From: Bacteroidales bacterium
Lineage (GTDB): Bacteria > Bacteroidota > Bacteroidia > Bacteroidales > M50B96
Assembly: GCA_021740905.1 (NCBI GenBank)
Contig: JAIOYV010000035.1
Coordinates: 1 to 62,572 of the forward strand
Direction of reading: 5' to 3'
Length of the DNA: 62,572 bases
The position numbers were made by a program, and so were the translations under genes. The notes beneath the pieces were generated by a model. The model was not told the DNA's origin. It saw only the letters and a program-made list of their open reading frames with translations, and did not search any database. This document shows positions 1 to 62,572 of this stretch, one piece after another. Each line of letters starts with the position of its first letter. The stretch's first letter is position 1.

Positions 1-93
1 TGGAATTTGGATGCCATCGAAACCCTGTACCCAGGAAAGGGCTACCATTTAAAAATGGCTGTACAGGATACGCTTGTTTACCCAAAAAACTAA
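1..93 (+). CDS. C-terminal end of a secreted protein with the paired GYQIKM-type module (partial)
   Basis: The reading frame is open from the first base and ends with TAA at 91-93, giving 30 residues. They include a PGKGYHLKM motif and end in YPKN. This matches the extreme C-terminus of the two large secreted proteins at 48114-50540 (PGQGYQIKM, YPAN) and 50769-53573 (PGKGYQIKM, YPAN). The cut gene therefore very likely encodes another exported surface or extracellular protein of that group. It converges on the peptidase U32 gene. Nothing can be said about its N-terminal domains. Confidence 0.75.
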   Translation, partial: WNLDAIETLYPGKGYHLKMAVQDTLVYPKN

Positions 94-158
94 TCATACA
101 TCAAAAGGGTTATGTGTTATACATTAACAACCCCGCCCTTTGGTGTTCTGAGCTAAGG

Positions 159-1991
159 TTAATATACCACCTTCATCAAACATGCCTTGCAATCAAATTC
201 CAGGCGGTAGCTATGTTGTTTGTCGTGCAGGAAAAGAGGTTCCTTAAGGTGAAGGCTTTGTGTTGAAGCATCTTGTTTGTGGGGGCATACTCCGAGTTCA
301 AACTTGATGCAGTAGCGAGTGGTCATGATTGTTTTCCCTGCAAATTCAGTTTTGGGCAGTAGCTCGAAGGCTTCTTCTAGGTTTTGAACTCCGTGCCTGG
401 CATAAAACTTCTTTGCCAGGTCGTTCGACACATTGGTCTTGTGGTCGATTTTATCTTCAGGATAGGGCACCTCGTTCGATTGAACAATCCGTTCTTCCCG
501 TTTGTAATTTTGGCGCCTCTTCTCTTCTAAAAGGACAAGTATGGACCTCCGTAGATTGTTCAGGAAAGAGGCAGGGATGAAATAATCTTTTGAAAGATCA
601 ATTTCAACTTCGCTGATTTCAAAATTGGTATCCCCTGCCTTTTTGAGTTGGGTAATGATCGTTTCGCGTGCTCGGTCAGGTTTGTTGGCCGGGATTTGCT
701 CACAAAAATCAGAATGGCTTAATTCATGGCCATCTTCATCAATGGCCTTTATAAGGAATCCTTCTCTCGTTTCCGAAAAAATAAACCTTACTTTAATCTT
801 TCGCTTGTCGCGGTTGGCCTCCAGCTCCTTCGAAAACTTCCTGTCGAAATTTCGGTAGATATTAATCCCGATGCTTAGTTCCCGCATTGTAGATGGATAT
901 ATCTTCCCATTTTCAAACCGGTTCACGTTGAAGCCTTCCAATCCCCCATTCTTATCGATAAAACAAAGCCCATCGCCATTGTTTATTTCAAGGTCGGTGT
1001 CGAGCATAAAAAAATCCTTGCCGGTTTTTTTCACTTTGCCAATTAATTTCCCTTTCGATTTTGGGGTTTCGAAGGAGGCCATCTCAGGTTTGCGCTGGCC
1101 AAGAAAATAATCTGTGAACCCCCGGTTGAATGATTTATCGGGGTCGGGGGCAAAACTGAAATGGGTTTTACCCGAAGATGCCTTGCAATAGGATGAACTC
1201 CCCAATAGATAACTATCGAGCAATTGCCGGTAATAGGCCGTGTTGTTGATGATGTAGTTTTTGTCTTTCAGTCGACCCTCTATTTTAAATGAAGTGATCC
1301 CGGCTTCAATCAGATCGGCCAGGTGTTTCGATGCCTGAAAATCTTTCAAGGAAAGCAAATGCCGGTTTTTAAGGATTGTTTTCCCATCTCCATCTATCAG
1401 ATCAAACGGCATGCGGCAAGCCTGCGCACACTCTCCCCGGTTTGCACTTCGGCCTGTTGTGGCATGGCTAAAATAGCATTGCCCGCTAAAACTTACGCAC
1501 AAAGCCCCATGAATAAAAGCTTCGAGGCCAAGATGTGTCTGCGACTTGATTTTCTTAATTTCAGCAATCGAAAGCTCCCTGGCAAGAATGATCCTTGAGA
1601 TGCCCACATCTTCCAAAAATTTTATCTTTTTCAAGTCGTAATTATGGGTCTGGGTGCTGGCGAAAAGTGGGATAGGCGGTAGGTCTAATTCCAGGATCCC
1701 CATATCCTGGATAATCAGGGAATCGGCTCCGGCATGATACAATTCCCAAATCAGGGAGTGGGCTTCCGCAATTTCGTGGTCGTACAAAATGGTGTTCAGC
1801 GTAACATACACCTTAGCCCTGAACTGGTGTGCAGATCGGCATAGCTCTTCGATGTCGGAAACCGGATTGCCAGCCGATGCCCGTGCACCAAACTTCCCGG
1901 CACCGATATAGACAGCATCGGCACCGTAGTTGATGGCCAATTTCCCCGACTCCAAATCCTTTGCCGGGCATAATAATTCAAGTTCCTGCAT
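159..1991 (-). CDS. Peptidase U32 family protein (RlhA/YhbU-like)
   Basis: The protein has 610 residues. It opens with ELLCPAKDLESGKLAINYGADAVYIG, shortened here to its recognisable core ELLCPA and GADAVY, as is usual for U32 proteins. The U32 signature E-x-F-x-HG-x-L-C-x-SFSG-x-C is present at about residues 157-172, followed by the Cys-rich NRGECAQACR segment. Bacterial relatives include YhbU/YhbV and RlhA; the latter is needed for hydroxylation of a 23S rRNA cytidine. RNA modification is therefore more likely than proteolysis, but that is inferred from the family. The long C-terminal half and the terminal Cys residues (CIKFELGVCPHK) are typical of the long form. A TACTTTTA motif (2010-2017, minus strand) lies 18 bases upstream of the ATG and is a likely -7 element. 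Confidence 0.88.
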   Translation of the reverse strand: MQELELLCPAKDLESGKLAINYGADAVYIGAGKFGARASAGNPVSDIEELCRSAHQFRAKVYVTLNTILYDHEIAEAHSLIWELYHAGADSLIIQDMGILELDLPPIPLFASTQTHNYDLKKIKFLEDVGISRIILARELSIAEIKKIKSQTHLGLEAFIHGALCVSFSGQCYFSHATTGRSANRGECAQACRMPFDLIDGDGKTILKNRHLLSLKDFQASKHLADLIEAGITSFKIEGRLKDKNYIINNTAYYRQLLDSYLLGSSSYCKASSGKTHFSFAPDPDKSFNRGFTDYFLGQRKPEMASFETPKSKGKLIGKVKKTGKDFFMLDTDLEINNGDGLCFIDKNGGLEGFNVNRFENGKIYPSTMRELSIGINIYRNFDRKFSKELEANRDKRKIKVRFIFSETREGFLIKAIDEDGHELSHSDFCEQIPANKPDRARETIITQLKKAGDTNFEISEVEIDLSKDYFIPASFLNNLRRSILVLLEEKRRQNYKREERIVQSNEVPYPEDKIDHKTNVSNDLAKKFYARHGVQNLEEAFELLPKTEFAGKTIMTTRYCIKFELGVCPHKQDASTQSLHLKEPLFLHDKQHSYRLEFDCKACLMKVVY

Positions 1992-2009
1992 CCGATAAAA
2001 ATTAGGGCG

Positions 2010-2017
2010 TAAAAGTA
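2010..2017 (-). promoter_or_regulatory. Putative -7 promoter element of the U32 gene (TACTTTTA)
   Basis: TACTTTTA on the minus strand lies 18 bases before the start codon. It matches the Bacteroidota -7 consensus TAnnTTTG except for the last base. The same octamer precedes four other minus-strand genes in the window. No -33 box was recognised. Confidence 0.45.
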
Positions 2018-2113
2018 CATCCTGAAAGCTGGATATTTGTGTCTTCTGTAATAAAAAATAGGATCAAGTTGTCCCGATTCGTTCCTCTCGTGATCTCCGT
2101 TTCGCTTCGACTG

Positions 2114-2176
2114 GATACTGGATACTTGATACTTGATACTTGATACTTGATACTAGATACTTGATACTAGATACTG
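2114..2176. repeat. Tandem heptamer repeat, nine copies of GATACTN
   Basis: Nine uninterrupted 7-base units occur here, with only the last base varying (T, A or G). They lie in the gap between the convergently spaced ends of the U32 gene and the helicase gene. They code for nothing and end 11 bases before the helicase stop codon. Slipped-strand expansion is the likely origin. Confidence 0.9.
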
Positions 2177-2187
2177 GAGACTGCCAA

Positions 2188-4452
2188 CTAATCCTGCAAC
2201 TTTGAAAGATGATGTGCCACCCCAATACGCAATTCGCCATAGGTGATCTTGTCGCCCAGGTTTTCTTTCAGGTCGTTTAGAAGCATGCTGCCAGTTTCTT
2301 TGATGGCCTTCAAAACTGCGCTTAGTTTTTCTTCTGAAATAAAATTTGCGGCTTCAATCTCCCCTTTAGCTACATAAGTGGCCAAGTGCCCCTCTATGGT
2401 TTGAACAACAAATCCACGCTCTTTGGCAATTTCTTCAATGGTCAATCCGGCTTTGTAAAAGGTGTAGGTAATTTCTTTGGTGTCGGGTTTGTCATCTTTT
2501 TTGGTTTTCTCTTTTTTCAAAGGTTTCTCTTTCGCTCCCGATGATCTTGATGCAAGCCCATCAACCAGTATTTTTCCTCTCGATGTGTAGAGGGCGGTTT
2601 TTTCCATTTCTTCCTTCGACAGTTCCTTTTTTTCGATCGAAGCTTTCAGCAGGGCTTCCGATTTATAGATGAAATGCAACTGGCGGAAAAACAGCAATTC
2701 CACATCGCGCAACTCGGTCAGGTATTTTTTTATCCTTTTTTCTGATTGAAGTGCGCGGATATGCTTAAAAACACGGTCGGAAAATTCCTTCAGGTTTGGC
2801 TCGAAGTATTCTTTGGCAGCTGCCAGTCTTTCGAGAAGGAAGTTTGTGTAGCCAGATTTTTCCGATTCCAGTATCCCTTTTAGCTGATTCAGGAATTTAT
2901 CGGCAACTTCTTTCAGCTTGCCAATTTCGCTGTGCATTTCCCTGGCCCAGGTTTGGTGTTGCTGTTTGGCCGAACGTTGTGCGTCTTTGTCGTAACTCTC
3001 CACATGATAGCCAATCTGGCGCACAAGGGATGAAAAATCGAAAGTCATCAGGATGAAATCGGAGATGAAACGCTGAGATTCTTGTTCAAAAACCTCTTTG
3101 AGCAATTCGGGGGTCTCCTTGGTTTTGGCAAATTCCTTTAAGGATTTCTCCGGTTCAAGGCCGGCGGTTGGGATGGGGGCTGTCAATACCAGGCCTTTCA
3201 GCGAGGTGAGCCTCGACAAAGCCACATACACTTGCCCGGCAGCAAACGCTTTTGACACATCGATGATGGCCCGCTCGAAAGTAAGGCCCTGGCTTTTGTG
3301 AACGGTAATAGCCCACGCCAGTTTTAGCGGATAATGGCTAAAAGTGCCCAGCAATTGTTCGTCAATCTGGTTGGTCTCTTTGTTTAGCGTGTAGCGTTTG
3401 TTTTCCCAGGTATACATTTCAACTTGAGCGGAGGGTGTGCCATCGTTAAATTCTACTTCAATGTGATCATCAGAAATATCGCTCACCACCCCAATTTTAC
3501 CGTTGAAGTATTGGCCTGCCCCTGACGCATCGTTTTTGATGAACATCACCTGCGCATCTTTTTTTAGCTCCAAGGTATATTCGACAGGATATTGATATTC
3601 GCTGAATTCACCTTCAATTTCTGCGTCGAAAAAATAGCTTTTGCCCGACAAACTTTGCAGGGCCTGGTGGTTTAAATTATCGGCTTGGTAGTTATGGGTG
3701 TTCAACCGGATGTATCCTTCGGTTTTTCCTGGTTGAAAACCTGGTTTGTAATGTTGGTTCAGGGTTTCGATATCGGCTTTGGTTACAATGTTGTCGCGCA
3801 AATTATTTAGCAGGTTTATAAACTGCATGTCGCTTTGGCGATAAATTTTCTCCAGTTCGAGAAACAGGGGTTTGTTTTCTTTCAGTGCCAGGGCTTCGAA
3901 GAAGAATATGCTGGAATAAAACTGGTTCAGGTACTTCCATTCTTCGTCTTTCACCACAGGGGGCAATTGCCACAAATCGCCAATAAATAAAATCTGCACC
4001 CCGCCGAATGGCCGACGGTTCCGACGGATCGATTTCAGGATCACATCGATAGCATCCAGCAGATCGGCCCTCAACATGCTTACCTCATCAATAATCAACA
4101 ATTCCAATTCCTGCAGCATGGCCCGCTTGGTCTTATTCATTTGCCTATCATTTAGCAGGGTTTGTGGCGTTGTGAGTGGAATGGAAATCTCCCTGTCGAA
4201 TTGGATTTGGTTTGATGGCAAAAAAGCACCAAATGGCAACTGAAAAAGCGAATGAAGAGTTACCCCTCCTGCGTTGATGGCTGCTATCCCAGTGGGAGCC
4301 GCTATTATTGTGTTTTTATGGGTATGCTCCTTTATATATTTCAAAAAGGTGGTTTTTCCAGTCCCTGCTTTACCGGTCAGAAAAACATGGCAATGGGTGC
4401 TGTTTACAAATTTGGTGGCATACTTTGCTGCCTCGCCGGAAAAAGTAACCAT
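2188..4452 (-). CDS. PIF1/RecD-like superfamily 1 helicase with C-terminal HTH domain
   Basis: The protein has 754 residues. Walker A GKAGTGKT lies at residues 27-34. Motif Ia (APTGIAA) and Walker B (LLIIDEVSML) follow, then QILFIGDLWQLPP, and late motifs AITVHKSQGLTF and VYVALSRLTSLKGL. These are the hallmarks of the PIF1/RecD2 (UvrD_C_2) group of 5'-3' DNA helicases. After about residue 480 comes a long helical, lysine-rich region. A C-terminal HTH-type domain (about 675-715, AGLTIEEIAKERGFVVQTI) resembles that at the end of RecQ/PIF1-like proteins. A cytoplasmic role in DNA repair or replication is likely. It starts with ATG, with TACTTTTA at 4491-4498 as the probable -7 element. Confidence 0.9.
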   Translation of the reverse strand: MVTFSGEAAKYATKFVNSTHCHVFLTGKAGTGKTTFLKYIKEHTHKNTIIAAPTGIAAINAGGVTLHSLFQLPFGAFLPSNQIQFDREISIPLTTPQTLLNDRQMNKTKRAMLQELELLIIDEVSMLRADLLDAIDVILKSIRRNRRPFGGVQILFIGDLWQLPPVVKDEEWKYLNQFYSSIFFFEALALKENKPLFLELEKIYRQSDMQFINLLNNLRDNIVTKADIETLNQHYKPGFQPGKTEGYIRLNTHNYQADNLNHQALQSLSGKSYFFDAEIEGEFSEYQYPVEYTLELKKDAQVMFIKNDASGAGQYFNGKIGVVSDISDDHIEVEFNDGTPSAQVEMYTWENKRYTLNKETNQIDEQLLGTFSHYPLKLAWAITVHKSQGLTFERAIIDVSKAFAAGQVYVALSRLTSLKGLVLTAPIPTAGLEPEKSLKEFAKTKETPELLKEVFEQESQRFISDFILMTFDFSSLVRQIGYHVESYDKDAQRSAKQQHQTWAREMHSEIGKLKEVADKFLNQLKGILESEKSGYTNFLLERLAAAKEYFEPNLKEFSDRVFKHIRALQSEKRIKKYLTELRDVELLFFRQLHFIYKSEALLKASIEKKELSKEEMEKTALYTSRGKILVDGLASRSSGAKEKPLKKEKTKKDDKPDTKEITYTFYKAGLTIEEIAKERGFVVQTIEGHLATYVAKGEIEAANFISEEKLSAVLKAIKETGSMLLNDLKENLGDKITYGELRIGVAHHLSKLQD

Positions 4453-4490
4453 AGTTTGGAGGTTTACTGATCAATCTTGATTTAAAAGAG

Positions 4491-4498
4491 TAAAAGTA
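4491..4498 (-). promoter_or_regulatory. Putative -7 promoter element of the helicase gene (TACTTTTA)
   Basis: This is an exact TACTTTTA on the minus strand, 38 bases before the ATG of the helicase. It is one of five identical octamers placed upstream of minus-strand genes in this window. Confidence 0.4.
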
Positions 4499-4723
4499 GT
4501 GATTTTAAAAGGAAATCGGAATTAAAAAAAAAACAGAAGAATTCGTGTTTTATTGAAAACACCCAATTATTGTAAATCACAAGAATCAATAATCAAAAAC
4601 ATATCATCCTGCCGGCAAAGGCAGGTTAATAACAATTTTCAAATACAAAAGTTACAAAATGTTTAAATTTTGAATTTAGGTCCTCTTTGAAAATTAGGTT
4701 TTGAATTTTAGAGTTTTCTAAGC

Positions 4724-5131
4724 TTACCTCACCCCTTTTTCAATCAGGAAACCGGCAGCCTTGCGATCCTCTCCGAGAATATGTTCGTCGAACCAGGTTT
4801 GGAGATAATCAAATAGGCGGTTGCATACGGTCTTGTCGGCTTTTTGATACAGTTCCTGGAATTTTATGATCTCATGAATAAAATTGTTGTGCGCTTCTTT
4901 ATGTTGTTTGAACCCAGGATATTTGTAATCCTTCATGTAGGTTTCTTCTTCGATAAAATAATTTTCCATATAATAGATCAACCTAAAAAACACTAATGAT
5001 ATTTCTTCCTCACAGCTCCTTTCATTTTTTATTTTGATGAGCATGTTGAGGATGTCGAGAAATTTTTGGTGATATTCATCAATTTTCTCCAGGTTAACCA
5101 TGTACTCTTCCTTCCATTCACGTATATCCAT
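4724..5131 (-). CDS. Bacteriohemerythrin-like protein with one iron ligand replaced
   Basis: The protein has 135 residues and is a single four-helix hemerythrin domain, cytoplasmic, with no signal or membrane segment. By hemerythrin ligand spacing the di-iron ligands are H21, E62, H77, H81, H117 and D122, with the family's 15, 4 and 5 residue intervals. The position of the second histidine (four before the glutamate) is Y58, read directly from a TAT codon. Bacteriohemerythrins bind O2, or sense or deliver it. A Tyr at this ligand should alter the di-iron site, so O2 binding is uncertain here. The gene stands alone: the upstream sppA gene ends about 290 bases away. Confidence 0.85.
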   Translation of the reverse strand: MDIREWKEEYMVNLEKIDEYHQKFLDILNMLIKIKNERSCEEEISLVFFRLIYYMENYFIEEETYMKDYKYPGFKQHKEAHNNFIHEIIKFQELYQKADKTVCNRLFDYLQTWFDEHILGEDRKAAGFLIEKGVR

Positions 5132-5419
5132 CCGAAGTATATTTTAACGATTCGTACTAATACTATTCCCTCTCAAAATTCATCATAATTAAGTCGTTGC
5201 ACAATGATAAATATCATTAAAATTGGTGTAATTAGGGAATTGGAGTGATGGAGCGATGGAAAAATGGGTGGAAATCTGTGAATGATAGCAAAAACTGAAT
5301 CATGTATCAAATCAAACTGTAGTAAATTGGATTTGGAATGATGGAGCATTGGGTTACTATTTGATTAGAACTCCCCAATACTCCATTACTCCAGCTTCGA
5401 TTACTGCATCCCCTCAAAA
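5132..5419. other. Intergenic region with imperfect inverted repeat
   Basis: No gene is seen. An imperfect 20-base inverted repeat (arms 5334-5353 and 5374-5393) sits just behind the sppA stop codon. It could act as a transcription terminator, although no U-run follows. A related direct copy of the left arm (GGAGTGATGGAGC) lies at about 5241-5253. Confidence 0.6.
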
Positions 5420-7192
5420 CTAATAAACGCCGTATTCAAAAGGCATACGGGCTAAAATTCCTTGTTGCTTCAATACCTTTTTCATGTTTTCGTAGTAGCG
5501 TAGGTTTTCGCCCAGTTCGTCTTCAAGCACATTGGCTTTTACCGATCCGGTGAGGTCGCTGATAATTTGTTCGAGGTCTTTTTGTTTGGGATATTCCACA
5601 ATTCTGAAATGATCGAGTCCGGCCATTTCTTTGGCTATTTCGATGGATTTCGACAAGCCACCATACACATCGATCAAACCGATCTCCATGGCATTGCTTC
5701 CACTCCACACTCGGCCCTGGCCAATTTCATCTACTTTTTCGGTACTTAAATGACGACCTTCTGCCACGTGGCTAATAAAAGTATGGTAGATTTCATCTAT
5801 CCTTTTTTGAATGACCAACTTTTCATCAGGAGTCATTTTACGGGTTACCGAACCCAAATCGGAATGGTCGTTAGTGGTTACCCTGTCTACTGTAATTCCC
5901 AGTTTATCATCCAGAAAATTTTCCATGTTGAACAACAGGCCAAATACACCAATCGAACCGGTCAGGGTATTTTCGCTGGCCACAATGGTATCGGCCAAAC
6001 AAGCGATATAATACCCGCCCGATGCGGCCAAATCGCCCATCGAAACAACTACTGGTTTTGCCTCACGTGCAAGCATCACCTCGCGAAGGATGATCTCCGA
6101 AGCCAATGCACTACCTCCCGGTGAATTTATCCTTAACACAATGGCTTTTATGGCTGTGTCCAAACGGGCATCGCGGATGGCTTTCGATAAAGTTTCTGAA
6201 CCAATGGTCTTTTCGTCGCCTTTTCCCATTCCAATTTCACCTGATGCGTAAATCACAGCCAGTTTATCCTTTGCCAATCCTTTAAATTCGTGACTGGTTT
6301 TAGGCGCTTTTTTGTATTTATCCATAGTCAGGAAGGTCAGGTCTTTTTTGGGTTCAAGACTGCAAAGTTCTTTTAGTTCAGCCTGCACTTCATCGTAGTA
6401 TTTGATGCCGTCGATCATTTTGTTATCCAGTGCTGCCGTTGCATTGTCGATGGTCATTTCATTAGACAGTTTGTTGAGTTCTGCAATAGAAATATTCCGT
6501 TGCTCCGAAATCCCTTTCAGGACCTGATTCCACAATGAGTTGAGGAAGGTTTGGGTTTGCAGCCGGTTGGCCTCGCTCATTTTATCATACATAAAAGGCT
6601 CGACAGCACTTTTAAACTGGTTGCCGGTCCCCCGAATAATTTCCGGCTCGATGCCGAATTTATCCAAGGTGCCTTTGAAAAACATCAACTCGGCACGCAA
6701 ACCACGATAGTCGATATTTCCTTCCGGATTCATATAAATTTTATCAGCAACTGTTGCCAGATAATAGGCTCCCTGCGAATAAAAATCACCGTAAGCGACA
6801 ATGAATTTCCCTGACTCTTTAAAATCCAGGAGCGCATCCCTGATTTCTTCAAGCGTTGCAAACCCACACTGCAGCATATCGAGTTCGAGATAAATCCCTT
6901 TGATATTGTCGTCGGTTTTGGCTTTATCCAGGTTTTTGAGGATATCGTTCAATCCCAAAGGAAGAACCATGTCAAAATCCTGGAAGTTGAAATTTTCGAG
7001 AGGATTGGATGGGGTCCTATCGGCAATCGCCTGGTCGAGGGTGATTTTCAACACTGTGTTGGGCTTGGCTTTCACCACTTCCTCTTTGGGTATCACGGCG
7101 ACAACCATCCCAATTAGAATGAAGAAGATAAAGATGAGGGCCAGAAAGGTCCCAATAAAACTGGAAAATAAAAATTTAAAGAATTCTTTCAT
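5420..7192 (-). CDS. sppA: Signal peptide peptidase SppA, 67K type
   Basis: The protein has 590 residues, matching the long tandem-domain SppA. One N-terminal transmembrane segment lies at about residues 9-33. The catalytic Lys sits in the N-terminal repeat (FKSAVEPF) and the nucleophilic Ser in the C-terminal repeat (AASGGYY, followed by the typical TGSIGVFG). The enzyme is an inner-membrane Ser/Lys protease that degrades leftover signal peptides. A -7 element TAAATTTG lies at 7233-7240 on the minus strand, 41 bases before the ATG. The gene is divergent from folK and apparently monocistronic. Confidence 0.95.
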   Translation of the reverse strand: MKEFFKFLFSSFIGTFLALIFIFFILIGMVVAVIPKEEVVKAKPNTVLKITLDQAIADRTPSNPLENFNFQDFDMVLPLGLNDILKNLDKAKTDDNIKGIYLELDMLQCGFATLEEIRDALLDFKESGKFIVAYGDFYSQGAYYLATVADKIYMNPEGNIDYRGLRAELMFFKGTLDKFGIEPEIIRGTGNQFKSAVEPFMYDKMSEANRLQTQTFLNSLWNQVLKGISEQRNISIAELNKLSNEMTIDNATAALDNKMIDGIKYYDEVQAELKELCSLEPKKDLTFLTMDKYKKAPKTSHEFKGLAKDKLAVIYASGEIGMGKGDEKTIGSETLSKAIRDARLDTAIKAIVLRINSPGGSALASEIILREVMLAREAKPVVVSMGDLAASGGYYIACLADTIVASENTLTGSIGVFGLLFNMENFLDDKLGITVDRVTTNDHSDLGSVTRKMTPDEKLVIQKRIDEIYHTFISHVAEGRHLSTEKVDEIGQGRVWSGSNAMEIGLIDVYGGLSKSIEIAKEMAGLDHFRIVEYPKQKDLEQIISDLTGSVKANVLEDELGENLRYYENMKKVLKQQGILARMPFEYGVY

Positions 7193-7232
7193 GATTAAAA
7201 ATTTTAATGTTTATGGTTTTATATGTTTGATG

Positions 7233-7240
7233 CAAATTTA
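7233..7240 (-). promoter_or_regulatory. -7 promoter element of sppA (TAAATTTG)
   Basis: This is an exact match to the Bacteroidota consensus TAnnTTTG. It would place the transcription start about 30 bases before the sppA ATG. Confidence 0.6.
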
Positions 7241-7353
7241 CTTTTTGTAATTGACTTTCTCTGTTTTTCTTGAAAAATATGAACCCTGACGATGTGAATC
7301 GGGGAATTGTTACAACCGGGGGTTGAAAACCACCACAAATGAATTCGAAAAAT

Positions 7354-7415
7354 CACCACAATAAATTGTGGTGCTGTCCCAACCCATCACCAAACCACCA
7401 CAATAAATCGTGGTG
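7354..7415. repeat. Two 20-base hairpins (CACCACAA-TAAA-TTGTGGTG type)
   Basis: Copies lie at 7354-7373 (perfect 8-base stem, 4-base loop) and 7396-7415 (one change, which as minus-strand RNA is a G-U wobble). Their starts are 42 bases apart. A half-copy (CACCACAAAT) lies at 7331-7340. They sit between the divergent promoters of sppA and folK, so they could be operators or structured leader elements. Confidence 0.75.
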
Positions 7416-7498
7416 CAACCTCAACCACTGTAAATGTAGGAGACAATGATAAAATGAGGATGACAGTATTTTAAATGAAAACAAAAACAAGAACTTCC

Positions 7499-7506
7499 TA
7501 CCTTTG
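7499..7506 (+). promoter_or_regulatory. -7 promoter element of folK (TACCTTTG)
   Basis: This is an exact TAnnTTTG match, 55 bases before the folK ATG. No clear -33 box is visible at the usual distance. Confidence 0.6.
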
Positions 7507-7560
7507 CGACCTTGAAGCTTTTGAAATAATTAATTGTGTTGATCATATCTTTTTTTTTAA

Positions 7561-8049
7561 ATGAATTCCGAAATATTTCTTTCGTTGGGCACGAACTTGG
7601 GCGATAGGCTGTCGAATCTCAGGCAGGCCCGCTCTTTCATTTCTTCAGGTATTGGAAAAATTCAGGCCGAAAGTTCTATATACGAATCCGAACCCTGGGG
7701 TTTCGACCACGAGAATATGTTTCTGAACCAGGTAATCAAAATTACAAGCGATTTTCCCCCACTGGGATTATTGCACGAGTGCCTGGAAATAGAAAAAAAG
7801 ATGGGACGTATCCGGTCTAAAACTGGCTACGACGCCCGGATTATCGACATCGATATTTTGTTTTACGGGCAGGAAGTTATGGACAACGATAAGCTAAATG
7901 TGCCCCATCCTCAAATCCAGAACCGGGCATTTGTTTTAGTGCCATTGAATGAGATTACACCTCAGCTAAAACACCCGGTATTAGAAAAGACAATTAGCGA
8001 ACTAATAGATTTATGCGAGGATAAATTGGGTGTACTGAAAATTGGGTAA
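7561..8049 (+). CDS. folK: 2-amino-4-hydroxy-6-hydroxymethyldihydropteridine diphosphokinase
   Basis: The protein has 162 residues, the usual HPPK length. It has the N-terminal SLGTNLGDR motif, the ESEPWGFDH region, and the family signature around RSKTGYDARIIDIDILFYG with the metal-binding D-x-D pair. PHPQIQNRAFVLVPL follows. The enzyme transfers pyrophosphate from ATP to 6-hydroxymethyl-dihydropterin in folate synthesis, in the cytoplasm. The gene stands alone between sppA and a toxin-antitoxin pair. Confidence 0.96.
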   Translation: MNSEIFLSLGTNLGDRLSNLRQARSFISSGIGKIQAESSIYESEPWGFDHENMFLNQVIKITSDFPPLGLLHECLEIEKKMGRIRSKTGYDARIIDIDILFYGQEVMDNDKLNVPHPQIQNRAFVLVPLNEITPQLKHPVLEKTISELIDLCEDKLGVLKIG

Positions 8050-8054
8050 GCATT

Positions 8055-8474
8055 TCAGGAATTCATTGGAATTATTATTTCATTCAGGAATTCATCAATC
8101 GAAATAATATCGACTTTAGGGAATGGTATTTTTTTCAAAACATTAAAATGTTTGTCATCAGTAACTATGTATTTTGAAGCTGAGGAAATGGCGCAATCAA
8201 CAAATTTATTATCATCATAATCTTCTACAATTAGTCCCCATCTAAAATAAACTTCTACTTTTTTGACATTTTTCTGGTTTAAAAGAAGTTCAATAACATT
8301 GCTAGCAATAGTACTATTCGTTTTCTGTTCAATTATTTCCATATATTCAGAAATAATTTCATTGGAAATGACCAATTCAAATTTACTTGAGATCAAACTA
8401 TCAAATATTGGACGATATTTCGATTTTGTTGGTAAGGAAATCAACAAAACATTTGTATCAAGGACGATTCTCAT
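8055..8474 (-). CDS. PIN-domain toxin (putative ribonuclease)
   Basis: The protein has 139 residues and begins RIVLDTNVLL, the PIN-domain signature with the first catalytic Asp. Further acidic residues occur in SNEIISEYMEI, EDYDDNKFVDCAI and VTDDKHF, completing the four-acid site of this nuclease fold. The start follows the stop of the upstream antitoxin by one base, the usual arrangement for translational coupling. VapC-type and COG1569-type PIN toxins cleave RNA. The specific target is unknown. Confidence 0.85.
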   Translation of the reverse strand: MRIVLDTNVLLISLPTKSKYRPIFDSLISSKFELVISNEIISEYMEIIEQKTNSTIASNVIELLLNQKNVKKVEVYFRWGLIVEDYDDNKFVDCAISSASKYIVTDDKHFNVLKKIPFPKVDIISIDEFLNEIIIPMNS

Positions 8475-8475
8475 A

Positions 8476-8697
8476 TTATTGATATTTTGTCCTTAAATGC
8501 TCATTTTTCCAACTTTCGATAGTATTGGCATCCCATTTTTCCGAATCCCAAAGCTCGTCTATTTCCTTTGTGATGTTTTTAGCGAAATAGGAAGATAGGA
8601 GATTCTTGACTTCAATCAGTTGTTTCTCTTTCAAATTGTAATTGAACATTTTCAATAATTCAACTTGAAGGTTTGTTAGTTGTCCTACTTGTTCCAT
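8476..8697 (-). CDS. Antitoxin paired with the PIN toxin
   Basis: The protein has 73 residues from the ATG at 8697. A longer version would need a TTG start. It is small, charged and mostly helical, with WDSEKWDANTIESW near the end, and is directly coupled to the downstream PIN toxin. I recognise no named antitoxin domain, so the role is inferred from size and position. A -7 element TATTTTTG lies just upstream at 8713-8720. Confidence 0.75.
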   Translation of the reverse strand: MEQVGQLTNLQVELLKMFNYNLKEKQLIEVKNLLSSYFAKNITKEIDELWDSEKWDANTIESWKNEHLRTKYQ

Positions 8698-8712
8698 AGC
8701 ATTTCTTTTTAA

Positions 8713-8720
8713 CAAAAATA
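8713..8720 (-). promoter_or_regulatory. -7 promoter element of the PIN toxin-antitoxin operon (TATTTTTG)
   Basis: This exact TAnnTTTG on the minus strand lies 16 bases before the antitoxin ATG. The pair therefore probably has its own promoter and does not rely on the mannosidase promoter. Confidence 0.55.
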
Positions 8721-8813
8721 CGAATTTATTCGATGTACATCCAACCCACTTGTATCATAGATGTAGAGTCGCTAAACAGAGGTAAGGATTTTTCCTTCCA
8801 TCCAGCCCTTATT

Positions 8814-8984
8814 TTAACCATTTTTGTCAATAATATCCTTTTCAATTTTTATTAGCTGACCAATTAATGGAATTGGATCGCAAGATTGTTCACAGAAATA
8901 GGGTTTTATTATTTCCTGGTATTGAGATTCAATTTCGCCAAAGTCAATGTCTTTGGTACTTTCAGGTTCTTCAAAAAGATTCAT
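8814..8984 (-). CDS. Small hypothetical protein (56 aa)
   Basis: The ORF runs ATG to TAA on the minus strand and begins MNLFEEPEST. It starts 5 bases after the stop of the alpha-mannosidase gene and could be its last cistron. It is acidic and soluble, with no signal peptide and two Cys near the middle (FCEQSCDP). I do not recognise a family. Composition and position favour a real gene, but its small size leaves doubt. Confidence 0.45.
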   Translation of the reverse strand: MNLFEEPESTKDIDFGEIESQYQEIIKPYFCEQSCDPIPLIGQLIKIEKDIIDKNG

Positions 8985-8989
8985 TTGTG

Positions 8990-11900
8990 TTATTCAAAAT
9001 TCACCTTAATAAACTTCGTCTCATAATGCTCAATCAACAAGGGTGATGTCAGAACTGCCAATTCTTCTTCCAAAATACTTACCTCCTGAATAGAGGTGGC
9101 TCCTGTCTCATCGAGCAATCGCCGGATATCTAAAATGGCATGGTTACCTTCAACTTCCCGGATGTGGAGGATAATCCCTTTTCCATCAATCGAGGGGGTC
9201 GAATTAACCAACAATAAATTAGGCACGCCAAGACCTACCAATGATCGGGAAACAAGCCTGGTTTCTTTGGCCTCATTGGTGGGCAGCATTATCCTGGATA
9301 AAAGTGGAACACGGTCGCCCCAGCCAAACCGGGTGGCAAACATATCAGAATTGTCCCTAGAGGAGGTAATGCTGTAGGTCCAGCGTAATTCGCCTTCCTG
9401 CTTTGCTTTGAAATTGGTTACCCAGTAATTATTCAACACCCACGAAAAGATGTGATTGGTTTTGGGTTTCAGTCGATAATAGTAGCGCCCGGTATTTATA
9501 TCGCCAAATTGAACCAGAGGGATTTCATTGCTCACAAAAACAATTTGCGAATTCTCGTTCCTTACCGAGGCAAAATTCTGAATGGTGTTCCAATCTGATG
9601 AACTTCCTTCCAATTGATTGATTCCCGGGTAAACAACCCCTCCCTGGGCTTCGAAGGCTAGTTTCCCATTATCCAATTGAAAAGGAAATGAAACATAAAC
9701 ACCCTCGGGGGTTTCAACAGGAAGCTTGAACATCTTATACAAAAATTCGATCTTTTTTTGATAATGGTAAAGACGGATTTCAATGTTCACACCTCTTTCA
9801 TCGGCACAAACGGGCATGTCGCCGGTCAGAAATATGCTTTTGTATATGGCTCCATTTTCTTTTTTCGTGATATGAATATTTGAAAGCTCTATTCGGGTCA
9901 GATCAAGTGGTTTGTAAACAGTATCACGGTTTGTGTTTGTCAGGCGTTCAAGCTCGTGACGGTTGCCCAGTTGCTCATATATAAACTGTCCCAATGGGTA
10001 TATGGCAGACTGATCGATCAAATCTTTTTTCAATTCCTTATCGAAGATTTGGGTAATCAACCCGTTGCTTTCATCCATTTTAATCTGATAAAAATCGTTT
10101 TCAAAAACTTGGCTGTATTTAGCTACTTCAAGCCTACAATATTGTCCTACATTCACCTGCAATGTTTTATAACCCATCGGTGGAATATCTTCGACCCAAA
10201 GCCCGTAATAAACTCCCTCCATGCGCCGCTCATAAGCTTGAAAAGGTACTTCCTTATCATCACCATCTGTGATTGTAAAATCCACTCCATCTGGAATTAC
10301 TTCAAAAGGAATAAACAACTCCACCATGCCCGAACGCTTCCAGTTCAGTGTATTGAAAACCGCGATAGTGGGCAGGTTTGATTTGCTCAATGAAGGTTCG
10401 ATAAAAGCAAGTGCTTTTTCTTCCAGTGCATGGGCTTTTTTGGCAGCTTCCCAGGCATAAGCTGATTTCATCCCCCACTGATTGATGGTGTTTTGTGCCA
10501 GAGGATCGGTGACACTTTCGGCTGCACCATGGGTGTGTTCATCGTAAAACAAAAGATTGTCGTATACTTCCTCAATCTCATCCTGGATTCCTTCCGGCAT
10601 TTCAGCACCCAGCACCTTTGCCATCGATAAAACTGCCGTGGTTGCTGAAATCCCGATCTGGGTAGTCCTGACTACTTTGGTCTCGTTGGCTGCCGATGCT
10701 GTTCCATCAGTCCACCAGTCGGGCCAGGCGACTTTTTTTGTGGGTAGATCATCGGCATGTTGCTCATCAAGGTAAATCATAAAGTCGCGGGCCAGGGCAC
10801 TTCTCAATTTGGGCCACTCGTATTTTTCGTTCCATTCTTTTATGATGTAGCAAGCCGCGGTGGATGGTGGCGAATTATCGGTGATATAGCCCGAAAACTG
10901 CAACGCGATTTTGTCGTAAGGATAGCCTTTTTCTTCCAATCCTGTCAGGTATTGCGACAAGTTATTCCGCAACACATCCTGCTGCCCAGTGGTCAGGCTT
11001 AGTGAATTTCCATGTTGGTAATGTTCGCTCCGGTAGGCCAACAAACGGTTTCCAGCTGGCGATTGCCACCAAAAGCTGGTGGGTTTATCGAAAGGCTTTC
11101 GCGCCCGGTGAGCATGAATGCCCATGGTGAGGTACTTCACATCGGTGTGCGCATAATAATCAACCATGCACCAGGCAATCCCATTCACATCGTTTTGCAT
11201 GGCAGTGGTCACATCTATGCCTTTGTTCTTGAGCATCCTCAAAGTTTTGGTCTGGGCGGCCAATGCCGATTCGTCCACTATCTCCGAAAAATTGAGGAAC
11301 ATGCCGGTGGCCTCGATCCTACCCTCTTTTATTCGCTGCAACAAACGGTCAACCTGTTCTTGTGGTCGGCTTTTCAGATATTCCCGCACCGACCAGGATG
11401 TTTCGCAGGTCCACCGGAATTTTGCCGCATCTGGCAAGTCATCGGTCTGGTCGCAAAAATCGAGGGCATGGTCGATGTAGCGGAGGTGCTCGGGCAAAAT
11501 TTCAGTTTGAGGCCGGGTGTAGCCAATATCGGTATGGGTATGTTGCACAAGGAAAATCTCCCACTCGCGGATGGGTTCAAGGGTGAAAGTTCTTTGTGTC
11601 AGCTCTTTTCCGTCGATTTGAATGGTTGCCGTAAAATCCGTTTTAGCTTCTACTTTGGGCAAGTTTATTTCAAGCTTATTGTAACCGGCTTTCAAGGTAG
11701 TTTTTACTTTGATGTCTCCGATAGTGACACTTGCATTGGCATCTTTTCCAATATAAATGAAATCGACACTGATGGAGTGAAATAATTTACTTCCACTTTT
11801 TGCCACCACTTTATTCTGATAAATGTCGATTTTTTCTTCCACCTTAGTTTTAAAGGTCATAAACCAGGCGTTGTTGTTTTGGGTTTGGGTTGATATTTTA

Positions 11901-12385
11901 ATGATGTTTGCCTCTCCCAATCGAGTAGCCTCAATAGGAAGTTTCAGGATGGCAAAACCCATCTGGTCTTCATACTTATCCAGCATGGTGACATTAAGGT
12001 TCAGTTCGGCACCCTTTTCTCCCTGAATAATCCTTGGACCCAAATCGCTAGTTTTCGAACTGCTAAATGAAAACCAGGTTTTGTCGTTTATACGTAAATT
12101 GAAATCAACCGGATCGGAGGTTACATCCATGCCAAACACCCAAATAAACCGGACAAATTGGTCAGTATATGAATTAGGAACAGCTTCTGTTTTCCACTCA
12201 ATGGCCGGATAATCCTGTTGTCCCCTTAATAAGAGTGAAGTGTTTACATCAGGAAAAAGTGAATGGTAGCCAAACCTGGTCCCATTTACTTCTTCTTCAA
12301 AACCCTGAAAATAGTCTTGACCCAGGGCAAGGTAAGTCAATAATAGTAGTAGCCCGGTAAGTAGTTTTGTTTTCATGCCCAACAT
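8990..12385 (-). CDS. Secreted glycoside hydrolase family 38-type alpha-mannosidase
   Basis: The protein has 1131 residues with a signal peptide (hydrophobic stretch at about 6-21, then LGQD). An N-terminal beta domain covers about 30-270. The GH38 catalytic domain begins with VQHTHTDIGYT (H284 and D286 as Zn ligands). QNDVNG carries the likely nucleophile D399. The three-helix bundle and C-terminal beta domains follow. GH38 enzymes are retaining alpha-mannosidases acting on glycans. Export suggests a periplasmic or surface role in glycan degradation. No SusCD pair or other glycan genes are adjacent, so it is not in an evident polysaccharide utilisation locus. TACTTTTA at 12457-12464 is the probable -7 element. 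Confidence 0.88.
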   Translation of the reverse strand: MLGMKTKLLTGLLLLLTYLALGQDYFQGFEEEVNGTRFGYHSLFPDVNTSLLLRGQQDYPAIEWKTEAVPNSYTDQFVRFIWVFGMDVTSDPVDFNLRINDKTWFSFSSSKTSDLGPRIIQGEKGAELNLNVTMLDKYEDQMGFAILKLPIEATRLGEANIIKISTQTQNNNAWFMTFKTKVEEKIDIYQNKVVAKSGSKLFHSISVDFIYIGKDANASVTIGDIKVKTTLKAGYNKLEINLPKVEAKTDFTATIQIDGKELTQRTFTLEPIREWEIFLVQHTHTDIGYTRPQTEILPEHLRYIDHALDFCDQTDDLPDAAKFRWTCETSWSVREYLKSRPQEQVDRLLQRIKEGRIEATGMFLNFSEIVDESALAAQTKTLRMLKNKGIDVTTAMQNDVNGIAWCMVDYYAHTDVKYLTMGIHAHRARKPFDKPTSFWWQSPAGNRLLAYRSEHYQHGNSLSLTTGQQDVLRNNLSQYLTGLEEKGYPYDKIALQFSGYITDNSPPSTAACYIIKEWNEKYEWPKLRSALARDFMIYLDEQHADDLPTKKVAWPDWWTDGTASAANETKVVRTTQIGISATTAVLSMAKVLGAEMPEGIQDEIEEVYDNLLFYDEHTHGAAESVTDPLAQNTINQWGMKSAYAWEAAKKAHALEEKALAFIEPSLSKSNLPTIAVFNTLNWKRSGMVELFIPFEVIPDGVDFTITDGDDKEVPFQAYERRMEGVYYGLWVEDIPPMGYKTLQVNVGQYCRLEVAKYSQVFENDFYQIKMDESNGLITQIFDKELKKDLIDQSAIYPLGQFIYEQLGNRHELERLTNTNRDTVYKPLDLTRIELSNIHITKKENGAIYKSIFLTGDMPVCADERGVNIEIRLYHYQKKIEFLYKMFKLPVETPEGVYVSFPFQLDNGKLAFEAQGGVVYPGINQLEGSSSDWNTIQNFASVRNENSQIVFVSNEIPLVQFGDINTGRYYYRLKPKTNHIFSWVLNNYWVTNFKAKQEGELRWTYSITSSRDNSDMFATRFGWGDRVPLLSRIMLPTNEAKETRLVSRSLVGLGVPNLLLVNSTPSIDGKGIILHIREVEGNHAILDIRRLLDETGATSIQEVSILEEELAVLTSPLLIEHYETKFIKVNFE

Positions 12386-12456
12386 TTAATTAATTCATTA
12401 TAATTTACTCAATTATAGATACTGACATAGCGAAAATATCTAATGTTGAAGTTTGG

Positions 12457-12464
12457 TAAAAGTA
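12457..12464 (-). promoter_or_regulatory. Putative -7 promoter element of the mannosidase gene (TACTTTTA)
   Basis: This exact TACTTTTA on the minus strand lies 71 bases before the ATG. It is one of the five identical octamers in the window. Confidence 0.35.
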
Positions 12465-12500
12465 GTAATTTGAGAAGAATGGCCTCTTTGTTTCCCCTGA

Positions 12501-12683
12501 TTAGTATTCTGTTGTTCTAAGGCTTATAAAATAATCTGGGCTACGTTTCGAATGTACTATTCTGATAAATACTAATTTGTGGTTAAGCAACTTGAAAACT
12601 ACCAGGTATTTATTTTTGTAGATTCCGATTAGTGAGGTTTTAAAGCGTGGTAAAACAATTACTTCTCGATCGACTCTCTCCAT
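12501..12683 (-). pseudogene. RelE/ParE-type toxin remnant (C-terminal half)
   Basis: Sixty codons carry the C-terminal strands typical of RelE/ParE toxins: LPRFKTSLIGIYKNKYLVVF, then KLVFIRIVHSKRSPDYF. Intact toxins have about 85-100 residues, and the N-terminal helical hairpin is absent here. The frame is closed by a stop a few codons before the ATG at 12683. It follows an antitoxin-like gene in the expected order. I read it as the remains of a toxin-antitoxin pair. A short functional variant cannot be excluded. Confidence 0.55.
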
Positions 12684-12709
12684 TCTTGGATTGAATTAAA
12701 GAATTCTTG

Positions 12710-12952
12710 TTAAGACATCCCTTCTTCATTCTCATCTTTTAAGGTTTGCAGGCGAAATTCTTTTACCGTCATGCCCAGGTCATCAAGGAAGAAGTCATCC
12801 TGCCAATCATCGGTAAATATCTCATCTTCCTCCGAAATAGCAGACTTGCTCTTTTCCAGTTCAACAGAAGGCACAAAATTGAATTGTTTGATGAACTGCA
12901 AAAAAGAATAGGCGTTCTTTGTATCATCAATTGTCAAAATAACTCTCTGCAT
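12710..12952 (-). CDS. Antitoxin-like small protein, possibly truncated
   Basis: Eighty residues from the ATG at 12952, beginning MQRVILTIDDTKNAYSFLQF. This resembles small Bacteroidota antitoxins that precede RelE/ParE toxins. It ends EEGMS-TAA. Beyond the stop, the same frame remains open for 16 codons (12659-12709) that read as a plausible continuation (QEFFNSIQEW, then RESIEK), so the TAA may be a nonsense change. A -7 element TATCTTTG lies at 12967-12974. Confidence 0.65.
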   Translation of the reverse strand: MQRVILTIDDTKNAYSFLQFIKQFNFVPSVELEKSKSAISEEDEIFTDDWQDDFFLDDLGMTVKEFRLQTLKDENEEGMS

Positions 12953-12966
12953 AATTGCATTTTTTA

Positions 12967-12974
12967 CAAAGATA
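12967..12974 (-). promoter_or_regulatory. -7 promoter element (TATCTTTG) of the antitoxin-like gene
   Basis: This exact TAnnTTTG on the minus strand lies 15 bases before the ATG at 12952. Confidence 0.5.
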
Positions 12975-13051
12975 GGAATTCTGTAAGAATTTATATTTGT
13001 TCCGAAGCACTTCAAAAACGCTATGATCTAATGTTTATACATATTTGTTCC

Positions 13052-14176
13052 TTAAATATTGAACCGGACACCAATATATGCCTGTTGCTTCTCTGATACG
13101 ATCCACCCATCTTTAAAACTTACAAATTTGGGGTTCATCAATATTCCACCGAATAAGAGATCATACCTTCCATACGAGAAAATCAAATATTCATGCCATG
13201 TGTTTGCTGGATACAAATCTCCTCCTTTGCTAATCAAGCGTCCACATCCAAGCCCAAATTCTTTCCAATTGAAAATTTGGTTTGGGGCATTGTACATAAT
13301 ATATTCAACAGTCAGAAATGAATATGCCTCTATACCCGTTTTTGAATCAGGGTTTCCATATATCAGCCCATTAAAATTAAGGCCCAAACTATATTCAGGA
13401 ATCCCCTTTCTTTTGTCAATATAGTTGATCGATATGTGAGTACTCGGAACCAGCGTGTTAAACAATAAGCTAATTCCGGGTTTAAATAGTATGGTTATTT
13501 CCATGTTGCTTTGGTAGCTTATACTTTCTTTCACAATTGTGGAGGTATCTATTTTATTTAGATAAGCTTTATCCTTTGGGTTGTATAAATCCTTGCTATT
13601 AAAACTTATCCGGGATTCAAACCGATGATTGTCCATCAGCTTTTTGTGCCGGTCGATTTTTGCAAGGGCTTGCTGTACCAACGAATCAAAATTAATAGAA
13701 TCCACCTTGTTCAGATCATATATTGACCCCAGGTAGAATTTCATTACTTGCTTCTTTTCAAGAGGAAAGAGAATGACGGTTTCAAAGTTCAGGAATTGGG
13801 AACTTGTGTTTGATTTATATTCTGTAAGGACAAACTCGGTGTATTTTTCAGGCGGGAGAAAATCAATTTTTCGGTCTATATGGGGAGAATCGCCTTTATA
13901 CTTTGTGCGGGAATACACTATTTTCATTGGTTTAGGCTGATACATCAAGCTATCAGGGCCTTTTTTTAAATCCTTCACAAATGCCCCGATCAATGAATCA
14001 ATGCTTTCGTTAATTTCAGGCTCTGCCAAATTATTCAAGTGAAACTCAAGCATGCAAAAATCATCAACCAAAACCTGAAAGGTATCTGGTAGATAGACCT
14101 GATTACTTTGAGAAAGTAGATTGCTTGCACAGAGCCAACAAACACAAACGGATATTGCTATTAATTTCTTCATCAT
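13052..14176 (-). CDS. Secreted protein of unknown function, probably outer-membrane-associated
   Basis: The protein has 374 residues with a signal peptide (MMKKLIAISVCVCWLCASNL, cut near LLSQS). The C-terminal third alternates polar and hydrophobic residues and ends in YIGVRFNI, which suggests beta strands of an outer-membrane or beta-rich protein. No family is recognised. It lies 23 bases after the anti-sigma-like gene on the same strand, so it is probably the third cistron of the sigma factor operon and may be the effector controlled by it. Confidence 0.75.
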   Translation of the reverse strand: MMKKLIAISVCVCWLCASNLLSQSNQVYLPDTFQVLVDDFCMLEFHLNNLAEPEINESIDSLIGAFVKDLKKGPDSLMYQPKPMKIVYSRTKYKGDSPHIDRKIDFLPPEKYTEFVLTEYKSNTSSQFLNFETVILFPLEKKQVMKFYLGSIYDLNKVDSINFDSLVQQALAKIDRHKKLMDNHRFESRISFNSKDLYNPKDKAYLNKIDTSTIVKESISYQSNMEITILFKPGISLLFNTLVPSTHISINYIDKRKGIPEYSLGLNFNGLIYGNPDSKTGIEAYSFLTVEYIMYNAPNQIFNWKEFGLGCGRLISKGGDLYPANTWHEYLIFSYGRYDLLFGGILMNPKFVSFKDGWIVSEKQQAYIGVRFNI

Positions 14177-14199
14177 ATTAATTTTATTTATAGGTGATG

Positions 14200-14871
14200 C
14201 TATTTATATAATCTGAGACAGAGTAGTTTTTTTTCGTCAGTTGGTGTAGGCTGCATGACTTTCCTCCTTTTAAGAAAAGTAAATCCAATTTTTCTTCCTG
14301 GCTCCTGGACCGAAAAAATTGTTTCAAGCACTTTTTCATTTTGGCTACTGTCAGGCATTAAGTTTTCAAACGAATAATCAACAGGGATTTCCAAACTATC
14401 AGTTCCCGGAATTTCATCAATCACTGGATTCTCATAGACAATTTTCACAAGAGTGTCTTTGATGAATACTGTGTCGTATTTTATCTGATATACAATTTTT
14501 GTAATCTGTTTTTGATCCTCTATATGAATTGGTTTCTCTTTTTTTACACTCTTAGATGCCAAGTGGATTTCTTCTTTCATTAAGAGTTCTTGCTGAAGTT
14601 GATAGTTTTTCTGTTTCAAATCCTTCAGTTTGTTTTCGGTTTTCACAAGCTCGCAAATTGTCTCGTTGTAGGGTCGAAGTGCGAAATAATTTAAAAGGAA
14701 GAGAAGCACAACGGCAGCGGCGGCATACCTCAACCAAACCGGGACGATAAATTGATTTGCTGGCTGAATTTTTTTCCATGTGCTTTCTTTGTCCCATTTC
14801 GATCCCGGGATTTCTTTTTCATTCAAACCGTCCAGTTTCGTTTTTAATATTTCTTCAAAATCTTTATCCAT
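14200..14871 (-). CDS. Putative anti-sigma factor (single-pass membrane protein)
   Basis: The protein has 223 residues. A cytoplasmic N-terminal stretch of about 45 residues contains PGSKWDKESTWKKI, followed by one transmembrane helix (about 46-63, YAAAAVVLLFLLNYF). A coiled-coil-like segment follows (about 75-100), then a periplasmic domain. It overlaps the upstream ECF sigma gene by 8 bases. Topology and position support an anti-sigma role, although the zinc-finger (ZAS) motif is absent. The name is an inference. Confidence 0.65.
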   Translation of the reverse strand: MDKDFEEILKTKLDGLNEKEIPGSKWDKESTWKKIQPANQFIVPVWLRYAAAAVVLLFLLNYFALRPYNETICELVKTENKLKDLKQKNYQLQQELLMKEEIHLASKSVKKEKPIHIEDQKQITKIVYQIKYDTVFIKDTLVKIVYENPVIDEIPGTDSLEIPVDYSFENLMPDSSQNEKVLETIFSVQEPGRKIGFTFLKRRKVMQPTPTDEKKLLCLRLYK

Positions 14872-15403
14872 AATAATCAGATTTATATTCCTTTAGTTTT
14901 TCTTGTAGCTCCTTTTTTGCCCTAGATAATTGCGACATGGATGTGGCTCGGCTAATCAGAAGCTCATTGGCTATTTCTTGATGGCTGTAGCCTTCCAGCA
15001 CAAAGAGATTGAAAATAGTCCGTTGGCTTTCGTTCAAATTAGCTATACATTTGTAAATCAATTCTGCATCCAATTCAAGATAGTTGAAGCTTTCGGAAGG
15101 AGTTGATCCCTCTTGAAATTCCTCATGATCAAAATGGCTCCTCCTCCGAATGGTCATCAAACATTCGTTTACCATTATTTTCTTTATCCATGCCCGAAAC
15201 CCTCCTGTGTTTCGATTTTCAAAACCATCAATTTTCTCAAAGATCTTATTGAATCCGGTAATCAAAGCGTCTTCTGCATCCTGATCATTTCCGAGGTAGC
15301 GGTAACATAAGCGATAACATACATTTGCATGTTTATCATAAAGGGCTTTTTGTGCCTGATGTTTCCTCGTTTTGCAGCCTTGTATTAATTGTTCCTCAGT
15401 CAA
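14864..15403 (-). CDS. ECF-type RNA polymerase sigma factor (sigma-70 family)
   Basis: The protein has 179 residues. Region 2 lies at about 22-90 (ALYDKHANVCYRLCYRYLGN, then DAEDALITGFNKIFEKI). Region 4 lies at about 120-170, with the helix-turn-helix EGYSHQEIANELLISRATSMSQL. The intervening FRAWIKKIMVNECL is typical of Bacteroidota ECF factors. It directs RNA polymerase to envelope- or stress-related promoters. It is the first gene of an operon with the membrane protein and the secreted protein downstream, probably autoregulated. Confidence 0.93.
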   Translation of the reverse strand: MTEEQLIQGCKTRKHQAQKALYDKHANVCYRLCYRYLGNDQDAEDALITGFNKIFEKIDGFENRNTGGFRAWIKKIMVNECLMTIRRRSHFDHEEFQEGSTPSESFNYLELDAELIYKCIANLNESQRTIFNLFVLEGYSHQEIANELLISRATSMSQLSRAKKELQEKLKEYKSDYYG

Positions 15404-15600
15404 TTTGATTTATTTGAATCGCCAATCTATTCTATAGAATGCAAGATAATGGAAAAGCTTGCACAGAAAGCATGATTTTTTTTTGAAAGTTAATATTAAT
15501 CAAAAGGGATATGCTATTGGATTCCCCATTTGACTTACAGTTTCTCTAAATCTGTATGTTAAAATATGGCTTTTATTATAATCAGGGTTACAAATAATAA

Positions 15601-15629
15601 GGCTGACAAACCACTTGGGTTCACCAGCC
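15601..15629 (-). terminator. Likely terminator of the metal efflux operon
   Basis: An interrupted hairpin has outer stem GGCTG/CAGCC and inner AACC/GGTT. On the minus strand it is followed by TTATTATTT. It lies 56 bases beyond the stop of the TolC-like gene. A second hairpin, GGGGTG/CACCCC at 15647-15667, lies just before it. Confidence 0.5.
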
Positions 15630-15684
15630 TTTACTATACGATTGTTGGGGTGCCTTTAAGTCACCCCGATACTCGTGGAGCATT

Positions 15685-16863
15685 CTACATATACTGCATC
15701 AACTCAGCAAAACCCTTATTCAGTTCCCTTTCCATTTCCAGCAAGTTACTTACACTTTCGTAATAAATCGATAGTTCCATCATGTAGTCAATCAAAGAAA
15801 TTTCGCCCTGGTCCAATGCTTTTTTTAATAGATCGGAACTATTGTACAGGAGCAAATTTGTACGATAATCGCTGGCATTTTTTTGTAGAGCAACTGCCTT
15901 AGCGTGTAAGGCTTTTAGCTGGTTGTAAAACTGAAGCTTGGTATCTGTTGTGATACTCTCGATAGCGAGTGAATTTGCCCTGGCGTACTTCACCGAATTT
16001 TTGTTCTCCCACAAAGGGATGGACAAACCCACCGTGACGCCCTGGAATTGTTCCCCTACTACTTTTTCACTCATATAACCTGCCTGCAATTTGGGGTAAG
16101 ACTTCGCCCTGTTGAGTTTCAACTGTTTGTTACTGAGTTCAACTTCCTGTTTCAGCCAATTTATAACAGGATTGTTTTGTTCGGCCTGAGCATACCATTG
16201 TTCAAAATCGGAAGGGACCAAGGGCATTGTAAATTCACTTTCGTTAAATTCGACCGGTTCACCTCCATTGAGTAGGCATAATTCTGCGATCAAGGTCTCA
16301 CGTTCAATCTCAACAGATTCCAATTGTTTGGTCGTATTCAGAAGATTCAGTTGAGCTTTATTGAATTCAATGATATTGCTTTCGCCCACATCAAATTTCG
16401 ATTTATAAGAACTGGCAATGCTTTGGGCATGATCAACTCTCTTCGATAATTCCACATACATGGCATTCGCATAAATCAAATCGTAACACAACGATCGAAC
16501 CTGAAACATTATAGCCTTACGTTGTTTTTGATATTCCAGATCAACCTGATTGTTCCTAATGTCGGAAATCTGATTCTGATACTTGTACACGGTTGGAAAA
16601 TCGAAAGATTGTGAAATACCGAAATCCGTACGATTTCCGATTCCGGAAGGATTTCCCCAAAGGTAGTTGAATTCAACTTCCGGGTTTTGGAGGTAAATGC
16701 CTGTTTTGTTGTTGAGCTTTTCTGCCTCCATGCTTTTTTGCAAAGCTGAAAGAGTGGTATTGTTTTTCTCAATCTCGGATATTATATTCTCAACACTGTT
16801 CTGAGAAAAAAGAAATGAGCTACATGTCAAGAGGCTCAAGATTGATATAATTATTTTCTTCAT
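15685..16863 (-). CDS. TolC-family outer membrane efflux protein (CzcC/CusC-like)
   Basis: The protein has 392 residues with a signal peptide (about 1-20, SLLTCSSFLFSQ). Two repeats of the outer membrane efflux fold carry long coiled-coil segments rich in Asn, Gln and Leu (about 25-190 and 215-390). It forms the trimeric outer-membrane duct of the efflux pump. It begins 2 bases after the stop of the RND gene, so co-translation is likely. It is the last gene of the operon, followed by terminator-like hairpins. Confidence 0.9.
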   Translation of the reverse strand: MKKIIISILSLLTCSSFLFSQNSVENIISEIEKNNTTLSALQKSMEAEKLNNKTGIYLQNPEVEFNYLWGNPSGIGNRTDFGISQSFDFPTVYKYQNQISDIRNNQVDLEYQKQRKAIMFQVRSLCYDLIYANAMYVELSKRVDHAQSIASSYKSKFDVGESNIIEFNKAQLNLLNTTKQLESVEIERETLIAELCLLNGGEPVEFNESEFTMPLVPSDFEQWYAQAEQNNPVINWLKQEVELSNKQLKLNRAKSYPKLQAGYMSEKVVGEQFQGVTVGLSIPLWENKNSVKYARANSLAIESITTDTKLQFYNQLKALHAKAVALQKNASDYRTNLLLYNSSDLLKKALDQGEISLIDYMMELSIYYESVSNLLEMERELNKGFAELMQYM

Positions 16864-16865
16864 AA

Positions 16866-19800
16866 TTATTTAGTTTTAATGATTTTTCGATTCTTAAGTG
16901 TGCTGTAAATCAAAGGCACAATAAAAATATTGAGCAAGGTGGAAGAGAGCAAACCACCTAAAATGACCTTTGCCATTGGGCTTTGGATTTCGTTGCCGGA
17001 CAAGTTGCCTTTTAATGCAAGTGGGATAAGTGCCAGAGCTGCTGTAAGAGCTGTCATTAGAATTGCATTCAAGCGGTCCGACGATCCCTTGATTACGGTT
17101 TCGTAAACTGAGTTACCCTGATTCTGTAATCTCTGGTAATTCGAAATAAGAAGAATTCCATTACGGGTAGCAATGCCAAACAAAGTGATAAACCCGATGA
17201 TGGCAGGAATACTCAATACACCTGATGTGAAATAGATGGAGAACACGCCACCAATCAAAGCCAGGGGAAGATTTAGTAGGATGATCCCTGCCAGTTTGAA
17301 ATCCCTGAATTCCTGGAAAAGCAAAAGAAAAATAATCATAATTGCAAGAATGGAGGTAAGCATGAGAGTCCGTGAGGCTTTTGCTTCGCTCTCGAACTGG
17401 CCACCATACTCGATACGATATCCTTCGGGCAAAATCACATCGGCCGATACATTTTTTTGAATGTCCTGAACAACACTTCGCAAATCGCGCCCGGCCACAT
17501 TGGCCGATATTACAATTTTGCGTTGCACATTCTCGCGGCTAATGGAACTGGGGCCTGAAACCGAAACAATGTCTGCCACCTGTTCGAGGGGGACTTTTTT
17601 TCCATCTTCGGTGTCGATCAATATGGCATGAATGCCTTCGATGGTTCCAGAATAATCGGGGCTTGAACGTAAGACCAATGGAAAACTTCGTTGACCTTCG
17701 TATATGTCGGATAGCTTTTCGCCACCAAAAGCTACGTCCACAAATTCGTTGAACTCTTCCACCTGAATACCATAGGCAGCAAGCATGTTCCGGTTGGCGC
17801 GAATCTGAATCTGGGGTATTTCCACCTGCTGGTCCACATTTACATCCACCAATCCTTCAATATCAACAATGGCACTTTTTACCTGATTTCCAATTCTGAA
17901 CATCCGGTTCAAATCGGTACCGAACAATTTTATGGCAATGTTTGCCCGGGTGCCCGAAAGCATGTGGTCGATGCGGTGGCCCAAGGGCTGCCCAACGGTG
18001 AAAGCAATACCGGGGATACCACTTAAGGTGTGGCGGACATCAGCAAGAAATTCCTCCTGGCTTCTCTCCGAGAGATCAAAGTTGACATCAATTTCAGCAC
18101 TGTTGGTGGTTTGCGAATGTTCATCGAGTTCGCCTCGTCCAGTTCGCCGGGCAGTGCTCGTAATTTCAGGAATCGCCAGCAATTCCAATTCGACAAGATT
18201 TCCTAATTGGTTGCTCTCAACCAGGGAAGTGCCTGGTTGAGTGATGACAGAAAGTGTAAGAGTGCCTTCGTTGAACTCGGGCAAAAAACTCCGACCTAAT
18301 GTGGAAAAGGCCAAAAGGGAAACGATGAAAAGAGCGAGTGTCGCAAAAATTACCGTCTTTTTATATTTCAATGCCCACATAAGCGACCGCTCATAATTGT
18401 GGATTAATTTACGGACCAACCATTTTTCCTTCTCGTTCCTGGCAAGATATTTTTCGTCGCTTAACAACAATTTAGCCAACAGAGGGGTGAGTGTCATTGC
18501 CACCACAAGGGAAACAAACAACGAAACGATGAATGAAATCCCGAGAGGCATCAACATCCTTCCTTCCATGCCCGAAAGAAAAAACAGGGGCAAAAAGGCC
18601 ACCATAATAATCAATGTTGCATTGAAAATAGATGACCTGATTTCTTTCGAAGCCTCGAACACGACTGTAAAGGATGTTTCCCTTTCTTCCTTCGGTTTCA
18701 GCCTGTTTTGCCGAAGCCGCTTGTGGACATTTTCCACATCAATAATCGCATCGTCGACTAATGATCCAATAGCTATGGCCATACCTCCAAGGCTCATCGT
18801 GTTGATGTTTAGCCCAAAGGCTTTCAATACTAAAATGGCACCGAGCAAGGACAATGGTATTGCCAGGAGCGAAATGATGGTTGTCCGAAAACTTCCGAGG
18901 AAAACAAATAAAATGATGACGACAAAAATTCCCCCTTCAATCAAAGCTCTCATCACATTTGACACAGATGTCTCAATGAAATCGGCCTGACGGAATATCT
19001 TAGTATCCAAAACCACATCAGGTGGAAGGGTTTTTACAAGCACAGCAAGATTTTCCTCGATACGCTTTGTCACATTAAGAGTGTTGATTTTGGGCTGTTT
19101 CGAGATAGATAGAATAACCGAAGGTTTAGCGTTTTGCGAGGCATGGCCCATTTTTACAGCACTGCCAATTTTCACTTCTGCGACATCGCGGATCCTGACC
19201 GGTTTTCCATTTATTGATTTAATAAATGAGTTCCCTAATTCTTCCAAATTCGAGGTACGGGCTATTCCCCTCACCACATATTCGTTTCCAAATTGTCGGA
19301 CCACACCACCCGAAGAGTTTTGGCTTATCCCTTCACAAATTTCTGACAGTTCGCACATTGACACCCCGTAGTAATTCATCTGTTGAGGATCGGCCAACAC
19401 CTGGTATTCCTTGAAATCGCCACCAATAATGGTAACCTGCGATACACCACCGGTAGCTAAAATCAAAGGCTTTACATTCCATTCGGCAATGGTTCGGAGT
19501 TCCATCATGCTGGTGCTGTCGGCCTGAATGCCAATGAAGAAAATCTCGCCCATCACGCTGGATTGGGGTGCAAGGGTTGGCTGACCAACACCTATCGGCA
19601 TTTGTGTTGTTACGCTGATCAGTTTTTCGCTTACAATTTGACGGGCTTTGAAAATATCAGTGCCCCAATCAAATTCGACCCAGACAAACGAAAAGCCTTG
19701 TGAAGATGATGATCGAACCCGGCGAACATCGGTGCCCCCATTCACAGCAGTTTCTATGGGAAAAGTGACCAATCGTTCCACTTCTTCCGAAGCCATTCCG

Positions 19801-19964
19801 TGGGCATCGGTCATCACGACAACAGTTGGGGCGGTAAGATCGGGGAATACATCCACATCCATATTCCTGGCTGTCCTTGTCCCAACAACTATCAACACGA
19901 CAGAACATAGAAGGATGAGATATTTATTTTTGAGAGAGAATTTTATGATGTTATTTAGGATCAT
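16866..19964 (-). CDS. Heavy-metal efflux RND transporter (CzcA/CusA family)
   Basis: The protein has 1032 residues with twelve transmembrane segments in the 1+5+1+5 RND pattern and two large periplasmic loops. The DVFPDLTAPTVVV start and MALT/GLL ends are typical of the heavy-metal efflux group. The fourth transmembrane helix carries LVDDAIIDVENV, which differs from the DFG-DGA pattern of CzcA and the DAA pattern of CusA. The metal is therefore open, although a divalent cation is likely. It pumps periplasmic or cytoplasmic metal ions through the TolC-like duct using the proton gradient. Confidence 0.92.
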   Translation of the reverse strand: MILNNIIKFSLKNKYLILLCSVVLIVVGTRTARNMDVDVFPDLTAPTVVVMTDAHGMASEEVERLVTFPIETAVNGGTDVRRVRSSSSQGFSFVWVEFDWGTDIFKARQIVSEKLISVTTQMPIGVGQPTLAPQSSVMGEIFFIGIQADSTSMMELRTIAEWNVKPLILATGGVSQVTIIGGDFKEYQVLADPQQMNYYGVSMCELSEICEGISQNSSGGVVRQFGNEYVVRGIARTSNLEELGNSFIKSINGKPVRIRDVAEVKIGSAVKMGHASQNAKPSVILSISKQPKINTLNVTKRIEENLAVLVKTLPPDVVLDTKIFRQADFIETSVSNVMRALIEGGIFVVIILFVFLGSFRTTIISLLAIPLSLLGAILVLKAFGLNINTMSLGGMAIAIGSLVDDAIIDVENVHKRLRQNRLKPKEERETSFTVVFEASKEIRSSIFNATLIIMVAFLPLFFLSGMEGRMLMPLGISFIVSLFVSLVVAMTLTPLLAKLLLSDEKYLARNEKEKWLVRKLIHNYERSLMWALKYKKTVIFATLALFIVSLLAFSTLGRSFLPEFNEGTLTLSVITQPGTSLVESNQLGNLVELELLAIPEITSTARRTGRGELDEHSQTTNSAEIDVNFDLSERSQEEFLADVRHTLSGIPGIAFTVGQPLGHRIDHMLSGTRANIAIKLFGTDLNRMFRIGNQVKSAIVDIEGLVDVNVDQQVEIPQIQIRANRNMLAAYGIQVEEFNEFVDVAFGGEKLSDIYEGQRSFPLVLRSSPDYSGTIEGIHAILIDTEDGKKVPLEQVADIVSVSGPSSISRENVQRKIVISANVAGRDLRSVVQDIQKNVSADVILPEGYRIEYGGQFESEAKASRTLMLTSILAIMIIFLLLFQEFRDFKLAGIILLNLPLALIGGVFSIYFTSGVLSIPAIIGFITLFGIATRNGILLISNYQRLQNQGNSVYETVIKGSSDRLNAILMTALTAALALIPLALKGNLSGNEIQSPMAKVILGGLLSSTLLNIFIVPLIYSTLKNRKIIKTK

Positions 19965-20017
19965 ATATAATTTTATTTCTTAATTGATTCTTTATACAAA
20001 TTATTCAGGTGCCAATT

Positions 20018-20106
20018 TCTTTGTGAAACTCTGTGGTTCTCTGTGGTACTTTGTGAAATAGCTATTACACAGAGCTACACAAAGGATCACAGAGTTTCAC
20101 TGAGAA
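20018..20106. repeat. Large imperfect inverted repeat in the efflux operon
   Basis: The left arm (20018-20059) and right arm (20064-20106) are near-complementary, with repeated CTCTGTGG/CACAGAG blocks. They lie in the 212-base gap between the adaptor and RND transporter genes. It is probably a mobile palindromic repeat, and as RNA it could attenuate transcription or protect the upstream mRNA. Confidence 0.7.
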
Positions 20107-20176
20107 TGCTTAGCAATGAAAATGCCCAGATAGTAACCTTATAATAATTACACTCATTTTAAAATTCGGTATTACA

Positions 20177-21715
20177 TTAATGTACATGTCCTGAATGAGC
20201 ATCCAAGGTACCTGTTGACTGCGCCAGTTTTATAAGAACTGCCCCTTTCGTGACAACGCGATCTCCATGACTTATCCCTTTTATGATTTCGGTTTTTAGT
20301 CCATCAGAAGCACCTAGCTTTACTTCACGTTTCTCGAATAGTTCAGGAGTGATTTGAACAAAGACAAAGAAATTGCCCTGCTCCTCTAATAAAGCTGATT
20401 TCGGAATTGTCAATGCCAATGAATTCGTGATGGTTTTTAAATAGACCTCCACAAAACTACCTGGGACAAAGTTATTGGCATTGTCAATTTGCAAATTCAC
20501 AGGAATCATGTAATTATCGGTGTTTGTGTTTCTTCCAAAAGATAAAACCTTGCCATTTAATTGTTCCAGTGAGTAGGTGCGATTATCGTTCGACGTGCGT
20601 ATGTTGGCAGAGTTGATCTGACCCAAAATGGAGGCATACTTTTGCTGAACCTCGGCATGTAAGAGCAAGGATTTATTTTGAGATATACACACGATGGGCT
20701 GCCCTGCTTCGACATATTGGCCATTCTGAACAAAAAGTTGATTTACAAAACCAGTCATGGGACTGTTTACACTCTGCCCCGAAGCACTGAAGTTGATGTT
20801 TAGGTTGTCGTAAATTGCCTTGACATTTTCGTATTGGTTAAGGGCAATAGCTAATTCTTTATCAGAAACAATTTTATCCTTTGCCAATTCTTTCAGCCTA
20901 TCGTAATTCGACTTTTCTTTCTCGTAGTTGCTTTTTGCTTCCGCGAATCGAAGCTCTGAATTATTATCGGCCAAACCCTTGCCTGAAATAGAAAAGAGTT
21001 TGTCGCCGGCTGAAACGTTTTTCCCTTCCAGGATTTCATTTGACAAAAAGCCTACAATACCATTTGTTTTGGCGGAGACCAGAATCTCGTCACCCGGTGC
21101 CGGCTGCACCTGGGCCATAGTTTTTATTACCTGTCCAAAAGCCTCTTGTTTTGTTTCCTCTGTGGCAAAATCAATTTTCCAAGATTGTTCCTTTGTAAAA
21201 GCCACAACATTGGTGGTTGGTAATTCTACCTCTTCAGCTTTGTGAATCGCATCATGCCCGTCGGCAAAAACTTCCACATTTTCAACCATTACCTGAAATT
21301 CGCCATCTTCTGTCCTTATGTCAAACAGCAATTCGCCGTTTCCGGCAAAGGCTGGTTTCAGGTTGAAGCTGTAAATCCCTTTCCTGGTGGGTCCGCTTAA
21401 TTTTTGAATGGCGATTTTCCCATTTACCGTAAGTCGGATTGTTACACTGGCATTCTCCAATGGGCTAAAATCTGGCATGTTTGAGAAATGCGAGAGGACA
21501 TTCGATTTCTGTCCAACAACAAAGGGATCGGCTTCGGCAAATAGCTCGAAATTATCACTATACGCCGTGAGTTGAATTTTTACATTTTCATGGGCATGTC
21601 CGTGCTCATCTTCAACAGGATCTGATTCATGATCATGTAGATCCGATTCTACTTTGCTGCCACAGCTTACATAAATGAACGCAAGCATGGCAATTAATAA
21701 AACTTTATATTTCAT
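20177..21715 (-). CDS. Periplasmic adaptor of RND metal efflux (CzcB/CusB-like), lipoprotein
   Basis: The protein has 512 residues with a lipoprotein signal (AFIYVSCGSK, Cys at about 19). A His/Asp/Glu-rich N-terminal segment (DLHDHESD, then EDEHGHAHEN) probably binds metal. A YtfJ/CusF-like beta domain covers about 50-150. The HlyD-type adaptor follows, with barrel-sandwich halves around a coiled-coil hairpin (about 250-310), ending with a second His cluster (DAHSGHVH). It links the RND pump to the TolC-like duct and may hand metal to the pump. It is the second gene of the operon. Confidence 0.9.
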   Translation of the reverse strand: MKYKVLLIAMLAFIYVSCGSKVESDLHDHESDPVEDEHGHAHENVKIQLTAYSDNFELFAEADPFVVGQKSNVLSHFSNMPDFSPLENASVTIRLTVNGKIAIQKLSGPTRKGIYSFNLKPAFAGNGELLFDIRTEDGEFQVMVENVEVFADGHDAIHKAEEVELPTTNVVAFTKEQSWKIDFATEETKQEAFGQVIKTMAQVQPAPGDEILVSAKTNGIVGFLSNEILEGKNVSAGDKLFSISGKGLADNNSELRFAEAKSNYEKEKSNYDRLKELAKDKIVSDKELAIALNQYENVKAIYDNLNINFSASGQSVNSPMTGFVNQLFVQNGQYVEAGQPIVCISQNKSLLLHAEVQQKYASILGQINSANIRTSNDNRTYSLEQLNGKVLSFGRNTNTDNYMIPVNLQIDNANNFVPGSFVEVYLKTITNSLALTIPKSALLEEQGNFFVFVQITPELFEKREVKLGASDGLKTEIIKGISHGDRVVTKGAVLIKLAQSTGTLDAHSGHVH

Positions 21716-21810
21716 TGCTTTTCTGTACTTAATTTTTAGAAATAGGAATTGTGAATGATCCTGGACTCGAAAAAGAGATTACCACAAACATTCATTGATC
21801 TACCAAAAAA

Positions 21811-22245
21811 TTAAGCATGAGGTGGAGCGCGCATACCACAGCTGGTTTGGATCCGCTGAAGGTAGCACCAAAATAAAAGAGGAGGTTTTTCTTTTGCCAG
21901 GCATTTGGTATCAAAACTGATTAAGTCAACATTCAAAAGAACTGCTTGAAAAGGGGTGTAGGTTGACGAATTGTTTGTTTTGTCCAAACATTTGATTTCT
22001 GAGTTAAACTCCTTTGAGGGAACTACATAAACCTGATTGAGAACACAATATTGAGTCTTGCTTTCGCCATCGTGCTCATGGTCGTGCCTGGCTACATCGT
22101 GATCATGGATTTCGCCCTCTTCATCGCAATGAGAAGGGACAACACAAATTTCAGTTTCGTGATGATGGTGGGGAATAACAGCAAGAGCCAATAAGGTAAT
22201 ATTGGCAAGGAGTATGAAAAATAATGCTGCAATCCTTTTGTTCAT
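21811..22245 (-). CDS. His-rich leader protein of metal efflux operon (DUF6769-like)
   Basis: The protein has 144 residues with an N-terminal signal or anchor (AALFFILLANITLLALAVIP), immediately followed by HHHHE and then a His/Asp/Glu-rich stretch (HDHDVARHDHEHD). Four Cys are scattered through it. Small proteins of this shape commonly precede CzcCBA operons in Bacteroidota (I assign DUF6769 from memory). A periplasmic metal-binding or sensing role is inferred. It is the first gene of the operon, with a good promoter 18 bases upstream. Confidence 0.75.
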   Translation of the reverse strand: MNKRIAALFFILLANITLLALAVIPHHHHETEICVVPSHCDEEGEIHDHDVARHDHEHDGESKTQYCVLNQVYVVPSKEFNSEIKCLDKTNNSSTYTPFQAVLLNVDLISFDTKCLAKEKPPLLFWCYLQRIQTSCGMRAPPHA

Positions 22246-22262
22246 TCTAATTTTGACTTATG

Positions 22263-22295
22263 CAAAGGTAACTGAAAATTATTTGCATAGAACAA
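22263..22295 (-). promoter_or_regulatory. Promoter of the metal efflux operon (TTG - 22 - TACCTTTG)
   Basis: On the minus strand the -7 element TACCTTTG (22263-22270) is an exact TAnnTTTG match. A TTG (22293-22295) lies 22 bases upstream of it, near the -33 position. The start codon at 22245 would follow a leader of about 10 bases. Confidence 0.65.
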
Positions 22296-22328
22296 TTTTT
22301 CACTTTATTTAACTTGTTGGTTTAGCGA

Positions 22329-22361
22329 ATAGGTATGTCCAAAAGTTTTGGACATACCTAT
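22329..22361. promoter_or_regulatory. Perfect 33-base palindrome upstream of the metal efflux operon
   Basis: Sixteen-base arms around a single central G (22345), with core GGTATGTCC/GGACATACC. It lies 34 bases upstream of the -33 box of the efflux operon and 64 bases downstream of the stop of the 22425-22679 gene. It could be an operator for a metal regulator or a terminator for the upstream gene. It has no U-run on either strand. Confidence 0.7.
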
Positions 22362-22424
22362 AAATTATACAGTTCCTTTTCCTTATTAATTTCAGCTCAG
22401 TTACCTGAAATTAATGAAAGTTGC

Positions 22425-22679
22425 TTACTCCTCATCCTCGTCGTAAAGGTCTTCCTGGTTTTCCAATTCCGCATCGAGAAACTCATCAGCCTGATTAACC
22501 AGGATTTGAACTTCCATTTCATCTTTTGGCTCCGGATCGATCCAATGCTTGATGTGGCTGTCGTAAAAATCTTCTTCGAGGGGGCATTCAAAAATACATC
22601 TCGGGCTTTGGGTGTGCACCACATAAATAGTATCGGGTGACTCCTGTGAGTTGTCGGCAAATAAGAATTTCGGTAGCAT
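22425..22679 (-). CDS. Small acidic hypothetical protein (84 aa)
   Basis: The protein begins MLPKFLFADNSQESPDTIYV and ends in DLYDEDEE. It is strongly acidic, has no signal or membrane segment and is probably cytoplasmic. The sequence has protein-like character over its whole length. I believe similar small proteins are conserved in Bacteroidales, but I cannot name a family. It stands alone between the efflux operon and the Rpn locus. Confidence 0.65.
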   Translation of the reverse strand: MLPKFLFADNSQESPDTIYVVHTQSPRCIFECPLEEDFYDSHIKHWIDPEPKDEMEVQILVNQADEFLDAELENQEDLYDEDEE

Positions 22680-22739
22680 AGTTTTAGGTTTTAATTAATT
22701 TATTTTATTATCAATGTGTTTTTCTTATATTTCTGATTA

Positions 22740-22913
22740 TTATTTTTTTATAAGTCCATGTTCTAATAAAGTAGATTCAACAAAAGACCTGTCGGCATCC
22801 AAGCAAGATACTAATTGGTCAATTGTAGATCCGGCTTTCTCAAATAAGCTTACAATTGTCTCTTTCCTTGCTTCGATCCGACCCTCTATTATAAGTTTTT
22901 CTGCTTTGGTCAT
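22740..22913 (-). CDS. Stand-alone Rpn C-terminal module (RpnS-like), copy 2
   Basis: The protein has 57 residues, beginning MTKAEKLIIEGRIEARKETI and ending with SFVESTLLEHGLIKK. It aligns end to end with the C-terminal 55 residues of the Rpn protein encoded immediately upstream (MTTATKLINKGKLEG; SFVEMALKEQGLI). It starts 27 bases after that gene's stop. Homology continues a few codons before the ATG (NIAM in both), up to an in-frame TAA. It is either a separately expressed small protein, by analogy with the antitoxin-like small Rpn forms, or the tail of a decayed second rpn gene. Confidence 0.6.
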   Translation of the reverse strand: MTKAEKLIIEGRIEARKETIVSLFEKAGSTIDQLVSCLDADRSFVESTLLEHGLIKK

Positions 22914-22940
22914 GGCAATGTTTGGCTCTTAAAAAGATTT

Positions 22941-23645
22941 CTAAATTAGTCCTTGTTCTTTCAGGGCCATTTCCACAAAGGATTTGTCCAGATCTAAAGT
23001 ATTAGCTATTTGCTCAACACTTAGCCCAATCTTAGTAAATAATTTTACCACATCTTCCTGCTTTCCTTCGAGTTTTCCTTTATTTATAAGTTTCGTTGCT
23101 GTTGTCATGGCTATATTTCCTCCTTTTTCCGAAATTAAACTAATTGCATTTACTATCTCTTTATCCTCAATCACAGTGTTGCTGAACACATAGTGGAAAA
23201 TCGAAACCAGGAATTGTTTTAGTTCATTGTCAATCCCTGGAAAATAATCTTCAAATTTTATTTTGTCCCATTTCTCCTTTCCATGATAAACCAAAATGGG
23301 GATTACCGGGACCAATGCCGTCTTTTGCTTTATGTTCGCCTCCCATATTTTTTGCAAATATTTTAGAAGTTGCAAATGGGGATAATCTACTGCGTAGCTT
23401 TTGTGCTCAATGAGTAATGTAATTTTGATCTTTGTTTTCCCCTTGTACACACAATTGTAAACAAGGTCGGAAAAACTCTCTTGCAGTTCTTCATCAATAT
23501 ACGACGTACTATCCAACTGTAATGTACTAACATCAATATTATTGGACAACCCTTCTGGCAGGACATTTTTAATCAAGTCGCCCGCTTCTTCTTTTTTTGA
23601 AAAAGCCTCCTTGAAAAACTTGTCGTGTGGGTTAATCGTTTTCAA
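22941..23645 (-). CDS. Rpn family recombination-promoting nuclease / putative transposase (PD-(D/E)XK)
   Basis: The protein has 234 residues from a TTG codon; no ATG lies upstream in frame. It has NPHDKFFKEAF at the N-terminus. The catalytic Asp is in SFSDLVYNCVYKG and the E-x-K in LLIEHKSYAVDY, followed by PILVYHGKEKW, all hallmarks of the Rpn/YhgA family. Relatives usually have about 290-320 residues; the missing part lies between the nuclease domain and the C-terminal module. Family members are DNA endonucleases linked to RecA-independent recombination and phage defence. An in-frame ATG at 23108 with an upstream AAGGAGG could give a 55-residue small form. The -7 element TAAATTTG is at 23669-23676. 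Confidence 0.85.
   Translation of the reverse strand: MKTINPHDKFFKEAFSKKEEAGDLIKNVLPEGLSNNIDVSTLQLDSTSYIDEELQESFSDLVYNCVYKGKTKIKITLLIEHKSYAVDYPHLQLLKYLQKIWEANIKQKTALVPVIPILVYHGKEKWDKIKFEDYFPGIDNELKQFLVSIFHYVFSNTVIEDKEIVNAISLISEKGGNIAMTTATKLINKGKLEGKQEDVVKLFTKIGLSVEQIANTLDLDKSFVEMALKEQGLI
23108..23122 (-). promoter_or_regulatory. Internal Shine-Dalgarno and ATG for a small Rpn form
   Basis: Within the rpn gene the minus strand reads AAGGAGG, then AAATATAGCC, then ATG. This is a near-perfect ribosome binding site at a normal distance from the in-frame ATG at 23108. Genes in this phylum seldom carry such a site, so its presence inside a coding region points to internal initiation of a 55-residue C-terminal protein (22941-23108). 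Confidence 0.6.
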
Positions 23646-23668
23646 AACAGTTGTGTTGTAATCAGAAA

Positions 23669-23676
23669 CAAATTTA
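23669..23676 (-). promoter_or_regulatory. -7 promoter element of rpn (TAAATTTG)
   Basis: This exact TAnnTTTG on the minus strand lies 24 bases before the TTG codon at 23645. It supports TTG as the start, since no ATG lies between them in frame. Confidence 0.55.
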
Positions 23677-23717
23677 CGATAATTTCCTTAATTTATTATG
23701 AATGTTTTGTTTCTACG

Positions 23718-24170
23718 TCAGGGCATGTATATATTTTGAAGTTTTTCGATCTTTTCAATGCAAAAAGACTTTTCCTTTCCTTTATATCGATAAGATAAGC
23801 TTGCCTCTCCATCACATTCACTAGCTATAAGATTAGCTTCTGATTTATTGGAATTTACATCCGATCCAAAAGATTGAATTTGAGAGGCAAGGATTATCAA
23901 TGTATCTCCTTTATCGAATTCGGCAGAAAAAGTCTTCGGCCCGGTCTTTTTAAATAACCGTGTTTTTGCTTGACTATTTTTTAGGTTGAGATTCGAAAAG
24001 CTAAGGTGACTTGATGATTTTTTAGCTACAATTGTCAGCTTATATTGGATCGTTGAACCCCCGTCAGGAGTTCCGGCAACCTGCAATTGTGATGTTGCAT
24101 TTATCAATTCGAATGGAGGTTGCCAACAAAAACAGCTGAGTAACAACAGAAAGATGGAGATGATCCGCAT
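23718..24170 (-). CDS. Small secreted protein of unknown function, possibly lipoprotein
   Basis: The protein has 150 residues from the ATG at 24170, giving MRIISIFLLLLSCFCWQPP, a clean signal sequence with a possible lipobox Cys. An earlier start would overlap the upstream gene and spoil the signal. The rest is beta-rich and polar, with no recognised domain. It follows the T9SS protein by 4 bases and is probably co-transcribed with it. Confidence 0.65.
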   Translation of the reverse strand: MRIISIFLLLLSCFCWQPPFELINATSQLQVAGTPDGGSTIQYKLTIVAKKSSSHLSFSNLNLKNSQAKTRLFKKTGPKTFSAEFDKGDTLIILASQIQSFGSDVNSNKSEANLIASECDGEASLSYRYKGKEKSFCIEKIEKLQNIYMP

Positions 24171-24174
24171 GAGC

Positions 24175-27009
24175 CTATTTTTCGACTTTGATAATTCGTT
24201 GGGTATAATCGCTGTTTCCAATCATTATGTGCAAAAGGTAGATGGACGGTTCAAGAAAATCGATATCGATGTCTTTGCTGAACGTACCCACTTCTTTCGA
24301 CTGCTGCTGCAACAATTTTTGACCTTGTAAGCTGAACACCTCGATCTGAATGTCGTGAAGCCCTGTTCCACTAACCGTGATCGTGAACATATTACTGGCA
24401 GGATTTGGATGCACAGTAAGCACAAAATCAGATTCGTCGATTGGTTCGATACCCTCAATCACACTGGGCGAATATAGATTCGATTCCCACAAACCACGGC
24501 CATAAGTGGCAGCATACAATTTTTGAGCACCATATTGAATTTCAATTTCAGAAACAACCACATTGGGCAATCCTTGCGAATAGTACAACCACTTATCAGT
24601 AGTTTGCTGGATGGAATCGTTTGTGTAGAAAATGCCAATGTCGGTACCCACATAAAGGGCATGGGCTACACCATCGATGGTGCCAATTTGATAAGCGAGC
24701 GTGTTTGCGGCCACGTTGGGCAAAACCCCTGAAATATTCTCCCAATTTGCACCTGCATCGATTGAATGATAAACTTTTTCTCCAACAGTGTACCCATTAA
24801 ATGACACCCAAATATTCTCGGGATCGCTTTCGGCAATGCAAACCGACATAGCCACCAAATCGTTCACCGGCAATCCGGCTGAGATATTGTTCCAGTTCAA
24901 ACCGCCATCTTTTGTCACAAACAAAGCACCTGGCCGGCCAGCATAAATATAGTCCGGGTCGGAAGGGGCAATTTCCAATACATTCAGGGTCTTTGTGCCT
25001 GAGGAACCAGCTGTTCCAAATGTGCTGATTTTTATCCAATTGGTTCCTGAATCAGTGCTTTTCCAGACATTCTGAAAGCCTGAATAAAGAATTTCGGGAT
25101 TGTCGGGGTGCATCTTATAGGGTGTTACCCAAAAGGAAAGTTCGCCTGAATTTGAGATGGGTGTCTCCAGATCGCTTGTAAACGTTAGCCCGCCATCATC
25201 GGTACGGTTCAACCCGCCCCTCTGATTGGTCACATAAAATATATCCGGGTTCGTGTGATGAATCATTGCCTCCATACCATCGCCGCCCCATACATGCTTC
25301 CATATTCCGTTGCGGTACATAAAGGAGCCATTGTCTTGCGTTCCGCCGATAACAATATTCGGATCGTTTTTGCACAAACCCAGGCGGTAGTATTCTGAAA
25401 TATGAAGGCCGTGGCTGATATTTTCCCAGGTAGTTGGCAAACCGTAGCAACCCGGGGTCAGTTCCATCGTTATGAGGTCGAAGCAGGAAAACACCGAATC
25501 CATACTACCCAGGTTTAGGCTATTTGTTCTTGAAATGCCCCCGTCATTGGCCTGGTAATAAGTGCCACTCAATTGATTCTGTGCAGAATAATGCTGGTCG
25601 GCATGTACGCTTGGCCCTAATGCAGCAACCCAATACGACACTACATCCCAGGTTTCGCCCCCATCTATCGAACCCCACATATTAATACCACCCGAATACA
25701 GTTTATCAGGATCAGAAGGATCGACAATCAGGGTCAAATCATACGTTCCCTGCCCACCTTCGTCGGCTGGGATAAAAGGAAGGTTGAAATAGCCCCCGTC
25801 GTACCACCCCAACATATTGGCAGCTTTCGATGCCCCTGAAAAATTGCTGGTATCACGTGCTGAAACTGCAAACCAACTATCGCCAGCATCTTCTGTTTTG
25901 AATAAAGCATAAAAGCCTTCGTTTGTGCCACAGCTTAGGGCATAAAGAATAGAAGTATCAGAAGGGGCAATTGCGAGTTCAGTCCGTAAAATCTGCCCTT
26001 GCTCAGGAATAATGGTAGTCGATAAAGTATCCCAGTTTGAACCAAAATCCAAGCTTCGTAATATCTTGTTGGCACCTCCCAAATTCGGTACATACAAGCC
26101 AGTTGCAAAAAGTGTGTTGGGGTTATCAGGGTTCATATCGAGGTCGATTATCATATCGGCAAAAACTTGTATCCAAGTCAACCCGGCATCATACGATTTA
26201 TAAATTCCCGGCATCCCGGCCACCACCAATTCCAGCGAGTTGGCAGGATTGACAAATATTCTGCGCAACAATCCCAAATCGCCATCGGCCAGTTGGATAT
26301 TCATGCCAAGTGGTTCCCAATTTATGCCTCCATCAATAGTTTTGAAAATCCCCATGCCATAATGAGTGGTAAACCCGTAAGCCAACACATTCAAACCAAA
26401 ATACTCGATGTCGCCCGTTGCAAGGTAAATTATGTCAGGGTCGTTGGGGTCGACTGCAATATCAGAAATCCGGTTGAGTGGTAAATCATCGGTCAAACAA
26501 ACCCACGACTGTCCATTATCAGTAGTTTTCCAAACGCCACCCTGCGAAGCACCAATCCACAACACATTAGGGTTTGTAGGATGAAACTCAATGCAGTTTA
26601 TTCGTCCCGACCCGGTAATATTCAGCTCGTCGTTGGGCATCGGAACCTGGTTGGGAGAAAGCGAAACCCAGTTCGCATTGCCTCCATTTGTTTTAAGGGA
26701 ATGTGTATTAAAGTGATCTTGTAAACGCAACCATTCTATGTAATTTATATTTTCATCGGGCATGATCCCGGTAGGATAAACCCGGTTTTCGTAATACCAT
26801 TCCCATCGCTTGAAGCGTTTTTTTCCTCTTGCATCGACATTCGAAGGCTCTTTCTCCCATTTGTAAAAAGCTTGCTGAACATCATAAAAGTTGATTTTCC
26901 CTTCTTTGGCAGCCGGAAGATAAGGCTTATTTAAGTAGGGCTGGGCTTGAAGCAATGGGGAAATTGCAAAAGCAATAAGCAAGGTTAATACAACATGTTT
27001 TAGTTTCAT
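24175..27009 (-). CDS. T9SS-exported protein with Asp-box (sialidase/VPS10-type) propeller repeats
   Basis: The protein has 944 residues with a signal peptide (about 1-22, ends LLQAQP). At least nine Asp-box-like turns are spread through the protein (GQSWVCL, GINWEPLG, GLTWIQV, GDSWFAV, GETWDVV, GTNWIKI, GLNWNNI, GANWENI). They indicate one or two beta propellers like those of sortilin, xyloglucanase or glycosyl hydrolase-like proteins. The last 80 residues form a type A T9SS sorting domain (LTVHPNPASNMFTI, then VFSLQGQKLLQ, then QRIIKVEK), so it is exported across the outer membrane. No catalytic residues are identified. TACTTTTA at 27032-27039 is the probable -7 element. Confidence 0.9.
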   Translation of the reverse strand: MKLKHVVLTLLIAFAISPLLQAQPYLNKPYLPAAKEGKINFYDVQQAFYKWEKEPSNVDARGKKRFKRWEWYYENRVYPTGIMPDENINYIEWLRLQDHFNTHSLKTNGGNANWVSLSPNQVPMPNDELNITGSGRINCIEFHPTNPNVLWIGASQGGVWKTTDNGQSWVCLTDDLPLNRISDIAVDPNDPDIIYLATGDIEYFGLNVLAYGFTTHYGMGIFKTIDGGINWEPLGMNIQLADGDLGLLRRIFVNPANSLELVVAGMPGIYKSYDAGLTWIQVFADMIIDLDMNPDNPNTLFATGLYVPNLGGANKILRSLDFGSNWDTLSTTIIPEQGQILRTELAIAPSDTSILYALSCGTNEGFYALFKTEDAGDSWFAVSARDTSNFSGASKAANMLGWYDGGYFNLPFIPADEGGQGTYDLTLIVDPSDPDKLYSGGINMWGSIDGGETWDVVSYWVAALGPSVHADQHYSAQNQLSGTYYQANDGGISRTNSLNLGSMDSVFSCFDLITMELTPGCYGLPTTWENISHGLHISEYYRLGLCKNDPNIVIGGTQDNGSFMYRNGIWKHVWGGDGMEAMIHHTNPDIFYVTNQRGGLNRTDDGGLTFTSDLETPISNSGELSFWVTPYKMHPDNPEILYSGFQNVWKSTDSGTNWIKISTFGTAGSSGTKTLNVLEIAPSDPDYIYAGRPGALFVTKDGGLNWNNISAGLPVNDLVAMSVCIAESDPENIWVSFNGYTVGEKVYHSIDAGANWENISGVLPNVAANTLAYQIGTIDGVAHALYVGTDIGIFYTNDSIQQTTDKWLYYSQGLPNVVVSEIEIQYGAQKLYAATYGRGLWESNLYSPSVIEGIEPIDESDFVLTVHPNPASNMFTITVSGTGLHDIQIEVFSLQGQKLLQQQSKEVGTFSKDIDIDFLEPSIYLLHIMIGNSDYTQRIIKVEK

Positions 27010-27343
27010 TTCTATAGCTATTTAGAAAGAATAAAAGTAGATAAATTTATTGGATTCTGAAAATCTGGAATATAAAAAACAAAGATTTGAGGAATGCCTA
27101 TTGGACGATGCTGGTGTACCGGGGTTTGGGTTGTCGATGGTCAAAATGTTCATACATCCAGTGGTGATCGTCTTTGTGGAAGAAAAGACAAGGAACATTG
27201 TTGTTCCTCATCCAAATGTGAGAGAACAGGCTGGGATGGAGTATGTAGTGGAGATGACTGCCCCGGTTGCTAGTCTGGCAATTGCTCAGAATAGATAAAT
27301 TAATACATTTGCTCAGTTAAAGCCAATTTATTATTATTGATAA
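27010..27343. other. Intergenic region, partly GC-richer, no assured gene
   Basis: It holds the TACTTTTA element (27032-27039) of the gene to the left. A segment (about 27090-27298) is clearly less AT-rich than its surroundings and has long open frames on both strands. One plus-strand frame spans 82 codons. None of the translations is recognisable and no start context is convincing. It may be a leftover of a former gene. Confidence 0.35.
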
Positions 27344-27379
27344 TTGGTTTTAACTTTATTTATCTTAATATTAAGCTCG

Positions 27380-28582
27380 ATGAAATTGATAAAATTATTA
27401 GTTTCCTTTTTCTTATTAAATACAATTTCATACATATCATCAAGTCAAATAGAAACTAAAGTTGACTCTTTTAGTTTCTATCTAAACTCTAATTGTTCGG
27501 AAAATCCTAGAATAAGATATTGGAATGAGGAATTTACAATTTTTGATTACAATAATGGTGTCATTTTTATATATGAAAGACCTGATACAATATCAACAAT
27601 TATTAATTATAAAAGATATTCTGATTCTCTTAATCAATCTCCCGCCAAATTTGGTGTTATTTTAAAAAATGATTCAATAGGATTAATTGATTTAAATGCA
27701 ACAGAAATATCTTATTTTTCAAATGATGGAAAGTTTGGTAGTCGAATTTTTTTTGAAGAAACATCGGGTCGTTTTGGGACTTTTATTGATGCTCGTTCAC
27801 TTTTCAAATATCAAAATCAGTATTTGAAAAATCCTGTTTTTCTGCCCTTAAACATGTATCAAAATTTTCCAAATTGGTCAGGTAGATTTGGAAGAGGATA
27901 TACAAAGTATTATTCAAAAAGAAGATTAATTGGTCGTTACAATTATAATGGCAAATTAGTGGATTCCTTTGGCTATTATGATGATATATATATGAATATT
28001 AAATTTCTATCCTACATTGATGATGTTTCATTTTTTGTTGATTATCAGAATAACAGAGTTTTTGTTGGCCAGGAAGCATCTCCAATTATTCAAGTTTATG
28101 ATTTCAATGGAAAATTAATAACTAAATTTGGTGATACACCTTCAATTATTAGTGATTGGCAATATAAAAGGATTTCAAATATAAAACAGTTTCAATTTTT
28201 TGAACTAAGTTATAGAATTGAATCCCCTATTTATACAAGCATTCTCTATGAACCTTTAAATAACTTAATTTTCAGAAAATGTTTACTTCCAAGTATTGAC
28301 ACAACAAAAACAGAAATTGATGATAAAATATATAAGGAATTAAATACCTCATGTGGATTTGTTGATCCCAAAACTGTATCTAGGCAATTGATTTATTCCG
28401 ACAAGCCTATCTTATTACAAATCTATAATAGCAGTTTTGAGCTAATTAAAGAGTATCATCTGAAAGCAGAATTTTCAATTATCGGATTTGATGACAAATA
28501 TGTATATGTATCAAAGGGATATCGACCAGAAACCCATAGTATTCTGATATTAAAATATTTAACTTCAGATTTTCTTAAATGA
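27380..28582 (+). CDS. AT-rich secreted protein of unknown function, possible beta propeller
   Basis: Four hundred residues from the ATG at 27380, which gives a signal peptide (MKLIKLLVSFFLLNTISYIS). An earlier ATG at 27344 exists. The body is rich in Tyr, Phe, Ile and Asn, with repeated short strands. VYDFNGKLITKFG and FDDKYVYVSKGY resemble the blades of TolB/6-bladed propeller proteins (a DUF4221-like fold is possible). Base composition is far more AT-rich than the neighbours, which suggests recent acquisition. It is transcribed away from the T9SS gene and stands alone. Confidence 0.65.
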   Translation: MKLIKLLVSFFLLNTISYISSSQIETKVDSFSFYLNSNCSENPRIRYWNEEFTIFDYNNGVIFIYERPDTISTIINYKRYSDSLNQSPAKFGVILKNDSIGLIDLNATEISYFSNDGKFGSRIFFEETSGRFGTFIDARSLFKYQNQYLKNPVFLPLNMYQNFPNWSGRFGRGYTKYYSKRRLIGRYNYNGKLVDSFGYYDDIYMNIKFLSYIDDVSFFVDYQNNRVFVGQEASPIIQVYDFNGKLITKFGDTPSIISDWQYKRISNIKQFQFFELSYRIESPIYTSILYEPLNNLIFRKCLLPSIDTTKTEIDDKIYKELNTSCGFVDPKTVSRQLIYSDKPILLQIYNSSFELIKEYHLKAEFSIIGFDDKYVYVSKGYRPETHSILILKYLTSDFLK

Positions 28583-28709
28583 TATTCACAAACTTTCGAA
28601 ATAATAAATTAAGTTGAGTTCTCACTATCTATAATATCCTTTGATATAATTTCGCTTGGGAGCAATATCAGATTTTTATAAATAGAAAATGGGTAACTGA
28701 ATACTTCAA

Positions 28710-30221
28710 TTACTTCAAAAATATCCCATATTTGTTCATGGGCCGTTCTTTTTCGAGCCATTGAAATCCTTTTAGGAACAATTCTTCGCGGGCGGTTTGT
28801 TCGAGTGGGCGCATTACTCCTTCGGGTGAATTGTACCAGATAATCTTTTTTACGGCTCCCTCCTTTAGGAGAATGGTCATGCTGCTGGACTCGGCCTTGT
28901 TGGCACCGATAAAATCCTCTCCATCTTTTGGGAAATAGATGGTTTGGGCATTGCCGTCCACCTCAATTTTCCGTAGCTCTCCATCGCGGATATAGCCGGT
29001 CATTTTCTTGCCGTAAATCTGGTTGAACTTGGCAGTGTCTTGTTTAGTTATGATGAAAGCTGAATTTTGGATGTCGATCCGGTCGGCCTTGCCATCGCTG
29101 TTATGGACTTGGATAAATTCGGCAGTGATCTGGTTTTGCTCGTTCCAGATTATGGGCTTCTTATATAGTTTGATCAGCGAATCGCTTTCGGAATAGACAA
29201 GCGAATCGCACTTGCCCTGCATTTCGTAGCGGAAAAATTTAACATGAGAATAGGCTTTTATGAGTTTATTCCCCAATGTGTCGTTGGTCGAAAATAGAGT
29301 GTCGGCATGGAGGTAGAGCGAATCGTTGTCCTGAAATTGGATGAAGACAGCCGAGTCAGTTACAAAAGATATATCTTTATTTTGATCCATAAATGCATAA
29401 TTCCCCTTTATCCAAACATGCTGAATGGTATCTTCGATCACCACATTTTTCCATGCTGTGCCAATCCCCTTAGGTTTGTTGTAATAAAGACTATCGGCAT
29501 GGATGATGTATTCATTGCTTTGCACAATCGATTTTTTGCCAAAGCGGGCAATATCGAAGCGGGTATCATACCAGCCATTTTCGCAATAAATGTAACTTGA
29601 ATCGCTGACGATGTCGGTAGGCCCGAAAAAGTAAGCCTTCTCGGTGTCAGTATTGTATTTTAGTGTGTCGGTAAAAATGCTGTAGTCTAGGTTCACCAAC
29701 ACCACACTGTCTTTGAAATGAAATTCATCGACATCGGAATAATAAAAACCCGAATTGCTGTACAAGGTATTGGCACTGTCGACTATTGTCCCCCCATTGT
29801 AATAATGGCTCCAGTTGGTTTCGGTATTGAAATCGAGAAAATGCGTAGTCAACTGCATGTTTTTGTCGATGAGGCGGACATTCCCCCGCACCTTTCCCAT
29901 CGATGTATTACCATTGAACCGTAACGAATCACCATACAAAAAGAGGGAATCACCCTGATCTACCCTTACATTGCTGAAGGCATCGAAATAATTGGCCGTA
30001 AGATGATGGTAGGCACTGTCGCAATACATGTACACCGAATCGTGCTTGAGCTTTACATTGCCAATAAGCCTTCGCATGGTTTCACCATGCCGTTTGGTCC
30101 CTTTTAATACATCGGAATGGATAATCTGGATTTTGTTATTTTCCTGCCCCGAAACAGAGAAAAAGTAAACCAGGCCGAGGATCAGCAGGAGTATTTTTCT
30201 ATGGACGGAATAAAGTTGCAT
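28710..30221 (-). CDS. OstA-like protein of LPS transport (LptA/LptD N-domain type)
   Basis: The protein has 503 residues with a signal peptide (about 1-25, ending SVSGQ). The whole body is a run of short beta strands with recurring DS and YCDSA, DSLFLYGDSLRF, YIYCENGWYDT and YIIHADSLYYN units. This is the OstA_2 beta-jellyroll pattern of Bacteroidota proteins related to LptA and the periplasmic part of LptD. It probably bridges the periplasm in lipopolysaccharide export. It belongs to the minus-strand block of envelope genes with the SurA-type chaperones. Confidence 0.85.
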   Translation of the reverse strand: MQLYSVHRKILLLILGLVYFFSVSGQENNKIQIIHSDVLKGTKRHGETMRRLIGNVKLKHDSVYMYCDSAYHHLTANYFDAFSNVRVDQGDSLFLYGDSLRFNGNTSMGKVRGNVRLIDKNMQLTTHFLDFNTETNWSHYYNGGTIVDSANTLYSNSGFYYSDVDEFHFKDSVVLVNLDYSIFTDTLKYNTDTEKAYFFGPTDIVSDSSYIYCENGWYDTRFDIARFGKKSIVQSNEYIIHADSLYYNKPKGIGTAWKNVVIEDTIQHVWIKGNYAFMDQNKDISFVTDSAVFIQFQDNDSLYLHADTLFSTNDTLGNKLIKAYSHVKFFRYEMQGKCDSLVYSESDSLIKLYKKPIIWNEQNQITAEFIQVHNSDGKADRIDIQNSAFIITKQDTAKFNQIYGKKMTGYIRDGELRKIEVDGNAQTIYFPKDGEDFIGANKAESSSMTILLKEGAVKKIIWYNSPEGVMRPLEQTAREELFLKGFQWLEKERPMNKYGIFLK

Positions 30222-30431
30222 TATAGTTCTAAGTTATCAATTTGTTCTTAAGCTTGAATGAGATTCCTCACTGCGTTCGGAAAGACAGGGTTACCTGGTG
30301 GGGTTGGGGTTGGACAAATTTGATCGCTTTCTACCTTCTTCTACCTAATGAGATGCAAGCCTTGCGTCCCTACAAAGAACCTTGCTGCCTTAATTGCCCA
30401 ATTTCCTTCTTCCCTTACTCAACTATTCAAC

Positions 30432-31397
30432 CTATTTTAAAAGTTCCTCAATAATATTCTCCACAGTCACTCCTTCGGCTTCGGCCTTATAGTTCTTCAC
30501 TATCCTGTGGCGAAGGATGGGTTTTGCAACTGCCTGGATATCCTCAATATCGGGGGAATATTTTCCATTTAAAACGGCATGGGTTTTCGCGCCAATCACC
30601 AAATACTGGCTAGCCCGTGGCCCTGCACCCCATTGCAAATATTTGTTTACGATTTCCGGAGCCATCTCGGTGTTTGGACGGGTTTTTACAGCCAACTTAA
30701 CTGCATATTCCAGCACATTGTCGTTGATGGGAATACGGCGGATTAAATTCTGGTAATACACAATTTCTTCACCAGTAATGACATTTTCCAACTCGACTTT
30801 TCGGTTTGTAGTTGTGTTTTGAACAATGGTCAACTCATCTTTATACTTTGGATAATCGAGCCAAACGTTGAACATAAAACGGTCCAACTGGGCTTCGGGC
30901 AAAGGGTATGTCCCTTCCTGTTCGATTGGGTTTTGAGTGGCCAATACAAAAAATGGCTCCTCCAGTTTATAGTTGGTGCCGGCAGCCGTGATAGACTTTT
31001 CCTGCATGGCCTCCAATAAGGCAGCCTGGGTTTTAGGTGGTGTCCGGTTTATCTCGTCGGCCAGGATGATGTTGGCAAACAATGGCCCTTTGATGAATTT
31101 AAAATGCCGGTCTTCGTCCAGGATTTCGGTTCCGATAATATCTGATGGCATCAAATCTGGCGTAAACTGTATTCGTTTGTATCTTAATCCCAGGGTCTGG
31201 GCGATGGTATTTACCAATAAGGTTTTTGCCAATCCAGGCACGCCAACCAAAAGGCAGTGCCCCTGGCTAAAAATGGAAATCAACACCTCTTTTACGACCT
31301 GCTCCTGACCAAAGATTACTTTGCGTATTTCTGTATTTAATTTTTCGTACGCTTGCCTCAGTGAGTCAACCGCTTCTACGTCATTTTTAAAATTCAT
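30432..31397 (-). CDS. MoxR-family AAA+ ATPase
   Basis: The protein has 321 residues. Walker A GVPGLAKT lies at about 57-64 and Walker B ILADEINR at about 112-119. ATQNPIEQEGTYPLPEAQLDRF carries sensor-type residues and is diagnostic of MoxR; the C-terminal lid domain follows. MoxR ATPases act as chaperones for assembling protein complexes and usually sit beside a DUF58 protein and VWA (Bat) proteins. None of these partners is present in the flanking genes here, which is unusual. An orphaned PIN/antitoxin scar lies just upstream. Confidence 0.92.
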   Translation of the reverse strand: MNFKNDVEAVDSLRQAYEKLNTEIRKVIFGQEQVVKEVLISIFSQGHCLLVGVPGLAKTLLVNTIAQTLGLRYKRIQFTPDLMPSDIIGTEILDEDRHFKFIKGPLFANIILADEINRTPPKTQAALLEAMQEKSITAAGTNYKLEEPFFVLATQNPIEQEGTYPLPEAQLDRFMFNVWLDYPKYKDELTIVQNTTTNRKVELENVITGEEIVYYQNLIRRIPINDNVLEYAVKLAVKTRPNTEMAPEIVNKYLQWGAGPRASQYLVIGAKTHAVLNGKYSPDIEDIQAVAKPILRHRIVKNYKAEAEGVTVENIIEELLK

Positions 31398-31426
31398 GTT
31401 GTATATTATTCTTTGAGTTTAATGTT

Positions 31427-31465
31427 TCAGTTTATAACATTGGTGTCGATAAAAACATGCTTCAT
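31427..31465 (-). pseudogene. PIN-domain toxin stub (12 codons)
   Basis: The ATG overlaps the stop of the upstream antitoxin gene (ATGA). The ORF reads MKHVFIDTNVIN and then stops. This is exactly how PIN toxins begin (hydrophobic strand, then DTNV with the first catalytic Asp). The rest of the toxin gene is absent; the MoxR gene starts 29 bases further on. A deletion removed about 120 codons. Confidence 0.7.
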
Positions 31466-31710
31466 ACCAAATATTTCTGGGTAATCGATTTTGACAATTC
31501 TGTCTTATAATCAAAATCATCAGGAAGTTTTATCGATCCTTTCAACCTTTTGATTGAAGGTGAGAGTTTTATTTTAGGTTGATTATCCTGTAAGATAAGT
31601 TTCAAAAAATTCTCAATCAATTCAGATAAACCTCCTTCTTTTCCTTTGGCATAAAGTTTCGCTTTTTCAGCTATACTTTGCTCTAATGATATAGTAAGTT
31701 TCGTTTGCAT
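31462..31710 (-). CDS. DUF6364-like antitoxin, orphaned
   Basis: The protein has 82 residues. It begins MQTKLTISLEQSIAEKAKLY (ribbon-helix-helix-like start) and contains GGLSELIENFLKLIL, the pattern of the small Bacteroidota antitoxins that precede PIN toxins. Its own partner is reduced to 12 codons. The promoter -7 element TAACTTTG lies at 31728-31735. Kept intact without a toxin, it may serve as a stand-alone regulator or as protection against related toxins. Confidence 0.75.
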   Translation of the reverse strand: MQTKLTISLEQSIAEKAKLYAKGKEGGLSELIENFLKLILQDNQPKIKLSPSIKRLKGSIKLPDDFDYKTELSKSITQKYLV

Positions 31711-31727
31711 TGTGTATTATTTTATCA

Positions 31728-31735
31728 CAAAGTTA
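31728..31735 (-). promoter_or_regulatory. -7 promoter element of the orphan antitoxin (TAACTTTG)
   Basis: This exact TAnnTTTG on the minus strand lies 18 bases before the ATG. Confidence 0.55.
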
Positions 31736-31788
31736 AGTAATTATTGCGAATCCTTATGGCGTAATTTTCTTAAAGCAATGATGCTCGG

Positions 31789-33141
31789 CTACTTCACCCA
31801 ACCCTTATTCTTAAATGGGCAGTTTTTGAACGAATCGTCAATTCGGATGTAGGTATTGCTTTGCTTTTTCGCAAGCCATTCATCCACCTCTTTTTGCTTT
31901 TTATCGGCCAATGCCACTTCTTGGAGAAAGTGATAATCATCCTTTAAATTGGCCACATGCGGCTCTGTCCGGGTTTTGATCATCAATAGTTTATAGAACG
32001 ATTTTCCCCGTTGATCCTTTATTTCGATGGGCCGCGATATTTCTCCAATTTTCAGGTCTTTGATGGCATAATAGGTATAATGGTCAATTTCATCAGCCTC
32101 GAAACGGGTATTGCCCGTATTGGGATTTACCATCATCCCGCCGCTCAACTTCGACTCTTCATCAGTTGAAAAACGACGAGCTGCCTCAGTAAAGGTAAGC
32201 GTATCTAACCTCACGAGGGTAGCCACACTATCGAGAAAGTCCATGGTATTCTTTTTCTCCATCGGATCGATTTTGGGGGTCAACAGGATATGCCGCACAT
32301 TTATCCGCTCCCCTTTCCTGTCGATCAATTGGATGATATGATAGCCAAAATCAGACTCAACAATCCCCGAAACTTCGTTTGAGTCTTTTAGGTTAAAGGC
32401 TACTGCCGCAAACGAGGGTACAAGGTCGGTACGCGACACATAGCCCAATTCGCCGCCATTGTTTGCCGATCCAGGGTCTTCGGAATATAGGATTGCCAGG
32501 GTCGAAAACGAATCCCCGCTTTTTACCCGCTCAATAAACCCCTTCAAACGCTCTTTCACCTCCTGAATTTGAGTATCGGTAATTTTGGGCTTCCTCACAA
32601 TCTGTGCAATTTCCATTTCAGCATTGATAAGCGGCAGGCTGTCCTGGGGTATTTTTTTAAAATGCTTCCTGACCTCCGAAGGGGTGATCTTGATATCAGC
32701 TGTAATTTTGTCCTGCATCTTTTGTGTGAGCAACTGTTCTTTTAGCAGCTCGCGCAGGTCCGCTTTAATTTCAGGCATGGTTTTATTGAAATATTCCTCG
32801 AGTGCCGACTCCGACCCGGCCTGATTGATGATCATCCCCAACCGGGCATTTACACGTTGGTCCACATCCGATTCGGTAACTTCGATACTGTCGTGATAAG
32901 CTTGGTTTACCAGAAGTTTTTGAAAAAGGATTTCCTCGAATACTTCACATTTTAAATCGCCATAGCTGTCGTAGCCCTGGGCTATGAGTTGCAGGTATTG
33001 TTTTTCGACGTCCGATTGAAGGATGATGTTGTTGCCCACTACGGCCAGCACTTTATCAATTACTTCTTCTTGTGCCGATGCTGAAAGATGCAAAACACAA
33101 AGCAGGCTAATCAGCATGCTAATCCGGGTTATTTTATTCAT
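31789..33141 (-). CDS. SurA-like periplasmic peptidyl-prolyl isomerase
   Basis: About 450 residues. I prefer the ATG at 33141, which gives a good signal peptide (MNKITRISMLISLLCVLHLS) and overlaps the upstream stop by 8 bases; another ATG lies at 33159. A SurA N-terminal domain contains VIDKVLAVVGNNIIL and DVEKQ. Two parvulin domains follow (first starting near MEIAQIVRKPKI, second at INVRHILLTP, with GGELGYV and GYHIIQL). It escorts outer-membrane proteins through the periplasm. It is coupled to the upstream lipoprotein gene in an operon of folding factors. Confidence 0.92.
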   Translation of the reverse strand: MNKITRISMLISLLCVLHLSASAQEEVIDKVLAVVGNNIILQSDVEKQYLQLIAQGYDSYGDLKCEVFEEILFQKLLVNQAYHDSIEVTESDVDQRVNARLGMIINQAGSESALEEYFNKTMPEIKADLRELLKEQLLTQKMQDKITADIKITPSEVRKHFKKIPQDSLPLINAEMEIAQIVRKPKITDTQIQEVKERLKGFIERVKSGDSFSTLAILYSEDPGSANNGGELGYVSRTDLVPSFAAVAFNLKDSNEVSGIVESDFGYHIIQLIDRKGERINVRHILLTPKIDPMEKKNTMDFLDSVATLVRLDTLTFTEAARRFSTDEESKLSGGMMVNPNTGNTRFEADEIDHYTYYAIKDLKIGEISRPIEIKDQRGKSFYKLLMIKTRTEPHVANLKDDYHFLQEVALADKKQKEVDEWLAKKQSNTYIRIDDSFKNCPFKNKGWVK

Positions 33142-34015
33142 TCTTTTTTCTGATTTCAATATTATTATGATCCATGGCTTCGTTCATAAGGCTCTCTTCG
33201 AGGTGATGGATCAGTTTTATTTTTCGCTTATTCAAAAGGATGCTCCTAATTTCATTTTCAACAATGTTTAACGGGGCAATGTCGCTTTTTAGTTTGTAAT
33301 CGAAAATGTTAATCAGGTATATGTACTCTTCATCTCTCAATTCGATAAACCGATTGTACCTTAAAAGATTGTCAGGATTATCTGTTTCTAGGGGGATTAA
33401 TTTCGCCAGCTCATCAAAATAAATATATTGTTCTTCGGGATTGTAATACGTAATTGCACTTTCCTGGCAATAGGCTGCGATCTCTTCCTGCTTATCGTCG
33501 AAGTGGTACCTGAACCATGTTCGGAACGAAAAAAAATCGGAGCTTTCGAGAGGCAAAATTACGTAGGCGCAATTCAACACTGGTTTTTCAAGATGAAATT
33601 CCGGTTTAAATCCGTCGTAATAGGATTTTAAATCCTGGCTTGTTACAACTGTATCAAGTTCCTTATTGATATACTCCTGTTCGTATTTAAAAATAAGAAG
33701 TGATGACCGATACTCCTCCAGTTCAAGGGTCAGGTCTTTTTGTTCGGGAGCGAGGTATTGTTCGGCCTTTTGCAATTTTAGATTGTGAAGCACCCACTTG
33801 TTGATAAGCCCGGCCATGATTTTTGCACTGTCTTCCTTACCTATATTCTCAGGCACAAAGTCTTTCACATCGTCCCAATAGAGTACATTGTCGCTTACCT
33901 GCGCCACAATTTCCCTTTGATCCTCCATGGCTGCTTCCTTGCATCCGGTTAAGGCAAGAAGGAAGCCGAGAAGAAGAGAAATTCCTAATATATTACGGAT
34001 AGGTTTGTTCTGCAT
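33134..34015 (-). CDS. Lipoprotein related to PpiC/SurA chaperones
   Basis: The protein has 293 residues with a lipoprotein signal (GFLLALTGCKEAA, Cys at about 25). A SurA_N-like helical region follows (QVSDNVLYWDDVKDF, then AGLINKWVLHNLKLQKAEQYL). The C-terminal part has no clear parvulin catalytic motif, so it may be a chaperone without isomerase activity. It overlaps surA downstream. Its own start overlaps the end of the inserted toxin gene upstream, so its original promoter or coupling may have been altered. Confidence 0.75.
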   Translation of the reverse strand: MQNKPIRNILGISLLLGFLLALTGCKEAAMEDQREIVAQVSDNVLYWDDVKDFVPENIGKEDSAKIMAGLINKWVLHNLKLQKAEQYLAPEQKDLTLELEEYRSSLLIFKYEQEYINKELDTVVTSQDLKSYYDGFKPEFHLEKPVLNCAYVILPLESSDFFSFRTWFRYHFDDKQEEIAAYCQESAITYYNPEEQYIYFDELAKLIPLETDNPDNLLRYNRFIELRDEEYIYLINIFDYKLKSDIAPLNIVENEIRSILLNKRKIKLIHHLEESLMNEAMDHNNIEIRKKNE

Positions 34016-34484
34016 GTTTTGACAAAATTGTGTTTATTAAGTCGATTGAATAAAAGCGCTTATTTTCAAGCAAGATTTCAAATAAGGACCTAAGTTCAGG
34101 AATCCATTTCTTGTCTCTTGCTACTGATAATAAACCAATCGTACCAATGCAATTAAGACCAAGCTTCTCAGCAATATTACGTGCTTTTTTATCATCAATC
34201 AGCAAAAAGTCTGCTTTTATTTCTTGATATAAAATCACCGATTCGGATTCGCCGTAATCCATTATAAATGATAAGTCGTTGAACCCTGAAATAGGTCTGG
34301 TTTTATCCTTGAAAAATAAATAAATACGTTGATACTGCTCAGACTTTTTGTTTCGGGTTATTTCCTCCCACACCGCATTAGGAATCCAAACGGAATCAAA
34401 CAAAAGATTCAGCATTTCAAGTTTATCAATTATCGCTAATGAAAATATAGGCCCGGCATCAGCTATAACAAGTCCATTTTTCAT
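33993..34484 (-). CDS. DUF3368-type PIN-like toxin
   Basis: The protein has 163 residues. It begins GLVIADAGPIFSLAIIDKLEML, the DUF3368 version of the PIN start (the first Asp lies in ADAGP). FIMDYGESESVIL and FLLIDDKKARNIAEKLGL carry the other acidic residues. It is probably a ribonuclease toxin. It starts one base after the UPF0175-like gene, and its 3' end overlaps the next gene by 23 bases. The pair sits between two folding-factor genes that are normally adjacent. Confidence 0.85.
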   Translation of the reverse strand: MKNGLVIADAGPIFSLAIIDKLEMLNLLFDSVWIPNAVWEEITRNKKSEQYQRIYLFFKDKTRPISGFNDLSFIMDYGESESVILYQEIKADFLLIDDKKARNIAEKLGLNCIGTIGLLSVARDKKWIPELRSLFEILLENKRFYSIDLINTILSKHAEQTYP

Positions 34485-34485
34485 T

Positions 34486-34746
34486 TTACTTTAGCTTTTC
34501 TATGTCGCTGATTACATCCTCAATTGTTAGGTTTGATATTGGAATTTCATTCTCAGACAAAGTAGTTTCAAATTGAAACCTCGAAAGACCTGCTATCTGA
34601 GCCGCTTTCCCAATTGTAAGCTTTTCCAACCTATAAAGCCTAATCGCTAATGCTACCCTAATTTGATGTTTAATTTCGTTTTCATTTTCATTAAGAGCGA
34701 GAAATATATCAGAGGGAAAATCGATCGAAATAGTCTGCGTGTCCAT
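34486..34746 (-). CDS. UPF0175-type antitoxin
   Basis: The protein has 86 residues. It contains IKHQIRVALAIRLYRLEKLTIGKAAQIAGL, shortened here to VALAIRLYR and KLTIGKAAQIAGLSRFQF, the helix-turn-helix core of UPF0175 proteins. These commonly precede DUF3368 toxins. It probably binds the toxin and its own promoter. The -7 element TAATTTTG lies at 34766-34773. Confidence 0.88.
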   Translation of the reverse strand: MDTQTISIDFPSDIFLALNENENEIKHQIRVALAIRLYRLEKLTIGKAAQIAGLSRFQFETTLSENEIPISNLTIEDVISDIEKLK

Positions 34747-34765
34747 ATCGTGTTATGTTTTCATA

Positions 34766-34773
34766 CAAAATTA
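34766..34773 (-). promoter_or_regulatory. -7 promoter element of the UPF0175/DUF3368 pair (TAATTTTG)
   Basis: This exact TAnnTTTG on the minus strand lies 20 bases before the ATG. It gives the inserted pair its own promoter, which would also read into the lipoprotein and surA genes. Confidence 0.6.
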
Positions 34774-34874
34774 TAAAAATAAAATCTATTGTCAATTGTC
34801 AATTCGTGCTGTATCTCGTCACTCAAAACGATTCCTTCAAATTAAGGAATTCTCAATCTTTCCTGTCTCTTAGT

Positions 34875-36890
34875 CTATTTAATCGTCTTCAAAACTTCTT
34901 CTTTCACCACCACCGGATATTTAGCCCTCAGCTCTTTGATCCACTCGGCTTCCAAATAGTTCTGGTAATCGGCAGTGACCAGGCCACGTGCTTCTTTCAA
35001 CGATTTAGGTTCGGCTTGGCGTATGGCTCTAACCACAATAATTGTTTTTCCACCAACTTCTCCAGCTTGTTCAACCATACCTGGTTTCCATTCAATGGCA
35101 TCGATCAACACATTGTCTTTCTTCGAAAACATACCGTCTTCAATATCAATCTTCAGGTTACCCTTGTTTTTTTCATTCAAAGCTAAAAGTTTTTCTTTCA
35201 CTGCATCAGCTGACAGTTTCTTTAAATTCCTTTTTTTGATGATCTTGATAATCTTTGGAAAGGTTTTGGCATTTCCGGCCGTACAATCTTCCGGGGCAGG
35301 CTTGTTGTAATTGGGGTCGGGCGAAATGGCATAAATACTTGCATCGAGGCGCTCGCCCCACATATAGTTCATTTTGTTCTTTTCATAAAAAGCTTCGAGA
35401 CCGGCTGTGTCTTTCACTGCTTTTGTCCACACCATCTGGTCCGAGAGTTCGAACAGCAATATCCCATCGTGGTATTCGTTCATCAAATAATTGAAATCGG
35501 TGTATTTCTTCTCCAGGCGGCTTTCTTCATAATCAATAATACTCTGGTCTACCCAATTATTATACGATCGGTTAACCACTACCTGAACCGTTTCTGTTGC
35601 CGTCTTAAATTTATTTTTCAGAAGATAATCTGTGAAATCGGCTTCTGTATAATTCCTTCCATCCAATGTAAACAAGGTTGCATTATGACCTTTCGCACTT
35701 TCCCCGTCCCAGGTGCCTTTTAGTATCGAGTCGGTAACATACGTGTAGAATTTGTCAGCATGGGTCTTATCTTCCGCAAATTTATACTCTTTCTTTAGTT
35801 GTGCAATCAAAGCTTTGCGACTTTGCGATGCCCGTGCATCCTTTGAAATCCTCGACTTCAACTCCTGTTTCATTGATTCATAGGGTTCGATACCCTTTTT
35901 TTCGAGCAATTTGATGATATGAAATCCGTAAGTGGTTTTTACTAGAGGAGAAACTTCGCCCACTTCTTTCAGCGTAAATGCTGCCTCTTCAAATTCGGGT
36001 ACCATTCGGCCAGTCCCAAACATGGGCAATTCTCCACCCTTTGTGGCCGAGCCGTGGTCGTCGGAATTATCTTTTGCAAGTGTGGCAAAATCTTCGCCAG
36101 CCAAAATACGCTTGTAAAGGGAGTCGGCTTTTGCTTGCGAGGCGGCTTCGCTTCCACCTGTTTTGGGAACAGCAACCATAATGTGGGCCACCTTGATTTT
36201 CCCCCTGGCAGGCCTTTTGTCGATTACTTTTATAATGTGATATCCAAAGCGTGTGCGTACAGGCATCGAAATTTCACCAACCGGGGTATTAAAAGCCGCT
36301 ACCTCGAAAGGGTAAACCATTTGAAAACCTGTAAAATACCCCAAGTCACCTTCGTTGCTTTTTGCTGATTGATCTTCGGATGCACGTTTTGCAACTGCCT
36401 CGAATGATTCGCCTGCCAATATTTTTTTCCTCAAATCCATAATACGCTTATACACTTTCAGGGTATCGGCCGGGCTTGCATTTTCTTCAAGCCTAAGTAA
36501 AATATGACTTGCTTTTACATCCCATTTCAGATGCTCATAAGCTTCGTCCAGCAATTTCTGGTCAACTTCTTTATCGACCAAATAAGGCTTGGCCAATTGT
36601 TTCCTGTAACCTGCCAATTCATCAACAAAAGCCTTTGATGTGTCGAGTCCCAAAGCTTCGGCTTCGGCTACTTTCAACTTAAAATTGATAAATAGATCGA
36701 GGTATTCGTTCAACGATTTTTGGTCGAAGCTTTGTTCGTTGGCATTGTTCTTTTTATAAATCCTTACAAATTCGGCCTTTGATACTTCCTTCCCGTTTAC
36801 GGTCATCAAAACCACTTCATCGCTCTGCTGGGCATACGTACTAAAAACCAGTGTGGTAATCAGGAATAGGATCAAGCTACTCTTCTTCAT
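34875..36890 (-). CDS. Periplasmic peptidyl-prolyl isomerase with two parvulin domains (SurA/PpiD-like)
   Basis: The protein has 671 residues with a signal peptide (about 1-20, ending FSTYAQ). It has a SurA-like N-terminal helical domain (about 25-120). The first parvulin domain is at about 125-225 (KASHILLRL, GDLGYF, GYHIIKV) and the second at about 233-335 (VAHIMVAVP, GGELPMF, GFHIIKLL). A long C-terminal helical and beta region follows, with no transmembrane anchor. It folds envelope proteins. The gene is 32 bases downstream of guaB and precedes the inserted toxin-antitoxin pair. Confidence 0.9.
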   Translation of the reverse strand: MKKSSLILFLITTLVFSTYAQQSDEVVLMTVNGKEVSKAEFVRIYKKNNANEQSFDQKSLNEYLDLFINFKLKVAEAEALGLDTSKAFVDELAGYRKQLAKPYLVDKEVDQKLLDEAYEHLKWDVKASHILLRLEENASPADTLKVYKRIMDLRKKILAGESFEAVAKRASEDQSAKSNEGDLGYFTGFQMVYPFEVAAFNTPVGEISMPVRTRFGYHIIKVIDKRPARGKIKVAHIMVAVPKTGGSEAASQAKADSLYKRILAGEDFATLAKDNSDDHGSATKGGELPMFGTGRMVPEFEEAAFTLKEVGEVSPLVKTTYGFHIIKLLEKKGIEPYESMKQELKSRISKDARASQSRKALIAQLKKEYKFAEDKTHADKFYTYVTDSILKGTWDGESAKGHNATLFTLDGRNYTEADFTDYLLKNKFKTATETVQVVVNRSYNNWVDQSIIDYEESRLEKKYTDFNYLMNEYHDGILLFELSDQMVWTKAVKDTAGLEAFYEKNKMNYMWGERLDASIYAISPDPNYNKPAPEDCTAGNAKTFPKIIKIIKKRNLKKLSADAVKEKLLALNEKNKGNLKIDIEDGMFSKKDNVLIDAIEWKPGMVEQAGEVGGKTIIVVRAIRQAEPKSLKEARGLVTADYQNYLEAEWIKELRAKYPVVVKEEVLKTIK

Positions 36891-36922
36891 AATCTATGCT
36901 ATTATATGTTTAATTAATTGAA

Positions 36923-38392
36923 TTATCGGCTATAGTTTGGTGCCTCACGGGTAATGGTCACATCGTGTGGGTGGTTTTCGAGCACCGCCGCATTGGTAAT
37001 GCGAACAAATTTTGCGTTGTGAAGCAACTCAATGCTGGGGGTCCCGCAATAGCCCATTCCGGCACGAAGCCCTCCAATCATCTGATAAATAACTTCCGAG
37101 ATATTTCCTTTAAAGGGCACTCGGGCAGAAATCCCTTCCGGCACAAGTTTCTTAATGTCGTCCTCTACATCCTGAAAATAGCGGTCTTTTGAGCCTTGCT
37201 GCATGGCTTCTACCGATCCCATTCCACGGTACGATTTGAACTTTCGGCCATTGTATATAATGGTTTCGCCCGGCGATTCTTCTACCCCGGCAAACAGTCC
37301 GCCTGCCATTATCGAGTTACCACCGGCAGCCAGTGCCTTTACAATATCGCCCGAATAGCGGACGCCCCCATCGGCAATAACCGGCACGCCACTTCCCCTG
37401 ATAGCTTCGGCTACATTATAAATAGCCGACAATTGCGGCATCCCTACCCCGGCAATTACACGGGTGGTACAAATCGAGCCTGGTCCAATGCCTACCTTTA
37501 CGGCATCGGCTCCCGCCTCAACAAGGGCTTTGGCTGCCTCGCCGGTCGCTATATTGCCAACCACAACATCGATGTGGGGATATTTGGCTTTAATTTCTTT
37601 TAGAAAATTGATCACATACATGGAATGACCATGCGCTGTGTCAAGGACCAATGCATCGACATTTGACAGCACCAGTGCATCGACCCGATCCATTGAGTTG
37701 GAACCAATCCCCACGCCTGCTGCAACCCGTAAACGTCCCTGTGGGTCTTTGCACGAATTGGGCCGGTCTTTTGCTTTGGTAATATCTTTGTATGTGATGA
37801 GTCCCAGCAACTTATTTTTTTCGTCGACAACAGGCAGCTTCTCGATCTTATAATTTTGCAAAATCTCGGAGGCCTTTTCCAGATCGGTATATTGCGATAC
37901 GGTTACAATCTTTTCGCTGGTCATCACCTCATAGATTTTTCTCTTCATGTTTTGCTCAAAGCGCAGGTCGCGGTTGGTCACAATGCCAATTAGGGTTTTG
38001 TTTTTATCCACCACCGGGATACCCCCAATTTTGTTCAGGTTCATTATCTTCAACGCATCCCCAACGGTTTCGTCCTTACCAATGGTGATGGGGTCGAAGA
38101 TCATTCCGTTCTCGGCCCTTTTCACCCTTTTCACCTGTGTGGCTTGTTCTTCCACACTCATGTTTTTGTGGATTACCCCTATGCCGCCCTCGCGTGCAAT
38201 GGCAATGGCAAGATTTGCTTCGGTAACTGTATCCATTGCTGCCGATACAATAGGAATATTTAGTAAGATGTTTCGCGAGAAATTCGTTTTTAAATCAACA
38301 TCTCTTGGCAATACTTCGGAGTATGCCGGCACCAGCAATACATCGTCGAATGTTAAGCCTTCGCCAATAATTTTATCCTCTAAAAGTGACAT
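36923..38392 (-). CDS. guaB: Inosine-5'-monophosphate dehydrogenase
   Basis: The protein has 489 residues, the normal length. The N-terminal barrel part contains [18 protein letters not shown]. Two CBS domains lie at about 95-205. The catalytic loop GSICTTR has Cys308. The flap and [17 protein letters not shown] follow. The enzyme oxidises IMP to XMP with NAD+, the first step to GMP. TACTTTTA (38418-38425) lies 26 bases upstream of the ATG on the minus strand, with a TTG about 22 bases further up. Confidence 0.97.
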
Positions 38393-38798
38393 CCGCCCTT
38401 GTTTTAAAATGAGGTCGTAAAAGTATAAAAAATAACCATTTTTGTCTCAACCCATAAACAGCTTCCAATTGTGTATGTAATGCCAAAATTAAAAAAAGCA
38501 AAAATAGCTACGATGTAGTGAGTGCGCCACTTTCTGGATTTTTATCATGGATCAATAAAAGTTGAGAAGGATTGGTAAAGGAGCATAAAACTTATTGCAA
38601 ACCTGAACATTAACATTTTTTATGAAATGTATGGAGTTTAATGTTGAGAAGCTGAGTGGTTAAGGAGTTGAAAAATTGGGGAATTAAGAAATTAGGGAAT
38701 TAAGGATTTGGCGTGGTGTGTCGTACATGCTTAATTTTAAGAAGTTATGAGAATTTCAGGATTTACATTAGTTTTGCGGCCTGTAATGTAGTTTTGTT
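38393..38798. other. Divergent intergenic region between guaB and the START-like gene
   Basis: It holds the guaB -7 element (38418-38425, minus) and two candidate plus-strand -7 elements, TAGTTTTG at 38769-38776 and 38789-38796. Around 38670-38712 there is a short run of repeated GGAATTAAG/GAAATTAGG words. No gene is seen. Confidence 0.6.
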
Positions 38799-38834
38799 AT
38801 GGCCGATTGCAATTTATGTTCAATGGAAAATCTT

Positions 38835-39476
38835 ATGTATTTCAAAGTTAAACGAATAAGAACAGCCCTGATTATCTGGATGCCGGTGCTATTCCTCATT
38901 AATGCAAATTATCAGGTATGTGGCCAGACCTGCGCAAAGTGGGTGAAAATTTCAGATTCCAACAACATCCTTCTTTTTCAAAAAGACAGTACCCATTTTA
39001 TCAAACATTTTAAGGCCGAATTTACCCTCGAAGCTTCGCTCGAAAAAGTAACAGCCTACATTACAAACACCAACAATTACAAAAATTGGACTGGGAGCCT
39101 GGAAGACTTTTCGCTGGTCGAAAAACAAAACGATACCGTTGGGTATTTTCATTTTCTGCTTAATGTAAGGCCGGTTTATAAACGTGAAGGAATAGTTAAA
39201 ACCGATTTGGGACATTCAAACAATGGAATTGGCTTTCATTATACACTAGTAATCGACACCCTCTATCCTTATCCCAATGAATATGACAAGGTAAAATATT
39301 TTAGGCTGGAATGGCAAATAAAACCCATAACTAGCAAGAAAACAGAGATTCATTTCTATTATGTTGCATTCTCGAAAAAGCATAGCCAATGGGTTTTCAG
39401 CCTCATAAACCAACTTTACATATATGCATTCGAATCGCTGGTTGATAATTTGAAAGAAGGCCTGGAGCTGAACTGA
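38835..39476 (+). CDS. START/SRPBCC-like secreted protein
   Basis: The protein has 213 residues from the ATG at 38835, which gives a signal peptide (MYFKVKRIRTALIIWMPVLF, ending VCGQ). ATGs at 38799 and 38823 are possible, but the first lies only 3 bases behind a -7 element. The mature part resembles START-domain proteins: AEFTLEASLEKVTAYITNTN, then WTGSLEDFSLVEK, and a long C-terminal helix (FSLINQLYIYAFESLVDNLK). These have a hydrophobic ligand pocket. The ligand is unknown. It is transcribed alone. Confidence 0.75.
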   Translation: MYFKVKRIRTALIIWMPVLFLINANYQVCGQTCAKWVKISDSNNILLFQKDSTHFIKHFKAEFTLEASLEKVTAYITNTNNYKNWTGSLEDFSLVEKQNDTVGYFHFLLNVRPVYKREGIVKTDLGHSNNGIGFHYTLVIDTLYPYPNEYDKVKYFRLEWQIKPITSKKTEIHFYYVAFSKKHSQWVFSLINQLYIYAFESLVDNLKEGLELN

Positions 39477-39557
39477 ATTGTACCTTCAGAGATTAAAGAG
39501 ATCAAACTTCAAATCCAAATCGCACCTACAGAAACATCAGTGTTTGTGCTTTTAAAA

Positions 39558-42500
39558 TCAATTAACCAAATGCCTGCTTATCTTATTTATCAGGCTGGTT
39601 GGATTGATAGGCTTAGCAATGAAATCTTCGCAACCCGATTTCAATGCCTCAGCTTTGTCTTGTTCAAAAGCATGGGCCGTTTGAGCAATAATGGGAATCT
39701 TACAATTTAGTTCGCGCAACTTCCGGGTTGCCTCAAAGCCATTCATAACAGGCATCCGAACATCCATTAAGATCAATTCTAAATCAGGGTTCTGTGCCAC
39801 AATATCGACTGCCTCTTTGCCATCCTTAGCCCACATTATAGTTGCCCCGGTTGGTTTAAGCATTAAATCCATGAGAATAAAATTCGATTCCACATCTTCA
39901 GCTACAAGTATCTTCCTACCTGCCAATTGTAATGATTCCCCATTCTTAGTTTCTTCTCCTAAACTTGTGATTGAAGGTATGGGTAGTTTTTCGTCCGGAA
40001 TGGTAAAATAAAAGGTTGAACCTACATCCACCTGCGATTCGGCCCACATTGTCCCGCCTAATAGTTCAACTAATTTTTTCGATATTGCAAGTCCAATGCC
40101 TGTTCCACCATACACTTTGGTTTTAGTTTCACTAAATTTCGTGAATGTGTTGAAGATGTATTGGATTTTATTGGCAGGGATACCTATGCCTGTGTCTTTT
40201 ACATAGAACTGAATAAAACCACCCTTTTTCTTGTAACCAAACTCGACACAACCTTTATGACTATATTTGATGGCGTTGGAAAGCAAATTCGTTAATATCT
40301 GCCGCAGCCTAAGAGGATCTGTAAATATAGATTCGGACTTTAATTCTGGATCAATATTCAAGCGGAAGTCAATTTGGTGTTTACTTGCTTTTTGTTTCAA
40401 AATCGAATGTATCTTTTGAAGCTCACGCATTTCCTTTACCAGGTTGATAGGTCTTTTATTGATTTGTGTTTCGCCTGCTTCAATTTTCGACATATCGATA
40501 ATATCCTCAATAAGGTTTAGTAAGGTTTTGACCCCCTCCTGTAGCCAGAGGTTATAATTAGTCCTATCAACCGTGCTTATCGATTCATTCGCCAACAAGG
40601 TTGAAAACCCGATAATGGCGTTCATGGGCGTTCGAATTTCGTGCGACATATTGGATAAAAAAGAGGACTTCAACTTATCCGATTGTTCAGCTTTTTTCTT
40701 AGCTTCTTTAAGGTTTAACTCTGTTTCTTTACGCTCAATGGATAATTTGATCTGATCGCTCACAAATTCCAATAGTTCCAGGTCTTTTTTACTATATGCT
40801 ACTTCGCTGTCGTAGCTTTGCAACCCAATAACACCAATAGGCTTCCCATTAGTCCGTAAAGGGACTCCCAACCAAACTTTCGATTTTGTACCGATCAACC
40901 TAATAGAATCATCAACAATTAATTTATCGATATCGTTTTCTTTGAATATCATTGCTTTGTCCTGATTCATCAAATACATCGACAGGGAGTGTGCCGCAGG
41001 GAATGATTGCATGATATCCATTTCATCCGTATCGTAAGGGAGATTAAATATTCCTTCCTTTTCGTCGTAAATTGCGATAAAAAAATTCTTTGTGTTAATA
41101 ACTTCCGAAAGGTATTTTCTAATCTGTAGATATAGCTCGCTTAAATCACGGGTTTCATACACAGCATTCGAAATTTTATACAATAGGTTTTCTATTTTCT
41201 GATATCTGAGCTGTTCTCCAATATCTTGTTTTACAGCCGCAAAGTTGATCAATTTACCATCTTTGTTATATATGGGGAAAATAATAGCTGATTCTTCATA
41301 CAACTCTCCATTTTTATTTTTATTTGTAAAAACACCTTCCCATACTTTCCCTGATAAAATAGTGCCCCATAAATCTTTATAAAATTCATTACAATGTAAA
41401 CCTGACTGCAATATGGATGGGTTTTTACCAATCACTTCAGGAATGGTGTATCCAGAAATCTTTTCAAAAAATGGGTTGGCAAATTTTATTTTCCCGGAAG
41501 TATCCGTAATAATTATTGATACAGCTGCCTGCTCAATTACCTGTGATAAACGAAATGAATCTTCTTCATTCTGCGTTTTTACGGTAATGTCCTCAATGCT
41601 TCCCTCGTAATATAGGATTTTGCCGTGGCTGTCTTTGACAGCTTTACTATTCTCAATAACATAAAGAGGCTTCCCATCTTTTCTTTTCCAAATTGATTTA
41701 TATAGATTTACTTCACCATAGCGATTCATTTGGTATTTGAATCTTTTTCGTGTAAAATTGTTAAAATACCCATCCTGATCAAGATTTATTTTCTTCAACT
41801 CATCAATTTTGCTGTATCCTGTCATTCTTAGAAGGGCATTGTTGGCCATAATAACTTCCCCCTCTGGTGTGGTCCGGTAAAGTCCGAAAACAGCATTGTC
41901 AAAAATGGTATGAAACTGGATATCCTTTAAACTTTTTAATTTATTGTAGCCTTCACGCTTTAGTGCCGACACAATGATTTCGCCCGTAACTTTAAGCAAA
42001 CGAATTGCCGTGTTGTCCCAGGTAATGTAATCCGTATTCGACTGACAGCTAATAAATCCGAGTAATTGACCCTGCATCCTTATGGGAACACATACAATGG
42101 AAATAATGCCCGAATTGTTGATCAGCTCCCATTCACCTGCAGCTGAAAGGGGCAAACTCTCAATATCGTTCAACACGATGGGCAAATCCCTTGAAAAATG
42201 TTCCTTTAACCAGGCGACTTTGCCTACTTCTATAGGACTGCCAATCTTACCTTTAGGAAAAGATCCATCTCTGACCCATTGGTGAAGGAGGTTTATGTAT
42301 TGCAAATCGCCTGAAAAAAGAAAAAACGAGCTCCTGTCGGCTTTAGAATACTTACCAAGAAGTTCTAAAGTGTCCTGAATAGTGTCGTCGATGCTATGTA
42401 AATCAGTATGGATAAACTTGTTTGAGATTCTCTCAGTCAGTTCTTCGAATTGAAATTTCTCTTCGGAGCTATTATAAGTCGATTTTGCTACTCTGACCAC

Positions 42501-42872
42501 TGATTTGATAAAAAGGGCAAAAACAGGTGGGTTAATGCCTGTCGGTATTTTCTTGAATTTTAATTCAAACAAACTGGGATGGGAATTTGAACTAGGAAGC
42601 TCATGTAAAAACATGTATTCAAGACTTTCCTCATCGGCGGCAAAACTTTTAAATACATCAAAATCGAAGCTCTGGATTATTTGGTCTATTGATTTATTCG
42701 ACAAGAATGCCTTCGATTTTCCAAGTATCCTGGATGCCGGTGCATTCAGGTATGTAATGCGCGCATGCAAATCGCATAAAATTATCGCATCATCGAGATG
42801 ATCGAACAAATCAGAATAGTTTACCTGTTGTGCCTGCATAGGCAAATCGAAACTTGTATTTAGTTGTTGCAT
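39558..42872 (-). CDS. Cytoplasmic hybrid sensor histidine kinase with PAS and GAF domains
   Basis: About 1104 residues from the ATG at 42872; a longer form would need TTG at 42911. The domains in order are PAS (about 20-120), GAF (165-300), PAS (320-435), PAS (440-560), GAF (575-715), HisKA (H in SNMSHEIRTPMNAIIGF), HATPase (GTGIGLAISKKLVELLGG) and a receiver (LILMDVRMPVMNG holds the phosphorylated Asp). There is no transmembrane segment, so it senses internal or diffusible signals such as redox state, ligands or small molecules. No response regulator gene is adjacent. Phosphotransfer probably goes through the fused receiver to an unlinked partner. Confidence 0.92.
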   Translation of the reverse strand: MQQLNTSFDLPMQAQQVNYSDLFDHLDDAIILCDLHARITYLNAPASRILGKSKAFLSNKSIDQIIQSFDFDVFKSFAADEESLEYMFLHELPSSNSHPSLFELKFKKIPTGINPPVFALFIKSVVRVAKSTYNSSEEKFQFEELTERISNKFIHTDLHSIDDTIQDTLELLGKYSKADRSSFFLFSGDLQYINLLHQWVRDGSFPKGKIGSPIEVGKVAWLKEHFSRDLPIVLNDIESLPLSAAGEWELINNSGIISIVCVPIRMQGQLLGFISCQSNTDYITWDNTAIRLLKVTGEIIVSALKREGYNKLKSLKDIQFHTIFDNAVFGLYRTTPEGEVIMANNALLRMTGYSKIDELKKINLDQDGYFNNFTRKRFKYQMNRYGEVNLYKSIWKRKDGKPLYVIENSKAVKDSHGKILYYEGSIEDITVKTQNEEDSFRLSQVIEQAAVSIIITDTSGKIKFANPFFEKISGYTIPEVIGKNPSILQSGLHCNEFYKDLWGTILSGKVWEGVFTNKNKNGELYEESAIIFPIYNKDGKLINFAAVKQDIGEQLRYQKIENLLYKISNAVYETRDLSELYLQIRKYLSEVINTKNFFIAIYDEKEGIFNLPYDTDEMDIMQSFPAAHSLSMYLMNQDKAMIFKENDIDKLIVDDSIRLIGTKSKVWLGVPLRTNGKPIGVIGLQSYDSEVAYSKKDLELLEFVSDQIKLSIERKETELNLKEAKKKAEQSDKLKSSFLSNMSHEIRTPMNAIIGFSTLLANESISTVDRTNYNLWLQEGVKTLLNLIEDIIDMSKIEAGETQINKRPINLVKEMRELQKIHSILKQKASKHQIDFRLNIDPELKSESIFTDPLRLRQILTNLLSNAIKYSHKGCVEFGYKKKGGFIQFYVKDTGIGIPANKIQYIFNTFTKFSETKTKVYGGTGIGLAISKKLVELLGGTMWAESQVDVGSTFYFTIPDEKLPIPSITSLGEETKNGESLQLAGRKILVAEDVESNFILMDLMLKPTGATIMWAKDGKEAVDIVAQNPDLELILMDVRMPVMNGFEATRKLRELNCKIPIIAQTAHAFEQDKAEALKSGCEDFIAKPINPTSLINKISRHLVN

Positions 42873-42911
42873 GTACTTTTTGTATTGATGATTAGTAATC
42901 CTAAAACCCAA

Positions 42912-43448
42912 CTTTTATTAAATTGACTTTACTACCATCTATGTCTTTGTACTATGAAAATTGTTGCTGTCCCCCATAATTTTATGTTAATTTGAAATAC
43001 TCTAATTAATTACTTTAGCTCCCTTAATCTATTAAACCAAGCGGATAAAAACAATAATTAGGCGTAAACCATAATAATTTCCACATTAATATTCAGAATC
43101 CCCATGACAAATATATGTATTTTCAAAACATTTCACTTTTTTTTTTGACAAATGATTGATTTTTTTTATAATTAACTTAATCCCAAAGAAATAAGTCGCT
43201 CATAAATGATTAAAAAGAGAAATGTCAGGCTATTTTGCAAGCGAAACGCGAACATTCAACAGGGCTACACAATGTTATCAACATCAAAAAGCTAAGACAT
43301 GAAGGGTTTCTTGCGTGCACGTTGTTACGAAAAATTGCACATTCGCATAAAAATAGATTTTTAGTGAAATTTGTCTACACTCCATCCTCTATCATTCCCC
43401 GAAAGGACAGAAAATTTATATAATTTTGCCAGCTAATTTGTCGACCTT
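42912..43448. other. AT-rich intergenic region before gldF
   Basis: About 540 bases with no convincing gene; a 62-codon open frame at 43235-43423 has no recognisable product. It is mostly AT-rich and holds the promoter element of gldF at its right end. Confidence 0.5.
43421..43428 (+). promoter_or_regulatory. -7 promoter element of gldF (TAATTTTG)
   Basis: This exact TAnnTTTG lies 20 bases before the gldF ATG. Confidence 0.6.
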
Positions 43449-44180
43449 ATGATTGTATTGTTGAAAAAAGAAATATCAGGTTTTTTTAATTCGCTCACTG
43501 GCTACATAGTTATACTTGTTTTTTTATTGATAAACAGCCTGTTCCTTTGGGTTTTCCCAGGTCAATTCAATGTATTGGAAAGTGGGTATGCCAACCTCGA
43601 AACCTTATTTGTAATATCCCCCTGGGTATTTCTGTTTCTCGTGCCTGCCGTAACCATGAGGCTTTTTGCCGAGGAAAAAAGTTCTGGCACCATCGAATTA
43701 ATTATTACCCGTCCGATAAGCGAATTGCAAATAGTAATGGCAAAATACCTGGCTGGGCTAAGTCTGGTTTTGTTTTCGCTTCTACCTTCATTGATCTATT
43801 TCTTTTCGGTGTACCAATTGGGGAGCCCTGTCGGGAACATCGACACAGGGGGAACGTGGGGCTCATATATTGGACTTTTCTTTCTGGCTGCCATTTATGC
43901 CGCCATTGGGGTATTTTCATCCTCGCTCACCGAAAACCAAATTGTGGCCTTCATTGTTGCCATGCTATTGTCTTTTTTCTTTTTCCTTGGCTTCGAATCC
44001 ATCAGTACCCTCGGCTGGTTTGGCAAAATCGACAACCTATTGATCAATCTGGGGATAAACGAACATTACCGTTCCATGAGCCGGGGAGTATTGGACACAC
44101 GCGACATAATCTATTTTCTGGGGGTGATCTGCATTTTTATTTTTGCCACCAAAACTATTGTTGAAAGACGCAAATGGTAA
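43449..44180 (+). CDS. gldF: Gliding motility-type ABC transporter permease GldF
   Basis: The protein has 243 residues with six hydrophobic segments of the ABC-2 permease type. VTMRLFAEEKSSGTIELIITRPISELQIV, shortened here to AEEKSSGTIELIITRPISE, is the ABC-2 signature loop. It is transcribed with gldG, whose start lies 30 bases downstream. In gliding Bacteroidota GldF, GldG and the ATPase GldA form a transporter needed for motility. No ATPase gene is nearby, and many non-gliding relatives keep gldFG, so motility cannot be inferred. Confidence 0.9.
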   Translation: MIVLLKKEISGFFNSLTGYIVILVFLLINSLFLWVFPGQFNVLESGYANLETLFVISPWVFLFLVPAVTMRLFAEEKSSGTIELIITRPISELQIVMAKYLAGLSLVLFSLLPSLIYFFSVYQLGSPVGNIDTGGTWGSYIGLFFLAAIYAAIGVFSSSLTENQIVAFIVAMLLSFFFFLGFESISTLGWFGKIDNLLINLGINEHYRSMSRGVLDTRDIIYFLGVICIFIFATKTIVERRKW

Positions 44181-44210
44181 GGCTTCAAATCAACCAAAAC
44201 TGAAATCAAA

Positions 44211-45920
44211 GTGAACAGAAAAAAAATAAAAAGACAAAATCTCATTCAACTTTTACTGGTAGTGGTCATCGTGATACTATTGAACCTAATTTCGGTTTAC
44301 GTTTTCGAACGCTTCGACCTAACCGCCGAAAAACGCTATACGCTTTCACCAGCCACAACTACATTTCTTGAAGAGATGAAAGACGTAGCCTATTTTAAGG
44401 TGTACCTGAACGGCAAAGATTTACCCCACGGATTTAAACGCCTCCAGAATGCAACCCGCGAAATGCTTGATGAATTCCGCAATTATGCCGGTGACAATAT
44501 CGAATACGAATTTATCGATCCATTTGAAAGTCCTGACCTGTCGACCCGGGGCGAGATAGGCCGCGAACTTATGCAGAAAGGGCTTACCCCAACAAACATC
44601 GAAGAACGTGACGAGAGTGGCGGAGTTTCAGAAAAACTGTTGTTTGCAGGTACTATTGTTAGCTATCGCGACAAAGAAATAGCCCTTGAGCTGTTGCAAA
44701 ACAACATGGCCATTTCGGGCGAAGAAAACCTGAACAACTCCATCCAGGCCATTGAATTTAGGCTGGTAAATACCCTGATGAAGCTGAGTAAAATCCAGAA
44801 GGAAAAGATCGCGTTCATCGAAGGCCATGGCGAACTTAGCGAACTGGAAGTAGCCGACATCAGCCATTCTCTTTCTGAGTCTTATGAAGTGGACAGGGTG
44901 AAAATAAACGGAAAACTGAACCGCCTGGATGGTGTCGATTGTATCATCATAGCCAAACCCGATTCAACATTTAGCAGCCAGGATAAATATATTATCGACC
45001 AGTTTATTATGAAAGGAGGGAAATCACTATGGTTGATCGATGGGGTAAATGTGAGCATGGATAGCCTTATGTATTCGAGTTCTGTTTTGGCGCTCATTAA
45101 TCAAGTCAATCTCGAAGACCAATTGTTTAAGTATGGCGTGAGAATAAATCCCAACCTTATCCAGGATATGCAATGTGGTGGTCTGAGATTAAAAACTTCG
45201 ATGCCTGGTGCCCCCCTAAAGTTCAGGACTTTCCCGTGGATATACTTCCCTTTGTTAATGTCGAACAACGATTTTGCCCTGTCGAAAAACCTCGACCTGG
45301 TAAAAACCCAATTCACAAGCAGCCTCGACACCGTAGGTCATCCGGGCAAAGTAAAAAAAGAATTCCTGCTCTATTCATCGGAACGGAGCAGAAGTGTAAA
45401 TGCCCCCATTCAAATAAAACTCAACATTGTAAACGAAGTACTGGAGGATCAATACTTCAATAAATCATTTCTTCCGGTTGCAGTTCTTTTGGAAGGGGAA
45501 TTCGAATCGGTTTACAAAAACCGTTTGTCGCCCGAATTTACCGATAACAAGGAAGCCAAATACAAAGAATCGAGCCGGCCAACAAAGATGATCGTAGTGG
45601 CCGATGGGGACATCATACGAAACGATTGGCGGGTTGCGGAAGGCCAATATGCGCCGCTCCCACTGGGCTACGATAAACATACCGATATGAGCTTTGCCGG
45701 CAACAAAGATTTTATCCTCAACTCCATCAACTACCTTCTCGATGATTCGGGGGTAATGGAGGTACGATCGCGCGAAATAAAGCTCCGCTTGCTTGATAAA
45801 GCCAGAGTTCAAAACGATCATCTTTTCTGGAAATTGCTGAATGTCCTTGCCCCTCTCTTATTCATTATTACTTTTGGCATCCTGTTCCATTATTTTAGAA
45901 AAAGGAAATACTCGAAATAA
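44211..45920 (+). CDS. gldG: Gliding motility-associated ABC transporter substrate-binding protein GldG
   Basis: The protein has 569 residues from a GTG codon at 44211. An N-terminal transmembrane helix (LLLVVVIVILLNLISVYVF) is followed by FDLTAEKRYTLSPAT, which is typical of GldG. A large periplasmic domain contains the GldG/ABC-type core (IAFIEGHGELSE, then DCIIIAKPDSTF). A C-terminal membrane helix (LLNVLAPLLFIITFGILF) closes the protein. It acts with GldF in the inner membrane. A stand-alone Rpn module starts 32 bases after its stop. Confidence 0.92.
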   Translation: MNRKKIKRQNLIQLLLVVVIVILLNLISVYVFERFDLTAEKRYTLSPATTTFLEEMKDVAYFKVYLNGKDLPHGFKRLQNATREMLDEFRNYAGDNIEYEFIDPFESPDLSTRGEIGRELMQKGLTPTNIEERDESGGVSEKLLFAGTIVSYRDKEIALELLQNNMAISGEENLNNSIQAIEFRLVNTLMKLSKIQKEKIAFIEGHGELSELEVADISHSLSESYEVDRVKINGKLNRLDGVDCIIIAKPDSTFSSQDKYIIDQFIMKGGKSLWLIDGVNVSMDSLMYSSSVLALINQVNLEDQLFKYGVRINPNLIQDMQCGGLRLKTSMPGAPLKFRTFPWIYFPLLMSNNDFALSKNLDLVKTQFTSSLDTVGHPGKVKKEFLLYSSERSRSVNAPIQIKLNIVNEVLEDQYFNKSFLPVAVLLEGEFESVYKNRLSPEFTDNKEAKYKESSRPTKMIVVADGDIIRNDWRVAEGQYAPLPLGYDKHTDMSFAGNKDFILNSINYLLDDSGVMEVRSREIKLRLLDKARVQNDHLFWKLLNVLAPLLFIITFGILFHYFRKRKYSK

Positions 45921-45952
45921 AGACCCTGTCATTAAAAGGAAGAAAGATAGCC

Positions 45953-46135
45953 ATGACAACAGCTACGAAATTGATGAAAAAAGGTACAGAGGAAGGTATA
46001 AAAAAAACTCAGAAAACAACAATTATAAAACTGCACGAAAATGATTGTTTTTCAATCAATCATAATGTAAGATACCTTGATATTGACAGCGTGTTTGTTG
46101 AGGCTAATTTAAAAGAAAGTGGATTAATAAATTAA
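45953..46135 (+). CDS. Stand-alone Rpn C-terminal module (RpnS-like), copy 3
   Basis: The protein has 60 residues, beginning MTTATKLMKKGTEEG and ending FVEANLKESGLIN. It aligns with the C-terminal 55 residues of the Rpn protein at 22941-23645 (MTTATKLINKGKLEG; FVEMALKEQGLI), with a short insertion in the middle. The sequence just upstream (AAAAGGAAGAAAGATAGCC before the ATG) matches the internal initiation region of the full-length rpn gene. No nuclease part is present; gldG ends 32 bases before. It sits between gldG and the DUF4340 gene on the same strand. Probably a mobile small antitoxin-like gene or an inserted fragment. Confidence 0.6.
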   Translation: MTTATKLMKKGTEEGIKKTQKTTIIKLHENDCFSINHNVRYLDIDSVFVEANLKESGLIN

Positions 46136-46183
46136 TTTTGGCTTATTTTGCCGAGCAAGCATTTTCATTACAAACAAACAAGA

Positions 46184-47197
46184 ATGAAGAACAACAAGAT
46201 TTATTTCATCATACTGATTATCTTGGTAATTGCGGCTGCATGGCTTTACATGAGCCGTAAAAACAGTACCATAAAAAAGGAGTTGCGCGATTTTTCCATT
46301 CAGGATACTTCGCTGATATCGAAAGTATTTATGGTGAACAAGCTGAACAAAACACTCCTCCTCGAACGGGATGAATCGAATGGATGGATCGTGAACAAAA
46401 AGTACAAGGTGCGAAAAGATGCCATCGACCTTATCTTAAAAACCTTTAAACGCATGGAAGTGAAATCGCCCGTTTCGAAAGCGGCCTTCGCCAATGCGGT
46501 AAAAGACCTGGCAGCAACTCATGTAAAAGTGGAAGTGTACACCGACGATGAAACCGAACCCTTGAAGACAATCTATATCGGTGGCCCAACCCAGGATATG
46601 TATGGAACGTATATGATGCTTGAAAATTCAAATACCCCTTTCATCGTTCACATTCCCGGCTTTTCGGGTTACTTGTCGTCGCGATTTTTCCTTACCGAAA
46701 ACGATTGGCGCGACAGGTCACTTTTCAAATATGCTTATGATCAAATAAGAACGGTGAGCCTCCAGGATTTTCGTTTACCCGATCAATCGTTTATAGCAAA
46801 CAACCTGGGAGATAACCAATATTCATTAATCCGTTTTGAAGACCAAAAAGAAATTGAGGACTTCGATACAGTGATGGTGAAACAATACCTTGGCTATTAT
46901 AAGAAAATAAGCTACGAAAGGATTCTTGATGGAATATCAGAATCTAAAAGAGATTCTATCCTGAGAAGCGAACCCATCTATCGGATTTCATTAACCGATG
47001 ATAAATCAGTTGAAACATCCATTACTGCATATCTCAAGCCTGGGAGTGGTGTGATTGATCGTGAGGGCGGGGTTTATCCTTACGATCTTGAACGTATGTA
47101 TGCACAAATCAACAACGATTCAAATCTGGTTATTATTCAATACCATGTATTCGACCCGCTTTTCATGAAATTGGATTATTTTCAGAAGAAGAAATAG
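46184..47197 (+). CDS. DUF4340 domain-containing protein
   Basis: The protein has 337 residues from the ATG at 46184, giving MKNNKIYFIILIILVIAAAW, a membrane anchor; an earlier ATG adds 12 residues. The periplasmic part has the DUF4340 pattern: VFMVNKLNKTLLLERDESNGW, shortened here to TLLLERDESNGW; then YKVRKDAIDLILKTFKRMEV and YIGGPTQDMYGTYM. In many bacteria DUF4340 proteins are encoded directly after a GldG-like ABC component, as here. A structural or accessory role with the GldFG transporter is inferred. Confidence 0.85.
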   Translation: MKNNKIYFIILIILVIAAAWLYMSRKNSTIKKELRDFSIQDTSLISKVFMVNKLNKTLLLERDESNGWIVNKKYKVRKDAIDLILKTFKRMEVKSPVSKAAFANAVKDLAATHVKVEVYTDDETEPLKTIYIGGPTQDMYGTYMMLENSNTPFIVHIPGFSGYLSSRFFLTENDWRDRSLFKYAYDQIRTVSLQDFRLPDQSFIANNLGDNQYSLIRFEDQKEIEDFDTVMVKQYLGYYKKISYERILDGISESKRDSILRSEPIYRISLTDDKSVETSITAYLKPGSGVIDREGGVYPYDLERMYAQINNDSNLVIIQYHVFDPLFMKLDYFQKKK

Positions 47198-47290
47198 AGC
47201 GATAATAAATTGTGTTAAGAAGAAAACAACCTGGTTTTATATATCTCAAATGACAAACTTCAAAAAACAAATAAAACCTAAAGATATTCA

Positions 47291-47899
47291 ATGAATTTAA
47301 CAAGCCAGGAAACCATGCTGCAAATTGGAGATACTCTTATTAGTCTCGATATTATCGATAAGAAATTTATTTGCGATGTCCCCAAATGCCTCGGCAAATG
47401 CTGCGAACATGGCGATTCGGGTGCTCCGTTAGAGGAAGGTGAAGCCGCCATAATCAAAGAACAATACCCGTCGATAAAACCATACCTGAGCGAAACAGGC
47501 AAAAAAAGCATCGAAGAAATTGGCACCTCCACCATCGATAGCGATGGCGACCTGGTAACCACACTAATAAACGATAAGGAGTGCTCTTTTACGGTGTACG
47601 AAAAAGGGATCGCCACTTGTGGCATAGAGCGGGCCTGGGAAAACGGCGATTGTTCGTTGCAAAAGCCTATTAGTTGCCACCTCTACCCAATACGGTTGAA
47701 AAAATATCCCACCTTCACAGCCGTAAACTACAATGAGTGGGATATCTGCAAGCCAGCCCTTTTATTTGGTGAAAAAGAAAGCCTGCCTTTGTACAAATTC
47801 CTTAAAACTCCTCTTATCAGAAAATTTGGCGAAGACTGGTACGAAGAATTGGAATTGGCAGCTGAAAGCCTGGAGGGGGATAAAAATCAACTTCAATAA
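47291..47899 (+). CDS. DUF3109 family Cys-rich protein
   Basis: The protein has 202 residues. Cysteines fall in CDVPKCLGKCCEHGDSG (about 29-39), KECSFTV, ATCGIERAW, GDCSLQKPISCHLYPIR and WDICKPA. This is the DUF3109 (YkgJ-related) pattern that suggests a bound zinc or iron-sulfur centre. It is cytoplasmic. The biochemical role is unknown. It follows the DUF4340 gene by about 95 bases and is probably a separate gene or the last member of that operon. Confidence 0.88.
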   Translation: MNLTSQETMLQIGDTLISLDIIDKKFICDVPKCLGKCCEHGDSGAPLEEGEAAIIKEQYPSIKPYLSETGKKSIEEIGTSTIDSDGDLVTTLINDKECSFTVYEKGIATCGIERAWENGDCSLQKPISCHLYPIRLKKYPTFTAVNYNEWDICKPALLFGEKESLPLYKFLKTPLIRKFGEDWYEELELAAESLEGDKNQLQ

Positions 47900-48113
47900 T
47901 TGCCATATAAGTTGAAGTATTGAATAAACGGGGTTCGTTTCAAGGTTTTCGAGTCCTTCCCCATTTTTTTCAACTATTAAAAACCATTTTAGTTTTTTTT
48001 CAGCAATTCAAATTGATATTTAGCCGGGCTTTTCAAATTATTGAACTTTTTTCTCTACCTTTACAAGCAATTAACTGTCGTACTTTTTACAAACCTTTTA
48101 ACCTTAAAATGCC

Positions 48114-50540
48114 ATGAAGAAAATCGTTTCTGTTTTCTTTATCCTGTCCTGCTTTAGCATCGTTGCCTTCAATGTAAAAACTTCTGACAACAATTTAATA
48201 AACCAAAGCACCCAGCAATACGATGCTGCATTGTTGCAAATAATCAGTCCTGTGAATGGCTGTGATCTTGGTTTGGAGGATGTGTCTGTGATTGTTGTCA
48301 ACCTGGGCGACACAATGCTTGCCGGAAGCCTGACTGTTTCTTACAGTGCTAATTCGGCAAGCCCGGTGATTGAAACGATAGGCATTCCTTTATTCCCCGG
48401 CGACACTTTTGTTTATACTTTCTCTCAGCCCTTGAATATGGTGGTAAATGTCGATACCGTTTTCGAACTAATTGCCTGGCTAGATCTGACAGGCGATATA
48501 AACCAGACCAACGATACCATCACCAAAGCTGTAATTTCATACTTTAAGCCATCCGATCCCCTTTCGGTTAACCAAACAGTATGGTTTGGAAATTCGGCCA
48601 ACCTTACCGTTTCGCCAATCGATTCAAACTTAAATTATAATTGGTACGATTCAATCGGGGGAAATCTTATAAATACCGGAACGGTATATGAAACCCCTGT
48701 TTTAACTGACACAACTTCCTATTTTGTTCTGGCAACAAGTTCAAGTTTTTCTACTATTATCGTTGGATCTGGCACCTACTCTCTTGGCACCACAAGTAAT
48801 AACCCTTATGGTCAGTTCTACACAAGCAATAATTCGCAGTTTTTGATCAAGGCCGAAGAATTGATTGCTGCCGGATGTACTGCCGGTTCGATCACCTCAC
48901 TGGCCCTCGATGTCACAACCCCAACCTCTGCAACAAACAATGGAGACAATATGGACAATTTCAGTATAAAAATAGGGCATACCACAATTTCTGAAATCGA
49001 TACAAACTGGATTACCGGATTGACAGAAGTTTTCTTTGCGCCACAATGGCCTACTGTGGCAGGTTGGAATGTGCATGAATTCCAAAACCCTTTTCAATGG
49101 GATGGTGTAAGCAATCTAATGGTTGAGTTTTGTTTCTCGAATGGTACATCCAACTATTCCTCTAATGCCATTTTGCGCGCTACCGATGTTGGGTTTCAGG
49201 TCGGGCATGGTATTTATACCGATGCTGTGTATACCTGTGGCGACCCAGGGGCTTTCCCAAAAACAGCTACCACCAAACGTCCCAACATGAAATTGCAAAT
49301 CTTTCATCCAGGTTGCTCAACAAACCTGGTAGAAGTGACAGCCAATGTGAAGTATGCGGATTACGATGTGGCTGTGGTCGAAATAATATCACCGGTTACT
49401 GCCGAATATTTAGAATATGAGCCGGTTACGGTGGCAATTGTAAATCTGGGCAATTTCGCCATAGATAATTTTCCTGTCTCTTATACCGAGGCTATCGGAT
49501 GGCCGATTTTTTCACAGGAAATATTTTCAGACACAATAAACCCCGGAGATACTGCCATTTTTTCGTTTAACATTCCGGCCTATTTTCCTTCGGGCGAAAC
49601 AAGTTACAATTTATGTGTTTTCACAGGTCTTGCTGCCGATGAAAATTCATCGAACGATACCCTTTGTGCTACAATATGGCAAACCGGTGGGCCCTGTTTG
49701 TGGCCAACGCAATATGGTCCCATAAATAACCAACCGGTAAGTGGGGTTACCACTTCTGCTGGCGACCAGGAATGGTGGAAATTTACTGCTACCACCGATT
49801 ACGAGAATGTTTCTGTCTCGTTGTGTGGGTCAACTTTCGATACCAAACTTGCCATTTACACCGATTGCTCCGAAGCTCCCCTTTGGAATAACGACGATAA
49901 TTATGCTGCCTGTAGTTCTTCAGCCAGTCAGATTGATATCTCAAACCTGCCAGCCGGAACTTATAAAGTAAAAGTGTTCGGATATTCTTCTTACTTTGGG
50001 AATTATTTTTTGTCGATCACGGGAACTGCTGTACAAACAATCAACCTGCCGGCCTTATGGAGCATCTTTTCAACCTACATAGATCCTACTTCTCCCAATA
50101 TTTCTGATGTACTAAGCGAAGTCCAACCCAATATGATTATTGCCAAGGATGGGCTTGGGCAACCCTACTGGCCACAATATGGGGTAAACCTGATCGGAAA
50201 CCTTACACCAGGCTGGGGCTATCAAATAAAGATGACAAACGCTGATACTCTTTTGGTGGAAGGAAATATCATCCAGCCCGACACCCTTACAATCCAGCTC
50301 CCGGCCCAATGGAGCATGCTTGGCTATGTACGTATGTCACCCGCACCCATCGATCAAATATTGTTGCCAATCATAAATAATGTATCTATTGTAAAGAATG
50401 GAAATGGCCAGGTTTATTGGCCAGCTTATAGTGTTAACCTGATAGGAAACATGCAACCCGGGCAGGGTTATCAAATCAAAATGACTTCGCCTCAGAGCTT
50501 TACCTATCCTGCCAATTCAGTTATTTTTTCAACCAACTAA
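48114..50540 (+). CDS. Large secreted multidomain protein with paired C-terminal module
   Basis: The protein has 808 residues with a signal peptide (about 1-20). CARDB-like beta domains (about 35-150, and about 420-525, DYDVAVVEIISPVTAEYLEY) flank an Ig-like segment with Asn/Asp-rich strands. A pre-peptidase C-terminal-like domain covers about 530-640 (GDQEWWKFTA, then TKLAIYTDC, then LPAGTYKVKVFGY). The last 160 residues are two copies of a module (LPALWSIFST..KDGLGQPYWPQYGVNLIGN..GYQIKM and LPAQWSMLGY..KNGNGQVYWPAYSVNLIGN..GYQIKM). There is no standard T9SS type A domain. It is probably extracellular or surface-attached; function unknown. Confidence 0.8.
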   Translation: MKKIVSVFFILSCFSIVAFNVKTSDNNLINQSTQQYDAALLQIISPVNGCDLGLEDVSVIVVNLGDTMLAGSLTVSYSANSASPVIETIGIPLFPGDTFVYTFSQPLNMVVNVDTVFELIAWLDLTGDINQTNDTITKAVISYFKPSDPLSVNQTVWFGNSANLTVSPIDSNLNYNWYDSIGGNLINTGTVYETPVLTDTTSYFVLATSSSFSTIIVGSGTYSLGTTSNNPYGQFYTSNNSQFLIKAEELIAAGCTAGSITSLALDVTTPTSATNNGDNMDNFSIKIGHTTISEIDTNWITGLTEVFFAPQWPTVAGWNVHEFQNPFQWDGVSNLMVEFCFSNGTSNYSSNAILRATDVGFQVGHGIYTDAVYTCGDPGAFPKTATTKRPNMKLQIFHPGCSTNLVEVTANVKYADYDVAVVEIISPVTAEYLEYEPVTVAIVNLGNFAIDNFPVSYTEAIGWPIFSQEIFSDTINPGDTAIFSFNIPAYFPSGETSYNLCVFTGLAADENSSNDTLCATIWQTGGPCLWPTQYGPINNQPVSGVTTSAGDQEWWKFTATTDYENVSVSLCGSTFDTKLAIYTDCSEAPLWNNDDNYAACSSSASQIDISNLPAGTYKVKVFGYSSYFGNYFLSITGTAVQTINLPALWSIFSTYIDPTSPNISDVLSEVQPNMIIAKDGLGQPYWPQYGVNLIGNLTPGWGYQIKMTNADTLLVEGNIIQPDTLTIQLPAQWSMLGYVRMSPAPIDQILLPIINNVSIVKNGNGQVYWPAYSVNLIGNMQPGQGYQIKMTSPQSFTYPANSVIFSTN

Positions 50541-50639
50541 GATAATTGTTAACTTTGGTAGACCTTTGGAAAGATTGTACAACTTAAGCCACCAAAAATA
50601 AAGGCCTTAAAACGATGAAACGATTTGGAATTTTTTAAT

Positions 50640-50673
50640 GGAGTCATACTACGCCGTAGATTCGTATGACTCC
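50640..50673 (+). terminator. Terminator-like hairpin between the two large secreted-protein genes
   Basis: The stem is GGAGTCATA/TATGACTCC (9 bases, perfect) with a CTACGCCGTAG inner loop that can pair further. It lies 100 bases after the stop of the first gene, with no U-run. It could terminate transcription or stabilise the 3' end. Confidence 0.45.
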
Positions 50674-50768
50674 TGTACTCCAAAACCATGTGGTTATTAT
50701 TGATACAATTATTTTAAAATCGAAATTTATCATTCATCCCTATTTAATTAACATGTAAGATTTGAACT

Positions 50769-53573
50769 ATGAAAAAGATTAATGTAATGATCGTTTTGGT
50801 GGCATTGGCCATCGGTAGCTTTGGACAAGTTGCCCAGCAAGCTATGCAAAAAAGCTGCGAGCTATCTGAAGTTGAACATTTCACCGCCAAGGACTGGAAA
50901 GACTATAAAAGCACCAAAGCCTTTGGCGCTGTGATCTGGGAAGAAGATTTTAGTGGGGCAACGTTACCCACCGGTTGGGTTACGATCGACAATAATAGCC
51001 TGGGTTATGTCTGGATTTGGACGAACTCAGCAAATCCGGGTTTAAACGGGCAGTATTCTACCAATACACCTCCGTTTAACTCGACCACAGCAACCAATGG
51101 TTATATGGTGCTCCCGGGTGACCATTACAACACCCCTATCCCCTCAATGCCAGACGATATGGATGCCTACGTACAAACGGCAGCCATAAACTGCGACACG
51201 GCCCATTCGGTGATGTTGAAATTTGAACAGTATTTCCGGTATTGCTGCGGCAACGACCAGATAATGCAGGTATCGGTAAGCACAAACAATACCACCTGGA
51301 CACATTTCGATGTATCGCAAGGGGTAGCTACAAACTACGCCTCGGACAACCCCGACGTTGTGCTCTTAAACATAACCCCCTTAGCAGCCCTGCAATCAAC
51401 TGTTTATATCCGATTCTATATGACGGGTGTGTCGCACTACTATTGGGCTGTTGACGATATTCAATTAATGACTGCCTCGCAAAACGATATCAAATTTGCC
51501 AATGCCTACAACTATTTTTATGATTCAAATTGGGGCGCGACAGGCTCATTCTCAAAAATCCCTACAAACCAGATCATGCCGAATGTTTGTTCGGCTGATG
51601 TGTGGAATTATGGCGACAATGTTCAAACTAATGTTACTCTAGAGGCTGAAATTTGGAACAATGCAAACCAATTGGTATTCAACCAAACCGATGACACTTC
51701 GCAACTTTCGTTTAACGATACAGCTTTTCTTTCTATTGATAGTCTTTTCACCGCTCCTTCATCGCCAAATACCTATTCGGTCGCATATCATTGCTATCAG
51801 ACACAAACAGATGAAATACCCGAGGACAACTTTACTGATACCATAAGCTGGGAAATTACCCAAAACAAAATTTTTGCACGCGACAGGCAACAGGAACGCT
51901 GGACAGGCGGGGTCCTTTCCGTCAATAGCTTTTCCGGTGGTTTGGATGGCGATTTTCTAGGCGTCCAGTATTTTCTGCCAAACACCGCTACAGTGAATTC
52001 AATCTCTGTTTTTATTGATTACCATACCGACCCGGGCACTATCATCGTGGGGCAAATCTATGAGAATTCTCCAACTTCTACCTACTTTCCTGTAATCGGT
52101 ACAGAGGAATATGAAATCCAGGAAGCCGACCTGGGTACCTGGGTAACCCTACCTGTATATATCATTAATCCAGGTAGTGAAGTTCTGCCTGGTGGTTCTA
52201 ATTACGTATGTGGCGTTGAATGTTACTCGGGCTTCAATGATTTGTATATAGGTTCTGAACCCGGCGATTATCCACATTTGATTCATCTCGAAACCAAAAT
52301 CCGCCTAACTACAAACTGGTATTGGATCCTTGATCTGCCATATATCCGGCTTAATCTGGCTGGGGCTGTATTGCCCCCTGTTTTCGTATCGGCCCCTTTT
52401 ACCGAAATTTGTGCCTCATCGGCACAAAATTACCCACAGGTTTTGGAGATTGAAGTTTCCGATCCGGGCAACCTTCCGCTTACCCTAACGGCAATCGACC
52501 TGCCCACTTTTGTCAGCTCTTTTACCGACAATGGCAACGGAACGGCCACCATCATTGCCGAACCAACCCCTGCCGACATGGGATCGTCCTTTAAGTTTCG
52601 CTTTCGTGCCGACAATGGCACAGTTCAAAACGAACAAATTTTTTATGCCCTTGTTGATTCATTTGCCGGCTGCATCCCCCCAATATTACCAATCGCTCCT
52701 GATTGGAATTACACCAATACCGGCAATTCACACGTCATCCTTATACCCGATACCATCCCGGTAACCATTGATGGCATCCAGGTTGCGGCGGGCGACTACA
52801 TCGGGGTTTTCTACGATTCGCTGGGCACACTTGCTTGTGCCGGGTATCAGCAATGGACCGGGCAAACCACTTCGGTTACGGCCTGGGGCGACGATGCCTC
52901 GACCACTACACCCGATGGATTTGCTCCGGGCGAAGCCTTTATCTGGAAGATCTGGCGGCTTTCTGATTTTAATGAGTTCAATGCAACTGCAACCTATATG
53001 CAACCTCCAGTCATGTTGAACACCGGTTTTTATATCAGCTACGGGATGAGTGGGCTTACCTCACTACAAGGCTACACCATGCAATATCAAAATATCTCAT
53101 TGCCCCAGGGCTGGAGTTACTTTTCGAGTTATATAATCCCCGTTGAAGCAAGCATGGATAGCCTTTGTGCGCCTTTCGTATCGGAAGTGCTCATTGCCAA
53201 AGATGGCAATGGGAACACCTATTGGCCCCTATTTGGGCTAAATTTAATAGGGGATATCAGCATTGGCCAAGGCTACCAGGTAAAACTTGCTTCGGCCCAA
53301 ACTATGATTGTTGCAGGGCAAGCAGTACAACCCCAGAATATCCCTATTACCTTAGTGCAGAGCTGGAGCCTTCTGGGCTATCTACGCCAAAACCCGGGGC
53401 CAATAACTGCGATGTTAAGTTCGGTGGTAACCCAGCTTATTATTGTCAAAAATGGTGACGGGCAGCTTTATTGGCCGCAGTGGGGACTGAATGACATAGT
53501 AAACATGATGCCTGGCAAAGGGTATCAAATCAAGATGAGTTCGCAGCAGACCTTCACTTATCCTGCCAATTAA
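50769..53573 (+). CDS. Large secreted multidomain protein with paired C-terminal module (paralogue)
   Basis: The protein has 934 residues with a signal peptide (MKKINVMIVLVALAIGSFG). A choice-of-anchor-like beta domain follows (FSGATLPTGWVTIDNN, about 58-235, with IRFYMTGVSHYYWAVDDIQL). Further beta domains and an Ig/cadherin-like domain lie at about 545-635 (VLEIEVSDPGNLPLTLTAID, then FKFRFRADNGTVQNEQIFY). An approximately 110-residue domain (about 645-760) has PVTIDGIQVAAGDYIGVFYD. The last 160 residues are the duplicated module (AKDGNGNTYWPLFGLNLIGD..GYQVKL; VKNGDGQLYWPQWGLNDIVN..GYQIKM) and end YPAN. It follows its paralogue by 228 bases, with a hairpin between. Confidence 0.8.
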   Translation: MKKINVMIVLVALAIGSFGQVAQQAMQKSCELSEVEHFTAKDWKDYKSTKAFGAVIWEEDFSGATLPTGWVTIDNNSLGYVWIWTNSANPGLNGQYSTNTPPFNSTTATNGYMVLPGDHYNTPIPSMPDDMDAYVQTAAINCDTAHSVMLKFEQYFRYCCGNDQIMQVSVSTNNTTWTHFDVSQGVATNYASDNPDVVLLNITPLAALQSTVYIRFYMTGVSHYYWAVDDIQLMTASQNDIKFANAYNYFYDSNWGATGSFSKIPTNQIMPNVCSADVWNYGDNVQTNVTLEAEIWNNANQLVFNQTDDTSQLSFNDTAFLSIDSLFTAPSSPNTYSVAYHCYQTQTDEIPEDNFTDTISWEITQNKIFARDRQQERWTGGVLSVNSFSGGLDGDFLGVQYFLPNTATVNSISVFIDYHTDPGTIIVGQIYENSPTSTYFPVIGTEEYEIQEADLGTWVTLPVYIINPGSEVLPGGSNYVCGVECYSGFNDLYIGSEPGDYPHLIHLETKIRLTTNWYWILDLPYIRLNLAGAVLPPVFVSAPFTEICASSAQNYPQVLEIEVSDPGNLPLTLTAIDLPTFVSSFTDNGNGTATIIAEPTPADMGSSFKFRFRADNGTVQNEQIFYALVDSFAGCIPPILPIAPDWNYTNTGNSHVILIPDTIPVTIDGIQVAAGDYIGVFYDSLGTLACAGYQQWTGQTTSVTAWGDDASTTTPDGFAPGEAFIWKIWRLSDFNEFNATATYMQPPVMLNTGFYISYGMSGLTSLQGYTMQYQNISLPQGWSYFSSYIIPVEASMDSLCAPFVSEVLIAKDGNGNTYWPLFGLNLIGDISIGQGYQVKLASAQTMIVAGQAVQPQNIPITLVQSWSLLGYLRQNPGPITAMLSSVVTQLIIVKNGDGQLYWPQWGLNDIVNMMPGKGYQIKMSSQQTFTYPAN

Positions 53574-53964
53574 AAGGCATGGATACTTCATTTGAATTTA
53601 ATTCCCAGATACACCCAATTTTCATTTTTGCAAATTCTGCCAGTATTTTTACTCAGAGGATAGATTGCGCCCCCCTTGTGGCTTATTTTTACATATCATT
53701 AGCCCAAGGTGTATTTTTTTGACGAAGTCAAAAATAGCCCAAGCCCCAACCCACGACTTTGTCGGGGCAGGCAGGGGTGTAATCATAATTCCTTATTGCA
53801 ATCAATGCGGTAATTTATCCTGTGTTGAGTATAGTTAATGAAATGGGCTGTGAAGTTTTTTTGAAGTTGTTGAAGTTTGAACCAGCCAGGAAGGGTCTTT
53901 TTGCTACTAAAAGCAATGGCAACCCTTCCTGGTTATGTGAACAAGCCCTATCCATTATTTTTCA
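53574..53964. other. Intergenic region
   Basis: No gene is supported. About 53735-53775 contains a C-rich/G-rich pair (CCCCAACCCACGAC and GTCGGGGCAGG) able to fold into a hairpin, like dispersed intergenic repeats of this phylum. Confidence 0.45.
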
Positions 53965-54231
53965 TCAGCTTAAATACTCAAAGCTTTCCTCAACTTGTCC
54001 GTATTTTGCAATCCAACCTGTGAACTTTACATCTGAATTGGTTTTAGAAATCACACCTTCCAGTTCATCTTTTAGGCTACGGCGGGGTTCTATCCATTGT
54101 ACTTCTTTCCCATCGACAAAAAAACTCAGCATGGGGATTACTTTTTCATCCACCATCACAATTACTTTTCGATCTTGTGTGATGTGGATAAGCGCATTAA
54201 GCTTTTGGCTAAAATAGCATCCAATATTCAT
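53965..54231 (-). CDS. Hypothetical protein (88 aa)
   Basis: An ORF from ATG, beginning MNIGCYFSQKLNALIHITQD. It is soluble, with a beta-strand then helix character (KVIVMVDEKVIPMLSFFVDG, then RRSLKDELEGVI) and no signal peptide. It looks protein-like, but I recognise no family. A longer plus-strand open frame over the same bases has an implausible composition. Isolated on the edge of the decay zone. Confidence 0.45.
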   Translation of the reverse strand: MNIGCYFSQKLNALIHITQDRKVIVMVDEKVIPMLSFFVDGKEVQWIEPRRSLKDELEGVISKTNSDVKFTGWIAKYGQVEESFEYLS

Positions 54232-54810
54232 AATTGAAAAATTTAATAAAATTGATTTAAGTTATCCTTCATTACGCGGTCGAAGCATGAAAGGTTTTCC
54301 TTTTTTTACGAACGGAATAATTATTATCCCAACAATTTCCCTTTACATCGTTGCAAATAGAGGTAAGTTTTTAATGTCAAGCAATTACTGGCTGCACGTG
54401 CCGGTGAAACTTACCAGAAAAAAAAGTGCAAAATGACTTCCTGAAAACGATGCTATACTTAACCTGAATAATTCACAAGTTGATCTATTCCGAAGCCAAA
54501 CTACTTTGAATAAAGGCAATGCTCGCTTTACGATCCTCTATGTAACTATGGCTACATCTGCGAGTCGTAAACCTGCGCTCACCTTTATTCTTTGTATTTT
54601 GACTTCTCATAACGAAAAACTTATGAATTAATCAGGTTAACCTGAATAATCATATAATATCTGTTGTCAGAAGAAAAAGATGCTCCCTCGTAAGTCCCTA
54701 AAATTGAAAGTATTTTTTCTCTTACCGAAATTGAGAAATGAGTTGGATGGAGAATATAAACAAATCACTACATTTGTTGAGAATGAAATTAATCTAATGC
54801 AAGCTTTAAA
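54232..54810. other. Intergenic region containing a 178-bp inverted-repeat element
   Basis: It holds the element at 54461-54638, described separately. The remaining sequence, including an AT-rich leader before the restriction gene remnant, shows no gene. Confidence 0.6.
54461..54638. repeat. 178-bp palindromic element (MITE- or REP-like)
   Basis: The terminal inverted repeats of about 21 bases (54461-54481 and 54618-54638) begin AACCTGAATAATTCA and end in AATCAGGTT with three mismatches. Inner arms (TTTGAATAAAGG and CCTTTATTCTTTG; GCTTTACGA and TCGTAAAC) and a central ATGTA/TACAT also pair, so the whole unit can fold. A further AACCTGAATAAT follows directly at 54639-54650. No coding capacity. 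Confidence 0.7.
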
Positions 54811-55254
54811 ATGGCATTCTTACAAAACTCGGTTGTCAACAAACATTTAAAGTCACAAAACAAAGAGCTTTTACTTGCGGCTTATGCAAAGTTCAGGATG
54901 TATTTTCACAATCCTGAAATTCAAAAGAACATCCGCGATGCCAAAGAGGAACAATTCCAGGAAGGCTTTTTACGGGAGCTGTTTGTAAATGTGTTAGGCT
55001 ATACGCTGAACCCACAGCCCAATTACAACCTGACTGCCGAATTGAAAAACGAGAAGGGACTCAAAAAGGCCTTAGTTCAACTTAGCCTTTCGGAAGAAGC
55101 CGAATGGATGCAATACTTCAACGAGCAAAAGCAAAAAGTCCAAACTTTAAAAGCTGAAATTGCCAGGGTTGATACAGAAATTGATCAAATGGTTTATGCG
55201 CTATATGGGTTGACTGAGGAGGAAATAAAAATTGTCGAAGAGTCAACAAAATGA
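54811..55254 (+). pseudogene. Type IIG restriction-modification enzyme with large internal deletion
   Basis: The protein has 147 residues. The first 85 or so match the N-terminus of Eco57I-like restriction-methyltransferases (FLQNSVVNKHLK, then KEEQFQEGFLRELFVNVLGY, then NPQPNYNLTAELKNEKG). The last 60 or so match their extreme C-terminus (SLSEEAEWMQYFNEQKQKV, then EIDQMVYALYGLTEEEIKIVEE). About 900-1000 residues between these, including the nuclease core and methyltransferase motifs, are missing. The reading frame is kept. The fused product is unlikely to be active. Confidence 0.75.
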
Positions 55255-55387
55255 TAAATAGACTAATCAATGACTCAATTAAACAACCGTTTCATTTTAA
55301 AATTTTAAAAACCCACGTAGCGGAAGCACTATTATTATCTTATTAAAATACATTCCAAAAGGATGAAAGACAAATTTTGAAGTAAGT

Positions 55388-56638
55388 ATGAAAAACCAAA
55401 CCCAAATAAATTGCCCCAACTGCGGCACATCCATAGATGTTCAGGATATACTGGCCCATCAATTGGAAGAAGAAATAGCTAAGAAGTTTCAGGCTCAATT
55501 AGCGGAAGAAAAGAAAAAGTTTGAAACGGAGTTTGAAGGTCTGGCCAAGGCAAAAGAAGCATTTGAGCAAAAGAAAAAGCAGGAAAACGAGTTGTTCCAG
55601 GAACGTCTGGAACAGCAACTTAAATTGGAGAAGAAATCCATTGAGGCCAAACTGAAATCGAAGTTGCTGGAAGAGCAATCGGAGCAATTCAATGCTTTGC
55701 AAAAGGAACTAAACGAAAAGTCGGAGCAGATAAAAGAACTGAACCGCACCAAGGCCGAAATTGAAAAACTAAAGCGTGAAAAGTCGGAACTAAAAGGAGT
55801 TGCCGAAGCAGAGGCTCAGAAAAAACTGAATGAAACGCTCGTTGCCGAAAAAGAGAAAATCAGAAAAACAGAAGAAGAGCGCACTGAACTGCGTTTCAAA
55901 GAGCTTCAAAAGCAACTGGAAGACCAGAAAAGGCTTACCGAAGAAATGAGGCGTAAGCAAGACCAGGGTTCCATGCAATTGCAGGGCGAAGTGCAGGAAC
56001 TGGCCATCGAAGAATGGCTGGCCGCCCAATTCCCTTTAGATACCATTGATGAAATAAAGAAAGGAGCAAGGGGCGGCGATTGTATTCAAATTGTCAACAC
56101 CCGCAACCGTCAGAATTGCGGCACCATTTATTACGAGAGCAAGCGCACCAAAGATTTCCAACCCACCTGGATCGAAAAATTCAAAGCCGACATCCGGGAA
56201 AAAGGGGCAAGCATTGGTGTGTTGGTTACCGAAGTCATGCCATCGGACATGGCCCGTATGGGTTTAAAAGACGGAATCTGGATTTGCAACTACGAAGAGT
56301 TTAAAGGGCTGTGTGCCGTGTTGCGTGAATCCATTGTCCAACTCAGCATGGCCATCAGTTCGCAGGAAAACAAAGGCGACAAAATGCACATGCTGTACGA
56401 TTATCTGACCAACACCACATTCAGGATGCAGGTAGAAGCCATAGTGGAAGGATTCACCTCAATGAGAGTAGCACTGGACAGTGAAAAGCGGGCTATGCAA
56501 CGCATCTGGAAAGAGCGTGAAAAGCAAATCGAAAAAGTGGTCACCAATACCATCGACATGTATGGTTCGATAAAAGGGATTGCCGGTAATGCCATTCAAA
56601 GTGTAAAGGCGTTGGAGTTGCCAGGGGATGAAGATTGA
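55388..56638 (+). CDS. DUF2130 domain-containing protein
   Basis: The protein has 416 residues. An N-terminal zinc-ribbon-like CPNCGTSIDVQDIL is followed by a long charged coiled coil (about 30-210, rich in Lys, Glu and Gln). The DUF2130 domain lies at about 215-370 (EEWLAAQFPLDTIDEIKKGARGGDC, then YYESKRTKDFQPTWIEKF, with E and K residues in a nuclease-like arrangement). DUF2130 proteins frequently lie next to restriction-modification genes, as here next to the remnant of a type IIG enzyme. The role is unknown; a DNA-processing function is inferred from context. It appears intact. Confidence 0.85.
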   Translation: MKNQTQINCPNCGTSIDVQDILAHQLEEEIAKKFQAQLAEEKKKFETEFEGLAKAKEAFEQKKKQENELFQERLEQQLKLEKKSIEAKLKSKLLEEQSEQFNALQKELNEKSEQIKELNRTKAEIEKLKREKSELKGVAEAEAQKKLNETLVAEKEKIRKTEEERTELRFKELQKQLEDQKRLTEEMRRKQDQGSMQLQGEVQELAIEEWLAAQFPLDTIDEIKKGARGGDCIQIVNTRNRQNCGTIYYESKRTKDFQPTWIEKFKADIREKGASIGVLVTEVMPSDMARMGLKDGIWICNYEEFKGLCAVLRESIVQLSMAISSQENKGDKMHMLYDYLTNTTFRMQVEAIVEGFTSMRVALDSEKRAMQRIWKEREKQIEKVVTNTIDMYGSIKGIAGNAIQSVKALELPGDED

Positions 56639-56784
56639 AAAGCGAGAGGTAACCATTTTATTTTTCTCTGTCACATTCAATATATCCAAGTTATTAGGGA
56701 TGCTAATGTATGTTCCTTCGTGGGAAACTTGCAGTAAATATCGTTAACAAAAACTGGTTCTTATTATACCATAAATTCAACCAA

Positions 56785-57150
56785 ATGGATAAATCAGAAG
56801 TAAAAGAAAAGACAATTGCCGTACTTCCGTTTGTGAATATAAGTGGCAATCGAGATATCGAATACTTTAGCATGGCACAAGCAATTAGAGTAACCGCCCA
56901 ATTAATTCAAGTTAAAGAAGATTTTCATTTTTGGTCGGAAACCTGGGGTCGAAAACTGGAGAATGTATTTGAAATTCAAGATGAGGTAAGCCTGCATATA
57001 ACTGAAAAAAGAAGAGAACAATATGGACAATATGAAATTCAGGAGCATTTGGTAGATAAGCAAACCAATAACTTTAGCTCCTATGAATATGCCTTAAAAG
57101 CCAAATTCATACAAAACAATTGGGATTTCTGTAAAAATGAAAAAAGATAA
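56785..57150 (+). pseudogene. IAVLPF-type regulatory protein, internally deleted remnant
   Basis: The frame starts MDKSEVKEKTIAVLPFVNIS. It carries TIAVLPFVNISGNRDIEYFS and later RVTAQLIQVKEDFHFWSE and FEIQDEVSLHITEKRREQYG. These are the FlgO/TolB-like domain of Bacteroidota regulators (often with TPR repeats). Between EYFS and RVTAQLI about 40 expected residues are missing, and the protein ends soon after QEHLVDKQTNNF without the TPR region. It is a decayed gene. Confidence 0.65.
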
Positions 57151-57173
57151 ACGTCCCGAAAAAATATGACATT

Positions 57174-58202
57174 ATGAAAAAGAAACAACTATTACGAATA
57201 TTCAGAATAGCATTTATTATGGCAAGCATATCCTTCTTGTGGTTCGTACCATGGATTTTGGTAAAGGCTTGGATTTTACCACTTCCTGATACGGTTCAAG
57301 AACAATTAAATGAAGGAATCGAGCACGGATTTGATGGAATGATTGTTTATGTAGACCAAGCCGGGAAGCCACCTGAGTTTTATGCCGCAGGTTGACACGA
57401 CCGAAAAAATAAAATACCTGCCTACCCGCAAGCCTTATTCAAGATTGCCAGCATTACCAAGCTATATGTCGCTGTTGCCACCGCAAAATTAGTCAAAGCA
57501 GGACGTTTGTCTTTGGATGAAACACTCGCTGATTATTTTCCAGAACTTGCGGGAAGAATTGAATATTCAGACAAAATAACCTTGAGAATGATGCTACAAC
57601 ATCGGAGTGGTATTCCCAATTTTGTAGACCATCCTGATTTTTGGACAAAACCACCCAAAAATAAACAAGAAATACTTGAATACGCACTGGATTTACCAGC
57701 TGACTTTGAACCGGGTGAAGATTATGGCTATTCAAATACCAATTATATATTGATTTCTGACCTCATTGATAAAACGCTGGGCTATAATCACCAGCAATAT
57801 ATAAAGGAGGAAATTTTGAATCCACTTGGGCTGAAAAACACTTTCGGTTCGCTGCATGAGGTGAATATAGACAATGTGATGAGTGGCTACTATGTTGGCG
57901 TTGAGAAAGATTTTAAGACAGAAGATACCGGCCTAATGCTCGCCACCGCAGAGGATGTGGGTGTATTCTTACGTGCATTAAACGATGGCTCGGTGTTTAA
58001 TGAAGGGGAACAGGAAATCTATTCCTCTATTTACGTGTACGAACATACAGGTTTGCTTGTTGGTTACCAGAGCATTGCAAAATACTACAAAGATATTGAT
58101 GCAGTTGTTATTCAATTTAATAACACAACGAACTTTGATGGATATGACTGGAATTTAGCGGAGATTGTATGTCACAGAATAATTAAAATTTTGCGAATAT
58201 GA
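57174..58202 (+). pseudogene. Serine beta-lactamase-like hydrolase with one in-frame TGA
   Basis: A membrane-anchored N-terminus (57174-57392) is followed by an in-frame TGA at 57393-57395, where relatives have Trp (TGG). The same frame then continues without a further break to 58202. It contains the serine site S-x-x-K (KIASITKLY), Y-x-N in YGYSNTNY and the HTG motif (YEHTGLLVGYQ). These are the class C beta-lactamase/D-Ala-D-Ala hydrolase motifs. A single nucleotide change separates it from an intact gene of about 342 residues. Other genes here use TGA as stop, so it is not a recoded codon. The 3' part (57507 on) may still be translated. Confidence 0.75.
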
Positions 58203-58352
58203 GGGCAATGAAAATATGTAAATTAGCAACACTAGAAATTCAGGATTATGGGAAATAAAACACTATTGTCTAATAACAATGATTTCATTTTGAAGGTTCG
58301 TATGTACAGTGTAGTGAGAGTCTCTTCCCGACTGGTTACTAGGCTGGGCGGT

Positions 58353-58955
58353 CTAGTTGACAATATTTTTTCCATTATTCATTTCGATGACCCAAATTCC
58401 TCTTAACTCTCCCTCTTTATAGCCAATAGCACTATCTTGTGGATATAGTTGTTTGATCTTAGAATACAAATCAGCTGCAATGTCTTTATTCAGTTGCCCA
58501 TGACATTTAAGACACAAACCATTAGTCATTATAGGATAATAGCCGATATACCCATTCTCAGTAGTAATTAATTTTGGTTTAATGGTTTGACCTTTTGATA
58601 TGGCTTCTTTTGAATTATTGATATAATCTAGTTCAACGGTGCTAGCTTTATTATTTGGGTTTCTATTCCTATCAGACACTCGTTTTATTTTAGCATCAAA
58701 TGATAAAGCCATGCTATCAGTTAAAGGAATAGCTCGTGAGGAACAGAAAGAAATAGCTTGTTCCGTTCCTTCTGAATTTATAGCATGCATTAAGTTTTTA
58801 CCCAATATCCCCATAGTTTTCAGGGCTATATTATTGCCAAATTCTAAAGGTGTTATTTCCGGACTTGAATTAAAATTGTTTTTTCCTTTATCCCCCTGAT
58901 GACAGCTAATAAAAAATAAGCCAATCAAAATTATAAATGCTGTACTCCGTTTCAT
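58353..58955 (-). CDS. DUF3365 heme-binding lipoprotein
   Basis: The protein has 200 residues. A lipoprotein signal (LIGLFFISCHQG, Cys18) precedes the mature domain. The C-type heme motif CLKCHG is at residues 148-153, with ITTENGYIGYYPIMTNGLC before it, as in Tll0287/DUF3365 proteins. It is anchored to the periplasmic face or outer membrane and may sense redox or ligands through heme. It is isolated, between the decayed hydrolase and the tRNA site. Confidence 0.85.
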   Translation of the reverse strand: MKRSTAFIILIGLFFISCHQGDKGKNNFNSSPEITPLEFGNNIALKTMGILGKNLMHAINSEGTEQAISFCSSRAIPLTDSMALSFDAKIKRVSDRNRNPNNKASTVELDYINNSKEAISKGQTIKPKLITTENGYIGYYPIMTNGLCLKCHGQLNKDIAADLYSKIKQLYPQDSAIGYKEGELRGIWVIEMNNGKNIVN

Positions 58956-59484
58956 ATTTCTTATTTTCAGTTATTTTAATAACACAAACATAAAGAATAT
59001 TTTTTACATTCGCTTTTAGTAACTGCTTAAGGAAAAGTGATAGAAATAGAAACTTCACCTTTTAAAATTGTTAAACTATTGATTAAACATTTTAACATAC
59101 TTTATTCTAAACAAATAACCGATTGCATATACCCTTAATGAGCTGTAGCACAAACCTTTTGTAAACTCTTGAAAATCGAAAAATACAAATTTATTTCTTT
59201 GTGAAAGCGACAAGTATCCTTTTTATTTCATTAGTATTTTTAGCCAGTTTTAAATTTTTCCTTTTCGAATTCCGAGTTAAATATGAAAGCCATTAACGCC
59301 ACTTTATTACTTAATGCTTAGGTACGACTACTACAACCTCAAAAATGATTAGCCATTCAAAGCAGTCTTTAGAAAGAAATAGTTCTGCTCAATACCCAAA
59401 GATGTAAGACATTAATACACAATGGAAATGGCATTTATATTTTCACTTTATCCCGAATTTCCGGGTGAGCAAATTACGGGGCAA
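58956..59484. other. AT-rich intergenic region before the tRNA scar
   Basis: About 530 bases with no gene or RNA recognised. Short open frames show no resemblance to proteins. Confidence 0.5.
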
Positions 59485-59521
59485 ATAAAAAAGCACTTAC
59501 AAATTGTCTCTGTAAGTGCTT
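59485..59521 (-). terminator. Rho-independent terminator of the tRNA-Met gene
   Basis: On the minus strand an 11-base perfect stem (AAGCACTTACA/TGTAAGTGCTT, loop of 9) is followed by a T-run. It lies 12 bases downstream of the tRNA 3' end and is the original chromosomal terminator of that gene. Confidence 0.85.
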
Positions 59522-59532
59522 GATTTTCATCG

Positions 59533-59580
59533 TGGGCCCACCTGGGCTCGAACCAGGGACCACCTGATTATGAGTCAGAA
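59533..59580 (-). tRNA. 3' fragment of tRNA-Met(CAT), element attachment site
   Basis: On the minus strand the sequence shows an anticodon arm (TCTGA-CTCATAA-TCAGG, anticodon CAT), a variable loop, a T arm (CCTGG-TTCGAGC-CCAGG) and the acceptor 3' strand TGGGCCC-A. The acceptor 5' strand and D arm are absent; the sequence beyond 59580 does not resemble them. A tyrosine recombinase gene lies next to it. It is therefore the attachment-site copy left on the chromosome side when an element integrated, with the element to the right. The complete tRNA should be rebuilt at the other end. Confidence 0.8.
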
Positions 59581-59673
59581 TTTAATGCAATTTCCAGAAA
59601 AAGAAAAATAAACACAAACTTCCTGTAATGCTTGTATTACTTGACATGTAGAACATTTTAATTTCATTTTCTT

Positions 59674-59704
59674 TTTGTTTGTTTTCGATATTAGGCTATT
59701 TTTG
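59674..59704 (+). promoter_or_regulatory. Promoter of the integrase gene (TTTG-19-TATTTTTG)
   Basis: TTTG at 59674-59677, a 19-base spacer, and TATTTTTG at 59697-59704. This is the full Bacteroidota -33/-7 promoter consensus. The -7 element overlaps the first of three GTGTCTCAAATT repeats. Confidence 0.7.
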
Positions 59705-59741
59705 TGTCTCAAATTGTGTCTCAAATTGGAATTTGAGACAC
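59704..59741. repeat. Triple GTGTCTCAAATT operator or arm-site repeat
   Basis: There are two direct 12-base copies (59704-59715, 59716-59727) and one perfect inverted copy (59730-59741), the last two separated by 2 bases. They sit over the predicted integrase transcription start, between the tRNA scar and the gene. This suits autoregulation or arm-type binding by the integrase. Confidence 0.75.
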
Positions 59742-59778
59742 AGAATGTAATCTTTAGAAAACGACAAATAAAAGTAAA

Positions 59779-61035
59779 TTGAAAAAAGAACCAGTGCATA
59801 CCAAAGTTGTTTGCGACCTGCGTAGGCCACTACAACAAACCGACTCAAAAGGCAATTCCATCTATCCGGTTAAACTGAGAATAACCTTCCAAAGGTTAAG
59901 GCGGTATTATGATGTGGGTATTAATTCCCTTTCACAAGAAGAATTGAAGAAAATCGAATCCGGTTCTCGTACTACCAAATTCCTTCGTGATACTTACAAA
60001 CAAATTTTGGATGCTGAGACCCGGGCAATAGAAATCATTGATGGGTTGGAGCCATTTAGTTTTAATGAATTCAAGCGGCAGTATTTTGGCACTCCAGTTA
60101 CTCAACAGAAGTCTTTCTTCGGAACTTTTTCCAATTATATTGAGGATTTAAAAAAGCAGGGGAGAATAGGAACAGCGAATAGTTACCATTGTGCCCTTAC
60201 AAGTCTTCAAAGTTTTAAAAAATCTATTCATTGGAATGATTTGACCCCAGGATTTCTTGAGGATTATGAAATATTCATGACCAGTCAAGGAAGAACACAA
60301 AATACTATTGGGATTTACCTTCGATCCTTGAGAGCCATTGTAAATCTTGCAATAACAAAAGGTTTTATAACACACGACTTTTATCCGTTTGGAAAAAAGT
60401 CTCATGGAAAATACCAAATTCCTTCTTCCGTAAACACAAAAAAAGCCCTGACCAGAGAAGAGATTGAGCTAATTAAGAATTTAGTAGCCCCTCTTGGTAG
60501 TAGGAAGGATAGGGCTAAGGATTTCTGGTTGTTTTCCTATTATATCAATGGTGCTAATATGACAGATATAGCTCATTTGAAATGGAAGAACATTGATTTC
60601 AATGATGGCATGATTCGCTTCGTGAGAAAAAAAACCGAAAGAGCTAATAAGGGGAACCAGGTTAAAATAGCTGCTGTTATTACTCCTTATGCACATGCTG
60701 TTATTGAAAAGTATAGTGTATCGGATAGACAGCCTGAGAATTTTGTTTTCTCAATAATTGGGAAGGAAGATACACCGGAAAAAGTAGATACTAAGATACA
60801 TGACTTCACTACAGGGATAAATAAAGGACTAAAGCAAATCTGTAAAGAACTCAAAATCGAAAAAACGATTACAACCTATTCAGCCCGTCACAGTCATGCA
60901 ACCATCTTGCTTCAAAATGGGGCAAGTCTTGAGCAGATAATGGACCAGTTCAAGCATAGTTCCATGAAAGTCACCATGAATTATATCGACTCCATTACTG
61001 ATCAATCTCGAAAGGATTTATCGAAGATGTTATAA
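59779..61035 (+). CDS. Tyrosine-type recombinase/integrase
   Basis: The protein has 418 residues from a TTG codon; an upstream stop at 59755 excludes an earlier start. An arm-binding domain (about 1-80) and a SAM-like core-binding domain (about 110-205) precede the catalytic domain (about 220-415). Catalytic residues are K284/285, R370 (YSARHS), H393 (FKHSS) and Y402 (MNYID). The first Arg (box I, INGANMTD) is N260 and the box II His is Y367, substitutions seen in some Bacteroides transposon integrases. It integrates the element at the tRNA-Met 3' end. Confidence 0.92.
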   Translation: MKKEPVHTKVVCDLRRPLQQTDSKGNSIYPVKLRITFQRLRRYYDVGINSLSQEELKKIESGSRTTKFLRDTYKQILDAETRAIEIIDGLEPFSFNEFKRQYFGTPVTQQKSFFGTFSNYIEDLKKQGRIGTANSYHCALTSLQSFKKSIHWNDLTPGFLEDYEIFMTSQGRTQNTIGIYLRSLRAIVNLAITKGFITHDFYPFGKKSHGKYQIPSSVNTKKALTREEIELIKNLVAPLGSRKDRAKDFWLFSYYINGANMTDIAHLKWKNIDFNDGMIRFVRKKTERANKGNQVKIAAVITPYAHAVIEKYSVSDRQPENFVFSIIGKEDTPEKVDTKIHDFTTGINKGLKQICKELKIEKTITTYSARHSHATILLQNGASLEQIMDQFKHSSMKVTMNYIDSITDQSRKDLSKML

Positions 61036-61519
61036 CATCTATTGTAATTAATTCCATCCTGCTTTTTTCTGCAACATTTGAAACAAGCATCTATTTGTCT
61101 GAATGTTTGTTCGTTGTGCTGTTGCACAAATTTGTTGCAAAATATTTTTACTTTGAAACATGGAATTATCAGTGTTGATCTCAATATTGTCATCGCTAAT
61201 AAAAGGAATACACTACTGGAATAAAAGGAAATCATTAATCAACCCAACTATTCCTATCAGTCATTCAAAGATGTCTGATTTATTGGAGTTTTAGCTCGAA
61301 AGAATGTTTTTAGCTTGAACTTGAATTATTACTTCGATGAAATTCTACTCATAGAATTTCGAATATTCAGGCCTTATTATTTATAATAAGGATATGGTAA
61401 TTTAAACTTCGGAGAAGTATGGAGTTTGCTGAAATATTCAGTACAATGGGGGTCGTCTAAATTTCATTTTATTGCATCAGTAAGGGTTTTGAGTTAATTC
61501 CAGTTAATTTCAGATAATT
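61036..61519. other. Intergenic region downstream of the integrase
   Basis: It contains one weak small ORF (61160-61294), noted separately. Otherwise AT-rich, with nothing recognised. Confidence 0.5.
61160..61294 (+). CDS. Possible small membrane peptide (44 aa)
   Basis: The ORF runs ATG to TAG and begins MELSVLISILSSLIKGIHYW. The short hydrophobic N-terminus is followed by basic residues (NKRKS). No family is recognised and the region is AT-rich, so chance is a real possibility. Confidence 0.25.
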   Translation: MELSVLISILSSLIKGIHYWNKRKSLINPTIPISHSKMSDLLEF

Positions 61520-61696
61520 CTACTCATCGGGCACGATCCCTAAATGTTCCCTGATGATTTTGGCCTCTTTTTCGGTGATTGTACGCCTGTTTTCCGCTTT
61601 AAAGTGGAGTTGATCCATGATTGGTTTGATAAGCTTTCTAAGTGTTGGTAATGAGACCTCTGCCTCATGTGATAATGCTGTTAAAGTTGTTGCCAT
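61520..61696 (-). CDS. Small HTH-like protein (58 aa), possible excisionase or regulator
   Basis: Fifty-eight residues from the ATG at 61696, beginning MATTLTALSHEAEVSLPTLR. ALSHEAEVSLPTLRKLIKPI has the look of a helix-turn-helix, and EAKIIREHLG a following helix. Small proteins of this type lie near integrases of Bacteroidota elements and act as directionality factors or regulators (DUF4248-like is a possibility). A longer version from an upstream codon adds an unlikely hydrophobic stretch. Confidence 0.55.
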   Translation of the reverse strand: MATTLTALSHEAEVSLPTLRKLIKPIMDQLHFKAENRRTITEKEAKIIREHLGIVPDE

Positions 61697-61774
61697 ATTA
61701 TATTTTTTGTGTTTGCTTTTCTCAAAGTTAATCAACGGAATTAAGAAAAACAAACTGTGCAATTCCAAAGTCAA

Positions 61775-62476
61775 CTACATAAATAACACTAGCAAAAGCA
61801 ATTAAGAATAAACCAATGCAAAGTAAGGCAGAATTCATTTGTTTCCATGAATTTGGTCAAACCAAGACAAGTGATTTATCAGGATCAGTGATTTTGAAAA
61901 ATCATTAACCCTAAATCATTGATACTATGCGACAAACAATCCCTAAACTAAAATAATGTTGTTAAACATATTATTTGGGTGTAATAAATGCCAATCGAGT
62001 GGTATTAACACCATGAGGACCTCTTTAATTTACACATTGGTTTATTTGGATAAAAAAATTCAATGTGCAATAAGAATAGGTTTCTTGTCAAATAGTTTGG
62101 TTATCCCGCTTTGATTAATTTCTGGGACTGACGGGGCGAAGCTGTAGGTAAATTCAGCATTATAAAATAGTAGATCCCCCATAAAACATTCGATTGAAGA
62201 AACTCCCTAATAATCTTTATCAATTTTTAAGAAATCTGAATATTTGAGCTTTTTCTGGCAAGTCAAGGCAGTAAAATCATATAATTTTCCGAAATTTGTA
62301 GCGGTTACCTTGAATTGTTACAATTCAGTTATTGTTTGAAATAATTCAGCGATTAATTGATACAATTCAGTTACAGTTTTAAAAACAATATTACAATTTC
62401 GTTACGGAACATGTTGTGGAATAATACAATTTCGTTACGATTCACAAAATGTTAGACCAAAATATCATCAAAAAGA
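61775..62476. other. AT-rich non-coding region with iteron-like repeats near its right end
   Basis: About 700 bases without a supported gene. The right part holds direct repeats at 62318-62440, described separately. The rest shows nothing recognised. Confidence 0.55.
62318..62440. repeat. Iteron-like direct repeats (TACAATTYMGTTA)
   Basis: Four related 17-base units at 62318-62334, 62360-62376, 62391-62407 and 62424-62440, consensus WTACAATTYMGTTAYNG. A weaker fifth copy lies at 62341-62356. They lie just upstream of the gene at 62477 and are probably binding sites for an element-encoded regulator, or replication or transfer sites. Confidence 0.7.
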
Positions 62477-62572
62477 ATGGAAAAAGAAATAACCCGAAAG
62501 TATGTCGAGAGTAGATGCCCGGTTTGCACCATAAGATTCCTTGCCAAAACACGAAAAGCTCAATATTGTAGC
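62477..62572 (+). CDS. N-terminus of a Cys-rich protein, cut by the window edge (partial)
   Basis: The ATG is followed by 32 codons open to the edge. SRCPVCTIRF and QYCS suggest a zinc-finger of CxxC...C type. It lies inside the integrated element, 36 bases after the last direct repeat. No family can be assigned from so little. Confidence 0.55.
   Translation, partial: MEKEITRKYVESRCPVCTIRFLAKTRKAQYCS

Follow-up and report, generated by a model that had tools for sequence, protein, structure and literature searches.

We conclude that an open reading frame (ORF) encoding 60 amino acids within a gliding-motility operon of a Bacteroidales bacterium is, judged by its sequence, an RpnS-type module that lacks a nuclease part. 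The ORF starts with ATG and occupies positions 45953-46135 on the forward strand of the 62,572-nucleotide stretch of DNA analysed here, which we call the window; we refer to the ORF as the orphan. We consider it probable that the orphan is a relocated rpnS gene, a statement about identity and origin that holds whether its fate was to be an antitoxin or a relic.

The E. coli rpn genes encode a full nuclease together with a small neutralising tail protein made from an internal start (Zhong et al., PMC10327210, cited here in part), and the preliminary description of the window was correct in invoking this precedent. The same source describes separate copies of the tail gene, located behind rpnE (ypaA) and, in some strains, behind rpnC, and regards DUF4351 (PF14261) proteins as separate RpnS genes of some species. 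Detached RpnS copies are thus of a kind already known. Within the open-licence literature, a scope that the supplementary list of separate RpnS genes in PMC10327210 lies outside, we found no description of an RpnS gene far from any rpn.

The orphan and its leader in the gldG operon

All the genes of the operon considered here are on the forward strand. gldF (43449-44180, TIGR03518) is followed by a full-length gldG (44211-45920, TIGR03521 positions 1-552 of 552), and the next gene after the orphan encodes a DUF4340 protein (46184-47197, PF14238). The orphan ATG is 32 nt past the gldG stop codon and the ORF ends 48 nt ahead of the DUF4340 ATG. As a separate observation, two neighbouring large ORFs further along the same strand (48114-50540 and 50769-53573) have in common a C-terminal motif, [AV]K[DN]G.G..YWP ... 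G.GYQ[IV]K, of which each carries two copies.

A protein search of the bacterium's own genome (up to E 10) returned four matches, the orphan itself included. The other three were the C-terminal module of the window rpn (47% identity, E 8.6e-6), as the preliminary description had proposed, that of another rpn gene, on contig C30 (44-47% identity, E 6.5e-5), and a stand-alone copy at 22740-22913 (43%, E 0.0015) which that description had missed, its account of the orphan as a stand-alone module being otherwise upheld. The nearest rpn gene is 22 kb distant from the orphan.

The homology extends into the 24 nt directly upstream of the orphan ATG (45929-45952, AAAAGGA ... ATAGCC-ATG), which correspond to the internal-start region of rpn and match it at 19/24 positions in the window rpn, 18/24 in the C30 rpn and 15/24 in the stand-alone copy adjacent to the window rpn. 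When the leaders of all other ATGs in the window (2,208 over both strands) were ranked by their match to that of the orphan, the internal start of the window rpn came first and the adjacent copy second, with all others at 14/24 or fewer, so that the shared leader noticed at the outset is borne out. Across the start, 44 of 51 positions match; the 12 nt that precede the leader agree at 4/12, and past the orphan stop codon the match amounts to 16-17/48. Because the resemblance breaks off some 24 nt ahead of the ATG on one side and at the stop codon on the other, what is present is a defined piece, leader plus module. We envisage that a PF04754 rpn gene contributed its 3′ portion, beginning roughly 24 nt ahead of the internal start and running to the stop, and that this piece came to lie behind the gldG stop in the same orientation; the identity and extent of the piece are as just described, and the route by which it came there we infer.

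The orphan matched no Pfam family up to E 1, the DUF4351 (PF14261) profile among them, although DUF4351 proteins likewise consist of a stand-alone Rpn tail domain. There was no match in PADLOC, nor in Rfam at the gathering score for 45000-47000, and PHROGs gave a marginal match only (E 0.18). In some genomes RefSeq names such ORFs “Rpn/YhgA-type helix-turn-helix domain-containing protein”.

Did a nuclease gene once stand here? A tblastn search of the collected Rpn proteins over 44201-47300 recovered the module and no nuclease part near it, in agreement with the preliminary description. Several alignments extended upstream into the 3′ end of gldG, in another frame and through a stop, and, the gldG sequence concerned being conserved, we regard these alignments as over-extended; the remaining matches had E 0.05 or worse. 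A search of 45860-46230 for terminal inverted repeats or a target-site duplication gave repeats of 8-12 nt only, and the longest direct one, ATTAMTTTTGGC, does not exceed chance expectation and has its start within conserved gldG. A microhomology noticed by eye at the gldG stop was dropped because its register does not fit.

The insert is confined to its own lineage as far as the data go. We took 110 gldG loci, dropped one that had no stop, and scanned the remaining 109, the window's own included, over at most 700 nt past the gldG stop, or to the contig end where that came sooner (at least two genomes occur in both of the gldG collections used). In none of the 108 other loci was the module found, which speaks for relocation and is also the outcome, within contig reach, of the check for a full rpn gene at homologous loci suggested in the preliminary description. 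The gldG-DUF4340 gap measures 263 nt here; in the closest relatives whose gap can be read, G002 and G001 (gldG 63% and 54% identical, respectively), it is 50 and 27 nt. At another locus, L058 (gldG 56%), the contig ends too soon to show it. Three loci (L016, L038 and L070) have gaps of 233-395 nt behind gldG with no module inside.

The orphan would presumably be transcribed together with gldG, and its inherited internal-start leader would enable translation. In favor of this, there is no terminator-like site between gldG and the DUF4340 gene; to be counted against it are promoter-like sites that are at chance level and a leader with no unusual RNA folding. A hairpin inside the ORF itself has a z of -0.8.

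Fold, kinship and selection

The start motif MT-A--L---G is common to the orphan, the tails of E. coli RpnA and RpnE and the stand-alone YpaA, and this supports a relationship across modules that are otherwise distant, with 17-28% identity between the orphan and the three aligned E. coli modules. In a profile comparison with tails from relatives in the same order (profile A6), only 14 columns at the start were joined (probability 70%), indicating that the module varies strongly outside this stretch. An AlphaFold2 (AF2) model of the orphan, based on four sequences, has helices at residues 3-31, 35-42 and 46-56 (mean pLDDT 75.9, pTM 0.50), a further point for an RpnS identity, and the orphan is accordingly predicted to adopt a three-helix fold with a long first helix, in agreement with solved RpnA(S) as described in PMC10327210. 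By analogy with that description (Zhong et al., PMC10327210), the protein would consist of three helices and form dimers via the long first one. The orphan thus resembles E. coli RpnS (RpnA to RpnE) in its start motif, MT.A..L...G, in module size and long first helix, in length steps of four residues, and in having a start region of its own, and differs from it in lying outside any rpn gene and in its distant sequence.

The model also raises the notion that the orphan is a small helix-turn-helix (HTH) protein that binds DNA and was co-opted to regulate the operon. The model does resemble DNA-binding domains of the HTH class (Z 6.8 for DeoR and 6.2 for FapR), and an HHpred link to HTH motifs is described by Zhong et al. 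(PMC10327210). However, the search tool itself cautions that models of this kind commonly give Z values below 8, the best Foldseek E value was 0.13, and no link to a promoter was found, so that we regard a regulatory role as very improbable. The fold searches with the orphan model gave common HTH-like matches only, among the matches listed; the solved chain 7th0, which by its sequence is the E. coli RpnA tail (residues 244-292), is not among the best 50 matches listed by either search.

Is the orphan maintained as a protein? It keeps 16 of the 18 columns that are invariant in the other three modules of the genome, and the same leave-one-out count gives 16/20, 16/19 and 16/19 for those modules. 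Codon differences between the orphan and the others peak at third positions (35, 29 and 35, versus 22-26 and 17-20 at the other positions), and a similar third-position excess is found among the other modules; both the retained columns and this excess count in favor of the orphan being a relocated rpnS gene. Counted against it are the two conserved residues that are altered (E to T and G to C), a GC content of 28-29% versus 34-36% in the other modules, and the fact that no orthologs of the orphan were found in the genomes searched. The low GC and the two changes in conserved columns are, as sequence features, compatible with relaxed selection. Freeing omega on the orphan branch from a fixed value of 1 gained only 0.8-1.2 log-likelihood units, on a branch that includes time spent inside an rpn gene and with branches and synonymous sites saturated.

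These observations bear on a quite different account, to which we give slightly less than an even chance: that a whole rpn gene, or an rpn with a downstream rpnS, once stood here and that its toxic part was deleted, leaving as a relic a tail that stayed open and is either expressed or unused. The codon test is compatible with neutrality and the low GC also fits a relic. Conversely, no nuclease trace was found near the orphan, which retains the key columns no worse than the other modules, and a frame with its ATG stays open in 4-8% of substitution-only simulations at 0.83 substitutions per codon, a branch length that was fitted under neutrality and includes time before the insertion.

Resident Rpn proteins and helix length

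The rpn gene of the window (22941-23645, reverse strand, 234 aa) matches PF04754 at 9.1e-38 and TIGR01784 just over the cut-off. The preliminary description had called it full, and it does combine a PF04754 nuclease with a tail; it is nevertheless without 67 residues that the C30 rpn has between nuclease core and tail, and its PF04754 match ends at profile position 166 of 203, so it may be impaired. Its C-terminal RpnS module spans 22941-23108, with an internal ATG at 23108-23106, AAAGGAGG directly before it and the leader of the internal start at 23109-23132. The second stand-alone module (22740-22913, reverse strand, 57 aa) begins 27 nt downstream of the rpn stop, which is the known rpnE/ypaA arrangement of E. 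coli, and its helix-1 length equals that of the window rpn tail. It is a candidate for the cognate antitoxin of the window rpn.

The second rpn gene, at 1014-1970 of the retrieved C30 stretch, has five GKIE units encoded by a 12-nt tandem array, and a decayed piece of its tail is found about 800 nt behind it (C30:135-197). At the internal start, 8 of 10 shared-residue codons are identical between the two rpn genes versus 55 of 115 elsewhere (one-sided p 0.05), a conservation that is suggestive only. The genome also abounds in Rpn-family genes from another subfamily, the TIGR01784 type, with proteins confirmed on three contigs (C111, C56 and C22) and candidate rows on five more (C57, C69, C7, C43 and C91). 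None of these matched the A2 module profile at E 0.01, and a partner of the orphan may be among them, their helix lengths lying outside our comparison.

Among the four modules of the genome, the length of the first helix differs in four-residue steps. Helix 1 of the orphan, as read from the alignment, exceeds by four residues (one unit) that of the window rpn tail and that of the adjacent copy. It falls short by 12 residues (three units) of helix 1 in the C30 tail, which itself exceeds the window rpn by 16 residues, the excess being the 12-nt tandem array. E. coli RpnA(S) and RpnB(S) give no cross-protection and one unit added to RpnC(S) abolished neutralisation, according to the parts of PMC10327210 cited here. 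Because repeat number sets specificity in E. coli, the mismatch suggests that the orphan probably neutralises neither PF04754 Rpn found in the genome. By the E. coli rule the adjacent copy would fit the window rpn in helix length and the orphan would fit neither rpn.

E. coli K-12 offers a parallel to this mismatch, in that YpaA is one unit longer than the RpnE tail. ypaA is, like the orphan, a separate one-module ORF, and the additional four-residue unit is KLEG; ypaA, though, lies 12 bp behind rpnE, while 22 kb separate the orphan, which sits in a motility operon, from the closest rpn. RpnE was inactive in overexpression assays, as described in the part of PMC5350276 we draw on.

We had to consider, then, whether the orphan cross-protects against the resident Rpn proteins, the protective “free antitoxin” of the preliminary description. 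It is the same module in the same genome, with 47% identity to both resident PF04754 tails. Against this, its first helix is off by one and by three four-residue units, both E. coli observations (PMC10327210, in part) run counter to neutralisation across such differences, and it is the adjacent copy, not the orphan, that equals the window rpn in length. We therefore think cross-protection quite unlikely, and that part of the earlier proposal is doubtful.

Relatives in other genomes and the possible fates of the orphan

Of 99 genomes, 10 carry PF04754 genes, the bacterium's own among them, whereas none of the three others from its family does; one of those three is 60% complete. The A2 profile, searched against 395 genomes of the phylum (own included), gave weak matches in six genomes outside its own, the best at 7.8e-5. 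The full window Rpn matched in 2 of 294 other genomes of the class at 1e-10 and in 3,278 plasmid records, all at less than 60% identity, and its profile matched no viral contig. The orphan itself had no match up to E 1 in plasmids or phages. Pattern matches in 23 genome-contig and 95 viral-contig stretches yielded no relative by tblastn, and a single orphan match among 98 other genomes of relatives (27 residues, E 0.009) was taken as chance.

A survey for modules with the relatives' tail profile covered the ten PF04754 genomes plus G371, with the rpn carrier G384 outside it, and was made on 35 fetched stretches (15 + 20) representing part of the short-frame rows. These stretches contain 36 module ORFs with no nuclease motif. 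We rejected 21 of them, in G013, G019, G037, G059, G068, G072 and G371, as probably cut rpn genes since they begin at a contig end, from which it appears that assemblies probably break inside rpn genes; counts of stand-alone RpnS genes in draft genomes would be inflated if made with no contig-end check. Of the other 15, four are directly behind an rpn (two in G013, one in G072 and one, broken, in G068). A test for nuclease remnants covered seven of the remaining 11, the four outside it being G371:C247, two on G037:C43 and G079:C50, and remnants were present in two. At G079:C80 (locus L207, 4105-4551) a single intergenic gap contains the start of a nuclease (rpn residues 14-38), part of a tail, and a module frame that is open over 59 codons, and at G371:C278 a nuclease start is joined to a tail near the contig end. 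With the proteins used, none was found at G059:C178, G059:C190, G371:C212, G079:C241 or G079:C214; the two G059 modules have no start region. Detached or remnant modules thus recur in related genomes. Taken together, G079:C80, G371:C278, the 67 residues lost from the window rpn and the decayed C30 piece indicate that loss of nuclease sequence while the tail survives is recurrent in these genomes.

What route, then, brought the piece to its place? Two fit: leader and module may have been copied alone, or a whole rpn may have lost its nuclease. Copying alone, suggested by the adjacent copy and the copies behind rpn in G013, G072 and G068, was proposed in the preliminary description as spread of the small gene by itself, and it fits as a route. 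It is not the sole one, because G079:C80 and G371:C278 lost most of the nuclease and kept the tail, so the same end state could arise from a complete rpn that later suffered a deletion. The same two loci, and the decayed module piece in the bacterium's own genome, also count in favor of the relic set out above.

To the other possible fate of the relocated gene, that it is a still active antitoxin for an absent or incoming Rpn, we assign, by analogy, a chance a little short of even. The product would bind and silence an Rpn having the same number of tail-helix units, as E. coli RpnS does (PMC10327210, in part). Since the resident PF04754 Rpn proteins have one unit fewer or three more, the target of the orphan is probably absent; it would be either an Rpn lost from the lineage or one arriving by horizontal transfer. 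Orphan antitoxins and anti-addiction modules of type II toxin-antitoxin systems are comparable in that an antitoxin is kept with no toxin gene, although other protein families are involved. A broader proposition, that free-standing RpnS genes with their own leader are transferable immunity genes behind housekeeping operons, each directed against incoming Rpn nucleases with one helix-repeat length, seems to us unlikely.

Rpn systems are toxin-antitoxin genes-within-genes whose specificity is set by repeat number, and an orphan that is far from any rpn, with a helix length unlike that of either PF04754 Rpn found in its genome, is a natural case for asking whether detached RpnS genes confer immunity against a foreign Rpn or are debris of toxin loss. 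The window offers a matched pair for this question, a neighbouring copy that equals the rpn tail in length and a remote one that does not.

A last observation concerns the internal start in relatives. Among 13 Rpn tails from the same order obtained by motif search (e.g., L145, L154 and L149), M is at the position of the internal ATG in 0/13, so an internal start, if there is any, must differ there; V, I, T, E or G replaces it, as in EKFVSTAMRL. The Rpn tail on G038:C157 reads VMTLAEQ.
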